IMG/VR virus record: IMGVR_UViG_3300049914_000114 | Coordinates: 1-39,699 of that record | Length of the DNA: 39,699 bases | Source of the DNA: a virus | Reading direction: 5' to 3' (one strand) | Shown here: one piece after another, positions 1 through 39,699 of the stretch | Position numbering within the stretch: the first letter of the stretch is position 1 | Layout: every line of letters starts with the position of its first letter | Made by a program: the position numbers and the translations under genes | The notes under the pieces: model-generated | Databases searched by the model: none | What the model saw: only the letters and a program-made list of their open reading frames with translations | Told to the model about the DNA's origin: nothing

Positions 1-76
1 GTTTACCCTGTTTCGTGGAATTTTGAGCTTTTTACTAAGTTGGGTTTGGGTTATCCCAAGTTTGATCAGTTGGATT

Positions 77-135
77 TTTGTCTGTTTTTTGAATGGTAGT
101 TTGTCCATAGGAAAAGATTATAAAGACATTTGTCT
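77..135. promoter_or_regulatory. Cluster of TTTGTC half-sites upstream of the HTH gene
   Basis: TTTGTC occurs at 77-82, 100-105 and 129-134. The last is part of an inverted repeat, AGACA-TT-TGTCT, at 124-135. The same half-site appears as a GACAAA-N7-TTTGTC palindrome in the next promoter at 438-456. Repetition in just these two leaders suggests they are operators for the HTH protein encoded at 155-385, which would then control itself and the next gene. A TATAAA at 119-124 could be a -10 box, but I see no good -35 at the right distance. Binding is inferred. Confidence 0.5.
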
Positions 136-154
136 GTAAAGTCAAGAAAATAAT

Positions 155-385
155 ATGACCGAATTCAAGTTTGATGAAAATAAGTTTTATGATAAGTTAA
201 TAGCAATATTGGAATACGAACATTCACGTCTTGGGGATTGGGGAAAGGTTAAAGCGAAAATCGGAGTTGATAGAGATACGGTTTTAAAGTGGCGTAAACT
301 AAAGAGATTTCCAAGTTTGCGTAGTCTTATAAAAATATGTGAAGCAACGAATTACCCGCCTGCCCATCTTCTTTCCAACAAATAA
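155..385 (+). CDS. Small HTH (XRE/Cro-like) transcriptional regulator
   Basis: A 76-residue protein. Residues about 25-70 look like an XRE/Cro-type helix-turn-helix: the segment GVDRDTVLKW would be helices 2-3, followed by a PSLRSLIKICEA helix typical of the family. It has no extra domain, so it resembles a Cro-like repressor or a small immunity regulator. No strong ribosome binding site precedes the ATG. Its leader and the next promoter share TTTGTC half-sites, which makes it the natural candidate to bind them. Whether it represses or activates cannot be told from sequence. A partner repressor may lie left of the window. Confidence 0.7.
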   Translation: MTEFKFDENKFYDKLIAILEYEHSRLGDWGKVKAKIGVDRDTVLKWRKLKRFPSLRSLIKICEATNYPPAHLLSNK

Positions 386-435
386 ACCAAAGAAAACGAT
401 TAGAAAATTTTAATAATCATGTGAAATCTTTCTTC

Positions 436-464
436 TTGACAAAGCAGAAATTTGTCTTTATGAT
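436..464 (+). promoter_or_regulatory. Sigma70-type promoter with embedded palindromic operator
   Basis: TTGACA at 436-441, a 17-nt spacer, then TATGAT at 459-464, a near-consensus promoter. A perfect inverted repeat, GACAAA at 438-443 and TTTGTC at 451-456, overlaps the -35 and the spacer, so a protein bound there would block RNA polymerase. The expected start of transcription (470-473) coincides with the ATG at 472, leaving no room for a Shine-Dalgarno site. Confidence 0.75.
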
Positions 465-471
465 AATAAAT

Positions 472-615
472 ATGAAAAAAATAATCCTACCTGAATGGAA
501 ATGTTTAAGGTGCTTTCACGTCTGGTATGGCCGGACTCCTAATAAACCCAGGGAGTGCCCGAATTGTAAGACAAGGAATTGGGATAAGGAGAAAAATGAA
601 AGCAAGAGGAGTTAG
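472..615 (+). CDS. Small zinc-ribbon protein, probably leaderless
   Basis: A 47-residue basic protein with two CxxC pairs (CLRC near residue 10 and CPNC near residue 27), a one-knuckle zinc ribbon, and a Lys/Glu-rich tail. I chose ATG 472 over the GTG at 421. The promoter -10 box sits at 459-464, inside the longer reading frame, so a transcript from it cannot include the GTG. With the transcription start predicted at about 470-473 the mRNA would be leaderless. It overlaps the next gene by 20 bases. Function unknown; a DNA- or RNA-binding role is only a guess from the ribbon. Confidence 0.65.
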   Translation: MKKIILPEWKCLRCFHVWYGRTPNKPRECPNCKTRNWDKEKNESKRS

Positions 616-919
616 AGAATTAAAAAGGTATTTGAACGGAGATAGGCTTACTCAAAGGCAGGCCATTATCGCAAATTGTGCCAGTTGTATGAATTATTAT
701 GCAGACGGGAAAAACGATTGCTTAATCCCAAATTGCCCACTTTATCCCTTTATGCCCTACCGGAATAAAGAAAAATACCCCGATTTTAAGTCTACAGCAC
801 GTGTACAGAGTGCCCAGAGGAACTTAAAGCCTAAAACAAGGGGTAGGATAGCCACAAAAGGTATTAATTCCCCTAATACTGATAAAACTATATCTACAGA
901 AGCAAGTTTATCGCCATAA
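596..919 (+). CDS. Cysteine-rich phage protein with CPLYPF motif
   Basis: A 107-residue protein starting at ATG 596, just after AAGGAGAAAA. The N-terminal part carries CASC, then DC and NCPLYPFMPY, a spacing that suggests one zinc site. Small phage proteins with this Cys..Cys..DC..C-PLYP pattern are common in early regions. The C-terminal 45 residues are basic, Ser/Thr-rich and probably disordered. It overlaps the zinc-ribbon gene before it, so the two are probably co-translated. Its role is not known to me. Confidence 0.6.
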   Translation: MKARGVRELKRYLNGDRLTQRQAIIANCASCMNYYADGKNDCLIPNCPLYPFMPYRNKEKYPDFKSTARVQSAQRNLKPKTRGRIATKGINSPNTDKTISTEASLSP

Positions 920-970
920 CCTTTTTCGTTTGGAGATGAAATGATCCCCCACTCTTCCTCTTAGGAGAGA
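918..970 (+). repeat. Leader repeat, copy 1 (SD-sequestering hairpin)
   Basis: Shares most of its sequence with 1205-1260: AACCTTTTTC(G/A)TTTGGA, GAAATGATCC, then TTCCTCTTAGGAGA. Hairpin 1 pairs TCGTTT with AAATGA through a G-U wobble; the other copy has TCATTT, a normal pair at that position, so pairing is conserved despite the base change. Hairpin 2 pairs TTCCT with AGGAG around CTT and buries the Shine-Dalgarno of the 978 gene. Likely a translational control element. Confidence 0.55.
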
Positions 971-977
971 AAAGTAA

Positions 978-1202
978 ATGAAAATAGAAAAAGGTATTCC
1001 TTGTCCATATTTTGGGAGAGTAGATGGTCTTAAATACCCCTTTGAAAGGATGAAAGTTGGAGATTCTTTTTTAATCTCAAAAGAAATAGCTCACTTTAAT
1101 GTCCGAAATGCCTATTGGCAACTTATGCACCGGAAGCATTTAGATTGGAAATTTACCATTAGAAAAACCGCTAAGGGATTTCGGTGCTGGAGAATTAAAT
1201 AA
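978..1202 (+). CDS. Small phage protein with YPF..M.VGDSF motif
   Basis: A 74-residue basic protein containing KYPFERMKVGDSF (residues about 19-31) and ending in a Lys/Arg- and Trp-rich segment. Small phage and plasmid proteins with this YPF-M-VGDSF signature are frequent in early regions, are uncharacterised, and have a probable nucleic-acid-binding fold. The gene is flanked by two copies of a direct repeat (918-970 and 1205-1260). Its own ribosome binding site AGGAGAGAAAAGTAA lies in the first copy and can be hidden in a hairpin. Confidence 0.6.
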   Translation: MKIEKGIPCPYFGRVDGLKYPFERMKVGDSFLISKEIAHFNVRNAYWQLMHRKHLDWKFTIRKTAKGFRCWRIK

Positions 1203-1204
1203 TA

Positions 1205-1260
1205 AACCTTTTTCATTTGGAAGATTTGAAATGATCCACTCATTTTCCTCTTAGGAGAAG
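1205..1260 (+). repeat. Leader repeat, copy 2, without a start codon after it
   Basis: Second copy of the element at 918-970. Here the last hairpin is longer: TTTTCCT pairs with AGGAGAA around CTT, 7 pairs with one G-U. No ATG, GTG or TTG follows at usable distance from the AGGAGA; a series of hairpins begins at 1264 instead. Either it leads a non-coding RNA or it is the remnant of a leader whose gene was lost or replaced. Confidence 0.5.
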
Positions 1261-1263
1261 ACC

Positions 1264-1461
1264 GTAACAGACCCGAAAGGACGACCTGTTACACACGGCT
1301 CCCGTGATAGAGGATTCAGCCCTTTGAGTTAGACAGGCGGTGAGGAGATCGAAGAAATAGAAGGGTTAACCAGAGACCCGATAACTGGTTCGTAGAGTTT
1401 GACCCACTCTACACCCTAACGAGATAGGGTGATGCTGACGGGTTCGACGGGATTAATCCCG
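1264..1461 (+). ncRNA. Candidate structured RNA: six successive hairpins
   Basis: The 273-bp gap between genes contains no convincing ORF but six hairpins in a row: 1264-1270/1286-1292 (7 bp, with an inner CCGAAAGG), 1294-1298/1302-1306 (CACGG/CCGTG), 1368-1373/1385-1390 (AACCAG/CTGGTT), 1392-1398/1406-1412 (GTAGAGT/ACTCTAC), 1412-1418/1425-1431 (CACCCTA/TAGGGTG) and 1448-1452/1457-1461 (CGGGA-TTAA-TCCCG). The last ends about 15 nt before ATG 1476. It matches no RNA class I can name. A GGTTCGACGGGATT stretch at 1441-1454 resembles the start of tmRNA, but no acceptor stem or tag frame is present. Confidence 0.45.
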
Positions 1462-1475
1462 ACAGGGAGAAGAAG

Positions 1476-1814
1476 ATGGAAAAAAAATTAGAAGTGATTG
1501 TAGAAGAAGGGAAAAAATTGGGAGAACTTTGGGCAGAAAATAGACTACCTAAGGAGGCGTTGGAGGTAATCCCCCCAGAAAAATGGGAGGAATGTGTGAA
1601 GCATCTCCATCTATATCCGAGAGCTAAAAGTCTTCTCACAAAATGGGGAGATACTAAAGGATGGGAGAAGTGGATGCTCTCCTGTCTATCAATTTTTTGT
1701 GAGGTACAACTCTACCCCACGGTTCCTGATATTGAAGGAGTTGCTGATCGATTTTTGCGCCGAAAGGCAAATATCTCCGATCTCAGGGCCGCCGTAAAGG
1801 AAGCCAAGAAATAA
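1476..1814 (+). CDS. Uncharacterised phage protein, mostly helical
   Basis: A 112-residue protein with no motif I recognise. It is charged and probably all-helical, with an aromatic- and Cys-containing middle (WMLSCLSIFCEV, residues about 67-78). Start is the ATG after CAGGGAGAAGAAG, immediately downstream of the hairpin series, so its translation could depend on how that leader folds. A 179-bp gap follows before the next gene. Its residues past 80, with the motif VADRFLRRKANISDLRAAV, look like a small helical bundle. Confidence 0.6.
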   Translation: MEKKLEVIVEEGKKLGELWAENRLPKEALEVIPPEKWEECVKHLHLYPRAKSLLTKWGDTKGWEKWMLSCLSIFCEVQLYPTVPDIEGVADRFLRRKANISDLRAAVKEAKK

Positions 1815-1862
1815 CTTTACTCCTGCTGCCGACGTGTGGTAGGATAAAAAGAAAAAGTCTCC

Positions 1863-1936
1863 GACAGGGGACATTGTCTGTCACCATGAAAGCTCCGGCA
1901 AGTAATGGGATTATGGCAGGCGATGTCCCCTTTTTT
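1863..1936 (+). promoter_or_regulatory. Attenuator-like leader with exclusive hairpins
   Basis: GGGGACAT (1867-1874) can pair with ATGTCCCC (1923-1930), and the latter is followed by TTTTTT (1931-1936), as in an intrinsic terminator. A competing hairpin, GACAG (1863-1867) with CTGTC (1878-1882), ties up the same GGGGACAT. The two cannot coexist, which is the layout of a transcription attenuator or riboswitch. Words CAGGCGATG and GTGAGGAGATCGAA here also occur at 1334-1353 in the preceding hairpin region. The small loop-closing distance (48 nt) makes the terminator form uncertain. Confidence 0.4.
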
Positions 1937-1993
1937 ATGAGTGAGGAGATCGAAATCAACGGGATAGGAATATCTCGGGAAAGGAGAGGAGGT

Positions 1994-2164
1994 ATGAAAG
2001 CATTTCCTAAAAAGATTTATGCCCAATGGCAAAAATCAACAGGTAGCGAACCATATCTCGATGTTGGAACAACAATTGAATTCATTGACGAGCATATGGG
2101 CAAGGTTGCCATCTATGAACTCAAGGAAGTCAAAACGCTCAAAGTTACCAGAGAATTAGAGTAA
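1994..2164 (+). CDS. Small uncharacterised early protein
   Basis: A 56-residue protein starting at ATG 1994 after GGAGAGGAGGT. A longer frame opens at 1874, but it would run through the attenuator-like leader, lacks a ribosome binding site and has no recognisable content, so I reject it. The protein has an N-terminal KKIYAQW followed by a beta-rich core and a Lys/Glu-rich end, resembling short phage proteins that begin with a P-K-K-I-Y-x-x-W motif. Function unknown. Confidence 0.55.
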   Translation: MKAFPKKIYAQWQKSTGSEPYLDVGTTIEFIDEHMGKVAIYELKEVKTLKVTRELE

Positions 2165-2176
2165 AAGGAGGGTGAA

Positions 2177-2383
2177 ATGATTTTCTGTCCGATCTGCTTA
2201 AAAAAGATCAACAAAGAACTTCATGATGTTTCGGAGGGGGTTAAATGTCCCCATTGTAAACAGGAATTTGATAACACAAATGCAGTTTCAGCTGTGCCTT
2301 TTCCCGATTGCGTGACAAAAGTGAAATATGTTGGCCTAAATTCTGTAGAAAATGCAAATCTTCTATTTAAGATGATGCAATAA
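2177..2383 (+). CDS. Small zinc-ribbon protein
   Basis: A 68-residue protein with an N-terminal two-knuckle zinc ribbon, CPIC (residues 4-7) and CPHC (residues 24-27), then a short beta-rich tail. The ribosome binding site AAAGGAGGGTGAA precedes ATG. It lies 12 bp after the previous stop, in the same probable transcript. Single zinc ribbons like this occur in many phage early proteins that bind nucleic acid or host RNA polymerase, but nothing here points to one specific partner. Confidence 0.6.
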   Translation: MIFCPICLKKINKELHDVSEGVKCPHCKQEFDNTNAVSAVPFPDCVTKVKYVGLNSVENANLLFKMMQ

Positions 2384-2402
2384 ATATAGAGGGGGTGATC
2401 AC

Positions 2403-2783
2403 TTGACTAAGAAAAAATCTAATGATGTTATTGAAGAATCCTGCAAAAAGTATTTGATATACAAATTCACCGAGGATGAAATTAAAGAACTCGGCAAATC
2501 TCTCGCCAAAGCATTTTCCGATCATTCTGAAGCAGAAGGCCACCTAAAATCCGCTTCCACTCAAATCAAGGCTGAACTCTCGGCACTCGAAGGAAACATG
2601 ACGATGATGTCTGAAAAAATCCGATCTGGATACGAGCATCGAAACATCGATTGCAGAAAAGAGTTTGACTATAGGCTTGGAACCGTCACCATCACCCGTC
2701 TCGATACTGGCGAAGTCGTCGAAGAACGGCCAATGGATGCAGAAGAAACACAAAGAAAACTCGATTTGCAACCAAAAGAGTAA
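2403..2783 (+). CDS. Phage early protein with helical hairpin, TTG start
   Basis: A 126-residue protein starting at TTG 2403 after GAGGGGGTGATCAC; no ATG is available near the ribosome binding site. Residues about 23-75 form a long helical, probably coiled-coil region. A beta segment with C-R-x-E-F and GTVTITRLDTGEVVEERPM follows, then an E-Q/K-rich end. Proteins with this C-terminal DTGE-V-x-x-R-P-M pattern sit in many phage early operons and are uncharacterised. Probably co-transcribed with its neighbours. Confidence 0.6.
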   Translation: MTKKKSNDVIEESCKKYLIYKFTEDEIKELGKSLAKAFSDHSEAEGHLKSASTQIKAELSALEGNMTMMSEKIRSGYEHRNIDCRKEFDYRLGTVTITRLDTGEVVEERPMDAEETQRKLDLQPKE

Positions 2784-2807
2784 AGCCTTTCATAAGGAGG
2801 TGACCAC

Positions 2808-2993
2808 ATTCCTTACATAGTCTGCGAGAAATCCAAACAGCGGTTCAAAGTAAATGTCGATGTTTGTTTAGATGCTGAATGCCCTTTCCTAAGATTCCCG
2901 CAAAATCCTGAATCATCATCGTCATGGTATTGCGGATTCAAAGGAAAAGTGCAGAAAAGGATCGAGAGGAAGAAAAGAGTCAATGGCAAATAG
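2808..2993 (+). CDS. Small Cys-containing protein with apparent ATT start
   Basis: A 61-residue open frame from ATT 2808 to TAG 2993. An ideal AAGGAGGTGAC sits 7 nt upstream of the ATT, and an in-frame TAA at 2793-2795 closes the frame just before it. The next canonical in-frame start is GTG 2949, close to the end. The protein reads M(I)-PYIVCEKSKQRF, then four Cys in all (residues about 6, 23, 28, 46), suggesting a zinc site, and a Lys/Arg-rich tail. The end overlaps the next small ORF by 11 bases. ATT initiation is known for infC; here it is inferred. Confidence 0.6.
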   Translation: MPYIVCEKSKQRFKVNVDVCLDAECPFLRFPQNPESSSSWYCGFKGKVQKRIERKKRVNGK

Positions 2994-3087
2994 AATTCGT
3001 TTTCTTTTCAAGCTAAAAAATTCCTTCGAGCTTTTTTGGATTCGGTTGAGGCTCATCTATTGCCGGATATTGAGGAGATTGATATGA
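2983..3087 (+). CDS. Possible 34-residue basic hydrophobic peptide
   Basis: A short frame overlapping the ends of both neighbours (11 bases with the previous gene, ATGA with the next). The peptide is rich in Arg, Lys, Leu, Ile, Phe and Trp and would form an amphipathic, membrane-active helix. The ribosome binding site is weak (AGAGGAAGAAAAGAG). Tiling fits translational coupling, but the composition could also be chance from an AT-rich stretch, so the call is tentative. Confidence 0.3.
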   Translation: MANRIRFLFKLKNSFELFWIRLRLIYCRILRRLI

Positions 3088-3452
3088 AAACCAAGAAATT
3101 TAAAGCGAGCATCAAGGTAATGAACTCTTACGATTATTCCCATTTTGAAGCATCCCTTGCCAGCGATAAATCAATGACCATTGAAGAAATTAATGGGATG
3201 CGGAAGGTTTCTCAGCGTCTTGTTGATGAGGCGATTAGGCAATATAAGGTTCGCAAACAGATGGAGAGTAGTAAATCGGCGGCTCAATGGGATCGAGACA
3301 ATCTGAGGCATCGGGTTGAACTCATCAAGAACAAACCGGAGTCAGAATGGTCTCCTCAAGACAAGGCTGATGTCAAATTAGTATCCGATAGAGATTGGCA
3401 ATCTCAATTTGACTATGACTACGAGGATGATTGGGGAGAGGAAGGAGGTTGA
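3084..3452 (+). CDS. Phage early protein with YDYSHFE motif
   Basis: A 122-residue protein starting at ATG 3084 after TGAGGAGATTGAT; an upstream in-frame ATG at 3036 lacks a site. The N-terminus has a beta segment with YDYSHFEASL (residues about 16-25), followed by a helical region with many Arg and Lys and a very acidic C-terminus (residues 108-121). Phage proteins with a conserved S-Y-D-Y-S/C-H-F-E motif are widespread in early operons of siphoviruses and have no assigned function. Confidence 0.6.
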   Translation: MKTKKFKASIKVMNSYDYSHFEASLASDKSMTIEEINGMRKVSQRLVDEAIRQYKVRKQMESSKSAAQWDRDNLRHRVELIKNKPESEWSPQDKADVKLVSDRDWQSQFDYDYEDDWGEEGG

Positions 3453-3453
3453 T

Positions 3454-3603
3454 ATGAATCATCGGAATCGTCCATCGGCAATCAATTGGGATGTCGCTTG
3501 GCAATATCTTCGCATACCTTGTTGGCTTGCCTTAATTGCTGTTCTTGTCTATTTGGGCATTTTTGTCTATGCCCCATTTACCGTTAAATTGGTATGGAAA
3601 TGA
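3454..3603 (+). CDS. Single-pass membrane protein
   Basis: A 49-residue protein with one transmembrane segment (about residues 18-42, with CWLALIAVLVYLGIFVYA as the core) after a polar, basic N-terminus, so the N-terminus is probably cytoplasmic. Start is ATG 3454 after GGAAGGAGGTTGAT; the longer frame from 3409 lacks a site. Lies directly after the YDYSHFE gene. Small early membrane proteins of phages often act in superinfection exclusion or host takeover, but nothing here identifies a role. Confidence 0.6.
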   Translation: MNHRNRPSAINWDVAWQYLRIPCWLALIAVLVYLGIFVYAPFTVKLVWK

Positions 3604-3613
3604 AAGGGGAAAA

Positions 3614-4141
3614 ATGAAAGAACATCCAATCATTTTTAGTTCAGAAATGGTCAGGGCAATCCTTGAGGGTAGAAAGACTATGACGAGGAGGATAATAAAA
3701 CCACAACCTTGTGAGGGAGATTGGCTAAGAAAATTTCATCTTGAAAAGTGGATTAGTGAATGTCCTTTTGGTCAAACCGGAGATCATCTCTGGGTAAGGG
3801 AGACACATGATGTTGTTTTTGCCGGATACAAAGACGGAAGAGGGAGACAGATTATCTATAGGGCTACTAATCCTGATTGGCCTTATGGTTGGACACCCTC
3901 CATCCACATGCCCCGCTGGGCCTCCCGTATCACCCTTGAAATCACAAATATCAGGGTTGAGAGGGTGCAGGAGATCACCACAGAAGATTCGATTAAAGAA
4001 GGAGTAACTATTTATCCCTATGAAGATGCTGCTTGGCGTTGGAAATTTAGAAGATTATGGGATTCTATCAACGGTAAGGGTGCATGGGAACGAAACGATT
4101 TCGTATGGGTGATTGAATTTAAAAGAGAGGTATCAAGATGA
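3614..4141 (+). CDS. ASCH/PUA-like phage protein
   Basis: A 175-residue protein starting at ATG 3614 after AAAGGGGAAAA. It opens with PIIFSSEMVRAILEGRKTMTRR, the signature of ASCH/PUA-like phage proteins. GDHLWVRET, MPRWASRI and V-x-x-I-x-x-E-D-x-x-x-E-G follow, and a final WVIEF strand closes the fold. ASCH domains are beta barrels related to PUA that bind RNA or modified nucleotides. This one is full length for the family. It overlaps the next gene by ATGA. The ligand is unknown. Confidence 0.75.
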   Translation: MKEHPIIFSSEMVRAILEGRKTMTRRIIKPQPCEGDWLRKFHLEKWISECPFGQTGDHLWVRETHDVVFAGYKDGRGRQIIYRATNPDWPYGWTPSIHMPRWASRITLEITNIRVERVQEITTEDSIKEGVTIYPYEDAAWRWKFRRLWDSINGKGAWERNDFVWVIEFKREVSR

Positions 4142-4410
4142 AAGAGTACATTGACCGATGTTTGATAAACGATAATTGGATCATTAAAAAAGTTCGGAAT
4201 GAAAACAATAACCAGCTTCTCAAATGGGGCGTTCAAATCCATACTTCGTGGGAATGGCTTGGGTACACTACCGAAGAACTTGGCTCTTTGGCTAAAGCTA
4301 TTGGGGAGTATGAATATCGAGATGGCACTAAAGAGAAAGTAGTTTCCGAGGCTATTCAGGTGGCAACCTTGGCTCTTAAAATTGCAGAGATGTTTGAGGC
4401 AGAAATATGA
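4138..4410 (+). CDS. Uncharacterised early protein
   Basis: A 90-residue protein coupled by ATGA to genes on both sides. The C-terminal helix EAIQVATLALKIAEM (residues about 70-84) is like the last helix of MazG-related nucleotide pyrophosphohydrolase subfamilies in phages. The metal-binding ExxE pairs of an active enzyme are not evident, though, so I do not call an activity. The N-terminal half looks beta-rich with Trp residues. Confidence 0.5.
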   Translation: MKEYIDRCLINDNWIIKKVRNENNNQLLKWGVQIHTSWEWLGYTTEELGSLAKAIGEYEYRDGTKEKVVSEAIQVATLALKIAEMFEAEI

Positions 4411-4646
4411 TTGACAGCCGATATTTGGAGTTTGATCGTGTTGGTTATACTGGCAAAACCGATGTTTGGAATGTTCTATCAAAATCTCAAGGATCGGTTT
4501 TGGGACAAATAAAATGGTTTGGACGATGGAGACAATACTGCTTTTATCCTTCTCCGAATACAATATTCAATCCTGAGTGCATGGCCGATATTTCTAAAGT
4601 TATCAAAGAATTGATGGCAAGGAGAAGGCTAAATGAAATTCCGTGA
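4407..4646 (+). CDS. Phage protein with WFGRWRQYCFYPS motif
   Basis: A 79-residue protein with KTDVWNVLS, LGQIKWFGRWRQYCFYP and TIFNPECMADI segments, spread over nearly the whole length. Short proteins with this W-x-x-RWRQY-x-F-x-P and F-x-x-x-C/C-L-x-D-I layout occur widely in phages and bacterial accessory regions without assigned function. It starts in ATGA overlap with the gene before and runs 14 bases into the next, consistent with one coupled operon. Confidence 0.6.
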   Translation: MIDSRYLEFDRVGYTGKTDVWNVLSKSQGSVLGQIKWFGRWRQYCFYPSPNTIFNPECMADISKVIKELMARRRLNEIP

Positions 4647-4833
4647 GCTCACCGCTTGGTTATTATTGGTTCTCTTAATTGGTGCTATAGGGGGTGCTAT
4701 CATAATTCAAAAATCAATTCTTCCAAGGATCCAAGCAATTGAAAGTAGCCACAGGGGAATAGTTCAAGCATTAACAGAACAAGGGATTAAGATTCAGATA
4801 TCACCTGACCCGAAAAAGAAAGTAGGACCTTAA
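4633..4833 (+). CDS. Small membrane protein with one TM segment
   Basis: A 66-residue protein with a transmembrane helix near residues 7-27 (LTAWLLLVLLIGAIGGAI) followed by a short helical, polar tail facing either side. Its start overlaps the previous gene by 14 bases, after GGCAAGGAGAAGGCTA. The N-terminal MKFRE plus long hydrophobic stretch could be read as a signal anchor. There is no lipobox. Function unknown; similar one-pass proteins sit at 3454 and 5622. Confidence 0.55.
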   Translation: MKFRELTAWLLLVLLIGAIGGAIIIQKSILPRIQAIESSHRGIVQALTEQGIKIQISPDPKKKVGP

Positions 4834-4835
4834 AG

Positions 4836-5264
4836 ATGTATGCCGAGGAGTTAAATTACTGGCAGACGAGCAAATCCTCTCCCGATACCTGGATTGATCG
4901 AGCGAAACGCCAAATAGAAGATTTGGGAGGAAAAATTGAAGCCGAGGGGTTTGGTATGGATCGTAATGGCAAAGCAGCCTTTATGCTTGGATTTTCGATT
5001 GAAGGTAACGCTTTCAAGATTATTTGGCCGGTAATGAAATCCTATAAAGAAAATGATAAAGCCGCCAGGGTTCAGGCCGCCACGATGCTCTATCATTATA
5101 TTAAAGGAGTTTGCCTGCGTGCCGTTGTTTGTGGGTTTAAGGATGCTTTCTTTTCTCATTTGATGCTTTCCGATGGTAGAACTGCTGGACAAATAGAAAA
5201 TGAAGAATTGAAAAACTTGGCAGATTTATTTCCACGGCAAGCGTTGATTGAAAACAAAAAATGA
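4836..5264 (+). CDS. Conserved phage protein, RVQAATMLYHYIKGVC type
   Basis: A 142-residue protein; the middle carries W-P-V-x-x-S-x-x-x-N-D-K-AARVQAATMLYHYIKG (residues about 65-90) and ends with MLSDGRTAG. Proteins of this layout are frequent in siphovirus early regions, are cytoplasmic alpha/beta, and lack an assigned role. The ATGA at the end couples it to a small ORF. Full length compared with similar phage proteins. A weak AAAG-type ribosome binding site precedes the ATG. Confidence 0.6.
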   Translation: MYAEELNYWQTSKSSPDTWIDRAKRQIEDLGGKIEAEGFGMDRNGKAAFMLGFSIEGNAFKIIWPVMKSYKENDKAARVQAATMLYHYIKGVCLRAVVCGFKDAFFSHLMLSDGRTAGQIENEELKNLADLFPRQALIENKK

Positions 5265-5410
5265 AAAGGATCAACCTAATAAAACACTATGGTTTTTGGT
5301 GGAAAGTGGGCTTTGTAGGTTTCTGGAAAACATTGAGTCGCCTGTCCCCGCCCAGGCTACGGGGCCGAGGAAATAAAAAGGAGAAATCAAGAAATGAAAA
5401 AGACCATTGA
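5261..5410 (+). CDS. Small basic ORF coupled to the preceding gene
   Basis: A 49-residue frame starting in ATGA overlap with the stop of the 4836 gene. The N-terminal 25 residues are aromatic and hydrophobic (HYGFWWKVGFVGFW), the rest strongly Lys/Arg-rich and likely disordered. The DNA contains a CCCCG/CGGGG hairpin around 5350-5367, so the frame may simply cover an RNA element. The next ORF starts within it at 5394. Supported only by coupling. Confidence 0.35.
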   Translation: MKRINLIKHYGFWWKVGFVGFWKTLSRLSPPRLRGRGNKKEKSRNEKDH

Positions 5411-5525
5411 ATTTCTAATCAGACATTTTCTTCCTAAGTATCATCTGGTCAGAAAATATAAGAAAAGAACATTAAAGATTCAAGAGGAAGGTTTAAAAAG
5501 AGATTCACTTATTTCAGAAAGGTAG
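5394..5525 (+). CDS. Small basic uncharacterised protein
   Basis: A 43-residue protein with AAAAGGAGAAATCAAGAA before its ATG. Very basic (about one third Lys/Arg) and helical, with an N-terminal hydrophobic face (FLIRHFLP). It overlaps the preceding frame by 17 bases. No motif I recognise. The good ribosome binding site is the main reason to call it. Confidence 0.4.
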   Translation: MKKTIEFLIRHFLPKYHLVRKYKKRTLKIQEEGLKRDSLISER

Positions 5526-5542
5526 TAAGGATGGGCAGCCCT

Positions 5543-5602
5543 CCGCCCCAGAGTGAGGGGATAATATGGTTTTGGGGAGGGGCGGGTTAGGGAGCCCGCC
5601 CC
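5543..5602 (+). promoter_or_regulatory. GC-rich alternative hairpins in a leader
   Basis: In an AT-rich context, GGGGCGGG (5579-5586) pairs with CCCGCCCC (5595-5602) around an 8-nt loop. CCGCCCC at 5543-5549 can pair instead with GGGGCGG at 5579-5585. The two pairings exclude each other. The 3' hairpin ends right before GAGGAGG, the ribosome binding site of the 5622 gene, so switching could expose or hide it. A CCCC-AGAGTGA-GGGG hairpin also forms at 5546-5560. Confidence 0.45.
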
Positions 5603-5621
5603 GAGGAGGTATGAGACAATT

Positions 5622-5807
5622 ATGGAAACTAAAAGTCGCTTGTCAATAGCCCTTATTTTAACCTCATTTTTAGGTATGGGGGCTTTGATATACGGATGTT
5701 TTCTAATCCACAAAATAACCGGATTCTTTTCATTGGCTGCCGTTTTATTTTTAATCTCATGGGCAGTAAATGAAACTCTCAAAGAAGAGAAATTAAAGCA
5801 CAAATAA
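5622..5807 (+). CDS. Small two-TM membrane protein
   Basis: A 61-residue protein with two transmembrane helices (about residues 7-26 and 33-50) linked by a short IHKITG loop; both ends would be on the same side. GAGGAGG lies 12 nt upstream of ATG 5622. A nearer ATG at 5611 leads only to a 12-residue frame. It could be a holin-like or exclusion protein by topology alone, but it lies far from the lysis region and the role is unknown. Confidence 0.55.
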   Translation: METKSRLSIALILTSFLGMGALIYGCFLIHKITGFFSLAAVLFLISWAVNETLKEEKLKHK

Positions 5808-5809
5808 CC

Positions 5810-5935
5810 ATGCCCATCTGTCCATATTGCCTATGCTATTATTTCTTTCTTCAAAAGCATTTCTGTGTCAATGAGGACTGGCGGAATGAGGCGGATGAAG
5901 ATGGGGAAAGGGAAGAAGAGGAGAAGGGGGAATGA
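5810..5935 (+). CDS. Tiny Cys-rich acidic protein
   Basis: A 41-residue frame between a TAA two bases earlier and an ATGA overlap with the RNase H gene. The N-terminus has CPYCLCYYF and then HFC, a candidate zinc knuckle (residues 4-19). The C-terminal half is almost entirely acidic, with one Lys. No clear ribosome binding site, so it probably relies on coupling from the upstream gene. Confidence 0.45.
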   Translation: MPICPYCLCYYFFLQKHFCVNEDWRNEADEDGEREEEEKGE

Positions 5936-6273
5936 AAATATATTGCGACGGAAGTGGGTGGAATGGGCATGTCAGTAAATTTGGCATACTCATTTTAGAC
6001 AATAATAAACAAATAACTATAACTCTTGAACAAATATTATCAGGCAATGTTATGGAATATAGTGCAATCATTCTTTCTGCCATTATTGCCGAAAATGAAA
6101 GCCATATATTTTCTGATAGCCAACTTGCGGTTAATCAAATCGAAGGGAAATGGAAAACGAAAGATCAAAATTTGATTCCTCTAAAAGAAGCTGCCAGTGC
6201 ATTGATCCGAGGGAAAAAAATCAAATTAGATTGGATTCCACGAGAACAAAATAAGGCTGATAAAATCGTTTAG
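5932..6273 (+). CDS. RNase HI-like nuclease
   Basis: A 113-residue RNase H fold that would cleave RNA in RNA-DNA hybrids. Catalytic acids are in place: D6 in YCDGSG, E42 in NVMEYSAI, D62 in FSDSQLAV and D110 in REQNKADK. It is somewhat short at the C-terminus, stopping three residues after the last catalytic Asp where RNase HI enzymes normally continue. The handle region is missing, as in many small RNases HI. It may remove primers or R-loops during phage replication. Start ATG 5932 follows GAGAAGGGGGA. Confidence 0.8.
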   Translation: MKIYCDGSGWNGHVSKFGILILDNNKQITITLEQILSGNVMEYSAIILSAIIAENESHIFSDSQLAVNQIEGKWKTKDQNLIPLKEAASALIRGKKIKLDWIPREQNKADKIV

Positions 6274-6302
6274 AAAATAGAAGAAAAGGAGGAAGATGGT
6301 TG

Positions 6303-6920
6303 ATGCCAAGTGGAGTTTATGAAAGAACTATAGACGAAAAAGATCGTCTAAGAAATATGCTCAAACAAATTGCTTATAAAACTCCTAAGGGTAGACGATT
6401 TTCTCCCAATACTGAATTTAAAAAAGATTCAATCCCCTGGAATAAAGGAAAAGAATGGCCTGAAATGAAAGGACAAAATCACCCAAGTAGAAATCCAATT
6501 CATCAAATTACATTTCAAAGAACATGGAAACAACGAAAGGGAATTCTTAAAGGAGAAAATCATCCCCAATGGAAAGGTGGTAAAACTCCTCTGATAATGA
6601 AAATCAGAAATTCAAATCAATATGTCGAATGGAGGGAGAGGATTTTCAAACGAGACAATTATATGTGTTTGATTTGCAAAGATTCGACTGGGGGAAATCT
6701 TAATGCACATCATAGGATTAGACTTTCTACGGTTATTCATAAACATCGAATTATGACCTTTGAGCAGGCTTTATCCTGTAGTGATATTTGGAATTTATCT
6801 AATGGAATTACTATTTGTGAACATTGTCATTCAATAGCAAATGAGGCAAGTAAAATTATTGAAATATTGGACGGATATCATTATGAAAGAAAGGAGAGTA
6901 AAGATGGAAAATGCACTTGA
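6303..6920 (+). CDS. HNH homing-type endonuclease
   Basis: A 205-residue protein. The C-terminal half is an HNH nuclease: CLIC near residue 120, LNAHHRI near residue 132, WNLSNGI near residue 162 and CEHCHS near residue 172, the four Cys probably holding a structural zinc. The N-terminal half has two Gly/Lys/Asn/Trp repeats (PWNKGKEWPEMKG-QNHPS and GENHPQWKGGK) like the NUMOD DNA-binding modules of phage homing endonucleases. Start ATG 6303 after AAAAGGAGG; a TTG lies one codon earlier. Probably a free-standing selfish endonuclease. Confidence 0.85.
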   Translation: MPSGVYERTIDEKDRLRNMLKQIAYKTPKGRRFSPNTEFKKDSIPWNKGKEWPEMKGQNHPSRNPIHQITFQRTWKQRKGILKGENHPQWKGGKTPLIMKIRNSNQYVEWRERIFKRDNYMCLICKDSTGGNLNAHHRIRLSTVIHKHRIMTFEQALSCSDIWNLSNGITICEHCHSIANEASKIIEILDGYHYERKESKDGKCT

Positions 6921-7821
6921 AATTTATGGGAAGAAACCATTGACGGCAGCACAAATTAAAGCACAGGTACAATTAATTCAAGAGGTCATGGAGGCCGTAA
7001 TGATTGAGGGGAAGCATTACGGTAAAATTCCCGGCACTCCTAAACCCACTCTTTATAAACCGGGCGCGGAGAAACTTCTTTCTACGTTTCATATCGGGGC
7101 CGATCCCTCAGAATTCATCACAGACCTTTCGACTGAGGATGAGATTCGTTACCGGATCGCCGTCAAAGGATTTTCCCAAGCCATGGGAAATCTCCTCGGT
7201 GTAGGAATCGGTGAATGTTCCTCGAATGAAGACAAATATAAATGGAGGAAACCTGTCTGTGATCCTGAATTTGATGAAACCCCGGCGGATAGGAAACGGA
7301 TTGTTTGGAAACACGGAGAGAAAGCACCCTACCAAGCAAAGCAGGTTCGTATGAATCCTTCCGATATTGCCAATACGATCTTAAAAATGGCGAAGAAGAG
7401 GGCCCTCGTTGACATGACGCTCACTATTACGGCGGCCTCAGACATCTTCGATCAGGACCTTGAGGATCTACCGGAAGGAATGGAAGTAGGGATTAATGGG
7501 AAACCTCCGATCAAAGAACCCCAAAAGAAGAAGCCCGAAGGTGAAAAAAGCGAATCCTCCACACTTCCAACCGTCACCGTTGCTGTCGAAAAGGTCACTT
7601 CTACATCGGGAAAGAAAAGGGATGGTTCGGACTGGACACTCTACATAATCCATGCTGGCAATCAGAAATATTCGACTTTCAGCAAGACCCAAGCTGAGAC
7701 TGCCAAGAAATCCATCGATGAAAAAGTCAATTGCCTTATCACCTATGAAGAGACTGAAAAAGGTCTCAATCTGAAAGAGATCGCACTTGAGGCGGTGAGA
7801 GAGCCCGGGGAAGAGGGATAA
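6904..7821 (+). CDS. Phage recombination / ssDNA-binding protein candidate
   Basis: A 305-residue protein starting at ATG 6904 after AAAGGAGAGTAAAG. It carries EGKHYGKIPGTPKPTLYKPGAEKL (residues about 37-60), a signature of a conserved phage family next to recombination genes. The middle repeats M-N-P-S-D-I-A-N-T-I-L-K-M-A-K-K-RALVD. A Lys/Pro/Glu linker near residues 205-220 leads to a C-terminal beta-rich domain resembling an OB fold. A role in DNA annealing or single-strand binding is inferred, supported by the exonuclease gene that follows in TAATG overlap. Confidence 0.6.
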   Translation: MENALEIYGKKPLTAAQIKAQVQLIQEVMEAVMIEGKHYGKIPGTPKPTLYKPGAEKLLSTFHIGADPSEFITDLSTEDEIRYRIAVKGFSQAMGNLLGVGIGECSSNEDKYKWRKPVCDPEFDETPADRKRIVWKHGEKAPYQAKQVRMNPSDIANTILKMAKKRALVDMTLTITAASDIFDQDLEDLPEGMEVGINGKPPIKEPQKKKPEGEKSESSTLPTVTVAVEKVTSTSGKKRDGSDWTLYIIHAGNQKYSTFSKTQAETAKKSIDEKVNCLITYEETEKGLNLKEIALEAVREPGEEG

Positions 7822-8387
7822 TGCCGGAATTCACCTTTCAAGAAGAGGGGCACATCTATAGATTGGACGGACACCGGATAATTTCCACAACTCAGGCTCT
7901 TGATATTCTGGATGATCGTCAGAAAGACCCATACTATTTAGAAAGAGGGAGGCTTGTGCATCTTGCAACCGAATATCTTGACCGAGATGAGTTAGATGGA
8001 AACTCTCTCGATCCTCAAATTTCTGGGTATGTCGCCGCTTATGTGGGGTTTAAGTTGGATACCGGATTCATACCGACCCATATTGAGCACAAACTTTTCC
8101 ATCCGAAATTCATGTATGCCGGAAGATTGGACCGCATTGGTCCGCTTAACAATTGCTTTGTGATAATCGATCTAAAATCAGGAGCCAAAGCCCCCAAAGT
8201 TGATCCTCTTCAGGGGGCCTCATATTTTGAATTGGCAATCGCCAATAAAATCCCCGTGAAGAAAATCTTTGATCTATACCTTGATGCAGATGGCACTTAC
8301 AAACTCGAACCGATTAACAACCCAAAGTTATTATTGCCAATCTTTCTAAATTGTCTACAAATTACGAGGTGGAAGGAGACCCCATGA
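7821..8387 (+). CDS. PD-(D/E)XK exonuclease (RecB/Cas4-like)
   Basis: A 188-residue nuclease of the PD-(D/E)XK fold, RecB/YqaJ-type, likely degrading DNA ends for recombination together with the preceding gene. Motifs: GRLVHLATE with H47, YAGRLDRIG with D104, IIDLKSG with D117 and K119, and Q131 in the trailing motif. Length and order are normal for phage exonucleases. It starts in TAATG overlap with the KPGAEK gene, a typical exonuclease/annealase pairing. Confidence 0.85.
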   Translation: MPEFTFQEEGHIYRLDGHRIISTTQALDILDDRQKDPYYLERGRLVHLATEYLDRDELDGNSLDPQISGYVAAYVGFKLDTGFIPTHIEHKLFHPKFMYAGRLDRIGPLNNCFVIIDLKSGAKAPKVDPLQGASYFELAIANKIPVKKIFDLYLDADGTYKLEPINNPKLLLPIFLNCLQITRWKETP

Positions 8388-8575
8388 AAACAAAATTGAC
8401 CATGAATAAAATCGAAATAATGGAGTTGTTAAAAGTAATAGTACCCGCTCAATTTTTCCCCAAAGGGGCCTGTGTTACGGATTTTGAGGTAAAAGGATAT
8501 CCGATAAAGGAATACGAAATCACCATTGAGACTGAAACACCGGTAAGTGAATCAGAGGAGGGAAACCAACCATGA
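8384..8575 (+). CDS. Small uncharacterised protein in the recombination module
   Basis: A 63-residue protein starting at ATG 8384 after GGAAGGAGACCCC, overlapping the exonuclease stop. It has a helical N-terminus and a beta-rich, acidic C-terminus (TIETETPVSESEEG). Nothing recognisable. It is joined by ATGA overlap to the HNH gene, so that gene was inserted exactly at its end or has adapted to the spacing. Confidence 0.5.
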   Translation: MKTKLTMNKIEIMELLKVIVPAQFFPKGACVTDFEVKGYPIKEYEITIETETPVSESEEGNQP

Positions 8576-9216
8576 ACGAAATAGACTGTTCTATCTGTGG
8601 GAATAAATTCTATATCAGGCCGAATGAGGTAGGCAAAAGAAAAACCTGTAGTATCCGGTGTCGACTCGCCTTGAATGATAAAAGGAAGAAACAAGTTTGT
8701 GATAATTGCGGAAAGATATTTGAAAGACGCCCGTCTGAAAGGAAACAAGATCGTAAATTTTGTAATAGTATCTGTGCTGGTCAGTTTTACAAAAGAGAGC
8801 GTCATTACCATTGGAATGGGGGCCAAAGAATCAAATCGGATGGTAGACTATTAATAAATCTCCCAAGTCATCCGAGAGCAGATCCAAATGGTTATATCCC
8901 AAATGCTGTTTTAGTTGCAGAAAAAGCGTTGGGAAAACCCTTACCATTTGGAGCTGTTGTCCACCATGTCAAGGATATAGAAGACGATCAATCAACGGTG
9001 ATTTGTCAAAATAATGGGTATCATATTTTTCTTCATGCGAGAAAAAGAATTGTGGATGCTGGTGGAAGTCCAAACACTCAAAAAATTTGTGGCAAATGTC
9101 ACCAGCTTAAAAACAAAGACGATTTTAAACATACCGATAAATATGGAGGACATTACAACACCTGTAAGGAATGTGAACGTAAATCATATCGAGAGAGGAG
9201 ACTCTATGCAAACTGA
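8572..9216 (+). CDS. Zinc-finger HNH endonuclease (second copy type)
   Basis: A 214-residue protein. The N-terminus has two treble-clef or zinc-knuckle units (CSICGNKF with CSIRC, CDNCGKIF with CNSIC). The nuclease core is AVVHHVKDIEDDQ, then CQNNGYHIFLHARKR, the H-H...N...H arrangement. The C-terminus carries a further ribbon, CGKCHQLKNKDDF with CKEC. It is unrelated in sequence to the HNH protein at 6303. It overlaps the coiled-coil gene after it by 11 bases. Most likely a free-standing homing endonuclease. Confidence 0.8.
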   Translation: MNEIDCSICGNKFYIRPNEVGKRKTCSIRCRLALNDKRKKQVCDNCGKIFERRPSERKQDRKFCNSICAGQFYKRERHYHWNGGQRIKSDGRLLINLPSHPRADPNGYIPNAVLVAEKALGKPLPFGAVVHHVKDIEDDQSTVICQNNGYHIFLHARKRIVDAGGSPNTQKICGKCHQLKNKDDFKHTDKYGGHYNTCKECERKSYRERRLYAN

Positions 9217-9949
9217 CATTGAAGTAGTAAAAGCCGAAGTGATGCCAATCCCCGATCAGGCAAAGATGATCGTGGTCAAGGATCAAGAATCTTTGAAAAA
9301 GGCGAATGATTTTTTCATTATCATCCGTGCCTTGAAAAAGAAAATTGAAAGTGTATTTGGGCCAATGCTAAAGGCTGCACAAGTGGCCAAACAGAAAGCG
9401 GAGGAATCCCGAAAGACTATCGCTTTAGAATGGGAAAAGATCGAGGCCCCTCTAAATGAGGCAGAAACCTATATCGGTGATCAGATCGTCCTCTATAAAA
9501 AGGAACAGGACAAAAAGCGATTAGAAGAAGAAGAGATTGCAAGACAAGAAGCAATCAAGATCGAGATGGAACGCCGGAAGAAGGAAGAGGAGGAAAGGAT
9601 CGCCCAAGCTGCAGAACTTGAAAAAGCAGGAGCAACCGAAGAGGCCGAAGCCCTCGTTGCCGAGACCATCGAAGAAGCCGAAAAGCCGGTAGAGATTTAT
9701 ATCCCGCCGACGGAGACACAGAAGATCAAGTTGGAGGGAGCCACCATAAAAGAATATTGGCATGCCGAAGTGGTTGACCTTCGGGCTTTATGTCGAGCCG
9801 TGGCCGATGGGCGCCCTTTGGCTTATATCGAACCGAATATGACCGCCCTGAATGCTCAGGCTCGGTCCCTTAAAGGAGAACTCCATATCCCTGGAGTCAA
9901 GGCCGTCTCCACATCGTCGATGGGGGCCACGGGAAGGAAGGCAGCATAA
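9206..9949 (+). CDS. Coiled-coil protein of the recombination module
   Basis: A 247-residue protein starting at ATG 9206 after AGAGGAGACTCT. Residues about 25-155 are a highly charged coiled coil (repeated E-E-x-R-x-K/E-A). A short linker and a beta-rich end follow, containing ALCRAVADGRPLAYIEPNMTALN and LHIPGVKAV. This C-terminal pattern (N-x-x-x-L-N-x-x-A, then I-P-G-V) is shared by phage proteins found beside recombinases and exonucleases; none has a known function. May tether the recombination proteins. Confidence 0.6.
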   Translation: MQTDIEVVKAEVMPIPDQAKMIVVKDQESLKKANDFFIIIRALKKKIESVFGPMLKAAQVAKQKAEESRKTIALEWEKIEAPLNEAETYIGDQIVLYKKEQDKKRLEEEEIARQEAIKIEMERRKKEEEERIAQAAELEKAGATEEAEALVAETIEEAEKPVEIYIPPTETQKIKLEGATIKEYWHAEVVDLRALCRAVADGRPLAYIEPNMTALNAQARSLKGELHIPGVKAVSTSSMGATGRKAA

Positions 9950-9965
9950 TAGATTGATCCCTCTC

Positions 9966-9994
9966 TTGACATCTCAAAATCTCTATAATAATAT
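9966..9994 (+). promoter_or_regulatory. Promoter for the integrase
   Basis: TTGACA at 9966-9971, 17-nt spacer, TAATAT at 9989-9994. A TATAAT at 9984-9989 is a better -10 box by sequence but is 12 nt from the -35. Transcription would start near 10001, just before the ribosome binding site CCGGAGGGG at 10003-10010. This would let the integrase be made independently of the early operon. Confidence 0.55.
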
Positions 9995-10010
9995 CTCCAA
10001 TCCGGAGGGG

Positions 10011-11141
10011 ATGAGCATGCGGGGGGGATATTATCTTCCGAAAGGGAGAAAGACGTATCGGGTTTGGTTTCCGTGGGGAGGCCACAAATTTTTCTTTTCC
10101 AAATATCTTGACGGGACAGCACTTTACCATCCGAAACAATGCGAGCGCCTTCTTTCCCGTATCCAATCTGAGGTCGATGAAGGGATATTTAACCCTGCCG
10201 ATTGGGGAAAGGATAAGCCCTTACTTTTAGAGAAGGCATGGGAAACCTATAACGAGAGGAAGCCCTGCGGGAAGGCTCGGATGGAGGCCAGGGAGAATAT
10301 CTTTAAACGGTTTATCCAGCCCTTTTTTAAGGGCCAGCCAATCAAACTTAGACAGGTGGAGATCGATAATTGGTTCACGGAAATCCAGAAACAGGGATAT
10401 ACCCCATCTTATCTGAGAGTGATTGTGGTCACCTTCAAGGCCTTCCTAAACTCATTCTCCTATGATCTGGGCAGGGTCCCGCCGTTCCCCTCCGTGTCTA
10501 TTCCTTCGAAAATCTTTAAATGGCTATCTGAAGATGAGCAAGCAAAGGTCCATGAGTTTATCCCTGGTCACCACCTACCTATCTTTCACTTTCTCGCCAT
10601 TACGGGATGCCGACCATCTGAGGCTTGCAATCTAAAGAAAGCCGATATCGACTGGCGAAAGGGAGTATTTGCGTTCAGGGACACGAAAACAAGGCAGGAT
10701 AATCCTTTGCCAATTACTCCTGCGATCGAAAAATGTTTGGTGGGGGCATCGAGGGCACCTACGGCTAAGCCTGTCGGTCTGGACACCACGTGGAACGAGG
10801 CTCTAAGAAGTGAACGGCCAGACCAATGGGGTGAGCGACCTGGACCCCCGCTGATTTCTAATATCCATTACATTTTTTGTACCGTCCAGGGCAGAAAATA
10901 CCGCCGACAGACCTTATATGGCATCTGGACCCGGGCCAATCTGAAGGCTCATGAGAAATATGGGATCCCAATGGTTTCCAATTATCGCGGTAACCGGCAC
11001 TCGAAGGCATGTAACAACATGGGTGAGCTCGCCCTAATCTCTCGACTTTTGGGCCATTCATCGATCAAGACAACCGAGAGATATTATGCGAGATATGAGA
11101 CTGAGGCAATATCGAAAGTCATGGGAGGGAAGGGGAAATAA
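10011..11141 (+). CDS. int: Tyrosine integrase
   Basis: A 376-residue site-specific recombinase. Core motifs: Arg201 in TGCRPSEACNL, a Lys in the DTKTRQ hairpin, the LLGHSSIKTTERYY end with the second His and Tyr358/359 as nucleophile candidates. Box II reads YRGNRHS where H-x-L-R-H is usual; the box Arg aligns, but its His appears to be Arg. The N-terminal third has a beta-strand arm domain (GRKTYRVWFPWGG) and a SAM-like core-binding domain with E-I-Q-K-Q-G-Y-T-P-S-Y-L-R. Start ATG 10011 after CCGGAGGGG; ATG 10017 is possible. Confidence 0.85.
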   Translation: MSMRGGYYLPKGRKTYRVWFPWGGHKFFFSKYLDGTALYHPKQCERLLSRIQSEVDEGIFNPADWGKDKPLLLEKAWETYNERKPCGKARMEARENIFKRFIQPFFKGQPIKLRQVEIDNWFTEIQKQGYTPSYLRVIVVTFKAFLNSFSYDLGRVPPFPSVSIPSKIFKWLSEDEQAKVHEFIPGHHLPIFHFLAITGCRPSEACNLKKADIDWRKGVFAFRDTKTRQDNPLPITPAIEKCLVGASRAPTAKPVGLDTTWNEALRSERPDQWGERPGPPLISNIHYIFCTVQGRKYRRQTLYGIWTRANLKAHEKYGIPMVSNYRGNRHSKACNNMGELALISRLLGHSSIKTTERYYARYETEAISKVMGGKGK

Positions 11142-11338
11142 TTAAGACAATTAAAAAAGATATAAGAATCGATACTTTTAGAGGAGGAGTATATTCGGAT
11201 TTCTTTATGAGATGCGTGCATGAACCAACCGGCCTTTTTGTAGAAGGTCAAGGCAAATCATTAAGAAAGTTGCGCCAACAGTTGATCATTAAATTAGAGA
11301 TAAAAATAAAGGCGCTTGGGAAGGTGAGGGGGAAATGA
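11141..11338 (+). CDS. Release-factor-like small protein, ATT start (copy 1)
   Basis: A 65-residue frame opening at ATT 11141, which overlaps the integrase stop as TAATT, the exact position where TAATG would be expected. No ATG, GTG or TTG is available until ATG 11207. It aligns with the protein at 23224-23424 over the whole length: KKDIRI/LKDLRI near the start, MRCVHEPTGLFVEG/MRILHIPTGLIVEG in the core and Leu/Lys-rich ends. Similarity upstream of the internal ATG shows that region is translated, or was. H-x-PTG-x-x-V-E-G recalls a peptidyl-tRNA-hydrolysis release factor loop without its GGQ. Confidence 0.6.
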   Translation: MKTIKKDIRIDTFRGGVYSDFFMRCVHEPTGLFVEGQGKSLRKLRQQLIIKLEIKIKALGKVRGK

Positions 11339-11346
11339 AAGTGCAT

Positions 11347-11416
11347 GGCCAATAGGCAATCTTCTATTTATATGATGGTGGTAATAACATCATATTTTAG
11401 AAAAGACCTATTGGCC
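11347..11416 (+). ncRNA. 70-nt imperfect hairpin between genes
   Basis: GGCCAATAGG (11347-11356) pairs with CCTATTGGCC (11407-11416), TTCTA (11362-11366) with TAGAA (11398-11402), and ATATGATG (11370-11377) with CATCATAT (11388-11395), around a 10-nt loop. These 23 pairs with two internal loops make the longest isolated hairpin in the window. No T-run follows, so it is not an intrinsic terminator. It could be a small RNA, a processing site or the remnant of an attachment or mobile site near the integrase. Confidence 0.55.
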
Positions 11417-11448
11417 GTGACTTTAAATTATAGGAAGGTGATGAGGAG

Positions 11449-12093
11449 ATGAGAAAAAGAAAAGGCAGAACGAAACCTAACTATCTCGCTCATCAATTAG
11501 GGATAGAATATGTCAAAAAAAGATTGGAAATTGAACCAAATTTGAAGTTGTCTTATGAAAGAAAAGTTCAAGGATTAATCCCTGACTTAGTATTTAAGAA
11601 AGGAAATGGAAAATATCTCATTGTGGAAGTAGGTTCAACAAGTGCCGAGAAGATTTTGAAATATTTAAGGACGAAAGATGTTCAAGAAATTAGATGGTAT
11701 ACTAAAGATGGTAAAAGGGTTGGGGCATGGTCAAAAGAAAGAGATAGATACCATAAGCCAATAAATGCTCCGGCATCGATATCAGAAATATTATCTAAAT
11801 ACAGAGGAGAATTGAAATATTATCGTGATCTATCCATTGAGGCAAGAAGAAGAAGCAGTTTTTTATGGAATAATCATTTCAGAATGACATCAAATATTTA
11901 TAAAATAATGTATACGTGCCCGAGATGTCTAAAGAATATCAGGCTTATACATGGAATTGCAATACAAGATAATGGCAGATGGATTTTAGTCTGTAAAAAC
12001 TGTGTACCGTGCGACAAATGGCTACCCAATAATTTCGGTAGGTTAGATACAGTACAAATAAAAGATGGAAATTCATTGTCTACAAGTGCTTGA
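11449..12093 (+). CDS. PD-(D/E)XK-like protein with C-terminal zinc ribbon
   Basis: A 214-residue protein. Residues about 38-62 contain GLIPDLVFKKGNGKYLIVEVG, which fits a PD-x(n)-E-x nuclease core, although the usual Lys after the Glu is missing. Residues about 155-190 carry CPRC and CKNC, a zinc ribbon. The combination suggests a restriction-type or repair nuclease acting on DNA, possibly inactive. Start ATG 11449 follows AGGTGATGAGGAG. It stands between the hairpin at 11347 and a structured leader at 12239. Not recognised at family level. Confidence 0.5.
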   Translation: MRKRKGRTKPNYLAHQLGIEYVKKRLEIEPNLKLSYERKVQGLIPDLVFKKGNGKYLIVEVGSTSAEKILKYLRTKDVQEIRWYTKDGKRVGAWSKERDRYHKPINAPASISEILSKYRGELKYYRDLSIEARRRSSFLWNNHFRMTSNIYKIMYTCPRCLKNIRLIHGIAIQDNGRWILVCKNCVPCDKWLPNNFGRLDTVQIKDGNSLSTSA

Positions 12094-12238
12094 AATAAGA
12101 CAAGATAATGAATTGTTATATCTCTACCGTGCGAAGTGATATATTTCATGAAAAAGAGTAATGAATTCAAAGATAAGATTCAATTATCTGCCTTTTTATG
12201 TAGTCTAAAACGGTGCGCGGATGGTGCGCAGAGAATGA

Positions 12239-12339
12239 GTTGGCGGTCAATGGTGGCGAAAGCCGAGAGAAGATGTGGGACGATGTGTCCAATGCCTTAC
12301 GAGCAGGACTAATTAGGAGTCTGCCCATTGGCCGCCAAC
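12239..12339 (+). ncRNA. Candidate structured RNA: 15-bp helix closing three hairpins
   Basis: 12239-12253 pairs with 12325-12339, 15 bp with one G-U. Inside are GGC-GAAA-GCC (12255-12264, a GNRA tetraloop), GGAC-GATGT-GTCC (12278-12290) and a bulged stem, GCA+GACT with AGTC+TGC (12303-12324). The third stem directly abuts the outer helix. The element ends at the AAGGAGG ribosome binding site of the 12352 gene. A GGTGCGC direct repeat at 12212-12229 precedes it. Of the gap 12094-12351, the first 85 bases hold nothing else convincing. Confidence 0.6.
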
Positions 12340-12351
12340 AAGGAGGTAGAT

Positions 12352-12732
12352 ATGTACACAAACAGAATTGATACTTGTGGAAAGCCGATTGGAGAAATGG
12401 ACTCAGGGAGTAATCCTGCGTCTGTCTTAGAGGAGTTTGAGGAATTGTGGGAAAAAAATTCAAAGGAGGATGACGAGGGTAAGGGATATGCTAAGTGGGG
12501 TTATCTCCAGGGCCGTCGGGAGGGGCAGGAGGAGAGTGAGAAATTACAGTCTGAATTAAAAGATCAATGTGTCATCACCTGTAGGGTCGAGAGTGATCGA
12601 GCAAAACTTCAGGAGAGAGTGAAGAAGTTGGAAGATGAATTAAGAGTATCCTCACCATATGTTCAAGAAATTTTAAAGAGCCTACAACAGGCCGAGGATA
12701 AAGTGAAGGAGAATAAAAAAGGGGGAACTTAA
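12352..12732 (+). CDS. Uncharacterised coiled-coil protein
   Basis: A 126-residue acidic protein starting at ATG 12352 after AAGGAGGTAGAT; a TTG 24 bases earlier lies inside the structured leader. Residues 1-30 are polar; about 60-120 form a coiled coil with Leu/Glu/Lys heptads. There is a Tyr/Trp-containing KGYAKWGYLQG in the middle. It is the last gene of the + strand arm, and its TAA lies in the loop of the late operon's terminator. Function unknown. Confidence 0.55.
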   Translation: MYTNRIDTCGKPIGEMDSGSNPASVLEEFEELWEKNSKEDDEGKGYAKWGYLQGRREGQEESEKLQSELKDQCVITCRVESDRAKLQERVKKLEDELRVSSPYVQEILKSLQQAEDKVKENKKGGT

Positions 12733-12739
12733 TCCCCCT
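12715..12739 (-). terminator. Intrinsic terminator of the late operon
   Basis: On the minus strand, AGGGGGA-TTAAGT-TCCCCCT is followed by TTTTTT (12720-12715 region). A 7-bp stem with five consecutive G-C pairs, a 6-nt loop and a full T-run make a strong rho-independent terminator. It lies 27 bp beyond the stop of the last minus gene and between the convergent arms. On the + strand no T-run follows, so it acts in one direction. Confidence 0.85.
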
Positions 12740-12765
12740 CACTGTTGAAGATATGGTCTAAATTG

Positions 12766-12939
12766 TTATGTCCACTCCGGCCATTTCCCCTGCGCTTCCG
12801 TGATCTGGGCGATCAACTCATCCTTATTCTCGATATTAGAACTGGAGAGAAGGTCTTTGACCTCACTCACAATTTCTGGCCCATTTTTTATCAAAGCCAA
12901 AACCATATTTGTCAAGAATAGTAACATAGTCTCGCTCAT
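12766..12939 (-). CDS. Small protein overlapping the lipoprotein gene
   Basis: A 57-residue protein with AAAGGAGAAATAATCC before its ATG at 12939. Residues 4-17 are hydrophobic (TMLLFLTNMVLALI) and the remainder is a charged helix ending GKWPEWT. The first 77 bases overlap the end of the lipoprotein gene in another frame. That arrangement recalls overlapping lysis genes, although here the lipoprotein is upstream. It is the last gene before the late terminator. It may be a membrane-associated accessory lysis protein. Confidence 0.55.
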   Translation of the reverse strand: MSETMLLFLTNMVLALIKNGPEIVSEVKDLLSSSNIENKDELIAQITEAQGKWPEWT

Positions 12940-13339
12940 GGATTATTTCTCCTTTCGATAGAATTTTGTACTGTTTAAGTAGACTCACGAAGTCTGCCAT
13001 GACGGTGTTAAACTGACTCATTAGCGTATTGAATTGTGCTAATAGCTGTTGGGTCTGGACGGCATCCGTTGCATTGATCGCCAGTTTTAAAACATCCCCT
13101 GCCTTAATATAGATTGATCGTGCGTCATTGTTCACCTTTTTCAGCATGGCGCATTTATCAGCAGGGAGTAAGTTTTGGTCACACGAAGGTTTAGCCACTT
13201 GATAATAAGTGGCCCCCAAAGTGCCTGCGGCTTTATAGGCCTGAGTGGTTTTGGTCTGCCAGCCGGCACAGCCAACCAATGTTAACATGACCAGGATAAC
13301 AAAAAGCAACCCAATGAATGTGAAACCTTTTCTTTTCAT
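12863..13339 (-). CDS. Lipoprotein, possible outer spanin-type component
   Basis: A 158-residue protein starting at ATG 13339 after GGAGGATTTATCTT. Signal peptide with a clear lipobox: after basic MKRKG comes FIGLLFVILVMLTLVGC, with LVGC as the processing site (Cys24). The mature protein is helical with pairs of Cys and a Gln-rich segment near residues 90-115. Location between the holin-like gene and the end of the lysis region suggests an outer-membrane anchored lysis protein. Rz1 proteins are usually much shorter, so this is uncertain. Confidence 0.6.
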   Translation of the reverse strand: MKRKGFTFIGLLFVILVMLTLVGCAGWQTKTTQAYKAAGTLGATYYQVAKPSCDQNLLPADKCAMLKKVNNDARSIYIKAGDVLKLAINATDAVQTQQLLAQFNTLMSQFNTVMADFVSLLKQYKILSKGEIIHERDYVTILDKYGFGFDKKWARNCE

Positions 13340-13355
13340 AAGATAAATCCTCCTT

Positions 13356-13610
13356 TCATTTTGGGATATCAACGGTTTTAATAACTTGAGAAACAACTTC
13401 TTCCTTAACCAATTTGTAACCGAACGGAGGGGGACTCTGTTTAATATAGGAGAAGAAGTTTAACAGAGTTGGTATTCCTCCAATGACAAAAAGTGTCCAT
13501 GTGTCTGGTATCTGTTTTAGAACCGCAATAGCAGCTAATGCCGTAATTGCTCCAGAACATATGGATGAAATAACTCCACGAAGCCACGTTCCCCAATTCA
13601 TATTATCCAT
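13356..13610 (-). CDS. Holin-like membrane protein
   Basis: An 84-residue protein starting at ATG 13610 after AAAGGAGGTGATCTA (ideal ribosome binding site). Two transmembrane segments (about residues 14-36 and 42-60) separated by QIPDTW, with a polar N-terminus and a Lys-rich C-terminus. This is class II holin topology. Found next to a DUF5675-like candidate endolysin or accessory protein and a lipoprotein, it is the best holin candidate. A one-pass protein at 14234 is the other. Confidence 0.65.
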   Translation of the reverse strand: MDNMNWGTWLRGVISSICSGAITALAAIAVLKQIPDTWTLFVIGGIPTLLNFFSYIKQSPPPFGYKLVKEEVVSQVIKTVDIPK

Positions 13611-13614
13611 TAGA

Positions 13615-13803
13615 TCACCTCCTTTCATTTATTTCTCTTTCTATTAACTCTATCATCTTCTTGCAAACATCTTGAAAATGAGGAGTTTGCGGCTGACTCT
13701 CATGAAGAAGAGCAACTAAGATTTTAGCCGTGTCCTTATCCACATGGATACTTACATCATTCTCAATTCGGTCATAATCTACCCAAACCTTAAAACCTTT
13801 CAT
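13615..13803 (-). CDS. Small uncharacterised protein in the lysis region
   Basis: A 62-residue protein immediately after the DUF5675-like gene (ATG next to its TAA). The N-terminal half is beta-rich (FKVWVDYDR...VSIHVDKDTAKI) and the C-terminal half is a charged helix. Similar short phage proteins exist with a D-x-x-T-A/K-x-I-x-V-A-L-L-H pattern. No signal peptide or TM. Function unknown. Confidence 0.5.
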   Translation of the reverse strand: MKGFKVWVDYDRIENDVSIHVDKDTAKILVALLHESQPQTPHFQDVCKKMIELIEREINERR

Positions 13804-14214
13804 TTAACTATCCTCTCGGTGAGATGTGATTGTTAACCATAATTCTTCAGTTTTCAGAGTTTCTTCGAAGAGGTCAAATAATCTGTTAAATGCAAGACGG
13901 CTCTGCCCAACAAAATCAGGACTACGGGATAAACCCACAAGAATACAACCTTCAGTATCCTCTGAAGTATTGCCCCAATGGATTCGGATTCCTTCAAAAT
14001 TTGGGACATTTAATAATAAGGGCATCAACCTTTTAAATCTTTTTGATTCATTGATAATAATCTGATATTTCCCCTCCGGTATAGCTGTTTTGCCTGGGAT
14101 TTTTATCTCCCTTACAGTGTCTTCGAGAGTAAAACAATACCAATGGAAGTTATGTGTAATTTCTCCCTGGGAACTTTTCTCGGTAAACTTTATTCGAGTT
14201 AAAACCAATTCCAA
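13804..14214 (-). CDS. DUF5675-like protein, candidate endolysin or accessory
   Basis: A 136-residue protein starting at TTG 14214 with GGAAAGG eight bases upstream; a TTG ten codons earlier (14244) lacks a site. Sequence follows the DUF5675 plan: L-x-L-T-R-x-x-F...F-x-W-Y-C-F-T-LEDTVRE, then AIPEGKYQIIIN, RFKRLMPLLLNVPNFEGIRIHWGN and EGCILVG. The H-W-G-N and G-C residues look like a catalytic site related to the L,D-transpeptidase/YkuD fold. It sits in the lysis region, so it may cut or remodel peptidoglycan. Activity is inferred. Confidence 0.65.
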   Translation of the reverse strand: MELVLTRIKFTEKSSQGEITHNFHWYCFTLEDTVREIKIPGKTAIPEGKYQIIINESKRFKRLMPLLLNVPNFEGIRIHWGNTSEDTEGCILVGLSRSPDFVGQSRLAFNRLFDLFEETLKTEELWLTITSHREDS

Positions 14215-14233
14215 GACTCTTACCTTTCCTTTC

Positions 14234-14632
14234 TTACTTCCCAATAAATAAATGTATAATCATCAGTACAATGGAGACAACCGATAATCCCGCAACAATG
14301 CTAAGACCCGTTGACCAATTGGATTGAGCACGCACCTCTTGCTTCTCCACTGCCCGTCCTTCAACTTGGCTTTTTGCCTCTCTCAATAAATTAATTTCTT
14401 TGTCAACTCTTTCGTGCGCTTGTTTACAGTCTTTTGTCTGAACCAATAATCCCCTATCGGTTGTTACTTCGGATCGTAGGGCGTTTAAATGTTCATATTT
14501 AACCTTCGCATCTTCCCTGGCTAAATTTAGAGCTTTATCAAGGGAATCAAATCTCATGTTGGTCTTTTCTTCTAATGAGTTAATTTTATCTTCAAAAAAC
14601 TCTTTCAAACTTATTGTCTCTTGATGATCCAT
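14234..14632 (-). CDS. Coiled-coil protein with C-terminal TM helix
   Basis: A 132-residue protein after GGAGGATGAA. Residues about 5-100 are a coiled coil rich in Glu, Lys, Arg and Leu. Residues 107-129 are one transmembrane helix (LSIVAGLSVVSIVLMIIHLFIG), so the protein is anchored by its C-terminus. Phages often place such proteins beside holin genes, where they may be holin partners or antiholins. The overlap with the next gene is small. Alternative: a tail-anchored structural protein. Confidence 0.55.
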   Translation of the reverse strand: MDHQETISLKEFFEDKINSLEEKTNMRFDSLDKALNLAREDAKVKYEHLNALRSEVTTDRGLLVQTKDCKQAHERVDKEINLLREAKSQVEGRAVEKQEVRAQSNWSTGLSIVAGLSVVSIVLMIIHLFIGK

Positions 14633-14664
14633 TTCATCCTCCGATCCAAACAGATTTTAATCCT

Positions 14665-15300
14665 CTACCTCGCCCAAGTGACGCTAATTGGAACAGTCAA
14701 TCCCCCTATTTCTTTTATTTCAATCAGGTATATCTTGTTATTTGTATGATTGGATATTTTTGCCCCATACTGCTGAACGCCACTGCCTGCGGATATAAAT
14801 CTCTGCTCCGTGGCTTGTGAACTTGAAATATCATTCCCGTCTCTGTCGGTAGTTATGAGGGTTACTATCAAATTATGGTGACTTGTGTCATAATCAGTAA
14901 CTTGTATCTTAAAATTACTGCCGAGGACGTCTACGCCATACCCGAATCCGAATGGATCCACCAATAAATAAGTCGTCTGTCTTGCAGGTATCCTTACCTC
15001 TGGTGGGTTATACCCCTGCCCCGAAGGACCGTAATATCCAAATCCATAGCTCGTTCTAACTCCATTTTTTGTAATGAGGGTATTACATTTCTTTGTGGTG
15101 GGGTTTATTATCACGCTACCCCATTTGCCCACAGGAGTCGGTGTGGGTTCTAAAGTAGGTACTGGTGTAGGCGTTCCCGTGGTGATAACGACCGTAACGC
15201 CATCTTTGATAGCTCCATCAATTGTCACGGTGTTTGCTGCGAAAGATGGATAAATAACGAAAAGCGAAAATAACAAAATTAGAAATAAAGTCTTTTTCAT
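14665..15300 (-). CDS. Exported protein with Pro/Thr-rich linker
   Basis: A 211-residue protein with a signal peptide (MKKTLFLILLFSLFVIYPSFA, cleavage after SFA). It continues with a short beta segment and a Thr/Pro linker near residues 42-58 (TPTPVPTLEPTPTPV), and ends in a Gly- and Tyr-rich beta-sandwich-like domain. The linker is typical of secreted bacterial proteins. It is coupled by ATGA to the DUF4434-like gene. GGAGGTAAAATCAA precedes its ATG. Probably acts outside the inner membrane; what it binds is unknown. Confidence 0.6.
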   Translation of the reverse strand: MKKTLFLILLFSLFVIYPSFAANTVTIDGAIKDGVTVVITTGTPTPVPTLEPTPTPVGKWGSVIINPTTKKCNTLITKNGVRTSYGFGYYGPSGQGYNPPEVRIPARQTTYLLVDPFGFGYGVDVLGSNFKIQVTDYDTSHHNLIVTLITTDRDGNDISSSQATEQRFISAGSGVQQYGAKISNHTNNKIYLIEIKEIGGLTVPISVTWAR

Positions 15301-16175
15301 TTGATTTTACCTCCATTGAGAAATTCGTTATTATTATAATTATCCCCCATTCCCCCATTGGTCAAAATCCAAGATGGGCCACAATCTTTTTCTTCGCAAT
15401 ACTTCTCCTCATATTCATTTTGTTTTTGAATTCTGTCCACGGGGGCAAACAACCATTGAGTTTTAGATTCATTTAATCGGAAGATTTCGATGTTGACTCT
15501 TGGAATAACATTCCTGCTATCCTTACAGGCGAGATAGTGGGCACGGATTAAATGAAGTGCTTTCACATAATCCATTGTCTTGGGTATCCTATCTCCCCAG
15601 TATGGGGGTACATTTGAGGCTCCAGTACACCCAACACCATCCTGGAGAGATGAAATATAAGTCTGCCCAAAGACACAGACTTCCTTCAGCCATTTCTTAT
15701 AAGATTTATAGACCCTATCTCTTGCGTGATGTAAACTGCTGAAATATGGGCTCCACACAATAACAGAATCCCTTGGAAGTCTGCTAAACATCTCCCTGTA
15801 GAGTGTGGCAGTTTGTTCAAAGTACCATCTACTATAAAGACAGGATAAATCTATCTCGTGGTCGATATAGTAAATGTTATCAGGATTTAAATAAATTTCT
15901 TCATTTTCTCTAATAACCATACCGATCTTTAAACCCCTTTCATGATGCCAATCGATAATCCTATTAATGGCAATGAAATCTGGTTGACCACTCCAACCCC
16001 CCCACATTAGAATATTTGGATTTTCATCGGTTGTGGCGATATTATTCTGTTTACACCATTCCACCTCATACTCCTGGGTTGATGTGGTAAGAAAGAACGA
16101 TCCTATCCTTGATTGAGTGGTATCAGAAAAAGATAAGAATAAAATAAGTATGGATAAAAAAATCAATTTCTTCAT
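15297..16175 (-). CDS. Exported TIM-barrel, DUF4434-like glycoside hydrolase candidate
   Basis: A 292-residue protein with a signal peptide (FLSILILFLSFS, cleavage near residues 20-24). The rest has a TIM-barrel pattern: VIVWSPYFSS, then the characteristic QDGVGCTG, with NIEIF later, as in DUF4434 and glycoside-hydrolase-related barrels. Conserved Asp/Glu at QD and IE are candidate acids. It starts 3 bp after the tail-tip gene's stop. A secreted polysaccharide-acting protein in a phage late operon is unusual; the substrate is unknown. Confidence 0.55.
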   Translation of the reverse strand: MKKLIFLSILILFLSFSDTTQSRIGSFFLTTSTQEYEVEWCKQNNIATTDENPNILMWGGWSGQPDFIAINRIIDWHHERGLKIGMVIRENEEIYLNPDNIYYIDHEIDLSCLYSRWYFEQTATLYREMFSRLPRDSVIVWSPYFSSLHHARDRVYKSYKKWLKEVCVFGQTYISSLQDGVGCTGASNVPPYWGDRIPKTMDYVKALHLIRAHYLACKDSRNVIPRVNIEIFRLNESKTQWLFAPVDRIQKQNEYEEKYCEEKDCGPSWILTNGGMGDNYNNNEFLNGGKIK

Positions 16176-16178
16176 CTT

Positions 16179-19100
16179 TCACTCTTCGTGCATGCAATAC
16201 ATCCAGGCAGAAAATAAATTTTTATCTACTCCCACTGTATCTTTAACAAAAAGAGATGGAAATAAAAATGTTGCTCCATCTGGGACTCTTGTGGTATGAG
16301 TTGCTTTGGGAGTAACCATATCGGTAAGATATAATTTTACTGAAGTAGCAGACCATTCGATTTTGTAGTGAATATAATTTGTATCGGCCACGACATCGGT
16401 TTCAGTCTCCTCTTCCGCCCCTTCATAAGTTCGGAGTCTCCATTTATTCGATAAAGCTGAATCGAATAAGAGTTCTACACAATCAGCGGTAGGTTGACTT
16501 GCTATTAGAGCGGCAGAATAAAGAGCAATGTCCACTTCAATATCAGAGACAGAACTTAATCTGATTTCTCCTTCTAACACCACTTTGGTGATGATTTTGC
16601 CTTCTGTCTTTCGGAGAGGACTAAAGGCTTTTGGATAGGTGGATTTAATAAGATTTCTATAAACATAAGCACCAGCCGTCATCTTCAGACATAGAACACC
16701 AGAATCATTAAATGTCCATATTTCTGAACCTCCAACGCCTGCACCTGTCCAATTAACGGATAGAGTATTATCTTCAAACTCTTCTATAAAACCTATTGAT
16801 CGCACAAAGATATCATCTGTTAACATTTTCCTTCCCACCTCCGTCCATGTACCTGCGACAAAGCATTTATATTGAATGCCTGTATCGGAAGCATAGTAAT
16901 ATTCCCCAACTCTGGGAGTTGGAGATTTATCCGCATCAAGACCCGTACCCTCAAAAGTCGTGGTAATGACATTGGCATAAGTCCCGTCAAGTTGCTTCAC
17001 CTGAGAAGTTACCTGGTCGATGGCCTCAATCGGGTCCATGATGATAATCATTGGTTCATCGACATTCGTAATTTTGAGGCCATAATACATCAGGGCATCC
17101 CTGTCTGCCGCCGCTATTGCTCTGATATCCCAAAGTTCCTCTTTCCATTGATTGAGGGTAAGTTGGCTAATGACGACATCATGAGTCTGCTCTGTTACGG
17201 CAGCCTCTCCAAAGCAAGTCTGAAAATTAGTCCCGAGGCGATCCGATTTTAAGAAGCATCTGAGGAAATTATTCACAGAAACATTCGGTCTTACCGCATC
17301 GATCGTATCGAGGATTGTGAATGAAGCAAGGGTGATTCTCTTGATTGAGAACATCCCATCATAACGCCTCACCGTGTAGAGATAGGTCGCATCAAGGGCA
17401 TGCCCTTGGATCATTCCCCATCCAGTCATTGCCAGGGTTGCGACTGTATCGAAATCTGAGATCAATAATTTCCAAACCTTCGGATCATTGGCGGATTTGA
17501 ACTCGCTGGCATAGAGATGAGTGGCGTTAATATCGAACCAAAGAGTTTCAAAAGCATATGTGGCTTCAACTGCCTTTGAGACCAGGGTACTGAAATCGGC
17601 CAATAAAAGGCGATATGCCTTCGTCGATTTGAGAGCATAGATATAGGTGGCGTCTATCGCAAGAGGCCCAATAATTCCCGAAGTATCCAAAGCCTTAAAA
17701 GCGGAAAGGGTGAGAGTATAACCATCTGCCCCGACTGTGAACTTTAGAATCCCAGGATATCCGTCTGCCATCCGGTAGGTGGAACAATAGACATTGGTGC
17801 TATCAGCCACCAGACAAGATAATGCCCCATCATAGACATAATCCGAATCATCATAGGCGATCCCTGCGTAGGAATAATTTCTGATATCGATCGCATGGAT
17901 TTGAAGTTTTGTCGCAGCAGGGCCATAAGCCATCGGCACAAAGAGGAAATACCCCTTTATGCACATCTGTGAAAAGGCATTGTTAATAGAATTTTCATCC
18001 TCATCCTGATAGGCATAGGTCTCAATCTCCTGGTAAGTTCCCCCCGTTCCAGGATCATTTGTCAGATATAATCTACAAAATTGATGATGCCCAACTCGAT
18101 CCCAGGTTTTTTCAAACCATCCTGAGCTCGCGAAGGGGCCGAAATCCTTAGCCGCTATCGACCAGTTGATTCCATCATCACTATATTGGATCTCCCAAAT
18201 AGAAGCATTGGCATCCGAAAGATAAAGTCTTATTTTCCCAATGTTCGGTAAATCGCCCCAAATGTCTCCACCTGTCCCGAAATCGATCTCGAGATAGGCC
18301 CCTTCAACCGCCGTCTCTGTATCAAAGCCTATCGTTCCAGTATCGTCATCAATCAAATTTGCTGCATCGAATGATCCCAAACCCAATTGACTGAGCATAC
18401 CGGCTGTTGGATCGTCTTGCCAAAGAGGCCCGGGGAGAGTCATCGTCGCATAGGTACTAAAATTCTCCAAACTAATCATCGTGATCTGGGGAAGGGCAAT
18501 GCCTTCGTCTCCGCCTGGTACTTGGTGCATCACGATATAGATACAATTTGTGAGTGATGAATAAATCAAACTTCTGGGGGTTCCATTGACACGGCCGAGG
18601 ACAAAATATTTGTGATCTGTTCCATCGGTCTTGACCCGATGAACCCTCAATTCGGGAATGTGGATGGCAGGCCAGGTGCAGAAATAGAGATAATCCCCAA
18701 CATGCAAGATATTGGTACAGGGAAACTCATTGAACTTGCCCATGTCTATGCAGGAAATTGTTTTGTTCAGGACATCTGCATGTGCCGGAATGGTGAGCCT
18801 AATGGCCGCATTCCCCGATCGTATATCATTGATTTCGAGATCAATCCCAATACATTCAACTAAACCCTGCGTCCCTTTGGGTTGGGTGTCCATATCTGTG
18901 AATGCAGTTATCTTAAAGAAAAGCCAATATGCCGTTTCTCCTTCAACATCGCTTTCGATCCAATCTATCGGCTGATATTGGGCCTCGAAGGTTTGCAATC
19001 CTCCGGTCTTCCATTGACAATCGCCAGACAATGAAGATTCGAGAGGCCATAGTTCCTCACCATCTGCACTATAAAAATAAGGCACTATGGTCCATGTCCC

Positions 19101-22100
19101 CACACCGGCGGTCCCTACATTCACCTGGCATCTTCTGAATTTGGTTCGACCACCGATTAAAATTCCATCACCAAAGACAGGGGTTGCCGGCATCAGATCG
19201 AAATCATTCGCAGTCGCATTATTCACTTCTGTTGTAATATCCGTATAGACAGCACCAGTTTTTAGAAATGCTTTTTTTACGGAGGCGAAATCAGCGATCC
19301 AGTTCTGAATTGAATCCATCATCTCGAGGGCAAAACTCTTGGTTCCAGCCTGAGTGATGATCTGGCCCGTAGTGGCCAACGGGAGAGGTGGCGGAGATGT
19401 CGGAATCAGAGCGGGTGCGGGTCCAGTAGGGGTATAAAAGAATGAATTCTTTATCGGACCATAATATCCTCCATCTGGTCCCAGCCAAACCACAGCGATA
19501 TAAACCGTGACCGATCTTTCCTTTTGGAATGGTATTGTAATTTGAGAACAGGTCGTTCGATAATTATATGTACCTGGCGGTGGTACGGTAAAATAACCAG
19601 CCGGAAAATCTGAATCTGTGCGAATCCACCAGAAATAATATCCCCATGCCCCGACAACATTGGAATAGGCCAATAATTGATATGAGGTTGGTTGTTCAAT
19701 TATGAGTTTAGGAATATTAGAATCGGATGTATCAGGGGTTTCGGCAATCTTGGCTATGCCTCCTTTATATTGGGTTTCACTTAGCCAGGCCGAAAAATTC
19801 TTATACCGATCGAAAGCCCTTACATCCCCCCTAAATCCTAAAGGCTTTCCATAATTTTCAGATAATTTATTCCCTTCATTTTTGGGGAATAGTTTTGTCG
19901 TGATCTCATTAACATCTTTAGTTGTTGTTCCACGATCAGACATCTTGGCGAGATATTTTTTCCCAGATTTCCATACTGTGACTTGGGCAGGATCGGGAGT
20001 CCCAGTTTCAGCGACCCAAAATCTTGAATAATTTGCTCCACTCGAAGGCCTCCTGGCTGCCGAAGATGTATGATTCTCAATGCAATGATAAGCCTGAGTA
20101 GTATCAGGATTTCCCCAAACCAAACTTGGAAGATTGTTGGCTTCAATCTTCCATTCGTAGCCCATGAAATTCCCTGCGGCATCCGTGGATTCACCCCAAT
20201 CCGCAGAGATAAAGACACGGCCGGAAGGCAACCCCGATTCAATGATTTCATCAACGACATCGATATGAAGATCAGTGGGAACGGTCGGAGCGACAGTATC
20301 GACGGTATCGGCAGATGAGGCGGTTGCACTGGCCGGCCCGGAGAAGGCCGCAGAGATGAGCCCGTCTTTGTTTTCTATTTTCAGCCAATAATAAGTAAGT
20401 GTTCCGGGAACGGCTTTCGTATCCCTAAAGGATCGTGTGGCAGCAGATTTCCGGTCAAAATAATTGGCATCACCAGGGAACGAATTTATTGTATTTTTAT
20501 ACAGTCTCCATCGTTTGATATTTTTTTCATCCGTAGGATCGGTCGGATCAGTCCATTCAAGAAGGATGAGGTCTTTTTTGCCGGTGGCTGTGAGTACAAC
20601 ACCTGCGACCCCAGGGGCCGCCGGAGACCAGGTGGTGACAGGAGATCCCGGGGTTGCCCATTCGGAATCATTCTTTTCACCAAGAGTCTTGACCTGCCAA
20701 TAAATTATGATATTACATTCAAGTTTTCCAACCCTTAATTCTATTCGATTTGCTTCACGGCAGGTCCAGGTGATCCCTCCATCCACAACGGTATTCCCTG
20801 GCGTGGTAGGCCAGGTCGGTTCTGATCCTCCTGATGATCCGGCATCGATGGTCACTTCATAATAATAGCCTGTGGTATTGGCGACCGTCGGATAACAAAA
20901 ATCACCAAGAACATAATTATTCAATGCCACCCATTCGGCGGCATCATTTGGATCTTTTATATTCTCGGTTTTCCATTTGGAAACGGTGCTTTTTCTCCAA
21001 CGAAGTTGATACCCAGACCCAGGACGGACATTATCCCAGGAAAACAGCACAAAGGAATCTACTTTTCGATCAGTCGATTCATCCTCACCTGTCGAGGCTG
21101 TCAAATTTGTTGGTATAGCCTCTGCATCTTCCCCAGATGGAAGTGTAGTCGAATAAGCGAGATGAGTTTCAACATTTACCGTTTCTTCATAGATGCTTAC
21201 ATCCTCATCAAGGCAGGTCAAAATGATTTGGTCAGTCTGATCGGTTTCATTTGATTGCACCCTAACTAAATATTGATTCCATGTCGAAGGGATATCTCTC
21301 ACAATTTGGAGTGGATCATGGGTGATTTGAATCATATCTTTTCTTTCGAGACTAATAGTTCTGGGATGGGCCGAGAAAGAAAAGACGTTAGAAAAATTCT
21401 TTCTAAGAAAATAATATTTCAGGAGTTTCAGGCATTGCTCAAAACTCGCTGTTCCAATAAATTCAAAGGTCGCATCGACATCCGCATCTCCCGCTGGCGG
21501 GTCCTGGGGCCAATAGCAATATTTGGGGATGTAATTATCAACGGGATCGGCGAAAACACCCTTGATGAACTTCCAATTATTCTGTATTCCAGCAGATGTA
21601 ATCCCTAAAGAATTCTTTCTGTTTGGATCTTCCCTTATGTCTACTTCCTTTAACTCCATGACCGAACCACTATATGAACTTACAATGAGTTTCCATTCAG
21701 CTCCACATGGAACAAAATCAGCGTGGAAATTCAAACAAATAGCTTCAAGGTTATTCAAAAATTCCTGATAGGTTGAAATTGCTCCATCAAAATAAAATGG
21801 TGTCCTCCCTCCGGCAGTATTATCACACCATGCAGCGGCATCCTTGATCGATTGTTTATTGACCAAGTTCCCCGCCATCCCACCACCATAAAGGGGATGG
21901 GTAAAGAAATCTCTTGCGATAAGAGCAGGGTTTCGGGAGTAACCTATTGATCCATCACGGGGATCATAGATTTCATTTCGGCCCTCCATAATACAAGTAA
22001 AATCAGGTAGACTTACCCAAGCGGTCGCATGGTATTTCAAACGAAAATAGGAATAACAGGTTCGTTTGTGGAGATCGGCCCAAGCTCCAAAATATCCAGG

Positions 22101-22796
22101 CAACGTAGGTGAAATAACTTGATTCGCATCGCCATCATGGAATTCATGAAAGACAAGATTCAATCCTTTATAAGTTTGATAATATTGTTCTCTTTTTTCT
22201 CCAAGCCAAACCTGCTCACCAGCTCCATCAACATAAACCCCTTTACATCTATGAGTTGCCCAAATAATGATGATATGGAGATCTTTATTTGTTGTGCCCG
22301 TTGTATGGACAAAGACACGATTTCCCCCGACTCTGCATTTCCCATAGATCACTTTTTTGACATCGGTCGCATTGGAGGAGTTTATGAGAAGACCACCCTT
22401 AGCAAAATCAGAAATAGAGGGTCTCTTCCCCAAAAAACTACTCGCTCCCCACATGGCGGCCGATACAGCTAAAGATGCTAAAAAGGCGCCTGAGACACCA
22501 TATACCGTGCCTCCAATAGCCACTCCCCATATAGTACCCGCACTAAACACATAACTAAGGAATCCTATGATACCCGTAATAGGTTCATAGAGAATAATTG
22601 GCCGCCGTCGTCTGAAAAATGGAATTTTAACCTTCCAACGATTTTGATATGATCTGAAATAAACCTGTCTCTTCCATTTTTCCCATGTAACTTTTTGTTG
22701 GATATCTCGCCCTGCGAATCTCCATAGAAATTTTAAAGTTTTATATCTTGATAAGAGATCAGATTTGAAGTTTCTGAATTTTAATCTTAATCGCAA
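16179..22796 (-). CDS. Giant tail-tip / central fibre protein (J-like)
   Basis: A 2205-residue protein starting at TTG 22796 (AGGAGATTG upstream). N-terminus: a basic segment, then a Gly/Ala-rich hydrophobic region (about 70-120), as in J-type tail-tip proteins. The J-like hub and receptor-binding base covers about 130-540. Fibronectin-III-like repeats lie near 560-640, 735-800 and 838-910. A discoidin F5/8-type C domain is near 1465-1600, beta-propeller-like YVY/YLY repeats near 1615-1850, and a lectin/LamG-like C-terminal domain near 2020-2200. It would extend from the baseplate to bind host surface sugars. It overlaps the peptidase gene by 10 bases. Confidence 0.8.
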   Translation of the reverse strand: MRLRLKFRNFKSDLLSRYKTLKFLWRFAGRDIQQKVTWEKWKRQVYFRSYQNRWKVKIPFFRRRRPIILYEPITGIIGFLSYVFSAGTIWGVAIGGTVYGVSGAFLASLAVSAAMWGASSFLGKRPSISDFAKGGLLINSSNATDVKKVIYGKCRVGGNRVFVHTTGTTNKDLHIIIIWATHRCKGVYVDGAGEQVWLGEKREQYYQTYKGLNLVFHEFHDGDANQVISPTLPGYFGAWADLHKRTCYSYFRLKYHATAWVSLPDFTCIMEGRNEIYDPRDGSIGYSRNPALIARDFFTHPLYGGGMAGNLVNKQSIKDAAAWCDNTAGGRTPFYFDGAISTYQEFLNNLEAICLNFHADFVPCGAEWKLIVSSYSGSVMELKEVDIREDPNRKNSLGITSAGIQNNWKFIKGVFADPVDNYIPKYCYWPQDPPAGDADVDATFEFIGTASFEQCLKLLKYYFLRKNFSNVFSFSAHPRTISLERKDMIQITHDPLQIVRDIPSTWNQYLVRVQSNETDQTDQIILTCLDEDVSIYEETVNVETHLAYSTTLPSGEDAEAIPTNLTASTGEDESTDRKVDSFVLFSWDNVRPGSGYQLRWRKSTVSKWKTENIKDPNDAAEWVALNNYVLGDFCYPTVANTTGYYYEVTIDAGSSGGSEPTWPTTPGNTVVDGGITWTCREANRIELRVGKLECNIIIYWQVKTLGEKNDSEWATPGSPVTTWSPAAPGVAGVVLTATGKKDLILLEWTDPTDPTDEKNIKRWRLYKNTINSFPGDANYFDRKSAATRSFRDTKAVPGTLTYYWLKIENKDGLISAAFSGPASATASSADTVDTVAPTVPTDLHIDVVDEIIESGLPSGRVFISADWGESTDAAGNFMGYEWKIEANNLPSLVWGNPDTTQAYHCIENHTSSAARRPSSGANYSRFWVAETGTPDPAQVTVWKSGKKYLAKMSDRGTTTKDVNEITTKLFPKNEGNKLSENYGKPLGFRGDVRAFDRYKNFSAWLSETQYKGGIAKIAETPDTSDSNIPKLIIEQPTSYQLLAYSNVVGAWGYYFWWIRTDSDFPAGYFTVPPPGTYNYRTTCSQITIPFQKERSVTVYIAVVWLGPDGGYYGPIKNSFFYTPTGPAPALIPTSPPPLPLATTGQIITQAGTKSFALEMMDSIQNWIADFASVKKAFLKTGAVYTDITTEVNNATANDFDLMPATPVFGDGILIGGRTKFRRCQVNVGTAGVGTWTIVPYFYSADGEELWPLESSLSGDCQWKTGGLQTFEAQYQPIDWIESDVEGETAYWLFFKITAFTDMDTQPKGTQGLVECIGIDLEINDIRSGNAAIRLTIPAHADVLNKTISCIDMGKFNEFPCTNILHVGDYLYFCTWPAIHIPELRVHRVKTDGTDHKYFVLGRVNGTPRSLIYSSLTNCIYIVMHQVPGGDEGIALPQITMISLENFSTYATMTLPGPLWQDDPTAGMLSQLGLGSFDAANLIDDDTGTIGFDTETAVEGAYLEIDFGTGGDIWGDLPNIGKIRLYLSDANASIWEIQYSDDGINWSIAAKDFGPFASSGWFEKTWDRVGHHQFCRLYLTNDPGTGGTYQEIETYAYQDEDENSINNAFSQMCIKGYFLFVPMAYGPAATKLQIHAIDIRNYSYAGIAYDDSDYVYDGALSCLVADSTNVYCSTYRMADGYPGILKFTVGADGYTLTLSAFKALDTSGIIGPLAIDATYIYALKSTKAYRLLLADFSTLVSKAVEATYAFETLWFDINATHLYASEFKSANDPKVWKLLISDFDTVATLAMTGWGMIQGHALDATYLYTVRRYDGMFSIKRITLASFTILDTIDAVRPNVSVNNFLRCFLKSDRLGTNFQTCFGEAAVTEQTHDVVISQLTLNQWKEELWDIRAIAAADRDALMYYGLKITNVDEPMIIIMDPIEAIDQVTSQVKQLDGTYANVITTTFEGTGLDADKSPTPRVGEYYYASDTGIQYKCFVAGTWTEVGRKMLTDDIFVRSIGFIEEFEDNTLSVNWTGAGVGGSEIWTFNDSGVLCLKMTAGAYVYRNLIKSTYPKAFSPLRKTEGKIITKVVLEGEIRLSSVSDIEVDIALYSAALIASQPTADCVELLFDSALSNKWRLRTYEGAEEETETDVVADTNYIHYKIEWSATSVKLYLTDMVTPKATHTTRVPDGATFLFPSLFVKDTVGVDKNLFSAWMYCMHEE

Positions 22797-23227
22797 AACA
22801 ATCTCCTAACACTGATAAGCATGGGTTTGAATTGCTCAAAGAGAACTGTTCGAATCCCTATTTTCTTTCCCCAATTCACCTTCAAATGATTATCTCCTTG
22901 ATAGATGCCTGGAAATATCGGCATTTTGTGTCTTTCGCTTTCAAAGAGCATAAGGTCTCCAGGTAAGGCATAATTGACATTGACTTCTGTTCCAAGGGAA
23001 AGGAGAAATCGTCGGAAAACTTCTCTTGCCTTCGCCTCATCTTTCAGCCAGCGTTCTCCATAATTTGAATCATCCCAATCCTCAAAGGTTCTCGGAAAGC
23101 AGGCCCCATAATAATCGGCCAACATATTGAGACAATCCCATCCATCCTTTAAGGGATCAGGAGAACAAAGGAAATATTTTTTGTCGGTAAATTTATTAAG
23201 TCGGTTTGTGATTTCAATTTCGTTCAT
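22787..23227 (-). CDS. NlpC/P60-like tail peptidase
   Basis: A 146-residue protein starting in ATGA overlap with the release-factor-like gene. WDCLNML near residue 30 holds the presumed catalytic Cys. PGDLMLFE near residue 90 is the second conserved motif, and IYQGDNHLKVNWG near residue 108 is where the catalytic His would be, but the usual HVGIY is replaced. In GTA and lambda-like tails this protein closes the hub and digests peptidoglycan. The altered His motif means activity is uncertain. Confidence 0.7.
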   Translation of the reverse strand: MNEIEITNRLNKFTDKKYFLCSPDPLKDGWDCLNMLADYYGACFPRTFEDWDDSNYGERWLKDEAKAREVFRRFLLSLGTEVNVNYALPGDLMLFESERHKMPIFPGIYQGDNHLKVNWGKKIGIRTVLFEQFKPMLISVRRLFCD

Positions 23228-23424
23228 TTTTTGCCTAACCACTTCACATTAAATTCCTCAACCTTGCTTGATATTTCATTCAAGAGACGTTTTTGGAGTC
23301 TATGCCGTTCAGTGTCTTCGCCCTCCACAATCAAACCTGTTGGAATATGCAAAATCCTCATTACTATTTGGGGTGAAGAATTGCTGAAAACATTAATTCT
23401 CAAATCTTTTAATATTTCGTTCAT
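23224..23424 (-). CDS. Release-factor-like small protein (copy 2)
   Basis: A 66-residue protein starting at ATG 23424 in TGATG overlap with the hub gene. Core MRILHIPTGLIVEGEDTERHRLQKRLL resembles the H-x-PTG-I-x-V region of class I release factors and ArfB-like hydrolases, but it has no GGQ. A diverged second copy is at 11141-11338 after the integrase. In GTA-like tail cassettes the hub and peptidase are usually adjacent, so this gene is an insertion. Small proteins of this kind occur in phages without known function. Confidence 0.6.
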   Translation of the reverse strand: MNEILKDLRINVFSNSSPQIVMRILHIPTGLIVEGEDTERHRLQKRLLNEISSKVEEFNVKWLGKK

Positions 23425-24278
23425 CAATCCTTCTTTCTATTCCTTCCCCAGAGAATCTCTTTCCCCTGAATCCCAGGGAGCCAGCGACATCCGTCAAAAT
23501 TGACAGTATTAGCCAGGGCGAGACATCTTTCCCAGGATTTGTCGCACCAATCATCACCTGGAAATGTACCGTCCACATATCGGCAAGTTCCTGAGAGATG
23601 CCAAACTCCTTCGACCCAGGGAACTCCACCCCCCGCTGCATCAAAAACCCAAAAGTGATCCCAATCAGCTCCCGTTGTAGGTTTATTCAATGCGTGGTTG
23701 ACAACATCTGAAATGCACCTATAAGTTTGGGTATCCGATCCTATTACCTTATCTGCACATTTTTTAAATTCGTTTTGACAGGTCGGAGAACAAAGATAGC
23801 GGGGAGTCTTCATCTTCCATTTAATCATCTCATTGTAGACTTCTATCTGAAAACGCTGAGACCCGATCGGTCTTGCTGCCTCATCACAGAATCCGTAAAA
23901 GAGAAGATAGGGGAGTCCTAAAACTTCAATACTCTGAGTTACGGCAAGTGGATCTGAACTACCTAAAGCAACGAGGTAAACATAGACGGGTTTATTCTTG
24001 ATGGATTCGGCAAGGATGATTGTTTTGATCGATTGGTCAGTATCATCGATTTCGATATTAATATTATCAATCCCAGACATCGATGAGTTGATCCGCTCAA
24101 ACCGGATATCTCTGGATAGATATGGGATTCCACCGTAATAGACATCCTGATCGCAGTCAGTCCAATATTGAGTTGCAGGACTGCCCCCAATAATCCATTC
24201 AAACTTGAATAGATGGCGGGTGAACCGATAACCGGCAAGGATTTCTGCGCCTAACTCTGTAGGGAGGGCTCTCACCAC
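23424..24278 (-). CDS. Tail hub protein, DUF2163/BR0599 type
   Basis: A 284-residue protein starting at GTG 24278 (GAGAGGTGCA upstream). The C-terminal BR0599 region has the conserved pattern CxxxC (C163, C167), C174, C188, then W-C-D-K-S-W-E-R-C (C245, C252) and NFDGCRWLPG (C264). Homologous hubs of GTA and lambda gpL bind an iron-sulfur cluster through Cys of this region. The N-terminal two thirds is the baseplate ring domain. It follows the DUF2460-like protein exactly as in GTA (gp12-gp13 order). Iron-sulfur binding is inferred. Confidence 0.75.
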   Translation of the reverse strand: MVRALPTELGAEILAGYRFTRHLFKFEWIIGGSPATQYWTDCDQDVYYGGIPYLSRDIRFERINSSMSGIDNINIEIDDTDQSIKTIILAESIKNKPVYVYLVALGSSDPLAVTQSIEVLGLPYLLFYGFCDEAARPIGSQRFQIEVYNEMIKWKMKTPRYLCSPTCQNEFKKCADKVIGSDTQTYRCISDVVNHALNKPTTGADWDHFWVFDAAGGGVPWVEGVWHLSGTCRYVDGTFPGDDWCDKSWERCLALANTVNFDGCRWLPGIQGKEILWGRNRKKD

Positions 24279-24865
24279 TGCACCTCTCTAAGGGTGATAG
24301 TCTTAATACTTCCAATTGTGGGCATAGTAAATTCATCTGAAAATCGATCATCCATGCGGGCCTTGATTCTTAAATAACCTTTATGATTGGCTGTGATTAG
24401 AGCTCCCAAGGCAGGATAATGACTTGATTTCCATGTGATTCGGTCAACGCCAGCCAATCCTCCTCCCGAACCAAAGGTATAATCAGTATCTTCAATTTGG
24501 GCGACACCATCTTCATAGATGACATAAGTCCCTGCAACTGTCGTTTTTGAATGTAGATCAAGGGTTAGTGCCTCCCCTGTACCACGGCCAACATATTCAT
24601 CTGTCCATTTTCTTTGAATAAGATCGAGGAACCAAAAGGCTTCATATTGGCCTTTCCGTGCCTTGAAGAAATTTTCGATGAGATACCATTGACTATCGAG
24701 AAAGATATTCTGATACTGGACTTGAATCGTTCGCTTTGGGAATCTCCGAAGCATTAAAGCCTGTTCATTTTGCCCCGTGAATTCTGAGATCAAGGTCTGA
24801 TATTCTTCAGAGAAAATAAGAATCCTATAAGGTATGGGTGAAGTTGGGTATATTTGAATGGTCAT
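24272..24865 (-). CDS. Distal tail protein, DUF2460-like
   Basis: A 197-residue protein matching the DUF2460/TIGR02217 layout found in GTA and lambda-like tails. It joins the tail tube to the hub. Conserved aromatic residues lie in the first third (F-x-x-R-x-G/K-x-x-x-x-F-W-F, near residues 67-80), and the end is beta-rich with I-x-x-I-T-L-R-E. Its last bases overlap the hub gene, and its ATG directly follows the TAA of the tape measure gene, the expected order. Confidence 0.75.
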   Translation of the reverse strand: MTIQIYPTSPIPYRILIFSEEYQTLISEFTGQNEQALMLRRFPKRTIQVQYQNIFLDSQWYLIENFFKARKGQYEAFWFLDLIQRKWTDEYVGRGTGEALTLDLHSKTTVAGTYVIYEDGVAQIEDTDYTFGSGGGLAGVDRITWKSSHYPALGALITANHKGYLRIKARMDDRFSDEFTMPTIGSIKTITLREVQW

Positions 24866-26737
24866 TTATCCCCTCGCTAAACCGCCTGCGGTATTTAAAT
24901 TCTTCTGTACACCTTTTACAACAAGCCCCATGTGTCTCATCAATGCTTCATCAAATCCTATTGGGTTAATAAAATAAATGGAAGTACTTCCACCTTCCTT
25001 TGTTCCCATCTTACTCTTAGGAGTCACACTCACAAATTCACTTTGGCCACCTTCGCCGACCATAAGAGGAGTTGGGCCACGAGTCCAAAAAGAACCGCCT
25101 TCTTGAAGGCCGATAGCATGGCCAAAGAAACCGAGTAATCCCAATCCAGAGGTATATGTTCCTTTCGTATTCCCAAAGAGGGCATAATTTGCCGCTATTT
25201 TCGTTATCTGACCAATCGCATAATCGGCCATATCAAGCCATACACCTTTAAACCAATCTGAAAAGCTCTCACCGCTTCGTCTCATCTGGGAGAAAGAGGA
25301 AGTCCAAATATTGGCTATATCTTTGCCGATATCTTCAATGGACTTGTTCTGCTTTATCATATCCTCGGCCGTCTTTGTGTTTTTAAATGTCATCTCAGAT
25401 AATTTACGAGTCCCCTCTGTCGAGGCATCGAGACCGGCGGCGTAGTCTTCCCAGCCCATCGTGGCGATGAGATTCTTTGTCTCCTGTAAAGTTTCTTGCA
25501 ATTTTACATAATCTTCGATTTTCCATTCCATCCCGCCAATTTCCATCATCCCAGGTTTCAGGCCAGGTTCAAAAGGTGTCCATTGTGCACCTTCAGGAGT
25601 GACCATTTTCATTTTCAATCTAAGTTCATCGAGATCGGAATTGATTTTATCCCACCAACTTTCATAATCCTTAATGATAGGGATCATCTCTACTACATCG
25701 CCTTGAATAATCTTTATAACTCCTTCACCCTCTTTAAATGATTTCCAGAGGTCTTCCCCCATTTTAAAAATTGGAAGTTCTTTAGTGCTCGGAAATGGGG
25801 TCAAATTACCTTTACCAGCAGCTCCTCCTAATCCTGCTCCCCCAAATGATTCCCATAAATCTTTTGCTTTAGGTTTTCCTGCCAAAAGACTTGGAATCTG
25901 AAGAAGTTGTGTTCCAGGCATAATCCCAGCTATAAATTGAATATACTTTTGGACTTCAGGTTTTGAATAAAAATCAACAATCTTTTTAGTCAAAGTTCCA
26001 ATATCATCACCAAAACTTTTTGTTGGAACTGCTGCAAGAACAAAACTTGAAGTTATCGCTTTAATGGAACCTTCAAATTTTTTGAATTGTTCATCTAATT
26101 TAGCCCCTTTTTCAAGTAATTCAGGACTCAAAATTCTTCCTGTATTCTGAGCTTCTTCACCAAATTTCTGAATTGCATTCCTACCCAAATTAAAATATGG
26201 AATTATTTCCATCGCACCACGACCCATCAATTTGGTCGCATAGGTGATTTTTTCTTCACCATCTTTCGTTTTGCTAAATGTGTCAGCGAGTTGATACATC
26301 ACTTCATCAAGAGAAGTTCCGGTAATACCCAATGCCTTAAAAATTTTGTTTGCTTCTGATCCTTCTTGTCTGGATTCAATGATATTCTGAGAAAGGAATT
26401 TCATGGAGGTCATAAGACTTTCAACTGGAACATCGGCCATTTTTGCTGCATAAGCCCATTTTTGCCATTGATCAGTGGATGCTCCAATAATCCCTGCTTG
26501 TCGCTGGATTTCATTGGCTGAGGAAGATACATTTTTTGTGAGATCATAAATTCTTTCTCCAGCTTGGAAGGCTCTTTGTGCCAAATTGACAATCGAATCC
26601 CATTTGATAAGTGATAAAGACCGACTCATTGAATCGACGTGCTTTGGGACCTCTGCGAGCTTGCCGGAGAATTTATCTAAGAGAATCGATCCTGAATCAT
26701 CAACTTTGAGTTTTAAGGTAACGGTTTGTTCAGCCAT
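24866..26737 (-). CDS. Tail tape measure protein
   Basis: A 623-residue protein that sets tail length; at about 1.5 angstrom per residue this predicts a tail near 95 nm. Long helical N-terminal part with the family-typical segment LGITGTSLDEVMYQLADTFSK and A-x-x-L-M-G-R-G-A-M near residues 135-170. The C-terminus carries the Gly-rich FGHAIGLQEGGSFWTRGPTPLMVGEGG stretch of lambda-like tape measures. Its ATG overlaps the stop of the GT frameshift product (TAATG). Shorter than many siphovirus tape measures. Confidence 0.85.
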   Translation of the reverse strand: MAEQTVTLKLKVDDSGSILLDKFSGKLAEVPKHVDSMSRSLSLIKWDSIVNLAQRAFQAGERIYDLTKNVSSSANEIQRQAGIIGASTDQWQKWAYAAKMADVPVESLMTSMKFLSQNIIESRQEGSEANKIFKALGITGTSLDEVMYQLADTFSKTKDGEEKITYATKLMGRGAMEIIPYFNLGRNAIQKFGEEAQNTGRILSPELLEKGAKLDEQFKKFEGSIKAITSSFVLAAVPTKSFGDDIGTLTKKIVDFYSKPEVQKYIQFIAGIMPGTQLLQIPSLLAGKPKAKDLWESFGGAGLGGAAGKGNLTPFPSTKELPIFKMGEDLWKSFKEGEGVIKIIQGDVVEMIPIIKDYESWWDKINSDLDELRLKMKMVTPEGAQWTPFEPGLKPGMMEIGGMEWKIEDYVKLQETLQETKNLIATMGWEDYAAGLDASTEGTRKLSEMTFKNTKTAEDMIKQNKSIEDIGKDIANIWTSSFSQMRRSGESFSDWFKGVWLDMADYAIGQITKIAANYALFGNTKGTYTSGLGLLGFFGHAIGLQEGGSFWTRGPTPLMVGEGGQSEFVSVTPKSKMGTKEGGSTSIYFINPIGFDEALMRHMGLVVKGVQKNLNTAGGLARG

Positions 26738-27401
26738 TATCTCCCCTTCAATTCATCCGTTTTTGATCGTAAAGTTTTCAGATATTCAGAAATTTTGACA
26801 AATATTTCCAATTGATCGGTAGGGTTATAAATCTCACAGACGGCCTTAATTCCTTCGGGTGTAATTCCCATTTCGCTGATAGTTGCCATCTGGTAAATGT
26901 CCCATACTTCAAGATTCTCGTCATCAATCCCTGGATGACATTTGATGCCCTGCTCGCAATCTGTCTGGAGACCTGCATCGTGCTTAATCGCCTGACATAT
27001 ATCGCACCAGGCCCCCGTGTATTGTCTTGTAGCTATCCAGACTGCGAGCTCTCGGAGTTTTTTAATTCCCCATCCAGTTTGCCTTGTTCTTTGATAAAGA
27101 TTTCTTGGGCTTTTTGGAGAATGAAATCCCTTAGACCAGTTTCATTATAAATGGAGACCAACATCGCCTCTCGGGATGGGTTTTCGCTTCCCTCAAATTC
27201 GATCCCTGTCCATTCAATAAGACAGGCCTTCATCCCTCCCCATTCGTAATATGAGAAATCAAATTCTCCGCCAAACCGAGCCTTTGCCTCTGATTTCATA
27301 TCTATGAAATCCTTTCGGCAGATAGGCTTGATCTTTAACCGAACTCCTGGCACTCCTGGATAATCGAACCACTGGCCCTCATCAAAGCGTTTCAATTTCA
27401 T
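26737..27401 (-). CDS. Tail assembly chaperone GT (-1 frameshift product)
   Basis: At 27063-27057 the zero frame reads TTA AAA AAC, so A-AAA-AAC is a classic slippery heptamer. A -1 shift continues from C27057 in an open frame of 106 codons to TAA 26739-26737, which overlaps the tape measure ATG as TAATG. The product would be about 221 residues. The T domain has TRQYTGAWCDICQ and DCEQGIKC (possible zinc site), then DIYQMATISEMGITPEGIKAV, as in tail chaperones. No strong stimulatory structure is visible downstream. Same architecture as lambda G/GT. Confidence 0.85.
27033..27401 (-). CDS. Tail assembly chaperone G (zero-frame product)
   Basis: A 122-residue protein upstream of the tape measure gene, the position of lambda gpG. 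Start ATG 27401 after AGAGGATTTT. It reads through the slippery site at 27063-27057 to the TAG at 27033. Ribosomes that slip make the longer GT product at 26737-27401. Both bind the tape measure and are absent from the virion. Sequence includes D-F-D-Y-x-W and W-T-G-I; it is poorly conserved, so the call rests on position and frameshift. Confidence 0.8.
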   Translation of the reverse strand: MKLKRFDEGQWFDYPGVPGVRLKIKPICRKDFIDMKSEAKARFGGEFDFSYYEWGGMKACLIEWTGIEFEGSENPSREAMLVSIYNETGLRDFILQKAQEIFIKEQGKLDGELKNSESSQSG

Positions 27402-27412
27402 AAAATCCTCTC

Positions 27413-27826
27413 TTAGACAGGTGCAATGGGACCGACTCCGCCGACCTTAAAGGAGACCTTCACCAGCCCATTATTGGCAGCATCGATACTCATCGTTCCA
27501 ATATAGGCTCCTGCTCCTGAATCGGTGGTGACATCAGGTTCCCAGTAAGAAACCGAACTCTCATAAAATTTAATGTTTGTGATCTTCGTTCCAGCAAACT
27601 TGGCTGTTTTGAGAGCGACCTGTCCGGTTGTGTCACTCATGTCCAGGAAACCATCAACCGTCCCTACCCATTTCTGCTGACCTGGTAAGGTAGCTCCCCA
27701 GCCGGTCCCAAATACCGAAGCGTCAAGATCGTCCGTGTTGAAATCGAGTTTCCAGGATGCAATGTTGGCAATCGTGGCTGACCCGATCTTCACCCTTGCA
27801 TTTCTGCCAATCAAAGGATCTGTCAT
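27413..27826 (-). CDS. Major tail tube protein
   Basis: A 137-residue protein starting at ATG 27826 after AAAAGGAGGTAGGGA; an upstream frame to 27889 would cross the terminator hairpin and is rejected. Pattern of tail tube proteins: N-terminal G-R-N-A-R-V-K-I-G, then the W-K-L-D-F-N-T-D-D-L-D-A-S-x-F-G-T-G-W segment, G-T-V-D-G-F-L-D, and a closing beta strand ending GPIAPV. It precedes the chaperones and tape measure, the normal order. It will be among the most abundant virion proteins. Confidence 0.85.
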   Translation of the reverse strand: MTDPLIGRNARVKIGSATIANIASWKLDFNTDDLDASVFGTGWGATLPGQQKWVGTVDGFLDMSDTTGQVALKTAKFAGTKITNIKFYESSVSYWEPDVTTDSGAGAYIGTMSIDAANNGLVKVSFKVGGVGPIAPV

Positions 27827-27860
27827 TTCCCTACCTCCTTTTAAAGTTTCGGGGCAATAA

Positions 27861-27902
27861 AAAAAGGAGACAAATAAGTGGGTGAGCACTCACCTGTCTC
27901 CC
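27861..27902 (-). terminator. Intrinsic terminator before the tail tube gene
   Basis: On the minus strand GGAGACA...GGTGA-GCAC-TCACC...TGTCTCC (an inner 5-bp and outer 7-bp stem with a one-sided bulge) is followed by a run of six T. It separates the glycosyltransferase fusion from the tail tube gene. The 35 bp left before the tail tube ATG hardly allow a full promoter, so it must be read through, or the tail tube has a promoter overlapping the hairpin or upstream of it. Confidence 0.75.
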
Positions 27903-27994
27903 TTTTCTATTCTTTCGTTTCTCTCGGTCTGGCCGGACTTTGAGAAAACCCCTATTTAATTAATTGTTTGTTTTTTCTTCTTGCACTCCTATTT

Positions 27995-30052
27995 TTAAAC
28001 TTCTTTCCATTCCAAAACCCCAATTCCGCTCCAATTTCGATCATTGGGATCCACTATCTCAAAGTGGTTATATTTCTCCTTAATAGAATTCCAGAAATCA
28101 GCCACATGACAATTCTGTTTTCTATTCCATTCGGTATCGAGGATATCATGGATGGCGATAAAACCCCCTGGCTTAACCATCGGCGCATAGGCTTCAAAGT
28201 CCGCCTTAACACCGGCCAAAGAGTGATCACCATCGATAAAAAGAAAATCCACAGGACCCCCATTATCCGAGATGAGCTCACTTACCTTCTGAATAACGGC
28301 GTGGCCATGACTATCTCCCTTTATCTCAGTGATCATGTCCTCTAAATCCGTCCCTTGATATACCATTTGCCCCTTAAAGGCTTGATCTATGGAATAGACG
28401 TGGCCTTGATAGGGTTTTACGAGATTTGCCCAAAGACGGGCTGTTCCGCCCTTCTGGGACCCTATTTCAAGGACTATCTTGACTTTTTTCCCTAAAAGGA
28501 GCTGGTAGAGAGTCGAAATTTCATAATGCTTCTGGGTGATAGGCCAATCAATCTCCGTGGAGGCCCCGTTAATTTCCCGTTCGATCCATTTCCGGTCGCC
28601 CAATTTCTTAAAGAGGGCGATGATCGTTCCCCAGTCTCCGCATCGAGAAAGTAAACCATGAGTCAACCAGAGATCCCGATTCACGGGGAATTCCCTCATG
28701 TGATCGACATCATATTTTGTGAAGATTCGAAGTTTGAATCCTGCTCCAGTCGCCTTGCGAGTAAAGTAGTTATCCCCCTCCTGATAATCGATCCATTCTT
28801 CCCCATTATCGTTTATGGCTATTTCTTCTCGATTCTTAAACCAAGGTCGGGAAAGTTTCTCGAAAACCCCTCTCTTAACCAAAAGACAAGCTCCACCCAT
28901 AGCTCCGGAATCAATCACATCTCCAAACTTATAATCTTTGAAGGGAATAAGCATACGATGTTCTGTCGGATGCCATGCGATCGGATCATAGGGCGGATAT
29001 CCTCGATAACAGAGACCACCGGCAAGATCAGCACCCTCTTCTAAGACCTTGAAAAGATCGATCAAAATATTATTTGGATATCTCATATCTCCATCGGCTA
29101 CAAAAATATGAGTGCATCCTTGAATCAATCCCTTTTCGATTTGGAATTCTCTCTTTTGGTCTAATTCTCCCCCACTACCGGCTTCTAAAATAATCATATT
29201 GGGTTTTTTCATCCCCATGAGAGAAAGATGAGTCACATAATTGATATTCGGCCAAGTATGAGGGATAGCGAGTCCCAGGAGACAATTTGAAGGCCAGGGT
29301 GATCTTTCGGTTTGTGCCTGAGAAACGGTGATCTTCTGGGGTAACCATTCACTGATAAATTTCTTGTCCCACTTATTTTCAAGAATATCGATCATTTTTT
29401 GGCAATATTGATGATATTCTTCTTCATTATGGCAAACCGTATTCATGATGGTCTGGGACCCGAAGTGATGAATATAAACATCTCGCGCAATCACACATTT
29501 GAGGCCTAACTTTTTCTGCATCCGGATGATATAATCCCACTCTTCGCAACCGCCCTCATTGAACCGTTCATCGACATCCCCAATGGCATCGATCACACCT
29601 CTTCTGAACATGAGAAAGAATCCGATAAGCCATTGAACCTCTTCTTCCCATTTCCCGTCGTTCAATTCGATTCTTTGACGGCCATTCACATAATTAGAGG
29701 TAGGCCCTACGGCCCCGATTCCTGGTCGGAAATGAGCAAGCATCTTCGGGAACCAGTCTTTTTCAAAGAGGATATCGTTGTTCGCCCAGAGGACAAATTC
29801 GGAATCGGGGGAAAGATGTTTATATACCTCATTCAATCCTTTGCCCCAACCAGCATTAAAACCCATTTCTTTAAAATAAAGGTTTGATTTATTCATTTCC
29901 ATTAAGTAATCAATTGTTCCATCCATTGACCCATTATCCACCACGATCAATTCAAAATCCTTTTCATTCGTGAATTGATAGAGACTCTCTATGGCCTTCT
30001 TGGTGAAGTCAATTTGGTTGTGGACGGGTATAATGATTGAAACTTTAGGCAT
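27995..30052 (-). CDS. Fusion: glycosyltransferase + glycosyltransferase + methyltransferase
   Basis: A 685-residue, three-domain enzyme. Residues 1-240: GT-A family 2 glycosyltransferase with VSIIIPVHNQ, ELIVVDNGS (38-42), a DxD-like NND (91-93), GWGKGLN and GGCEEWDY. Residues 245-490: a second GT-A-like domain with LEAGSGGE and DGD at 320-322, RGYPP and the DSGAMGGACLLVKRGVF loop. Residues 500-685: a class I SAM methyltransferase with VLEIGSQKGG (527-536), FIDGDHS (605-611) and KPGGFIAIHD. No signal peptide, so it acts in the cytoplasm, perhaps adding methylated sugars to virion or surface polymers. It overlaps the tail terminator gene by 8 bases. Confidence 0.8.
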   Translation of the reverse strand: MPKVSIIIPVHNQIDFTKKAIESLYQFTNEKDFELIVVDNGSMDGTIDYLMEMNKSNLYFKEMGFNAGWGKGLNEVYKHLSPDSEFVLWANNDILFEKDWFPKMLAHFRPGIGAVGPTSNYVNGRQRIELNDGKWEEEVQWLIGFFLMFRRGVIDAIGDVDERFNEGGCEEWDYIIRMQKKLGLKCVIARDVYIHHFGSQTIMNTVCHNEEEYHQYCQKMIDILENKWDKKFISEWLPQKITVSQAQTERSPWPSNCLLGLAIPHTWPNINYVTHLSLMGMKKPNMIILEAGSGGELDQKREFQIEKGLIQGCTHIFVADGDMRYPNNILIDLFKVLEEGADLAGGLCYRGYPPYDPIAWHPTEHRMLIPFKDYKFGDVIDSGAMGGACLLVKRGVFEKLSRPWFKNREEIAINDNGEEWIDYQEGDNYFTRKATGAGFKLRIFTKYDVDHMREFPVNRDLWLTHGLLSRCGDWGTIIALFKKLGDRKWIEREINGASTEIDWPITQKHYEISTLYQLLLGKKVKIVLEIGSQKGGTARLWANLVKPYQGHVYSIDQAFKGQMVYQGTDLEDMITEIKGDSHGHAVIQKVSELISDNGGPVDFLFIDGDHSLAGVKADFEAYAPMVKPGGFIAIHDILDTEWNRKQNCHVADFWNSIKEKYNHFEIVDPNDRNWSGIGVLEWKEV

Positions 30053-30485
30053 CCTGATTTCCTTTCGTCACTATATACTGAATTTGAATAATCGCCTTTC
30101 CCATAAAGACTAAATTTTCTAAATGTTCAACATTCATTTCATCACTAAGAAGTTCGGCATTTATCTGTTTCCCTGAAACTGTAACGGTTGCCACGGCCTT
30201 CTCAATATCTGATATGCAATCTCTTATTATGCTCGCCGAAGTGGCCCCGATATCGCATTCAACGGACATCGTTTCAAGTGTTTTCTCAAAAGTTAATGAT
30301 TCATGTTCAACCGTGTCCTTATAATTTAACCCAGGCAATTCTGAGGTTTGAAAGGGATTTTTTTCAAGATCGCGCCATGCAAAAACATAATTACCCAAAT
30401 TTGTCTTATATCCGGCAGTCGTCTTGATCGCCTTAAATTTGGTATCCAGATCATCGATGATCAAATGTCTAATCGAATCAGTCAA
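30045..30485 (-). CDS. Tail terminator-like protein
   Basis: A 146-residue protein starting at TTG 30485 (TTGA overlaps the preceding stop; GTGAGG upstream). SIRHLIIDDLDTKFKAIKTTAGY (residues 4-26), then V-F-A-W-R-D-L-E...E-L-P-G-L-N-Y-K-D fits the tail terminator/minor tail protein group (lambda U/Z position). It lies between head-tail joining and tail tube genes, as expected, though interrupted by exported-protein genes. Alternative: head-closure protein. Confidence 0.7.
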   Translation of the reverse strand: MTDSIRHLIIDDLDTKFKAIKTTAGYKTNLGNYVFAWRDLEKNPFQTSELPGLNYKDTVEHESLTFEKTLETMSVECDIGATSASIIRDCISDIEKAVATVTVSGKQINAELLSDEMNVEHLENLVFMGKAIIQIQYIVTKGNQDA

Positions 30486-32761
30486 TTCCCATACCTCACT
30501 CCCCCACCATAGTAGTATCGTCTGGTGAACTGTGGGAGTTCATAAGCCCCAATGTCTGTTCCATAACCAGAGGGGACTGAATTTTGGTCATAATCCCGAT
30601 ATAAAGTGACATCTTTCCCCGTATCCACCAATGGAGACCAGGATAACAGATGATAATCATCTGTCTCCGTAAATGTCCGAGTCCAAATCCCACTCCCTGC
30701 ATCTGTCCAAGGAGAAGCCTTGATCTCATTGATAATATTCTGATATGACGAAATCTTGATATTGTAAGGAGACCGATACTTAACGAGTTCATCAAGAAAC
30801 CATCCAAATTCTTGAAGAGTTACTTCTCCTGGGTGAATTTCAAAGGAATGATAAAATCCCATACTGATATAGGTTGCAATTACCCTTGCCGCCTGTTCTA
30901 AACGAACCTTTTTCTGAGCCTCCGTCAGACCAGCATAATCAGCCCCTTCTATTTGAGCAGTGCTTCTCACATCGGAGATGCTGAGGGTATTCATATTCCC
31001 TAACCATCCAGACGCATAATAAGCCTCAGATCCCCCGCCGGCGTCTGATCTTCTCACTCCATTTAAGGTTGTGTTTGCAGCGATCCAAGTAAGAATCTGG
31101 GTAGTAGAACCGCTATAAGGGAAAGCCATCGTTTTTGTTAGATAGGCAGCACATCCAGCATCTTCATGGAGTGCAGCTTCTAAATCGCTAATCCCTCCAA
31201 GTATTTCTTGCACATAATACCTATTGGTTGCAGCGGTTGTATCATCAAAAGGAATCCCTGTCGCTACGGTTTGGGGGAGTGCCGTTGACACATCTTTGAG
31301 TGTAGTTGACTTTACATATCCACTTACGCTGGTGGTTAATGAACAGGTGAAATTGTCCCATGCTTCTATTACGGCACAAAGTTCCCCTAAAGTGTCATAT
31401 GCTGCCGCTTCCAGATCAATCCCTAAATGAGTGTCACTTGTCCCAGTCACGTTGAGGGTCGTTCCATCTTCTGATACCACAAATGCCATGTCAACATTGG
31501 CCCCAGAGTATGTGACGCTGAAAGCGTTTAGCGATAGCATACTGGAATCATGTCTGTTTTTGACCCCAATATCATGTCCAGCCTTATAAAGGGTTTGAAG
31601 ATTGGTTTTGTCTCCACTTGATAAAAGATTCGTATAGCCAACGAATCCTGTCATTGGAATTTGACAGGTATTCATCGCATAATCAGCAAGTTCTTTAAAG
31701 GCAGCAACCTGAGTCCCACCACCTTGGATATCAACACAGAGAGAATAATAACCAATGTTCTCTTTTGTTTTGGTTAGATATGGGAAGGAGTTTAAAATAT
31801 CTCCTGTTGATGTCCACGTACCCGTCCCAAATCTATATGTGTTTGGTAATTCAAACACTCCCTGGATAAAACAGTTGGTCGTATTGATTGCTCCGCTGTT
31901 GAAGTTAAAACCATATCTGCTGCTCAAAAAGGATGTATTATAAGCATTGATCGTGCTGTTGACTCCAGGATAGGCAACAATTCCGTTTGTTATATTTTTT
32001 ACTATGCAATTATTTAAATTTATAACCCCTGTAGAATAGGACCAAAGAGTTCTCAGTGTCCCTTCTAAAATAGAGTAATTAAAATTAACAGTATTTCCTC
32101 CAGCTACCTGAGCACCATAAATAGCAGCTGTCGTACTTGCAAGGGTAGTATATTTAATCCAACATCTTGTAAAATTAAATGTCCCCGCATTTGTGGCAGC
32201 TTCCAGCCCTGTGGAACTGGGGCCAGTATCTCCATCTATCACAACATCTGTAAATGTCGCCCCTTTTTCTGCATAGATAAATGATTTTGCAGCTCCCGCA
32301 TGGGTTATTTTAACTCTGGTAAAAACGGAATTTGTACTGGTGATGTAAACAGGATAATATAAATCCGATCCACTTATTGTTAAATCCTGTGCAATGACTC
32401 CATCGGTATTAGGTCTAAAAACGTAAACGCTAATTCCTCCCCAAGTCATTGTAACCGTAGCATTGTGTCCAGATATTTGAGACCCCTTAAATGTTAATTG
32501 TGTTGCTATCAATCCAGAAGGCCCCGCATAACTCTTTCCACTCGTCCCACCAGAAATCTCCAGAACATCTCCGGCACTTGCAGCGGTAATTGCTGCTGAA
32601 ATTAATTTATAGGAATCATTCGCCACATAACTCGCATTGTCAAAAGGGCGGGTGGGATTGAGAGCCGAACCATCTGAGTCAGAGTTGATGTAGCGAGTGG
32701 CCGCCTCACCCCATTGAGCAAAGGCAAAAATTAGAAAGAGGATAAGAATAAGTTTTTTCAT
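30482..32761 (-). CDS. Exported beta-helix + NodB-like polysaccharide deacetylase
   Basis: A 759-residue protein with a signal peptide (KLILILFLIFAFAQWGEA, cleavage near residues 20-21). Residues about 25-340 form repeated short strands rich in Asn, Thr, Ser and Gly, a right-handed parallel beta-helix like tailspikes and pectate lyases. From about 345 the sequence follows the NodB fold: CVDIQGGG, then AGHDIGVKNRHDSSM where the metal-binding H-x3-H region sits, and HSFEIHPGEV at the end. Some metal ligands look degenerate. It probably binds or trims host polysaccharide outside the cell, or is a virion component with a retained leader. Confidence 0.65.
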   Translation of the reverse strand: MKKLILILFLIFAFAQWGEAATRYINSDSDGSALNPTRPFDNASYVANDSYKLISAAITAASAGDVLEISGGTSGKSYAGPSGLIATQLTFKGSQISGHNATVTMTWGGISVYVFRPNTDGVIAQDLTISGSDLYYPVYITSTNSVFTRVKITHAGAAKSFIYAEKGATFTDVVIDGDTGPSSTGLEAATNAGTFNFTRCWIKYTTLASTTAAIYGAQVAGGNTVNFNYSILEGTLRTLWSYSTGVINLNNCIVKNITNGIVAYPGVNSTINAYNTSFLSSRYGFNFNSGAINTTNCFIQGVFELPNTYRFGTGTWTSTGDILNSFPYLTKTKENIGYYSLCVDIQGGGTQVAAFKELADYAMNTCQIPMTGFVGYTNLLSSGDKTNLQTLYKAGHDIGVKNRHDSSMLSLNAFSVTYSGANVDMAFVVSEDGTTLNVTGTSDTHLGIDLEAAAYDTLGELCAVIEAWDNFTCSLTTSVSGYVKSTTLKDVSTALPQTVATGIPFDDTTAATNRYYVQEILGGISDLEAALHEDAGCAAYLTKTMAFPYSGSTTQILTWIAANTTLNGVRRSDAGGGSEAYYASGWLGNMNTLSISDVRSTAQIEGADYAGLTEAQKKVRLEQAARVIATYISMGFYHSFEIHPGEVTLQEFGWFLDELVKYRSPYNIKISSYQNIINEIKASPWTDAGSGIWTRTFTETDDYHLLSWSPLVDTGKDVTLYRDYDQNSVPSGYGTDIGAYELPQFTRRYYYGGGVRYGN

Positions 32762-33207
32762 TTATACACCCATGAGTCAATAGTGCAGGTTCCCCCACCT
32801 GTGCCTGCGGTGGTGGTTAAGAGGATCACATAAGATGAACCGAAGGTTAGGGGTCGAGAAGTGGGTGTATAAGGATGTGTCGTCCCCTCGGCCAGTCCTG
32901 ATATTGGGCCATAAACAGTTTGTCCCGCTGGATTCTTGATCGTAAGTGTGGCTGTAGGATTCGTTGCACTAAATGTCGGAATTGTAATGATGTAGCCATG
33001 CAATTCAGAATTCCAATATTCGCTCCCCAAAGTGCAGGTCTTTGTCGTGTCAGAAGCAGCAAAGACAAAGGAACATTGGGTTGAAAGTTGGAGGCGTGGT
33101 GAAGGCGGAACCCCGCCAATTTCAATACCCAAAATGGAATAGGCCGATATCAACAGAATCCCAAGAATTATAGCCAATAGACAATATTCTCTTTTTTTGA
33201 TTTTCAT
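32758..33207 (-). CDS. Exported or membrane-anchored beta-sandwich protein
   Basis: A 149-residue protein with a hydrophobic N-terminal segment (residues 8-27, CLLAIILGILLISAYSILG). The rest is Thr/Ser/Gly-rich and beta-like, with four Cys that could form disulfides and the VILLTTTAGTGGG end. AAGGAGGAGTCC precedes the ATG. It overlaps the beta-helix protein gene by ATGA. The beta-sandwich resembles a small phage adhesion or immunoglobulin-like module. It could be anchored rather than secreted. Confidence 0.55.
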   Translation of the reverse strand: MKIKKREYCLLAIILGILLISAYSILGIEIGGVPPSPRLQLSTQCSFVFAASDTTKTCTLGSEYWNSELHGYIITIPTFSATNPTATLTIKNPAGQTVYGPISGLAEGTTHPYTPTSRPLTFGSSYVILLTTTAGTGGGTCTIDSWVYK

Positions 33208-33217
33208 GGACTCCTCC

Positions 33218-33580
33218 TTATTTCATGTAAGTGCATTTCAGCACACCCGATGTCGATGTCGTCCTGAATCCCTTGAAGCTCAAGATTTCTTTGTCTTCAA
33301 GAATCTTTTCCTGGCCGACTTCCCATAAATGTCCAATTGCGGCTGTGGGGGCCGTAGAATTGTCAAAAGTAAATCTGATCTGGGCAATCTCAAGGGTGCA
33401 ATACGCTTTTATCGCTCCCAAATATGTGGCAGCCGTCAAAGTTGTTCCCCCTGCGGTCGCTGCAATTGTCACAGATTCGTAGGCAAAAGGATGATAGTAA
33501 GGTTCAGCACAAGAAATGATTGTCCATGCCCCTAAAACCATCAATCCTACAAAGATCGATACCAAAAGAATCTTTTTCAT
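33218..33580 (-). CDS. Virion-like beta-sandwich protein with lipoprotein signal
   Basis: A 120-residue protein with a signal peptide and lipobox (FVGLMVLGAWTIISC, Cys24). The mature part reads like a small phage virion protein: T-x-L-T-A-A-T-Y, Y-C-T-L-E-I-A-Q-I-R-F-T-F-D, T-A-x-I-G-H-L-W-E-V-G and an F-R-T-T end. Such virion proteins normally have no export signal. It sits between the head-tail joining protein and another exported protein. Perhaps the virion gene was converted to an outer-surface lipoprotein. Confidence 0.6.
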   Translation of the reverse strand: MKKILLVSIFVGLMVLGAWTIISCAEPYYHPFAYESVTIAATAGGTTLTAATYLGAIKAYCTLEIAQIRFTFDNSTAPTAAIGHLWEVGQEKILEDKEILSFKGFRTTSTSGVLKCTYMK

Positions 33581-33589
33581 TTTTTCACC

Positions 33590-33886
33590 TCAATCCTTTG
33601 AAAGTTCGACAACCGTTTCTCCGGTTCCATCCGGCATAACCTCAATCACTTTATAGGTCACTCCATTCTTGATAAAAGTGCTTGAATGGGTAATCCCCGT
33701 AATATCTGAATCTTTGGCCCTTAGATATGGATGTCTTGTTTCTACCGCTATTCCCAACATTGCAGCGGCTTCATATTCATTAAACCATTGGACCCAAATT
33801 ATTGAAGTCCCAAATGTGACTTGAACACATCCAGGGGTATTCGAACTATAAAAAATAGATAGATCATCTTCCCAAAAATTGCTCAC
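33590..33886 (-). CDS. Head-tail joining protein (FII-like)
   Basis: A 98-residue protein starting at GTG 33886 in GTGA overlap with the preceding gene. The last 40 residues (D-S-D-I-T-G-I-T-H, V-T-Y-K-V-I-E-V-M-P-D-G-T-G-E-T-V-V-E-L) match the lambda FII/head-completion beta-barrel type. Position downstream of the capsid gene and before tail genes fits. No signal peptide, unlike its neighbours. Confidence 0.7.
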   Translation of the reverse strand: MSNFWEDDLSIFYSSNTPGCVQVTFGTSIIWVQWFNEYEAAAMLGIAVETRHPYLRAKDSDITGITHSSTFIKNGVTYKVIEVMPDGTGETVVELSKD

Positions 33887-34131
33887 CTGGTTTTGGCCTT
33901 TTCTTTGTCTTCCTCCATCACATTAGGAGTGATTTGGAGATTTGGATGTTCTCCTTGAAGTTTTTTAATAGCATCCGTATGATCATTGATTGCTTTGGTA
34001 GCTTGTAATTGCCATTCTGAAAATTTAATGGTCTGTTTGAAATTCTGAAATTCAATAAATAAATAGGCAAACATGCAGAATAAGATCAAAATCAATGCTT
34101 CGAAAATCGTCAAATCCTTAATTTTTATCAT
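33883..34131 (-). CDS. Small protein with N-terminal TM helix and helical tail
   Basis: An 82-residue protein: a TM helix at about residues 9-28 (FEALILILFCMFAYLFIEF), then a polar helical region with Lys and Gln. Inner-membrane anchored with the tail most likely in the periplasm. ATGA overlaps the preceding gene. The layout recalls i-spanins, but it is in the head-tail interval rather than the lysis region. Function unknown. Confidence 0.55.
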   Translation of the reverse strand: MIKIKDLTIFEALILILFCMFAYLFIEFQNFKQTIKFSEWQLQATKAINDHTDAIKKLQGEHPNLQITPNVMEEDKEKAKTR

Positions 34132-34778
34132 AGATCCCCGAGAGCATTGACATAATCCGATCCATTATGGATAAGAGCTGCTTTCTTTGTGCTTGCCACT
34201 GCCGCTCCAGACCCCCCACTTTTTTTACAAGTTACAGTTTGGCCAGTACTATTCCAAATCAAAATCATATGACCAGCGCTATTTGGAGCAACCATATCTA
34301 CGGCACCATTGGCAGAAGTCAGTTTAAAATAGATATAGCTTGATTCTGCGGCAGATAAAGTCCATGCCGTAGCACCACCTGCATACGAATGAGTACCAGC
34401 CCCAAAATTGATGATGGGAGTCGTCAATGTTTTGTTGGTAAGGGTTTCTGTTCCGGTAAGACTCGCTAACGTGACACTCGCTGTGCTAGGAGCAGTGATC
34501 AGAATTGTCTTGTTGGCATCCTGATAAAAAGAGGCTATTACCGGAATCGTTAATGTTTTATTCGTCAAAGTTTGGGTCGTTGCCAATCCCACAATCGTAT
34601 CGTCGGTCGATAATGTAGGCACACCCAGAAGATACGCACCTGTCGTATTTGTCGATAGTGTATATTTATACAGTCCTGGGGTAGCAATTCCATAAATCTG
34701 TTTATTGATCGTCTGGGCAAAGACAAGACCTGCCACAACCAAAACCGCTATGAAACCAATAATCAGATTCCTTTTCAT
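34128..34778 (-). CDS. Exported fibre-repeat protein
   Basis: A 216-residue protein with a signal peptide (NLIIGFIAVLVVAGLVFA, cleavage after VFA at about 21). Two copies of the phage-fibre repeat T-x-TLTNKTLT-x-P-x-I (about residues 68-82 and 110-124) follow. The C-terminal beta domain is like the ones appended to virion decoration proteins (G-H-M-I-L-I-W-N-S-T and A-A-L-I-H-N-G-S-D-Y). The TLTNKTLT repeat is normally found in cytoplasmically assembled phage fibres, so its export signal is odd. AGGAGGATTCAAG precedes the ATG. Confidence 0.7.
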   Translation of the reverse strand: MKRNLIIGFIAVLVVAGLVFAQTINKQIYGIATPGLYKYTLSTNTTGAYLLGVPTLSTDDTIVGLATTQTLTNKTLTIPVIASFYQDANKTILITAPSTASVTLASLTGTETLTNKTLTTPIINFGAGTHSYAGGATAWTLSAAESSYIYFKLTSANGAVDMVAPNSAGHMILIWNSTGQTVTCKKSGGSGAAVASTKKAALIHNGSDYVNALGDL

Positions 34779-34813
34779 CTTGAATCCTCCTGTTTAGATT
34801 TCAAATGCAAAAT

Positions 34814-34838
34814 CTGGGGAGAATTTTCATCTCCCCAG
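34814..34838 (-). terminator. Hairpin after the major capsid gene
   Basis: CTGGGGAGA (34830-34838 side) pairs with TCTCCCCAG across a TGAAAAT loop, 9 bp; on the minus strand ATTTTGC follows. The T-run is short, so it may be a weak terminator, or mainly protect the capsid mRNA's 3' end. Together with the terminator at 27861-27902 it brackets the exported-protein/connector stretch. The 94-bp gap between the two genes holds nothing else. Confidence 0.6.
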
Positions 34839-34872
34839 TCAATGATTTTTAATCAATTTCTAAGCAGCCCTT

Positions 34873-36096
34873 TTAATCATCCTTCGGGAAAGTGGATACT
34901 GCCAGACATTGAACCCAATACACATAGTCAACCGCCCCAACTTCCACATCCCATGCAATCCGGGCCTGAAATGCAACCCGACTCTTGAGATAGGATTCGG
35001 TATCGCTCCCGAGGGTGACATACTCAAACCGGAGCTTCCATTTCCGCTTGAACTGCTTTTCGGGCCATCCCATATACCAGGCCGTTGTCGAAAGATCGTC
35101 GATCTTTGGTGAGCTGAGAATCCGGTCGTCAGACATATTCCATCTGGCCCCCGGACCATAACTTGATCTCTCATTCTCGACACCAGGAACGAGTTCCGAA
35201 TGAAAAATCTTCAATGCCTTATTAAGCAAGGCATCGGGAAGCAAAATCTTCATCACAGACCAAGGAATAGAAATCCTTTTCCCACGGTTATTTTTCATCG
35301 TGGTTGTTCGAACCCTTGCGGTCTCAATATCAGTCTCATCGACAAGGGCATTGTTTTGAACACACGTTCCAGATGGAGCCCTTGTTCCAGGCGTATTGGC
35401 CGTTGCACTGAAAAGAGAGGCTCCACTTCCATCGGGCCGGTAGACATAAGGCTCTGCGGGAGAGGCTGCGGACCCGTCATAATCACAAACTCTTTTCAGG
35501 GTTTGCTCCTCTACCCAATCGGCAGCAATTTCACCGAGGGCATTGATCTTTGCCACAATGTCGGGAAGTTCATTTTCTTCGATTGCCTCAGCAGTGATTC
35601 TTAGCAATCGCCCATTTCTCTTATGGCGAATTTCTGCCTTCTCTTCGGTCGCTGAGATTTCCGGGAAATCCTGACCTTCTTTGACCTCATCAATATCTTT
35701 ATCGAGGGCAGAGACCGCAGCGATGGAAGTCACTTTTTTTGCATCGTCAAAGTCTGTGACGAGCCTTTCGCCTATGGTCGGAACGGCGGCATAGGCATCA
35801 TTGATCATGGCAATGGCAAGCGTTCCTGTGAGAATTGGAAACGCTGAGGCCATAACTGACCTCATTCCCATACCCATGACATCGATTTGGATTGGAACCT
35901 GAATATCGCTAAGAACAGCATAGAGACCTCTGAGGTCCCTCATCTTAGCGAGCGAGAGTTTTTTGTCATTAACGAGCCTATTCACCCGCTCCATAAATAG
36001 TGCCGGATTCTGCTTCGCCATATCCCGGATATCTCTGAGAGATAATCCGTTTGAAGCAACCCCGACCCTAATATCAGGAATGAAATTTTTGACCAT
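34873..36096 (-). CDS. Major capsid protein
   Basis: A 407-residue HK97-fold shell protein. Start ATG 36096 after AAAGGAGGGACAAG. The N-terminal 80 residues are charged helices (a delta-like arm). Then F-P-I-L-T-G-T-L-A-I-A-M-I-N-D-A-Y, G-E-R-L-V-T-D-F-D-D, and W-V-E-E-Q-T-L-K-R are of the type seen in Mu-like and related capsids. It ends with R-I-A-W-D-V-E-V-G-A-V-D-Y. Preceded by protease and decoration genes, and followed by the hairpin at 34814, consistent with high expression. Confidence 0.85.
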   Translation of the reverse strand: MVKNFIPDIRVGVASNGLSLRDIRDMAKQNPALFMERVNRLVNDKKLSLAKMRDLRGLYAVLSDIQVPIQIDVMGMGMRSVMASAFPILTGTLAIAMINDAYAAVPTIGERLVTDFDDAKKVTSIAAVSALDKDIDEVKEGQDFPEISATEEKAEIRHKRNGRLLRITAEAIEENELPDIVAKINALGEIAADWVEEQTLKRVCDYDGSAASPAEPYVYRPDGSGASLFSATANTPGTRAPSGTCVQNNALVDETDIETARVRTTTMKNNRGKRISIPWSVMKILLPDALLNKALKIFHSELVPGVENERSSYGPGARWNMSDDRILSSPKIDDLSTTAWYMGWPEKQFKRKWKLRFEYVTLGSDTESYLKSRVAFQARIAWDVEVGAVDYVYWVQCLAVSTFPKDD

Positions 36097-36131
36097 CTTC
36101 TTGTCCCTCCTTTACTCGAAATTGTTAAAGG

Positions 36132-36965
36132 TTATCCTTCGACAGTGATATCACTATCGGCACCGGATAGACTGTTGACAGCGAGCCAATTCGTTCCATC
36201 CCAGACCAACTCCACAAAATCCCCGATATCAGTCATGGAGATGTATTTCCCGGCGGCCTGAAGGGCTCCCTTAATATAAATCCCTGCCGTATCGGGTTTC
36301 GGATCGATCACAACGGTGGCATCGCCACCAACTAGGATTTTGATATTCCACCCAGCGGGAACGGTGGCATTCGGTAGGGTGATTGTTTGTGCCTCTGTGA
36401 CCAGAACTACTGCACCGCAATCCTCAATCTTCAGTGTAATGTCGTCGGTGATTGGCCCAATGATCTTATACAGCCTATTTTTCAAAACTCTCTGCATCCA
36501 GTAAGAATGAACTGGATTGAAAACCACTTCTGCACTACTCAAATAACGCAGAGTCGTTCCTACCTCTGGATAATTCGAAATCCCCACAACGAAGGCGACG
36601 GCGCTTCCGTCAACATCGCGTGTCAATTTCTGGCTATCGCTTGCTGTCAGTGTCAACCCATCCCCCAGGGCAGTCTGAACGGATGCATCGAGTGCGAATT
36701 CAAAAACATCATCCGGTCTCAGGGCGATGAATTCCATATACCTTGCAAGTCCATCCGCCTTTTGTTCTTCGTTGGCAATCGCCAATGAATATCGGAAATC
36801 CGCCACTGCATTCACCGGGATCCAATACCCGGAAGTCTCATCAAAGGTACAGATCTCTCCTCTCTTGATCGCCTGGGTCGAACCAGCCTGCACCAGGCCT
36901 GGGAAAACCAACGGTTTCTCACCACTCAAATTCTTAACAAATGGATATTTATTTACAGCGGTCAT
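36132..36965 (-). CDS. Capsid decoration protein with C-terminal beta domain
   Basis: A 277-residue protein; the N-terminal 160 residues are a beta-barrel-like DUF2190/decoration type (K-R-G-E-I-C-x-F-D, then V-A-F-V-V-G-I-S). The C-terminal 105 are a separate beta domain with TQTITLPNATVPAGWNIKIL and V-W-D-G-T-N-W-L-A-V, the kind appended to phage fibres and spikes. It decorates the capsid outer surface or links it to an adhesive domain. AAAGGAGGTGTGAAAC precedes the ATG. Confidence 0.7.
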   Translation of the reverse strand: MTAVNKYPFVKNLSGEKPLVFPGLVQAGSTQAIKRGEICTFDETSGYWIPVNAVADFRYSLAIANEEQKADGLARYMEFIALRPDDVFEFALDASVQTALGDGLTLTASDSQKLTRDVDGSAVAFVVGISNYPEVGTTLRYLSSAEVVFNPVHSYWMQRVLKNRLYKIIGPITDDITLKIEDCGAVVLVTEAQTITLPNATVPAGWNIKILVGGDATVVIDPKPDTAGIYIKGALQAAGKYISMTDIGDFVELVWDGTNWLAVNSLSGADSDITVEG

Positions 36966-36993
36966 GTTTCACACCTCCTTTTTAGGTTGGCTC

Positions 36994-38034
36994 TTAGGCC
37001 AGATTCATAAGAACCGGCTCACTGAGAGCTCGGGCTAAAGTGTCATCGTCAATTGAATTGAGCAAAGGTTTCTTCTCGGGATCTGGATCTTTTGAATCTC
37101 CCGGCTTTCCTCTCTGCTCGCTGACTTTAAGAATAATGGCGTCAGTGATCTCCTCCGGGGATTTCCCTTCGGTTAAAAGACGAAAAGCCAGTCCTTCAAG
37201 TCCGATAGCAGAGGCCCGATCAAAGACCTTCTTCAGAATGCCTTTATTCTCGGTATCCTTCGCTCTGATCGCTTCTTCGATCTTTGCCTGCAACTCTTTT
37301 TCATCCATTTCTTTCTTCCCTCCTTTTTCTTCTGAATGCCGGTCCCCTTCAAGGTCCGGGTTAGTTTTTGGTTCATCAATTTCAATCCCATCAAGAGATC
37401 GAGTTGATTCCCGACCGATTCCAACAGTATGATCTGCGGGAGTTGGAGTTAGGGAAATTTCTCCTGGTCCCCATTTTTCGGCGATATAAATAGGCCCCCT
37501 TTCCGCTTCTTCTTTTTCGCTCGGAGCTTTGATCTTCCCTCCGGCGAGTTCATATTCTTCGCCAGGGGCAAGTTTTTTAAACTTTTTGACGAAATATCCG
37601 ACAGAAACACCTTTGAGTGAACCACTTTGTACTTGAATAAAGCGAAGATCGCCCTCAGGAGTTTTATCAAAATGACCCTCGGCATGTCCTTTGCCATTAT
37701 CATAGGTTATTTTTTTTACGGGACCAACAATGTTTGGTGCCATGTGATGAAAAAGCATCGTATGGAGTCTTCCTTTGATAATGGCTTCAGGTTTATGACT
37801 CAAAATTTCAATGCCGAACCATCGTTGGAGTTGAATTTCAGAGGAAAAAGAAAGGTCAACTTTCCTTCCTTCGACATCAACCCCTCTTTCGGCAACCTCC
37901 TCAATTGAAAAATTCCGATAGAATAAATCCTCTCTTCCCATACCTTCTCCCATTATTTTCTTTTCTTCCTTCGCAGCCTCGAAGGAACCTTCTCTTTTCT
38001 TGCTCGGATATGGTCTTTGTCCTTCAAATTCCAT
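36994..38034 (-). CDS. Prohead protease fused to scaffold
   Basis: A 346-residue protein. Residues 40-200 match the HK97-type prohead protease (peptidase U35 group): LFHHMAP with candidate His 96/97 and SLKGVSVGY with Ser 144, the two conserved catalytic positions. Residues about 225-346 are helical, charged and rich in Glu/Lys, a scaffold domain as in phages that join both functions. It starts in TAATG overlap with the Gly/Lys mini-gene. Processing of the capsid is expected after assembly. Confidence 0.8.
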   Translation of the reverse strand: MEFEGQRPYPSKKREGSFEAAKEEKKIMGEGMGREDLFYRNFSIEEVAERGVDVEGRKVDLSFSSEIQLQRWFGIEILSHKPEAIIKGRLHTMLFHHMAPNIVGPVKKITYDNGKGHAEGHFDKTPEGDLRFIQVQSGSLKGVSVGYFVKKFKKLAPGEEYELAGGKIKAPSEKEEAERGPIYIAEKWGPGEISLTPTPADHTVGIGRESTRSLDGIEIDEPKTNPDLEGDRHSEEKGGKKEMDEKELQAKIEEAIRAKDTENKGILKKVFDRASAIGLEGLAFRLLTEGKSPEEITDAIILKVSEQRGKPGDSKDPDPEKKPLLNSIDDDTLARALSEPVLMNLA

Positions 38035-38090
38035 TATTTTTTCCCTCCCTTACCTTTGCCTTTTCCTTTTCCCTTTCCACTACAAGGCAT
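38034..38090 (-). CDS. 18-residue Gly/Lys-rich peptide gene
   Basis: MPCSGKGKGKGKGKGGKK. It lies exactly between portal and protease: ATG 38090 overlaps the portal stop as TAATG and its TAA overlaps the protease ATG as TAATG. AAAAGGAGGTGATGCATA is an ideal ribosome binding site 9 bases before the ATG. The strong site and double tiling argue for a real gene rather than spacer. The peptide is highly basic with one Cys and no fold. Alternatively, it only carries ribosomes to the protease start. Missed by usual length cut-offs. Confidence 0.6.
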   Translation of the reverse strand: MPCSGKGKGKGKGKGGKK

Positions 38091-39697
38091 TATGCATCAC
38101 CTCCTTTTCCCCCAGGAAATGCAATTTGTTTCTGCACTGAGAAGGAAATATCGTACTTTTTTTCAAGTTCCTTGATCTTAGCGAGTTCCTTAGCTCGTTG
38201 TTCAATCTGCTCTTCCCAATCGCCACCCTTGCCTGTGATTAAATCTGAAAGCGTAGTGACATTCGTTTCAAGGTCAGTTTTAGCTGCATTGGATTCAGAT
38301 TGAGGATCAACCCAATCACGTTTAGGAGGAATCCACTGGCTGTTACAATAATCCTTGATCCGTTCTCTGAAACTTGGGGCCTCCACTAAACCCTTGACCA
38401 CAAAATCAGTCATGGCGAGTTCCCAGGCAGGATAGCAAAAATGATCGACAAAATATTGTTGATAGGCGCGGATTGCGATGTAAGCCAAAATCATGATCGT
38501 CCGAGCATTGGAATAATTTAACTCTCCCCAATCCCCTGTTAGAATCTCATAAGGAAAATCGGCGGCATTGGCGATCTCCCTATCCATATGTTTGATGAAT
38601 TCGGGAAGATTCGTATTCGGCCGTTTGGGCTCAAAAAGCTGAACCTCTTCACCCGGTTGAAGATATTTGATCATGCCGGGTTGAAATTCTTTCATTTTCT
38701 CTGTACTCGAATTGGTATTGAGGTTTGAAAATTCTGTATAAGCAGATGGGGATTTTACAAAAGCTGCAAGGCAGGCAGCGACCCGGGCAGCCACAACTTC
38801 GGCTTCTCGGTATCTTTTCCGGTCCTGAATATCCTCAAGTGCAGAGGCAAAAGGAGGATAACCCCTTGATTGCCCTGGTCTCAGAATATCGTATAGATGG
38901 AAAACTTTTCTTTGGCCGTTTCCCTGAAATGCGTCGATTGGTTCATAATCTGCCAGATTTTTGCCAATAAAATAATTCGCTCCGGGATGCTGTTTCAAAA
39001 CGAAATAACGAATTGGGACCCCCTCCTCATCAAATTCGATCCCATTTCTGATTTTAGGATTGGCTATTTCACCGGGAGGCGTTGCCAGTCGATCGATCTC
39101 AATGATCTCGAAGCAAAGAGGGATTGTGCGTTGGTATTTCTGGGATGATCTCGCAACCGCAAGGACTTCCCCATCGGCAAACATCGCCATGAAGGTCAAG
39201 GATTGAAGTTCATAAAAATTCATTCTCAATTGGGCATCGGCCTTATCGACCCAATTTCTCCAGGCACGCTCGGATTGATAAATGAATCTCTGGGCGATTG
39301 TTTCAGTAATGGGAGAAATACCCTGAGTCAAAAAGATTGCCTGATCCTCAGTATCTATCCTCGCTTTCGCCTGCGGTCTGAGTCCCGTACCGATCACATA
39401 ATTGGTGATTCTTTTTAGGGGCCCTGAGATAATTCCGGTATTTTGTCTGAGATCTCTCAATACATTTCGCAATTCGGTAAGACTGGTCACATTGGCGGTA
39501 TCGGCATCCTGGGTGATGTTTGTCCAGTCATGACGGAGGCGGCTCCCTGAGATTCCCTCGAAGGCCCTCTCGCTCAATTTTTCCTTCCTTGAGAGCGTTT
39601 CGAGCATCATTCGAGCTCCGACCCGGCGAATCCCCCTAACCGGATTTAACCACCCTATCAATCGATCAATGTAAAGAGTCGGTTTTTGTTTTGGCAT
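38090..39697 (-). CDS. Portal protein (lambda B-like)
   Basis: A 535-residue portal of the lambda gpB family. N-terminal R-x-x-R-H-D-W, then N-T-G-I-I-S-G-P-L-K-R-I-T-N-Y-V-I-G-T-G-L-R-P, W-x-N-W-V-D-K-A-D-A, R-M-N-F-Y-E-L-Q and the E-I-L-T-G-D-W-G-E-L-N-Y-S-N-A-R segment typical of this family. The C-terminus is helical, charged and lysine-rich. ATG at 39697 is two bases from the window edge; since the conserved N-terminal region is included, the start is probably correct but could extend further. The terminase would be upstream. Confidence 0.9.
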   Translation of the reverse strand: MPKQKPTLYIDRLIGWLNPVRGIRRVGARMMLETLSRKEKLSERAFEGISGSRLRHDWTNITQDADTANVTSLTELRNVLRDLRQNTGIISGPLKRITNYVIGTGLRPQAKARIDTEDQAIFLTQGISPITETIAQRFIYQSERAWRNWVDKADAQLRMNFYELQSLTFMAMFADGEVLAVARSSQKYQRTIPLCFEIIEIDRLATPPGEIANPKIRNGIEFDEEGVPIRYFVLKQHPGANYFIGKNLADYEPIDAFQGNGQRKVFHLYDILRPGQSRGYPPFASALEDIQDRKRYREAEVVAARVAACLAAFVKSPSAYTEFSNLNTNSSTEKMKEFQPGMIKYLQPGEEVQLFEPKRPNTNLPEFIKHMDREIANAADFPYEILTGDWGELNYSNARTIMILAYIAIRAYQQYFVDHFCYPAWELAMTDFVVKGLVEAPSFRERIKDYCNSQWIPPKRDWVDPQSESNAAKTDLETNVTTLSDLITGKGGDWEEQIEQRAKELAKIKELEKKYDISFSVQKQIAFPGGKGGDA

Positions 39698-39699
39698 CA

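Follow-up and report, generated by a model that had tools for sequence, protein, structure and literature searches.

A predicted exported fibre-like protein is encoded beside the capsid gene in a tailed-phage group known from metagenomes

In this work, a tailed-phage group known only from metagenomes was seen always to encode an exported-type, fibre-like protein next to its major capsid gene. By current understanding, the whole assembly of tailed phages takes place in the cytoplasm, and their contact with the envelope is through lysis proteins and a handful of small exclusion proteins. Throughout the clade studied here, the exported-type gene is fixed in position beside the capsid gene and constrained in sequence, and tail-fibre proteins of the relatives also carry signal peptides. 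This would mean either that virion-type domains have been taken over to act as secreted tools directed at the host surface or that virions pass through a periplasmic stage of assembly, and both outcomes would be new for this gene module. As judged from the sequences, export of these proteins is very likely real. We favour a role at the host envelope, where the proteins would mask receptors or edit glycans, or act in exclusion, over its close rival, virion appendages stored in the periplasm, and give the envelope explanation as a whole a probability of about 0.42. Sequence alone does not separate the two.

The window analysed here, a virus record, spans 39,699 bases, and its late operon, like all window features below, lies on the minus strand. 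The operon starts with the portal, a protease/scaffold, protein 36132 (whose gene immediately precedes that of the capsid) and the major capsid protein (34873..36096), which matches PF25209 (E=1.6e-12) and serves as the positional anchor of gene 34128. PF03864 was rejected as the wrong capsid family, a profile search of the window having given no match to it. The genes in question come next, followed by a connector, a glycosyltransferase gene, the tail tube, the tape measure, tail proteins, a large fibre protein and a lysis-like cassette. The initial annotation had described exported-type proteins interleaved with connector genes in this region, and its open reading frames were all recovered at the same coordinates, with signal, lipobox or hydrophobic N-termini as described. 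Its two connector labels fared differently. Gene 33590 (33590..33886) encodes the head-closure protein Hc1, an ordinary connector (PF05354, E=1.6e-7; phrog_82, E=2.5e-8). On the other hand, for 30045 (30045..30485), a putative connector or tail-completion protein, no match among the same Pfam and PHROG-type profiles supported the label, and only a weak match to a syntenic ORF of L046, 9438-10154 (E=8e-8), was obtained. Most exported-protein genes of the window overlap or abut and have ordinary GC, which makes them part of the late operon. The gap that separates 34128 from the capsid gene contains a strong hairpin (34814..34838) with a 9-bp stem and a weak T-run. Similar hairpins occupy this gap in many relatives, and the structure is possibly a partial terminator or an RNA stabiliser.

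Signal peptides were scored by eye and by a rule-based detector written for this analysis, which is a heuristic. Signal-peptide-like starts were found in 34128, 30482, 15297 and 14665, a lipobox in 33218, and a hydrophobic anchor in 33883 and 32758, the last two having an N-terminal segment without a clear cleavage site. The predicted cuts are MKRNLIIGFIAVLVVAGLVFA|Q for 34128, MKKLILILFLIFAFAQWGEA|A for 30482 and ..YPSFA|A for 14665, and the lipobox of 33218 reads IIS|C. The signal peptide of 15297, which starts MKKLIFLSILILFLSF.., was seen by eye in a longer ORF, the gene caller having picked a downstream start. A strict signal peptide or lipobox was scored in 27 of 280 called genes of the window and eight relatives versus 4 of 199 in the controls (Fisher p=5.6e-4), which were 28 unrelated viral loci with TLTNKT fibres and are fragments, not whole genomes. 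Among shuffled N-termini, 1.6% scored as signal-positive. Signal-type N-termini are commoner here than chance, and their conservation is a stronger argument than this census. Disulphide-driven export was also considered and rejected, the cysteine content of the mature exported proteins being 1.10% versus 1.11% in the rest.

Gene 34128 (34128..34778) encodes a TLTNKT fibre-like protein of 216 aa, comprising a predicted type I signal peptide (residues 1-21), a conserved mature start and a variable C-terminal part. It matches the tail-fibre family phrog_38058 (E=1.7e-6), as does its L013 counterpart (E=1.1e-13). From capsid relatives at 54-76% identity, a trimmed profile of the signal peptide and mature start was built and used to find further loci; near-identical contigs were then collapsed, some being merged by identical match coordinates and scores, which left 20 distinct family members. 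By detector and alignment, all 20 have a cleavable-type signal peptide whose cleavage site lines up across the family, and each has a basic n-region, a hydrophobic core and small residues at -3 and -1. The junction is mostly A|G-T-V/I-S, an A|G-type junction being in register in nearly all members, and the conserved mature start reads TVSxRPYGIATPYWYGYSSG. The initial annotation had named close homologues lacking the hydrophobic segment as evidence against export, and the whole family keeps that segment. Its suggestion to look for the same gene order in related phages was borne out as well, a 34128 homologue lying directly 3' of the related capsid gene in 18/18 loci containing that capsid gene. 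Past about residue 90, the family breaks up into 12 groups without detectable similarity to each other. The L055 and L011 members have a C-terminal domain that also occurs in the protein whose gene lies immediately before that of the capsid (hhalign 96.6% and 93.3%, against nil in shuffled controls), and a PF25692 depolymerase C-terminal domain stands at the 34128 position of L053. The two AlphaFold models, of 34128 and 30482, were both poor, with a mean pLDDT of 50 and 44, and only the signal helix of 34128 (2-22) was modelled with confidence. The cultured phages searched held no homologues of the capsid protein, 34128, 30482 or several exported proteins.

Comparison of the window with L003 showed that synonymous changes dominate in the signal-peptide codons (pS 0.82, pN 0.18), and dN/dS of the mature start (0.06) resembles that of the capsid gene (0.066). 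The same pattern was found for the L046/L051 pair; the signal-peptide value for L013/L053, which was above 1, was left out, this pair being misaligned by an indel. These codon patterns indicate purifying selection on 34128. Moreover, L004/L005 and L006-L008 hold 46-codon forms, which consist of the signal peptide and about 22 residues with the mature-start motif. The two lineages lie apart on the capsid tree and have the short form independently. Because only the signal peptide and about 22 residues are left in both, it is the envelope-directed part that is kept.

A second line of evidence comes from a two-gene cassette. Its first gene, 32758 (32758..33207), encodes a 149-aa protein with an N-terminal hydrophobic segment, for which no protein family was found; the homologue at L081:4591-5004 scores as a cleavable signal peptide with the rule-based detector. 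Next to it, 30482 (30482..32761) encodes a 759-aa signal-peptide protein made up of a beta-strand-rich part, a middle, a choice-of-anchor Q domain and a conserved C-terminal tail, GAYELPQFTRRYYYGGGVRYGN. The Q domain (residues 700-742) passes the NF041518 cut-off marginally (25.8 bits vs 25); its name refers to surface proteins that use alternative anchors. A NodB polysaccharide deacetylase fold, guessed by eye, was dropped, a Pfam search with residues 335-690 having found nothing up to E=10. The two genes also follow, in unchanged order, the capsid gene of a Mu-like phage unrelated to this one, which has the unrelated capsid phrog_1005, a phrog_113 portal and Mu-like-looking early genes. L081:5001-6647 has both ends of 30482 and a different middle. 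The DNA identity of the cassette is 83% over the junction including the 30482 signal peptide and 86% over the last 117 bases of 30482. For both conserved ends dN/dS is near 0.1 over few codons, which points to purifying selection. In L085 a similar beta-helix end is fused to a protein of tail type that has no signal peptide. The initial annotation had likened at least three of the exported proteins to virion parts. This stands for 34128 through its fibre family, whereas the match of 30482 is to the choice-of-anchor Q domain only, and 33218 and 32758 gave no family.

The remaining exported-type genes of the window are smaller or lie further downstream. Gene 33883 (33883..34131) encodes an 82-aa protein with one N-terminal hydrophobic segment and then a probable coiled coil, and it has no homologue among the relatives. 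The 120-aa putative lipoprotein 33218 (33218..33580) has no relatives in viral_contigs. These two, which lack the support of conservation, may be ordinary small membrane or spanin-like proteins. Gene 15297 (15297..16175; 292 aa), between the tail fibre and the lysis genes, gave no significant family or structure match, and 14665 (14665..15300), beside the lysis genes, encodes a 211-aa predicted signal-peptide protein with a PTPTP linker. In the relatives, signal peptides likewise occur near the lysis genes, at the distal end of the tail module, on proteins of virion or glycan-active type. They are found on a phrog_5302 tail protein (G009 25642, E=8e-83), on a protein of tail-collar and proximal-fibre families (G002 22136) and on one with a SASA esterase domain (G005 16361, E=2.7e-9). 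A further protein (G001 24704) has a weak pectate-lyase-like match and an N-terminus that scored only as hydrophobic. Together with the PF25692 protein, the phrog_5302 and SASA proteins extend to the relatives the claim that some exported proteins resemble virion parts. Searches of the freely accessible literature turned up no report of signal peptides on tailed-phage fibres.

In L048/L049 and L061 a 34128-type gene is retained, and its neighbours are a terS-like gene, one for a coiled coil and a protease/scaffold sequence. No capsid or portal gene is visible in them, L048 and L049 being 5.5-kb fragments. L061 is an element with an integrase that lies in a Desulfobacteraceae genome, on a contig that also has host genes. 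We read these carriers as possible satellite-like elements, and the L061 element may alternatively be a deleted prophage. The Desulfobacteraceae genome was the only one found when 389 genomes of the host's class were scanned, and from this one genome we infer a two-membrane host.

We hypothesize that these late phage proteins are synthesized as precursors for Sec and end up in the host envelope, since the Sec pathway in a two-membrane host would lead to the envelope or periplasm. Signal peptidase would free the protein into the periplasm, and 33218 would be lipid-anchored. The N-terminal motif, or the C-terminal tail in 30482, would hold the protein at an envelope site, where the variable passenger would bind or edit surface ligands, chiefly glycans. 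Superinfection would thereby be blocked and progeny kept off the dying cell and debris, a job like that of T5 Llp done by borrowed virion-type domains. The sequences themselves show a cleavable-type signal peptide and a mature N-terminus that are both conserved, passengers of fibre, decoration or enzyme type that are interchangeable, and a constant location within the late operon. The initial annotation had proposed display on the host surface, as receptor decoys or exclusion factors, and such display may occur. We favour this role because the short forms drop the fibre and keep the envelope-directed part, because in the cassette the signal peptide and the C-terminal tail are conserved between unrelated phages while the passenger is swapped, and because one or more passengers are of glycan-active types. 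T5 Llp is a precedent, as an exported exclusion protein encoded among virion genes. Also counted in its favour are the in-register signal peptide of every member with synonymous changes dominating its codons, the signal peptides of the relatives on fibre families and on the SASA esterase protein, and the choice-of-anchor Q domain in 30482. On the other hand, presence in every member and the fixed capsid-side position look like a core function and not like an exclusion gene of accessory kind. By itself, the Sec pathway leads to the periplasm and not to the outer surface, and a search of the sequences gave no signal for export across the outer membrane. Furthermore, many passengers are virion-type domains, and 34128 is not a lipoprotein.

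Several of these observations fit a different proposal, that fibres or decorations wait in the periplasm and join cytoplasm-assembled virions at lysis via an N-terminal docking motif. The presence of the gene in every member and its constant place directly 3' of the capsid gene agree with it, as do the virion-type domains and the conserved N-terminus with a variable C-terminus, which is typical of fibres. So do the C-terminal domain that L055 and L011 share with the protein encoded upstream of the capsid gene, the signal peptides on tail-fibre families at the distal tail locus, and the satellite-like elements that keep the gene beside terS-like and protease/scaffold genes. If periplasmic storage were true, virion assembly would be split between two cell compartments, with attachment to finished virions only at lysis. 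However, we know of no precedent in tailed phages, and none was found in the literature outside subscription papers. In the 46-codon forms, a docking peptide would have no fibre to attach and so no obvious use, and cassette exchange between unrelated virions is ill-suited to a specific docking site. We regard the proposal as a close rival, though less probable than the envelope role.

It is improbable that the exported late proteins help lysis or release, by weakening the envelope or cutting surface glycan to free progeny. Their late operon location, the signal-peptide genes that adjoin lysis genes in the window and its relatives, the lysis-like cassette between the 34128 homologue and Hc1 in L011, and the one esterase passenger would agree with such a release aid, but most passengers are binding-type or without an assigned kind, and separate holin, endolysin and lipoprotein genes exist. 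We give equally little weight to lysogenic-conversion genes (morons) that alter the lysogen surface and sit among structural genes by happenstance. A cassette common to unrelated phages and an integrase-bearing Desulfobacteraceae element that keeps the gene without a capsid gene are what morons would lead one to expect; however, promoter-like sites are at chance level, the genes overlap, their GC is ordinary, and they are present throughout the clade. One hairpin with a weak T-run does lie before 34128. The initial annotation had also proposed that the hydrophobic ends may anchor virion parts; the N-terminus would then stay uncleaved and hold the protein within the virion or a membrane during infection. 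The N-termini of 33883 and 32758 would allow this, but the cleavage-type junction conserved in register in the 34128 family weakens the idea, and we regard it as very improbable.

The exported-type proteins have partial parallels among known systems. Filamentous phage coat proteins are structural proteins made with Sec signal peptides, and the virions assemble in the membrane during extrusion; unlike these, the phage of the window is tailed and has genes for portal, capsid, tape measure and lysis. The TLTNKT-repeat tail fibres, whose family 34128 matches, lack a signal peptide on the fibre protein in 27/28 unrelated viral loci, in contrast to 34128. In a distant archaeal virus, Methanosarcina virus MetMV (MK170447, 42771-44768), a pair homologous to the small beta-protein and fibre of the relatives has the order of their signal-peptide proteins, small beta-protein then fibre, but is without signal peptides, the only such case of the pair. 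Thus, the signal peptide is a feature of these bacterial phages rather than of the domain family. The phage proteins Llp of T5 and Cor of T1/phi80 are, as predicted here, late-region envelope-exported proteins encoded beside virion genes (PMC9586334). Llp is an exported lipoprotein that excludes superinfection, and purified soluble pb5, the T5 receptor-binding protein, also blocks infection when added to cells (PMC9586334). Llp and Cor are small lipoproteins, whereas in the 34128 family the site is of signal peptidase I type and the passengers are long and of fibre or decoration type. Their lipobox cysteine is absent from 34128 and present only in 33218, which has no shown kinship to them. Moreover, llp adjoins the receptor-binding protein gene, whereas the 34128 homologues adjoin the capsid gene at all 18 loci.

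The signal-peptide fibre gene is also carried, together with terS-like, coiled-coil and protease/scaffold genes, by the elements L048:1-5507, L049:1-5602 and L079:9400-16500, in none of which capsid, portal or large terminase genes are visible. The last of these and L061 are the same element, and one of the elements, which carries an integrase, sits integrated in the genome of a Desulfobacteraceae bacterium. We read L048, L049 and L079/L061 from their sequences as satellite-like. On a viral contig otherwise unrelated to the window, a 762-aa tailspike-like protein with the TLTNKT repeat (L018:4246-6534) also has a predicted signal peptide, and is, as judged from its sequence, an independent instance of a signal peptide on a fibre-like protein. 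A signal-peptide tail protein of 1018 aa is likewise encoded at L072:5642-8698, shortly before the contig stops. By eye, the C-terminal end of this protein resembles the variable domain of a C-type lectin, the sort of domain that retroelements diversify.

A strong hairpin lies at 34814-34838 of the window, in the gap that separates the signal-peptide gene from the capsid gene, and many relatives (L003, L010-L014, L053, L059 and L081) have strong hairpins in the same gap; a T-run is absent from most of these hairpins. Between the homologue of the signal-peptide gene (34128) and the head-closure gene (Hc1), a lysis-like cassette was observed at L011:7462-9031, and the same in L016. Its contents in L011, named by eye, are a membrane protein and DUF1353-like, lipoprotein and M15-peptidase-like products.

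Flanked by the connector and tail-tube genes, the window gene at 27995-30052 encodes a protein in which a glycosyltransferase 2 is joined to a rhamnosyl O-methyltransferase-like part. Glycosyltransferase- and acyltransferase-like genes were also seen by eye in the head module of G016, a Mu-like phage (L086-L088 joined and reversed) unrelated to the window. The lysis-region lipoproteins of the window (12863-13396, MKRKGFTFIGLLFVILVMLTLVGCA) and G016 (12776-13234, MKTIGFTLIELLLVVVIMLTLVSCA), both with prepilin-like starts, are alike, and this similarity hints at a common host group for the two phages.
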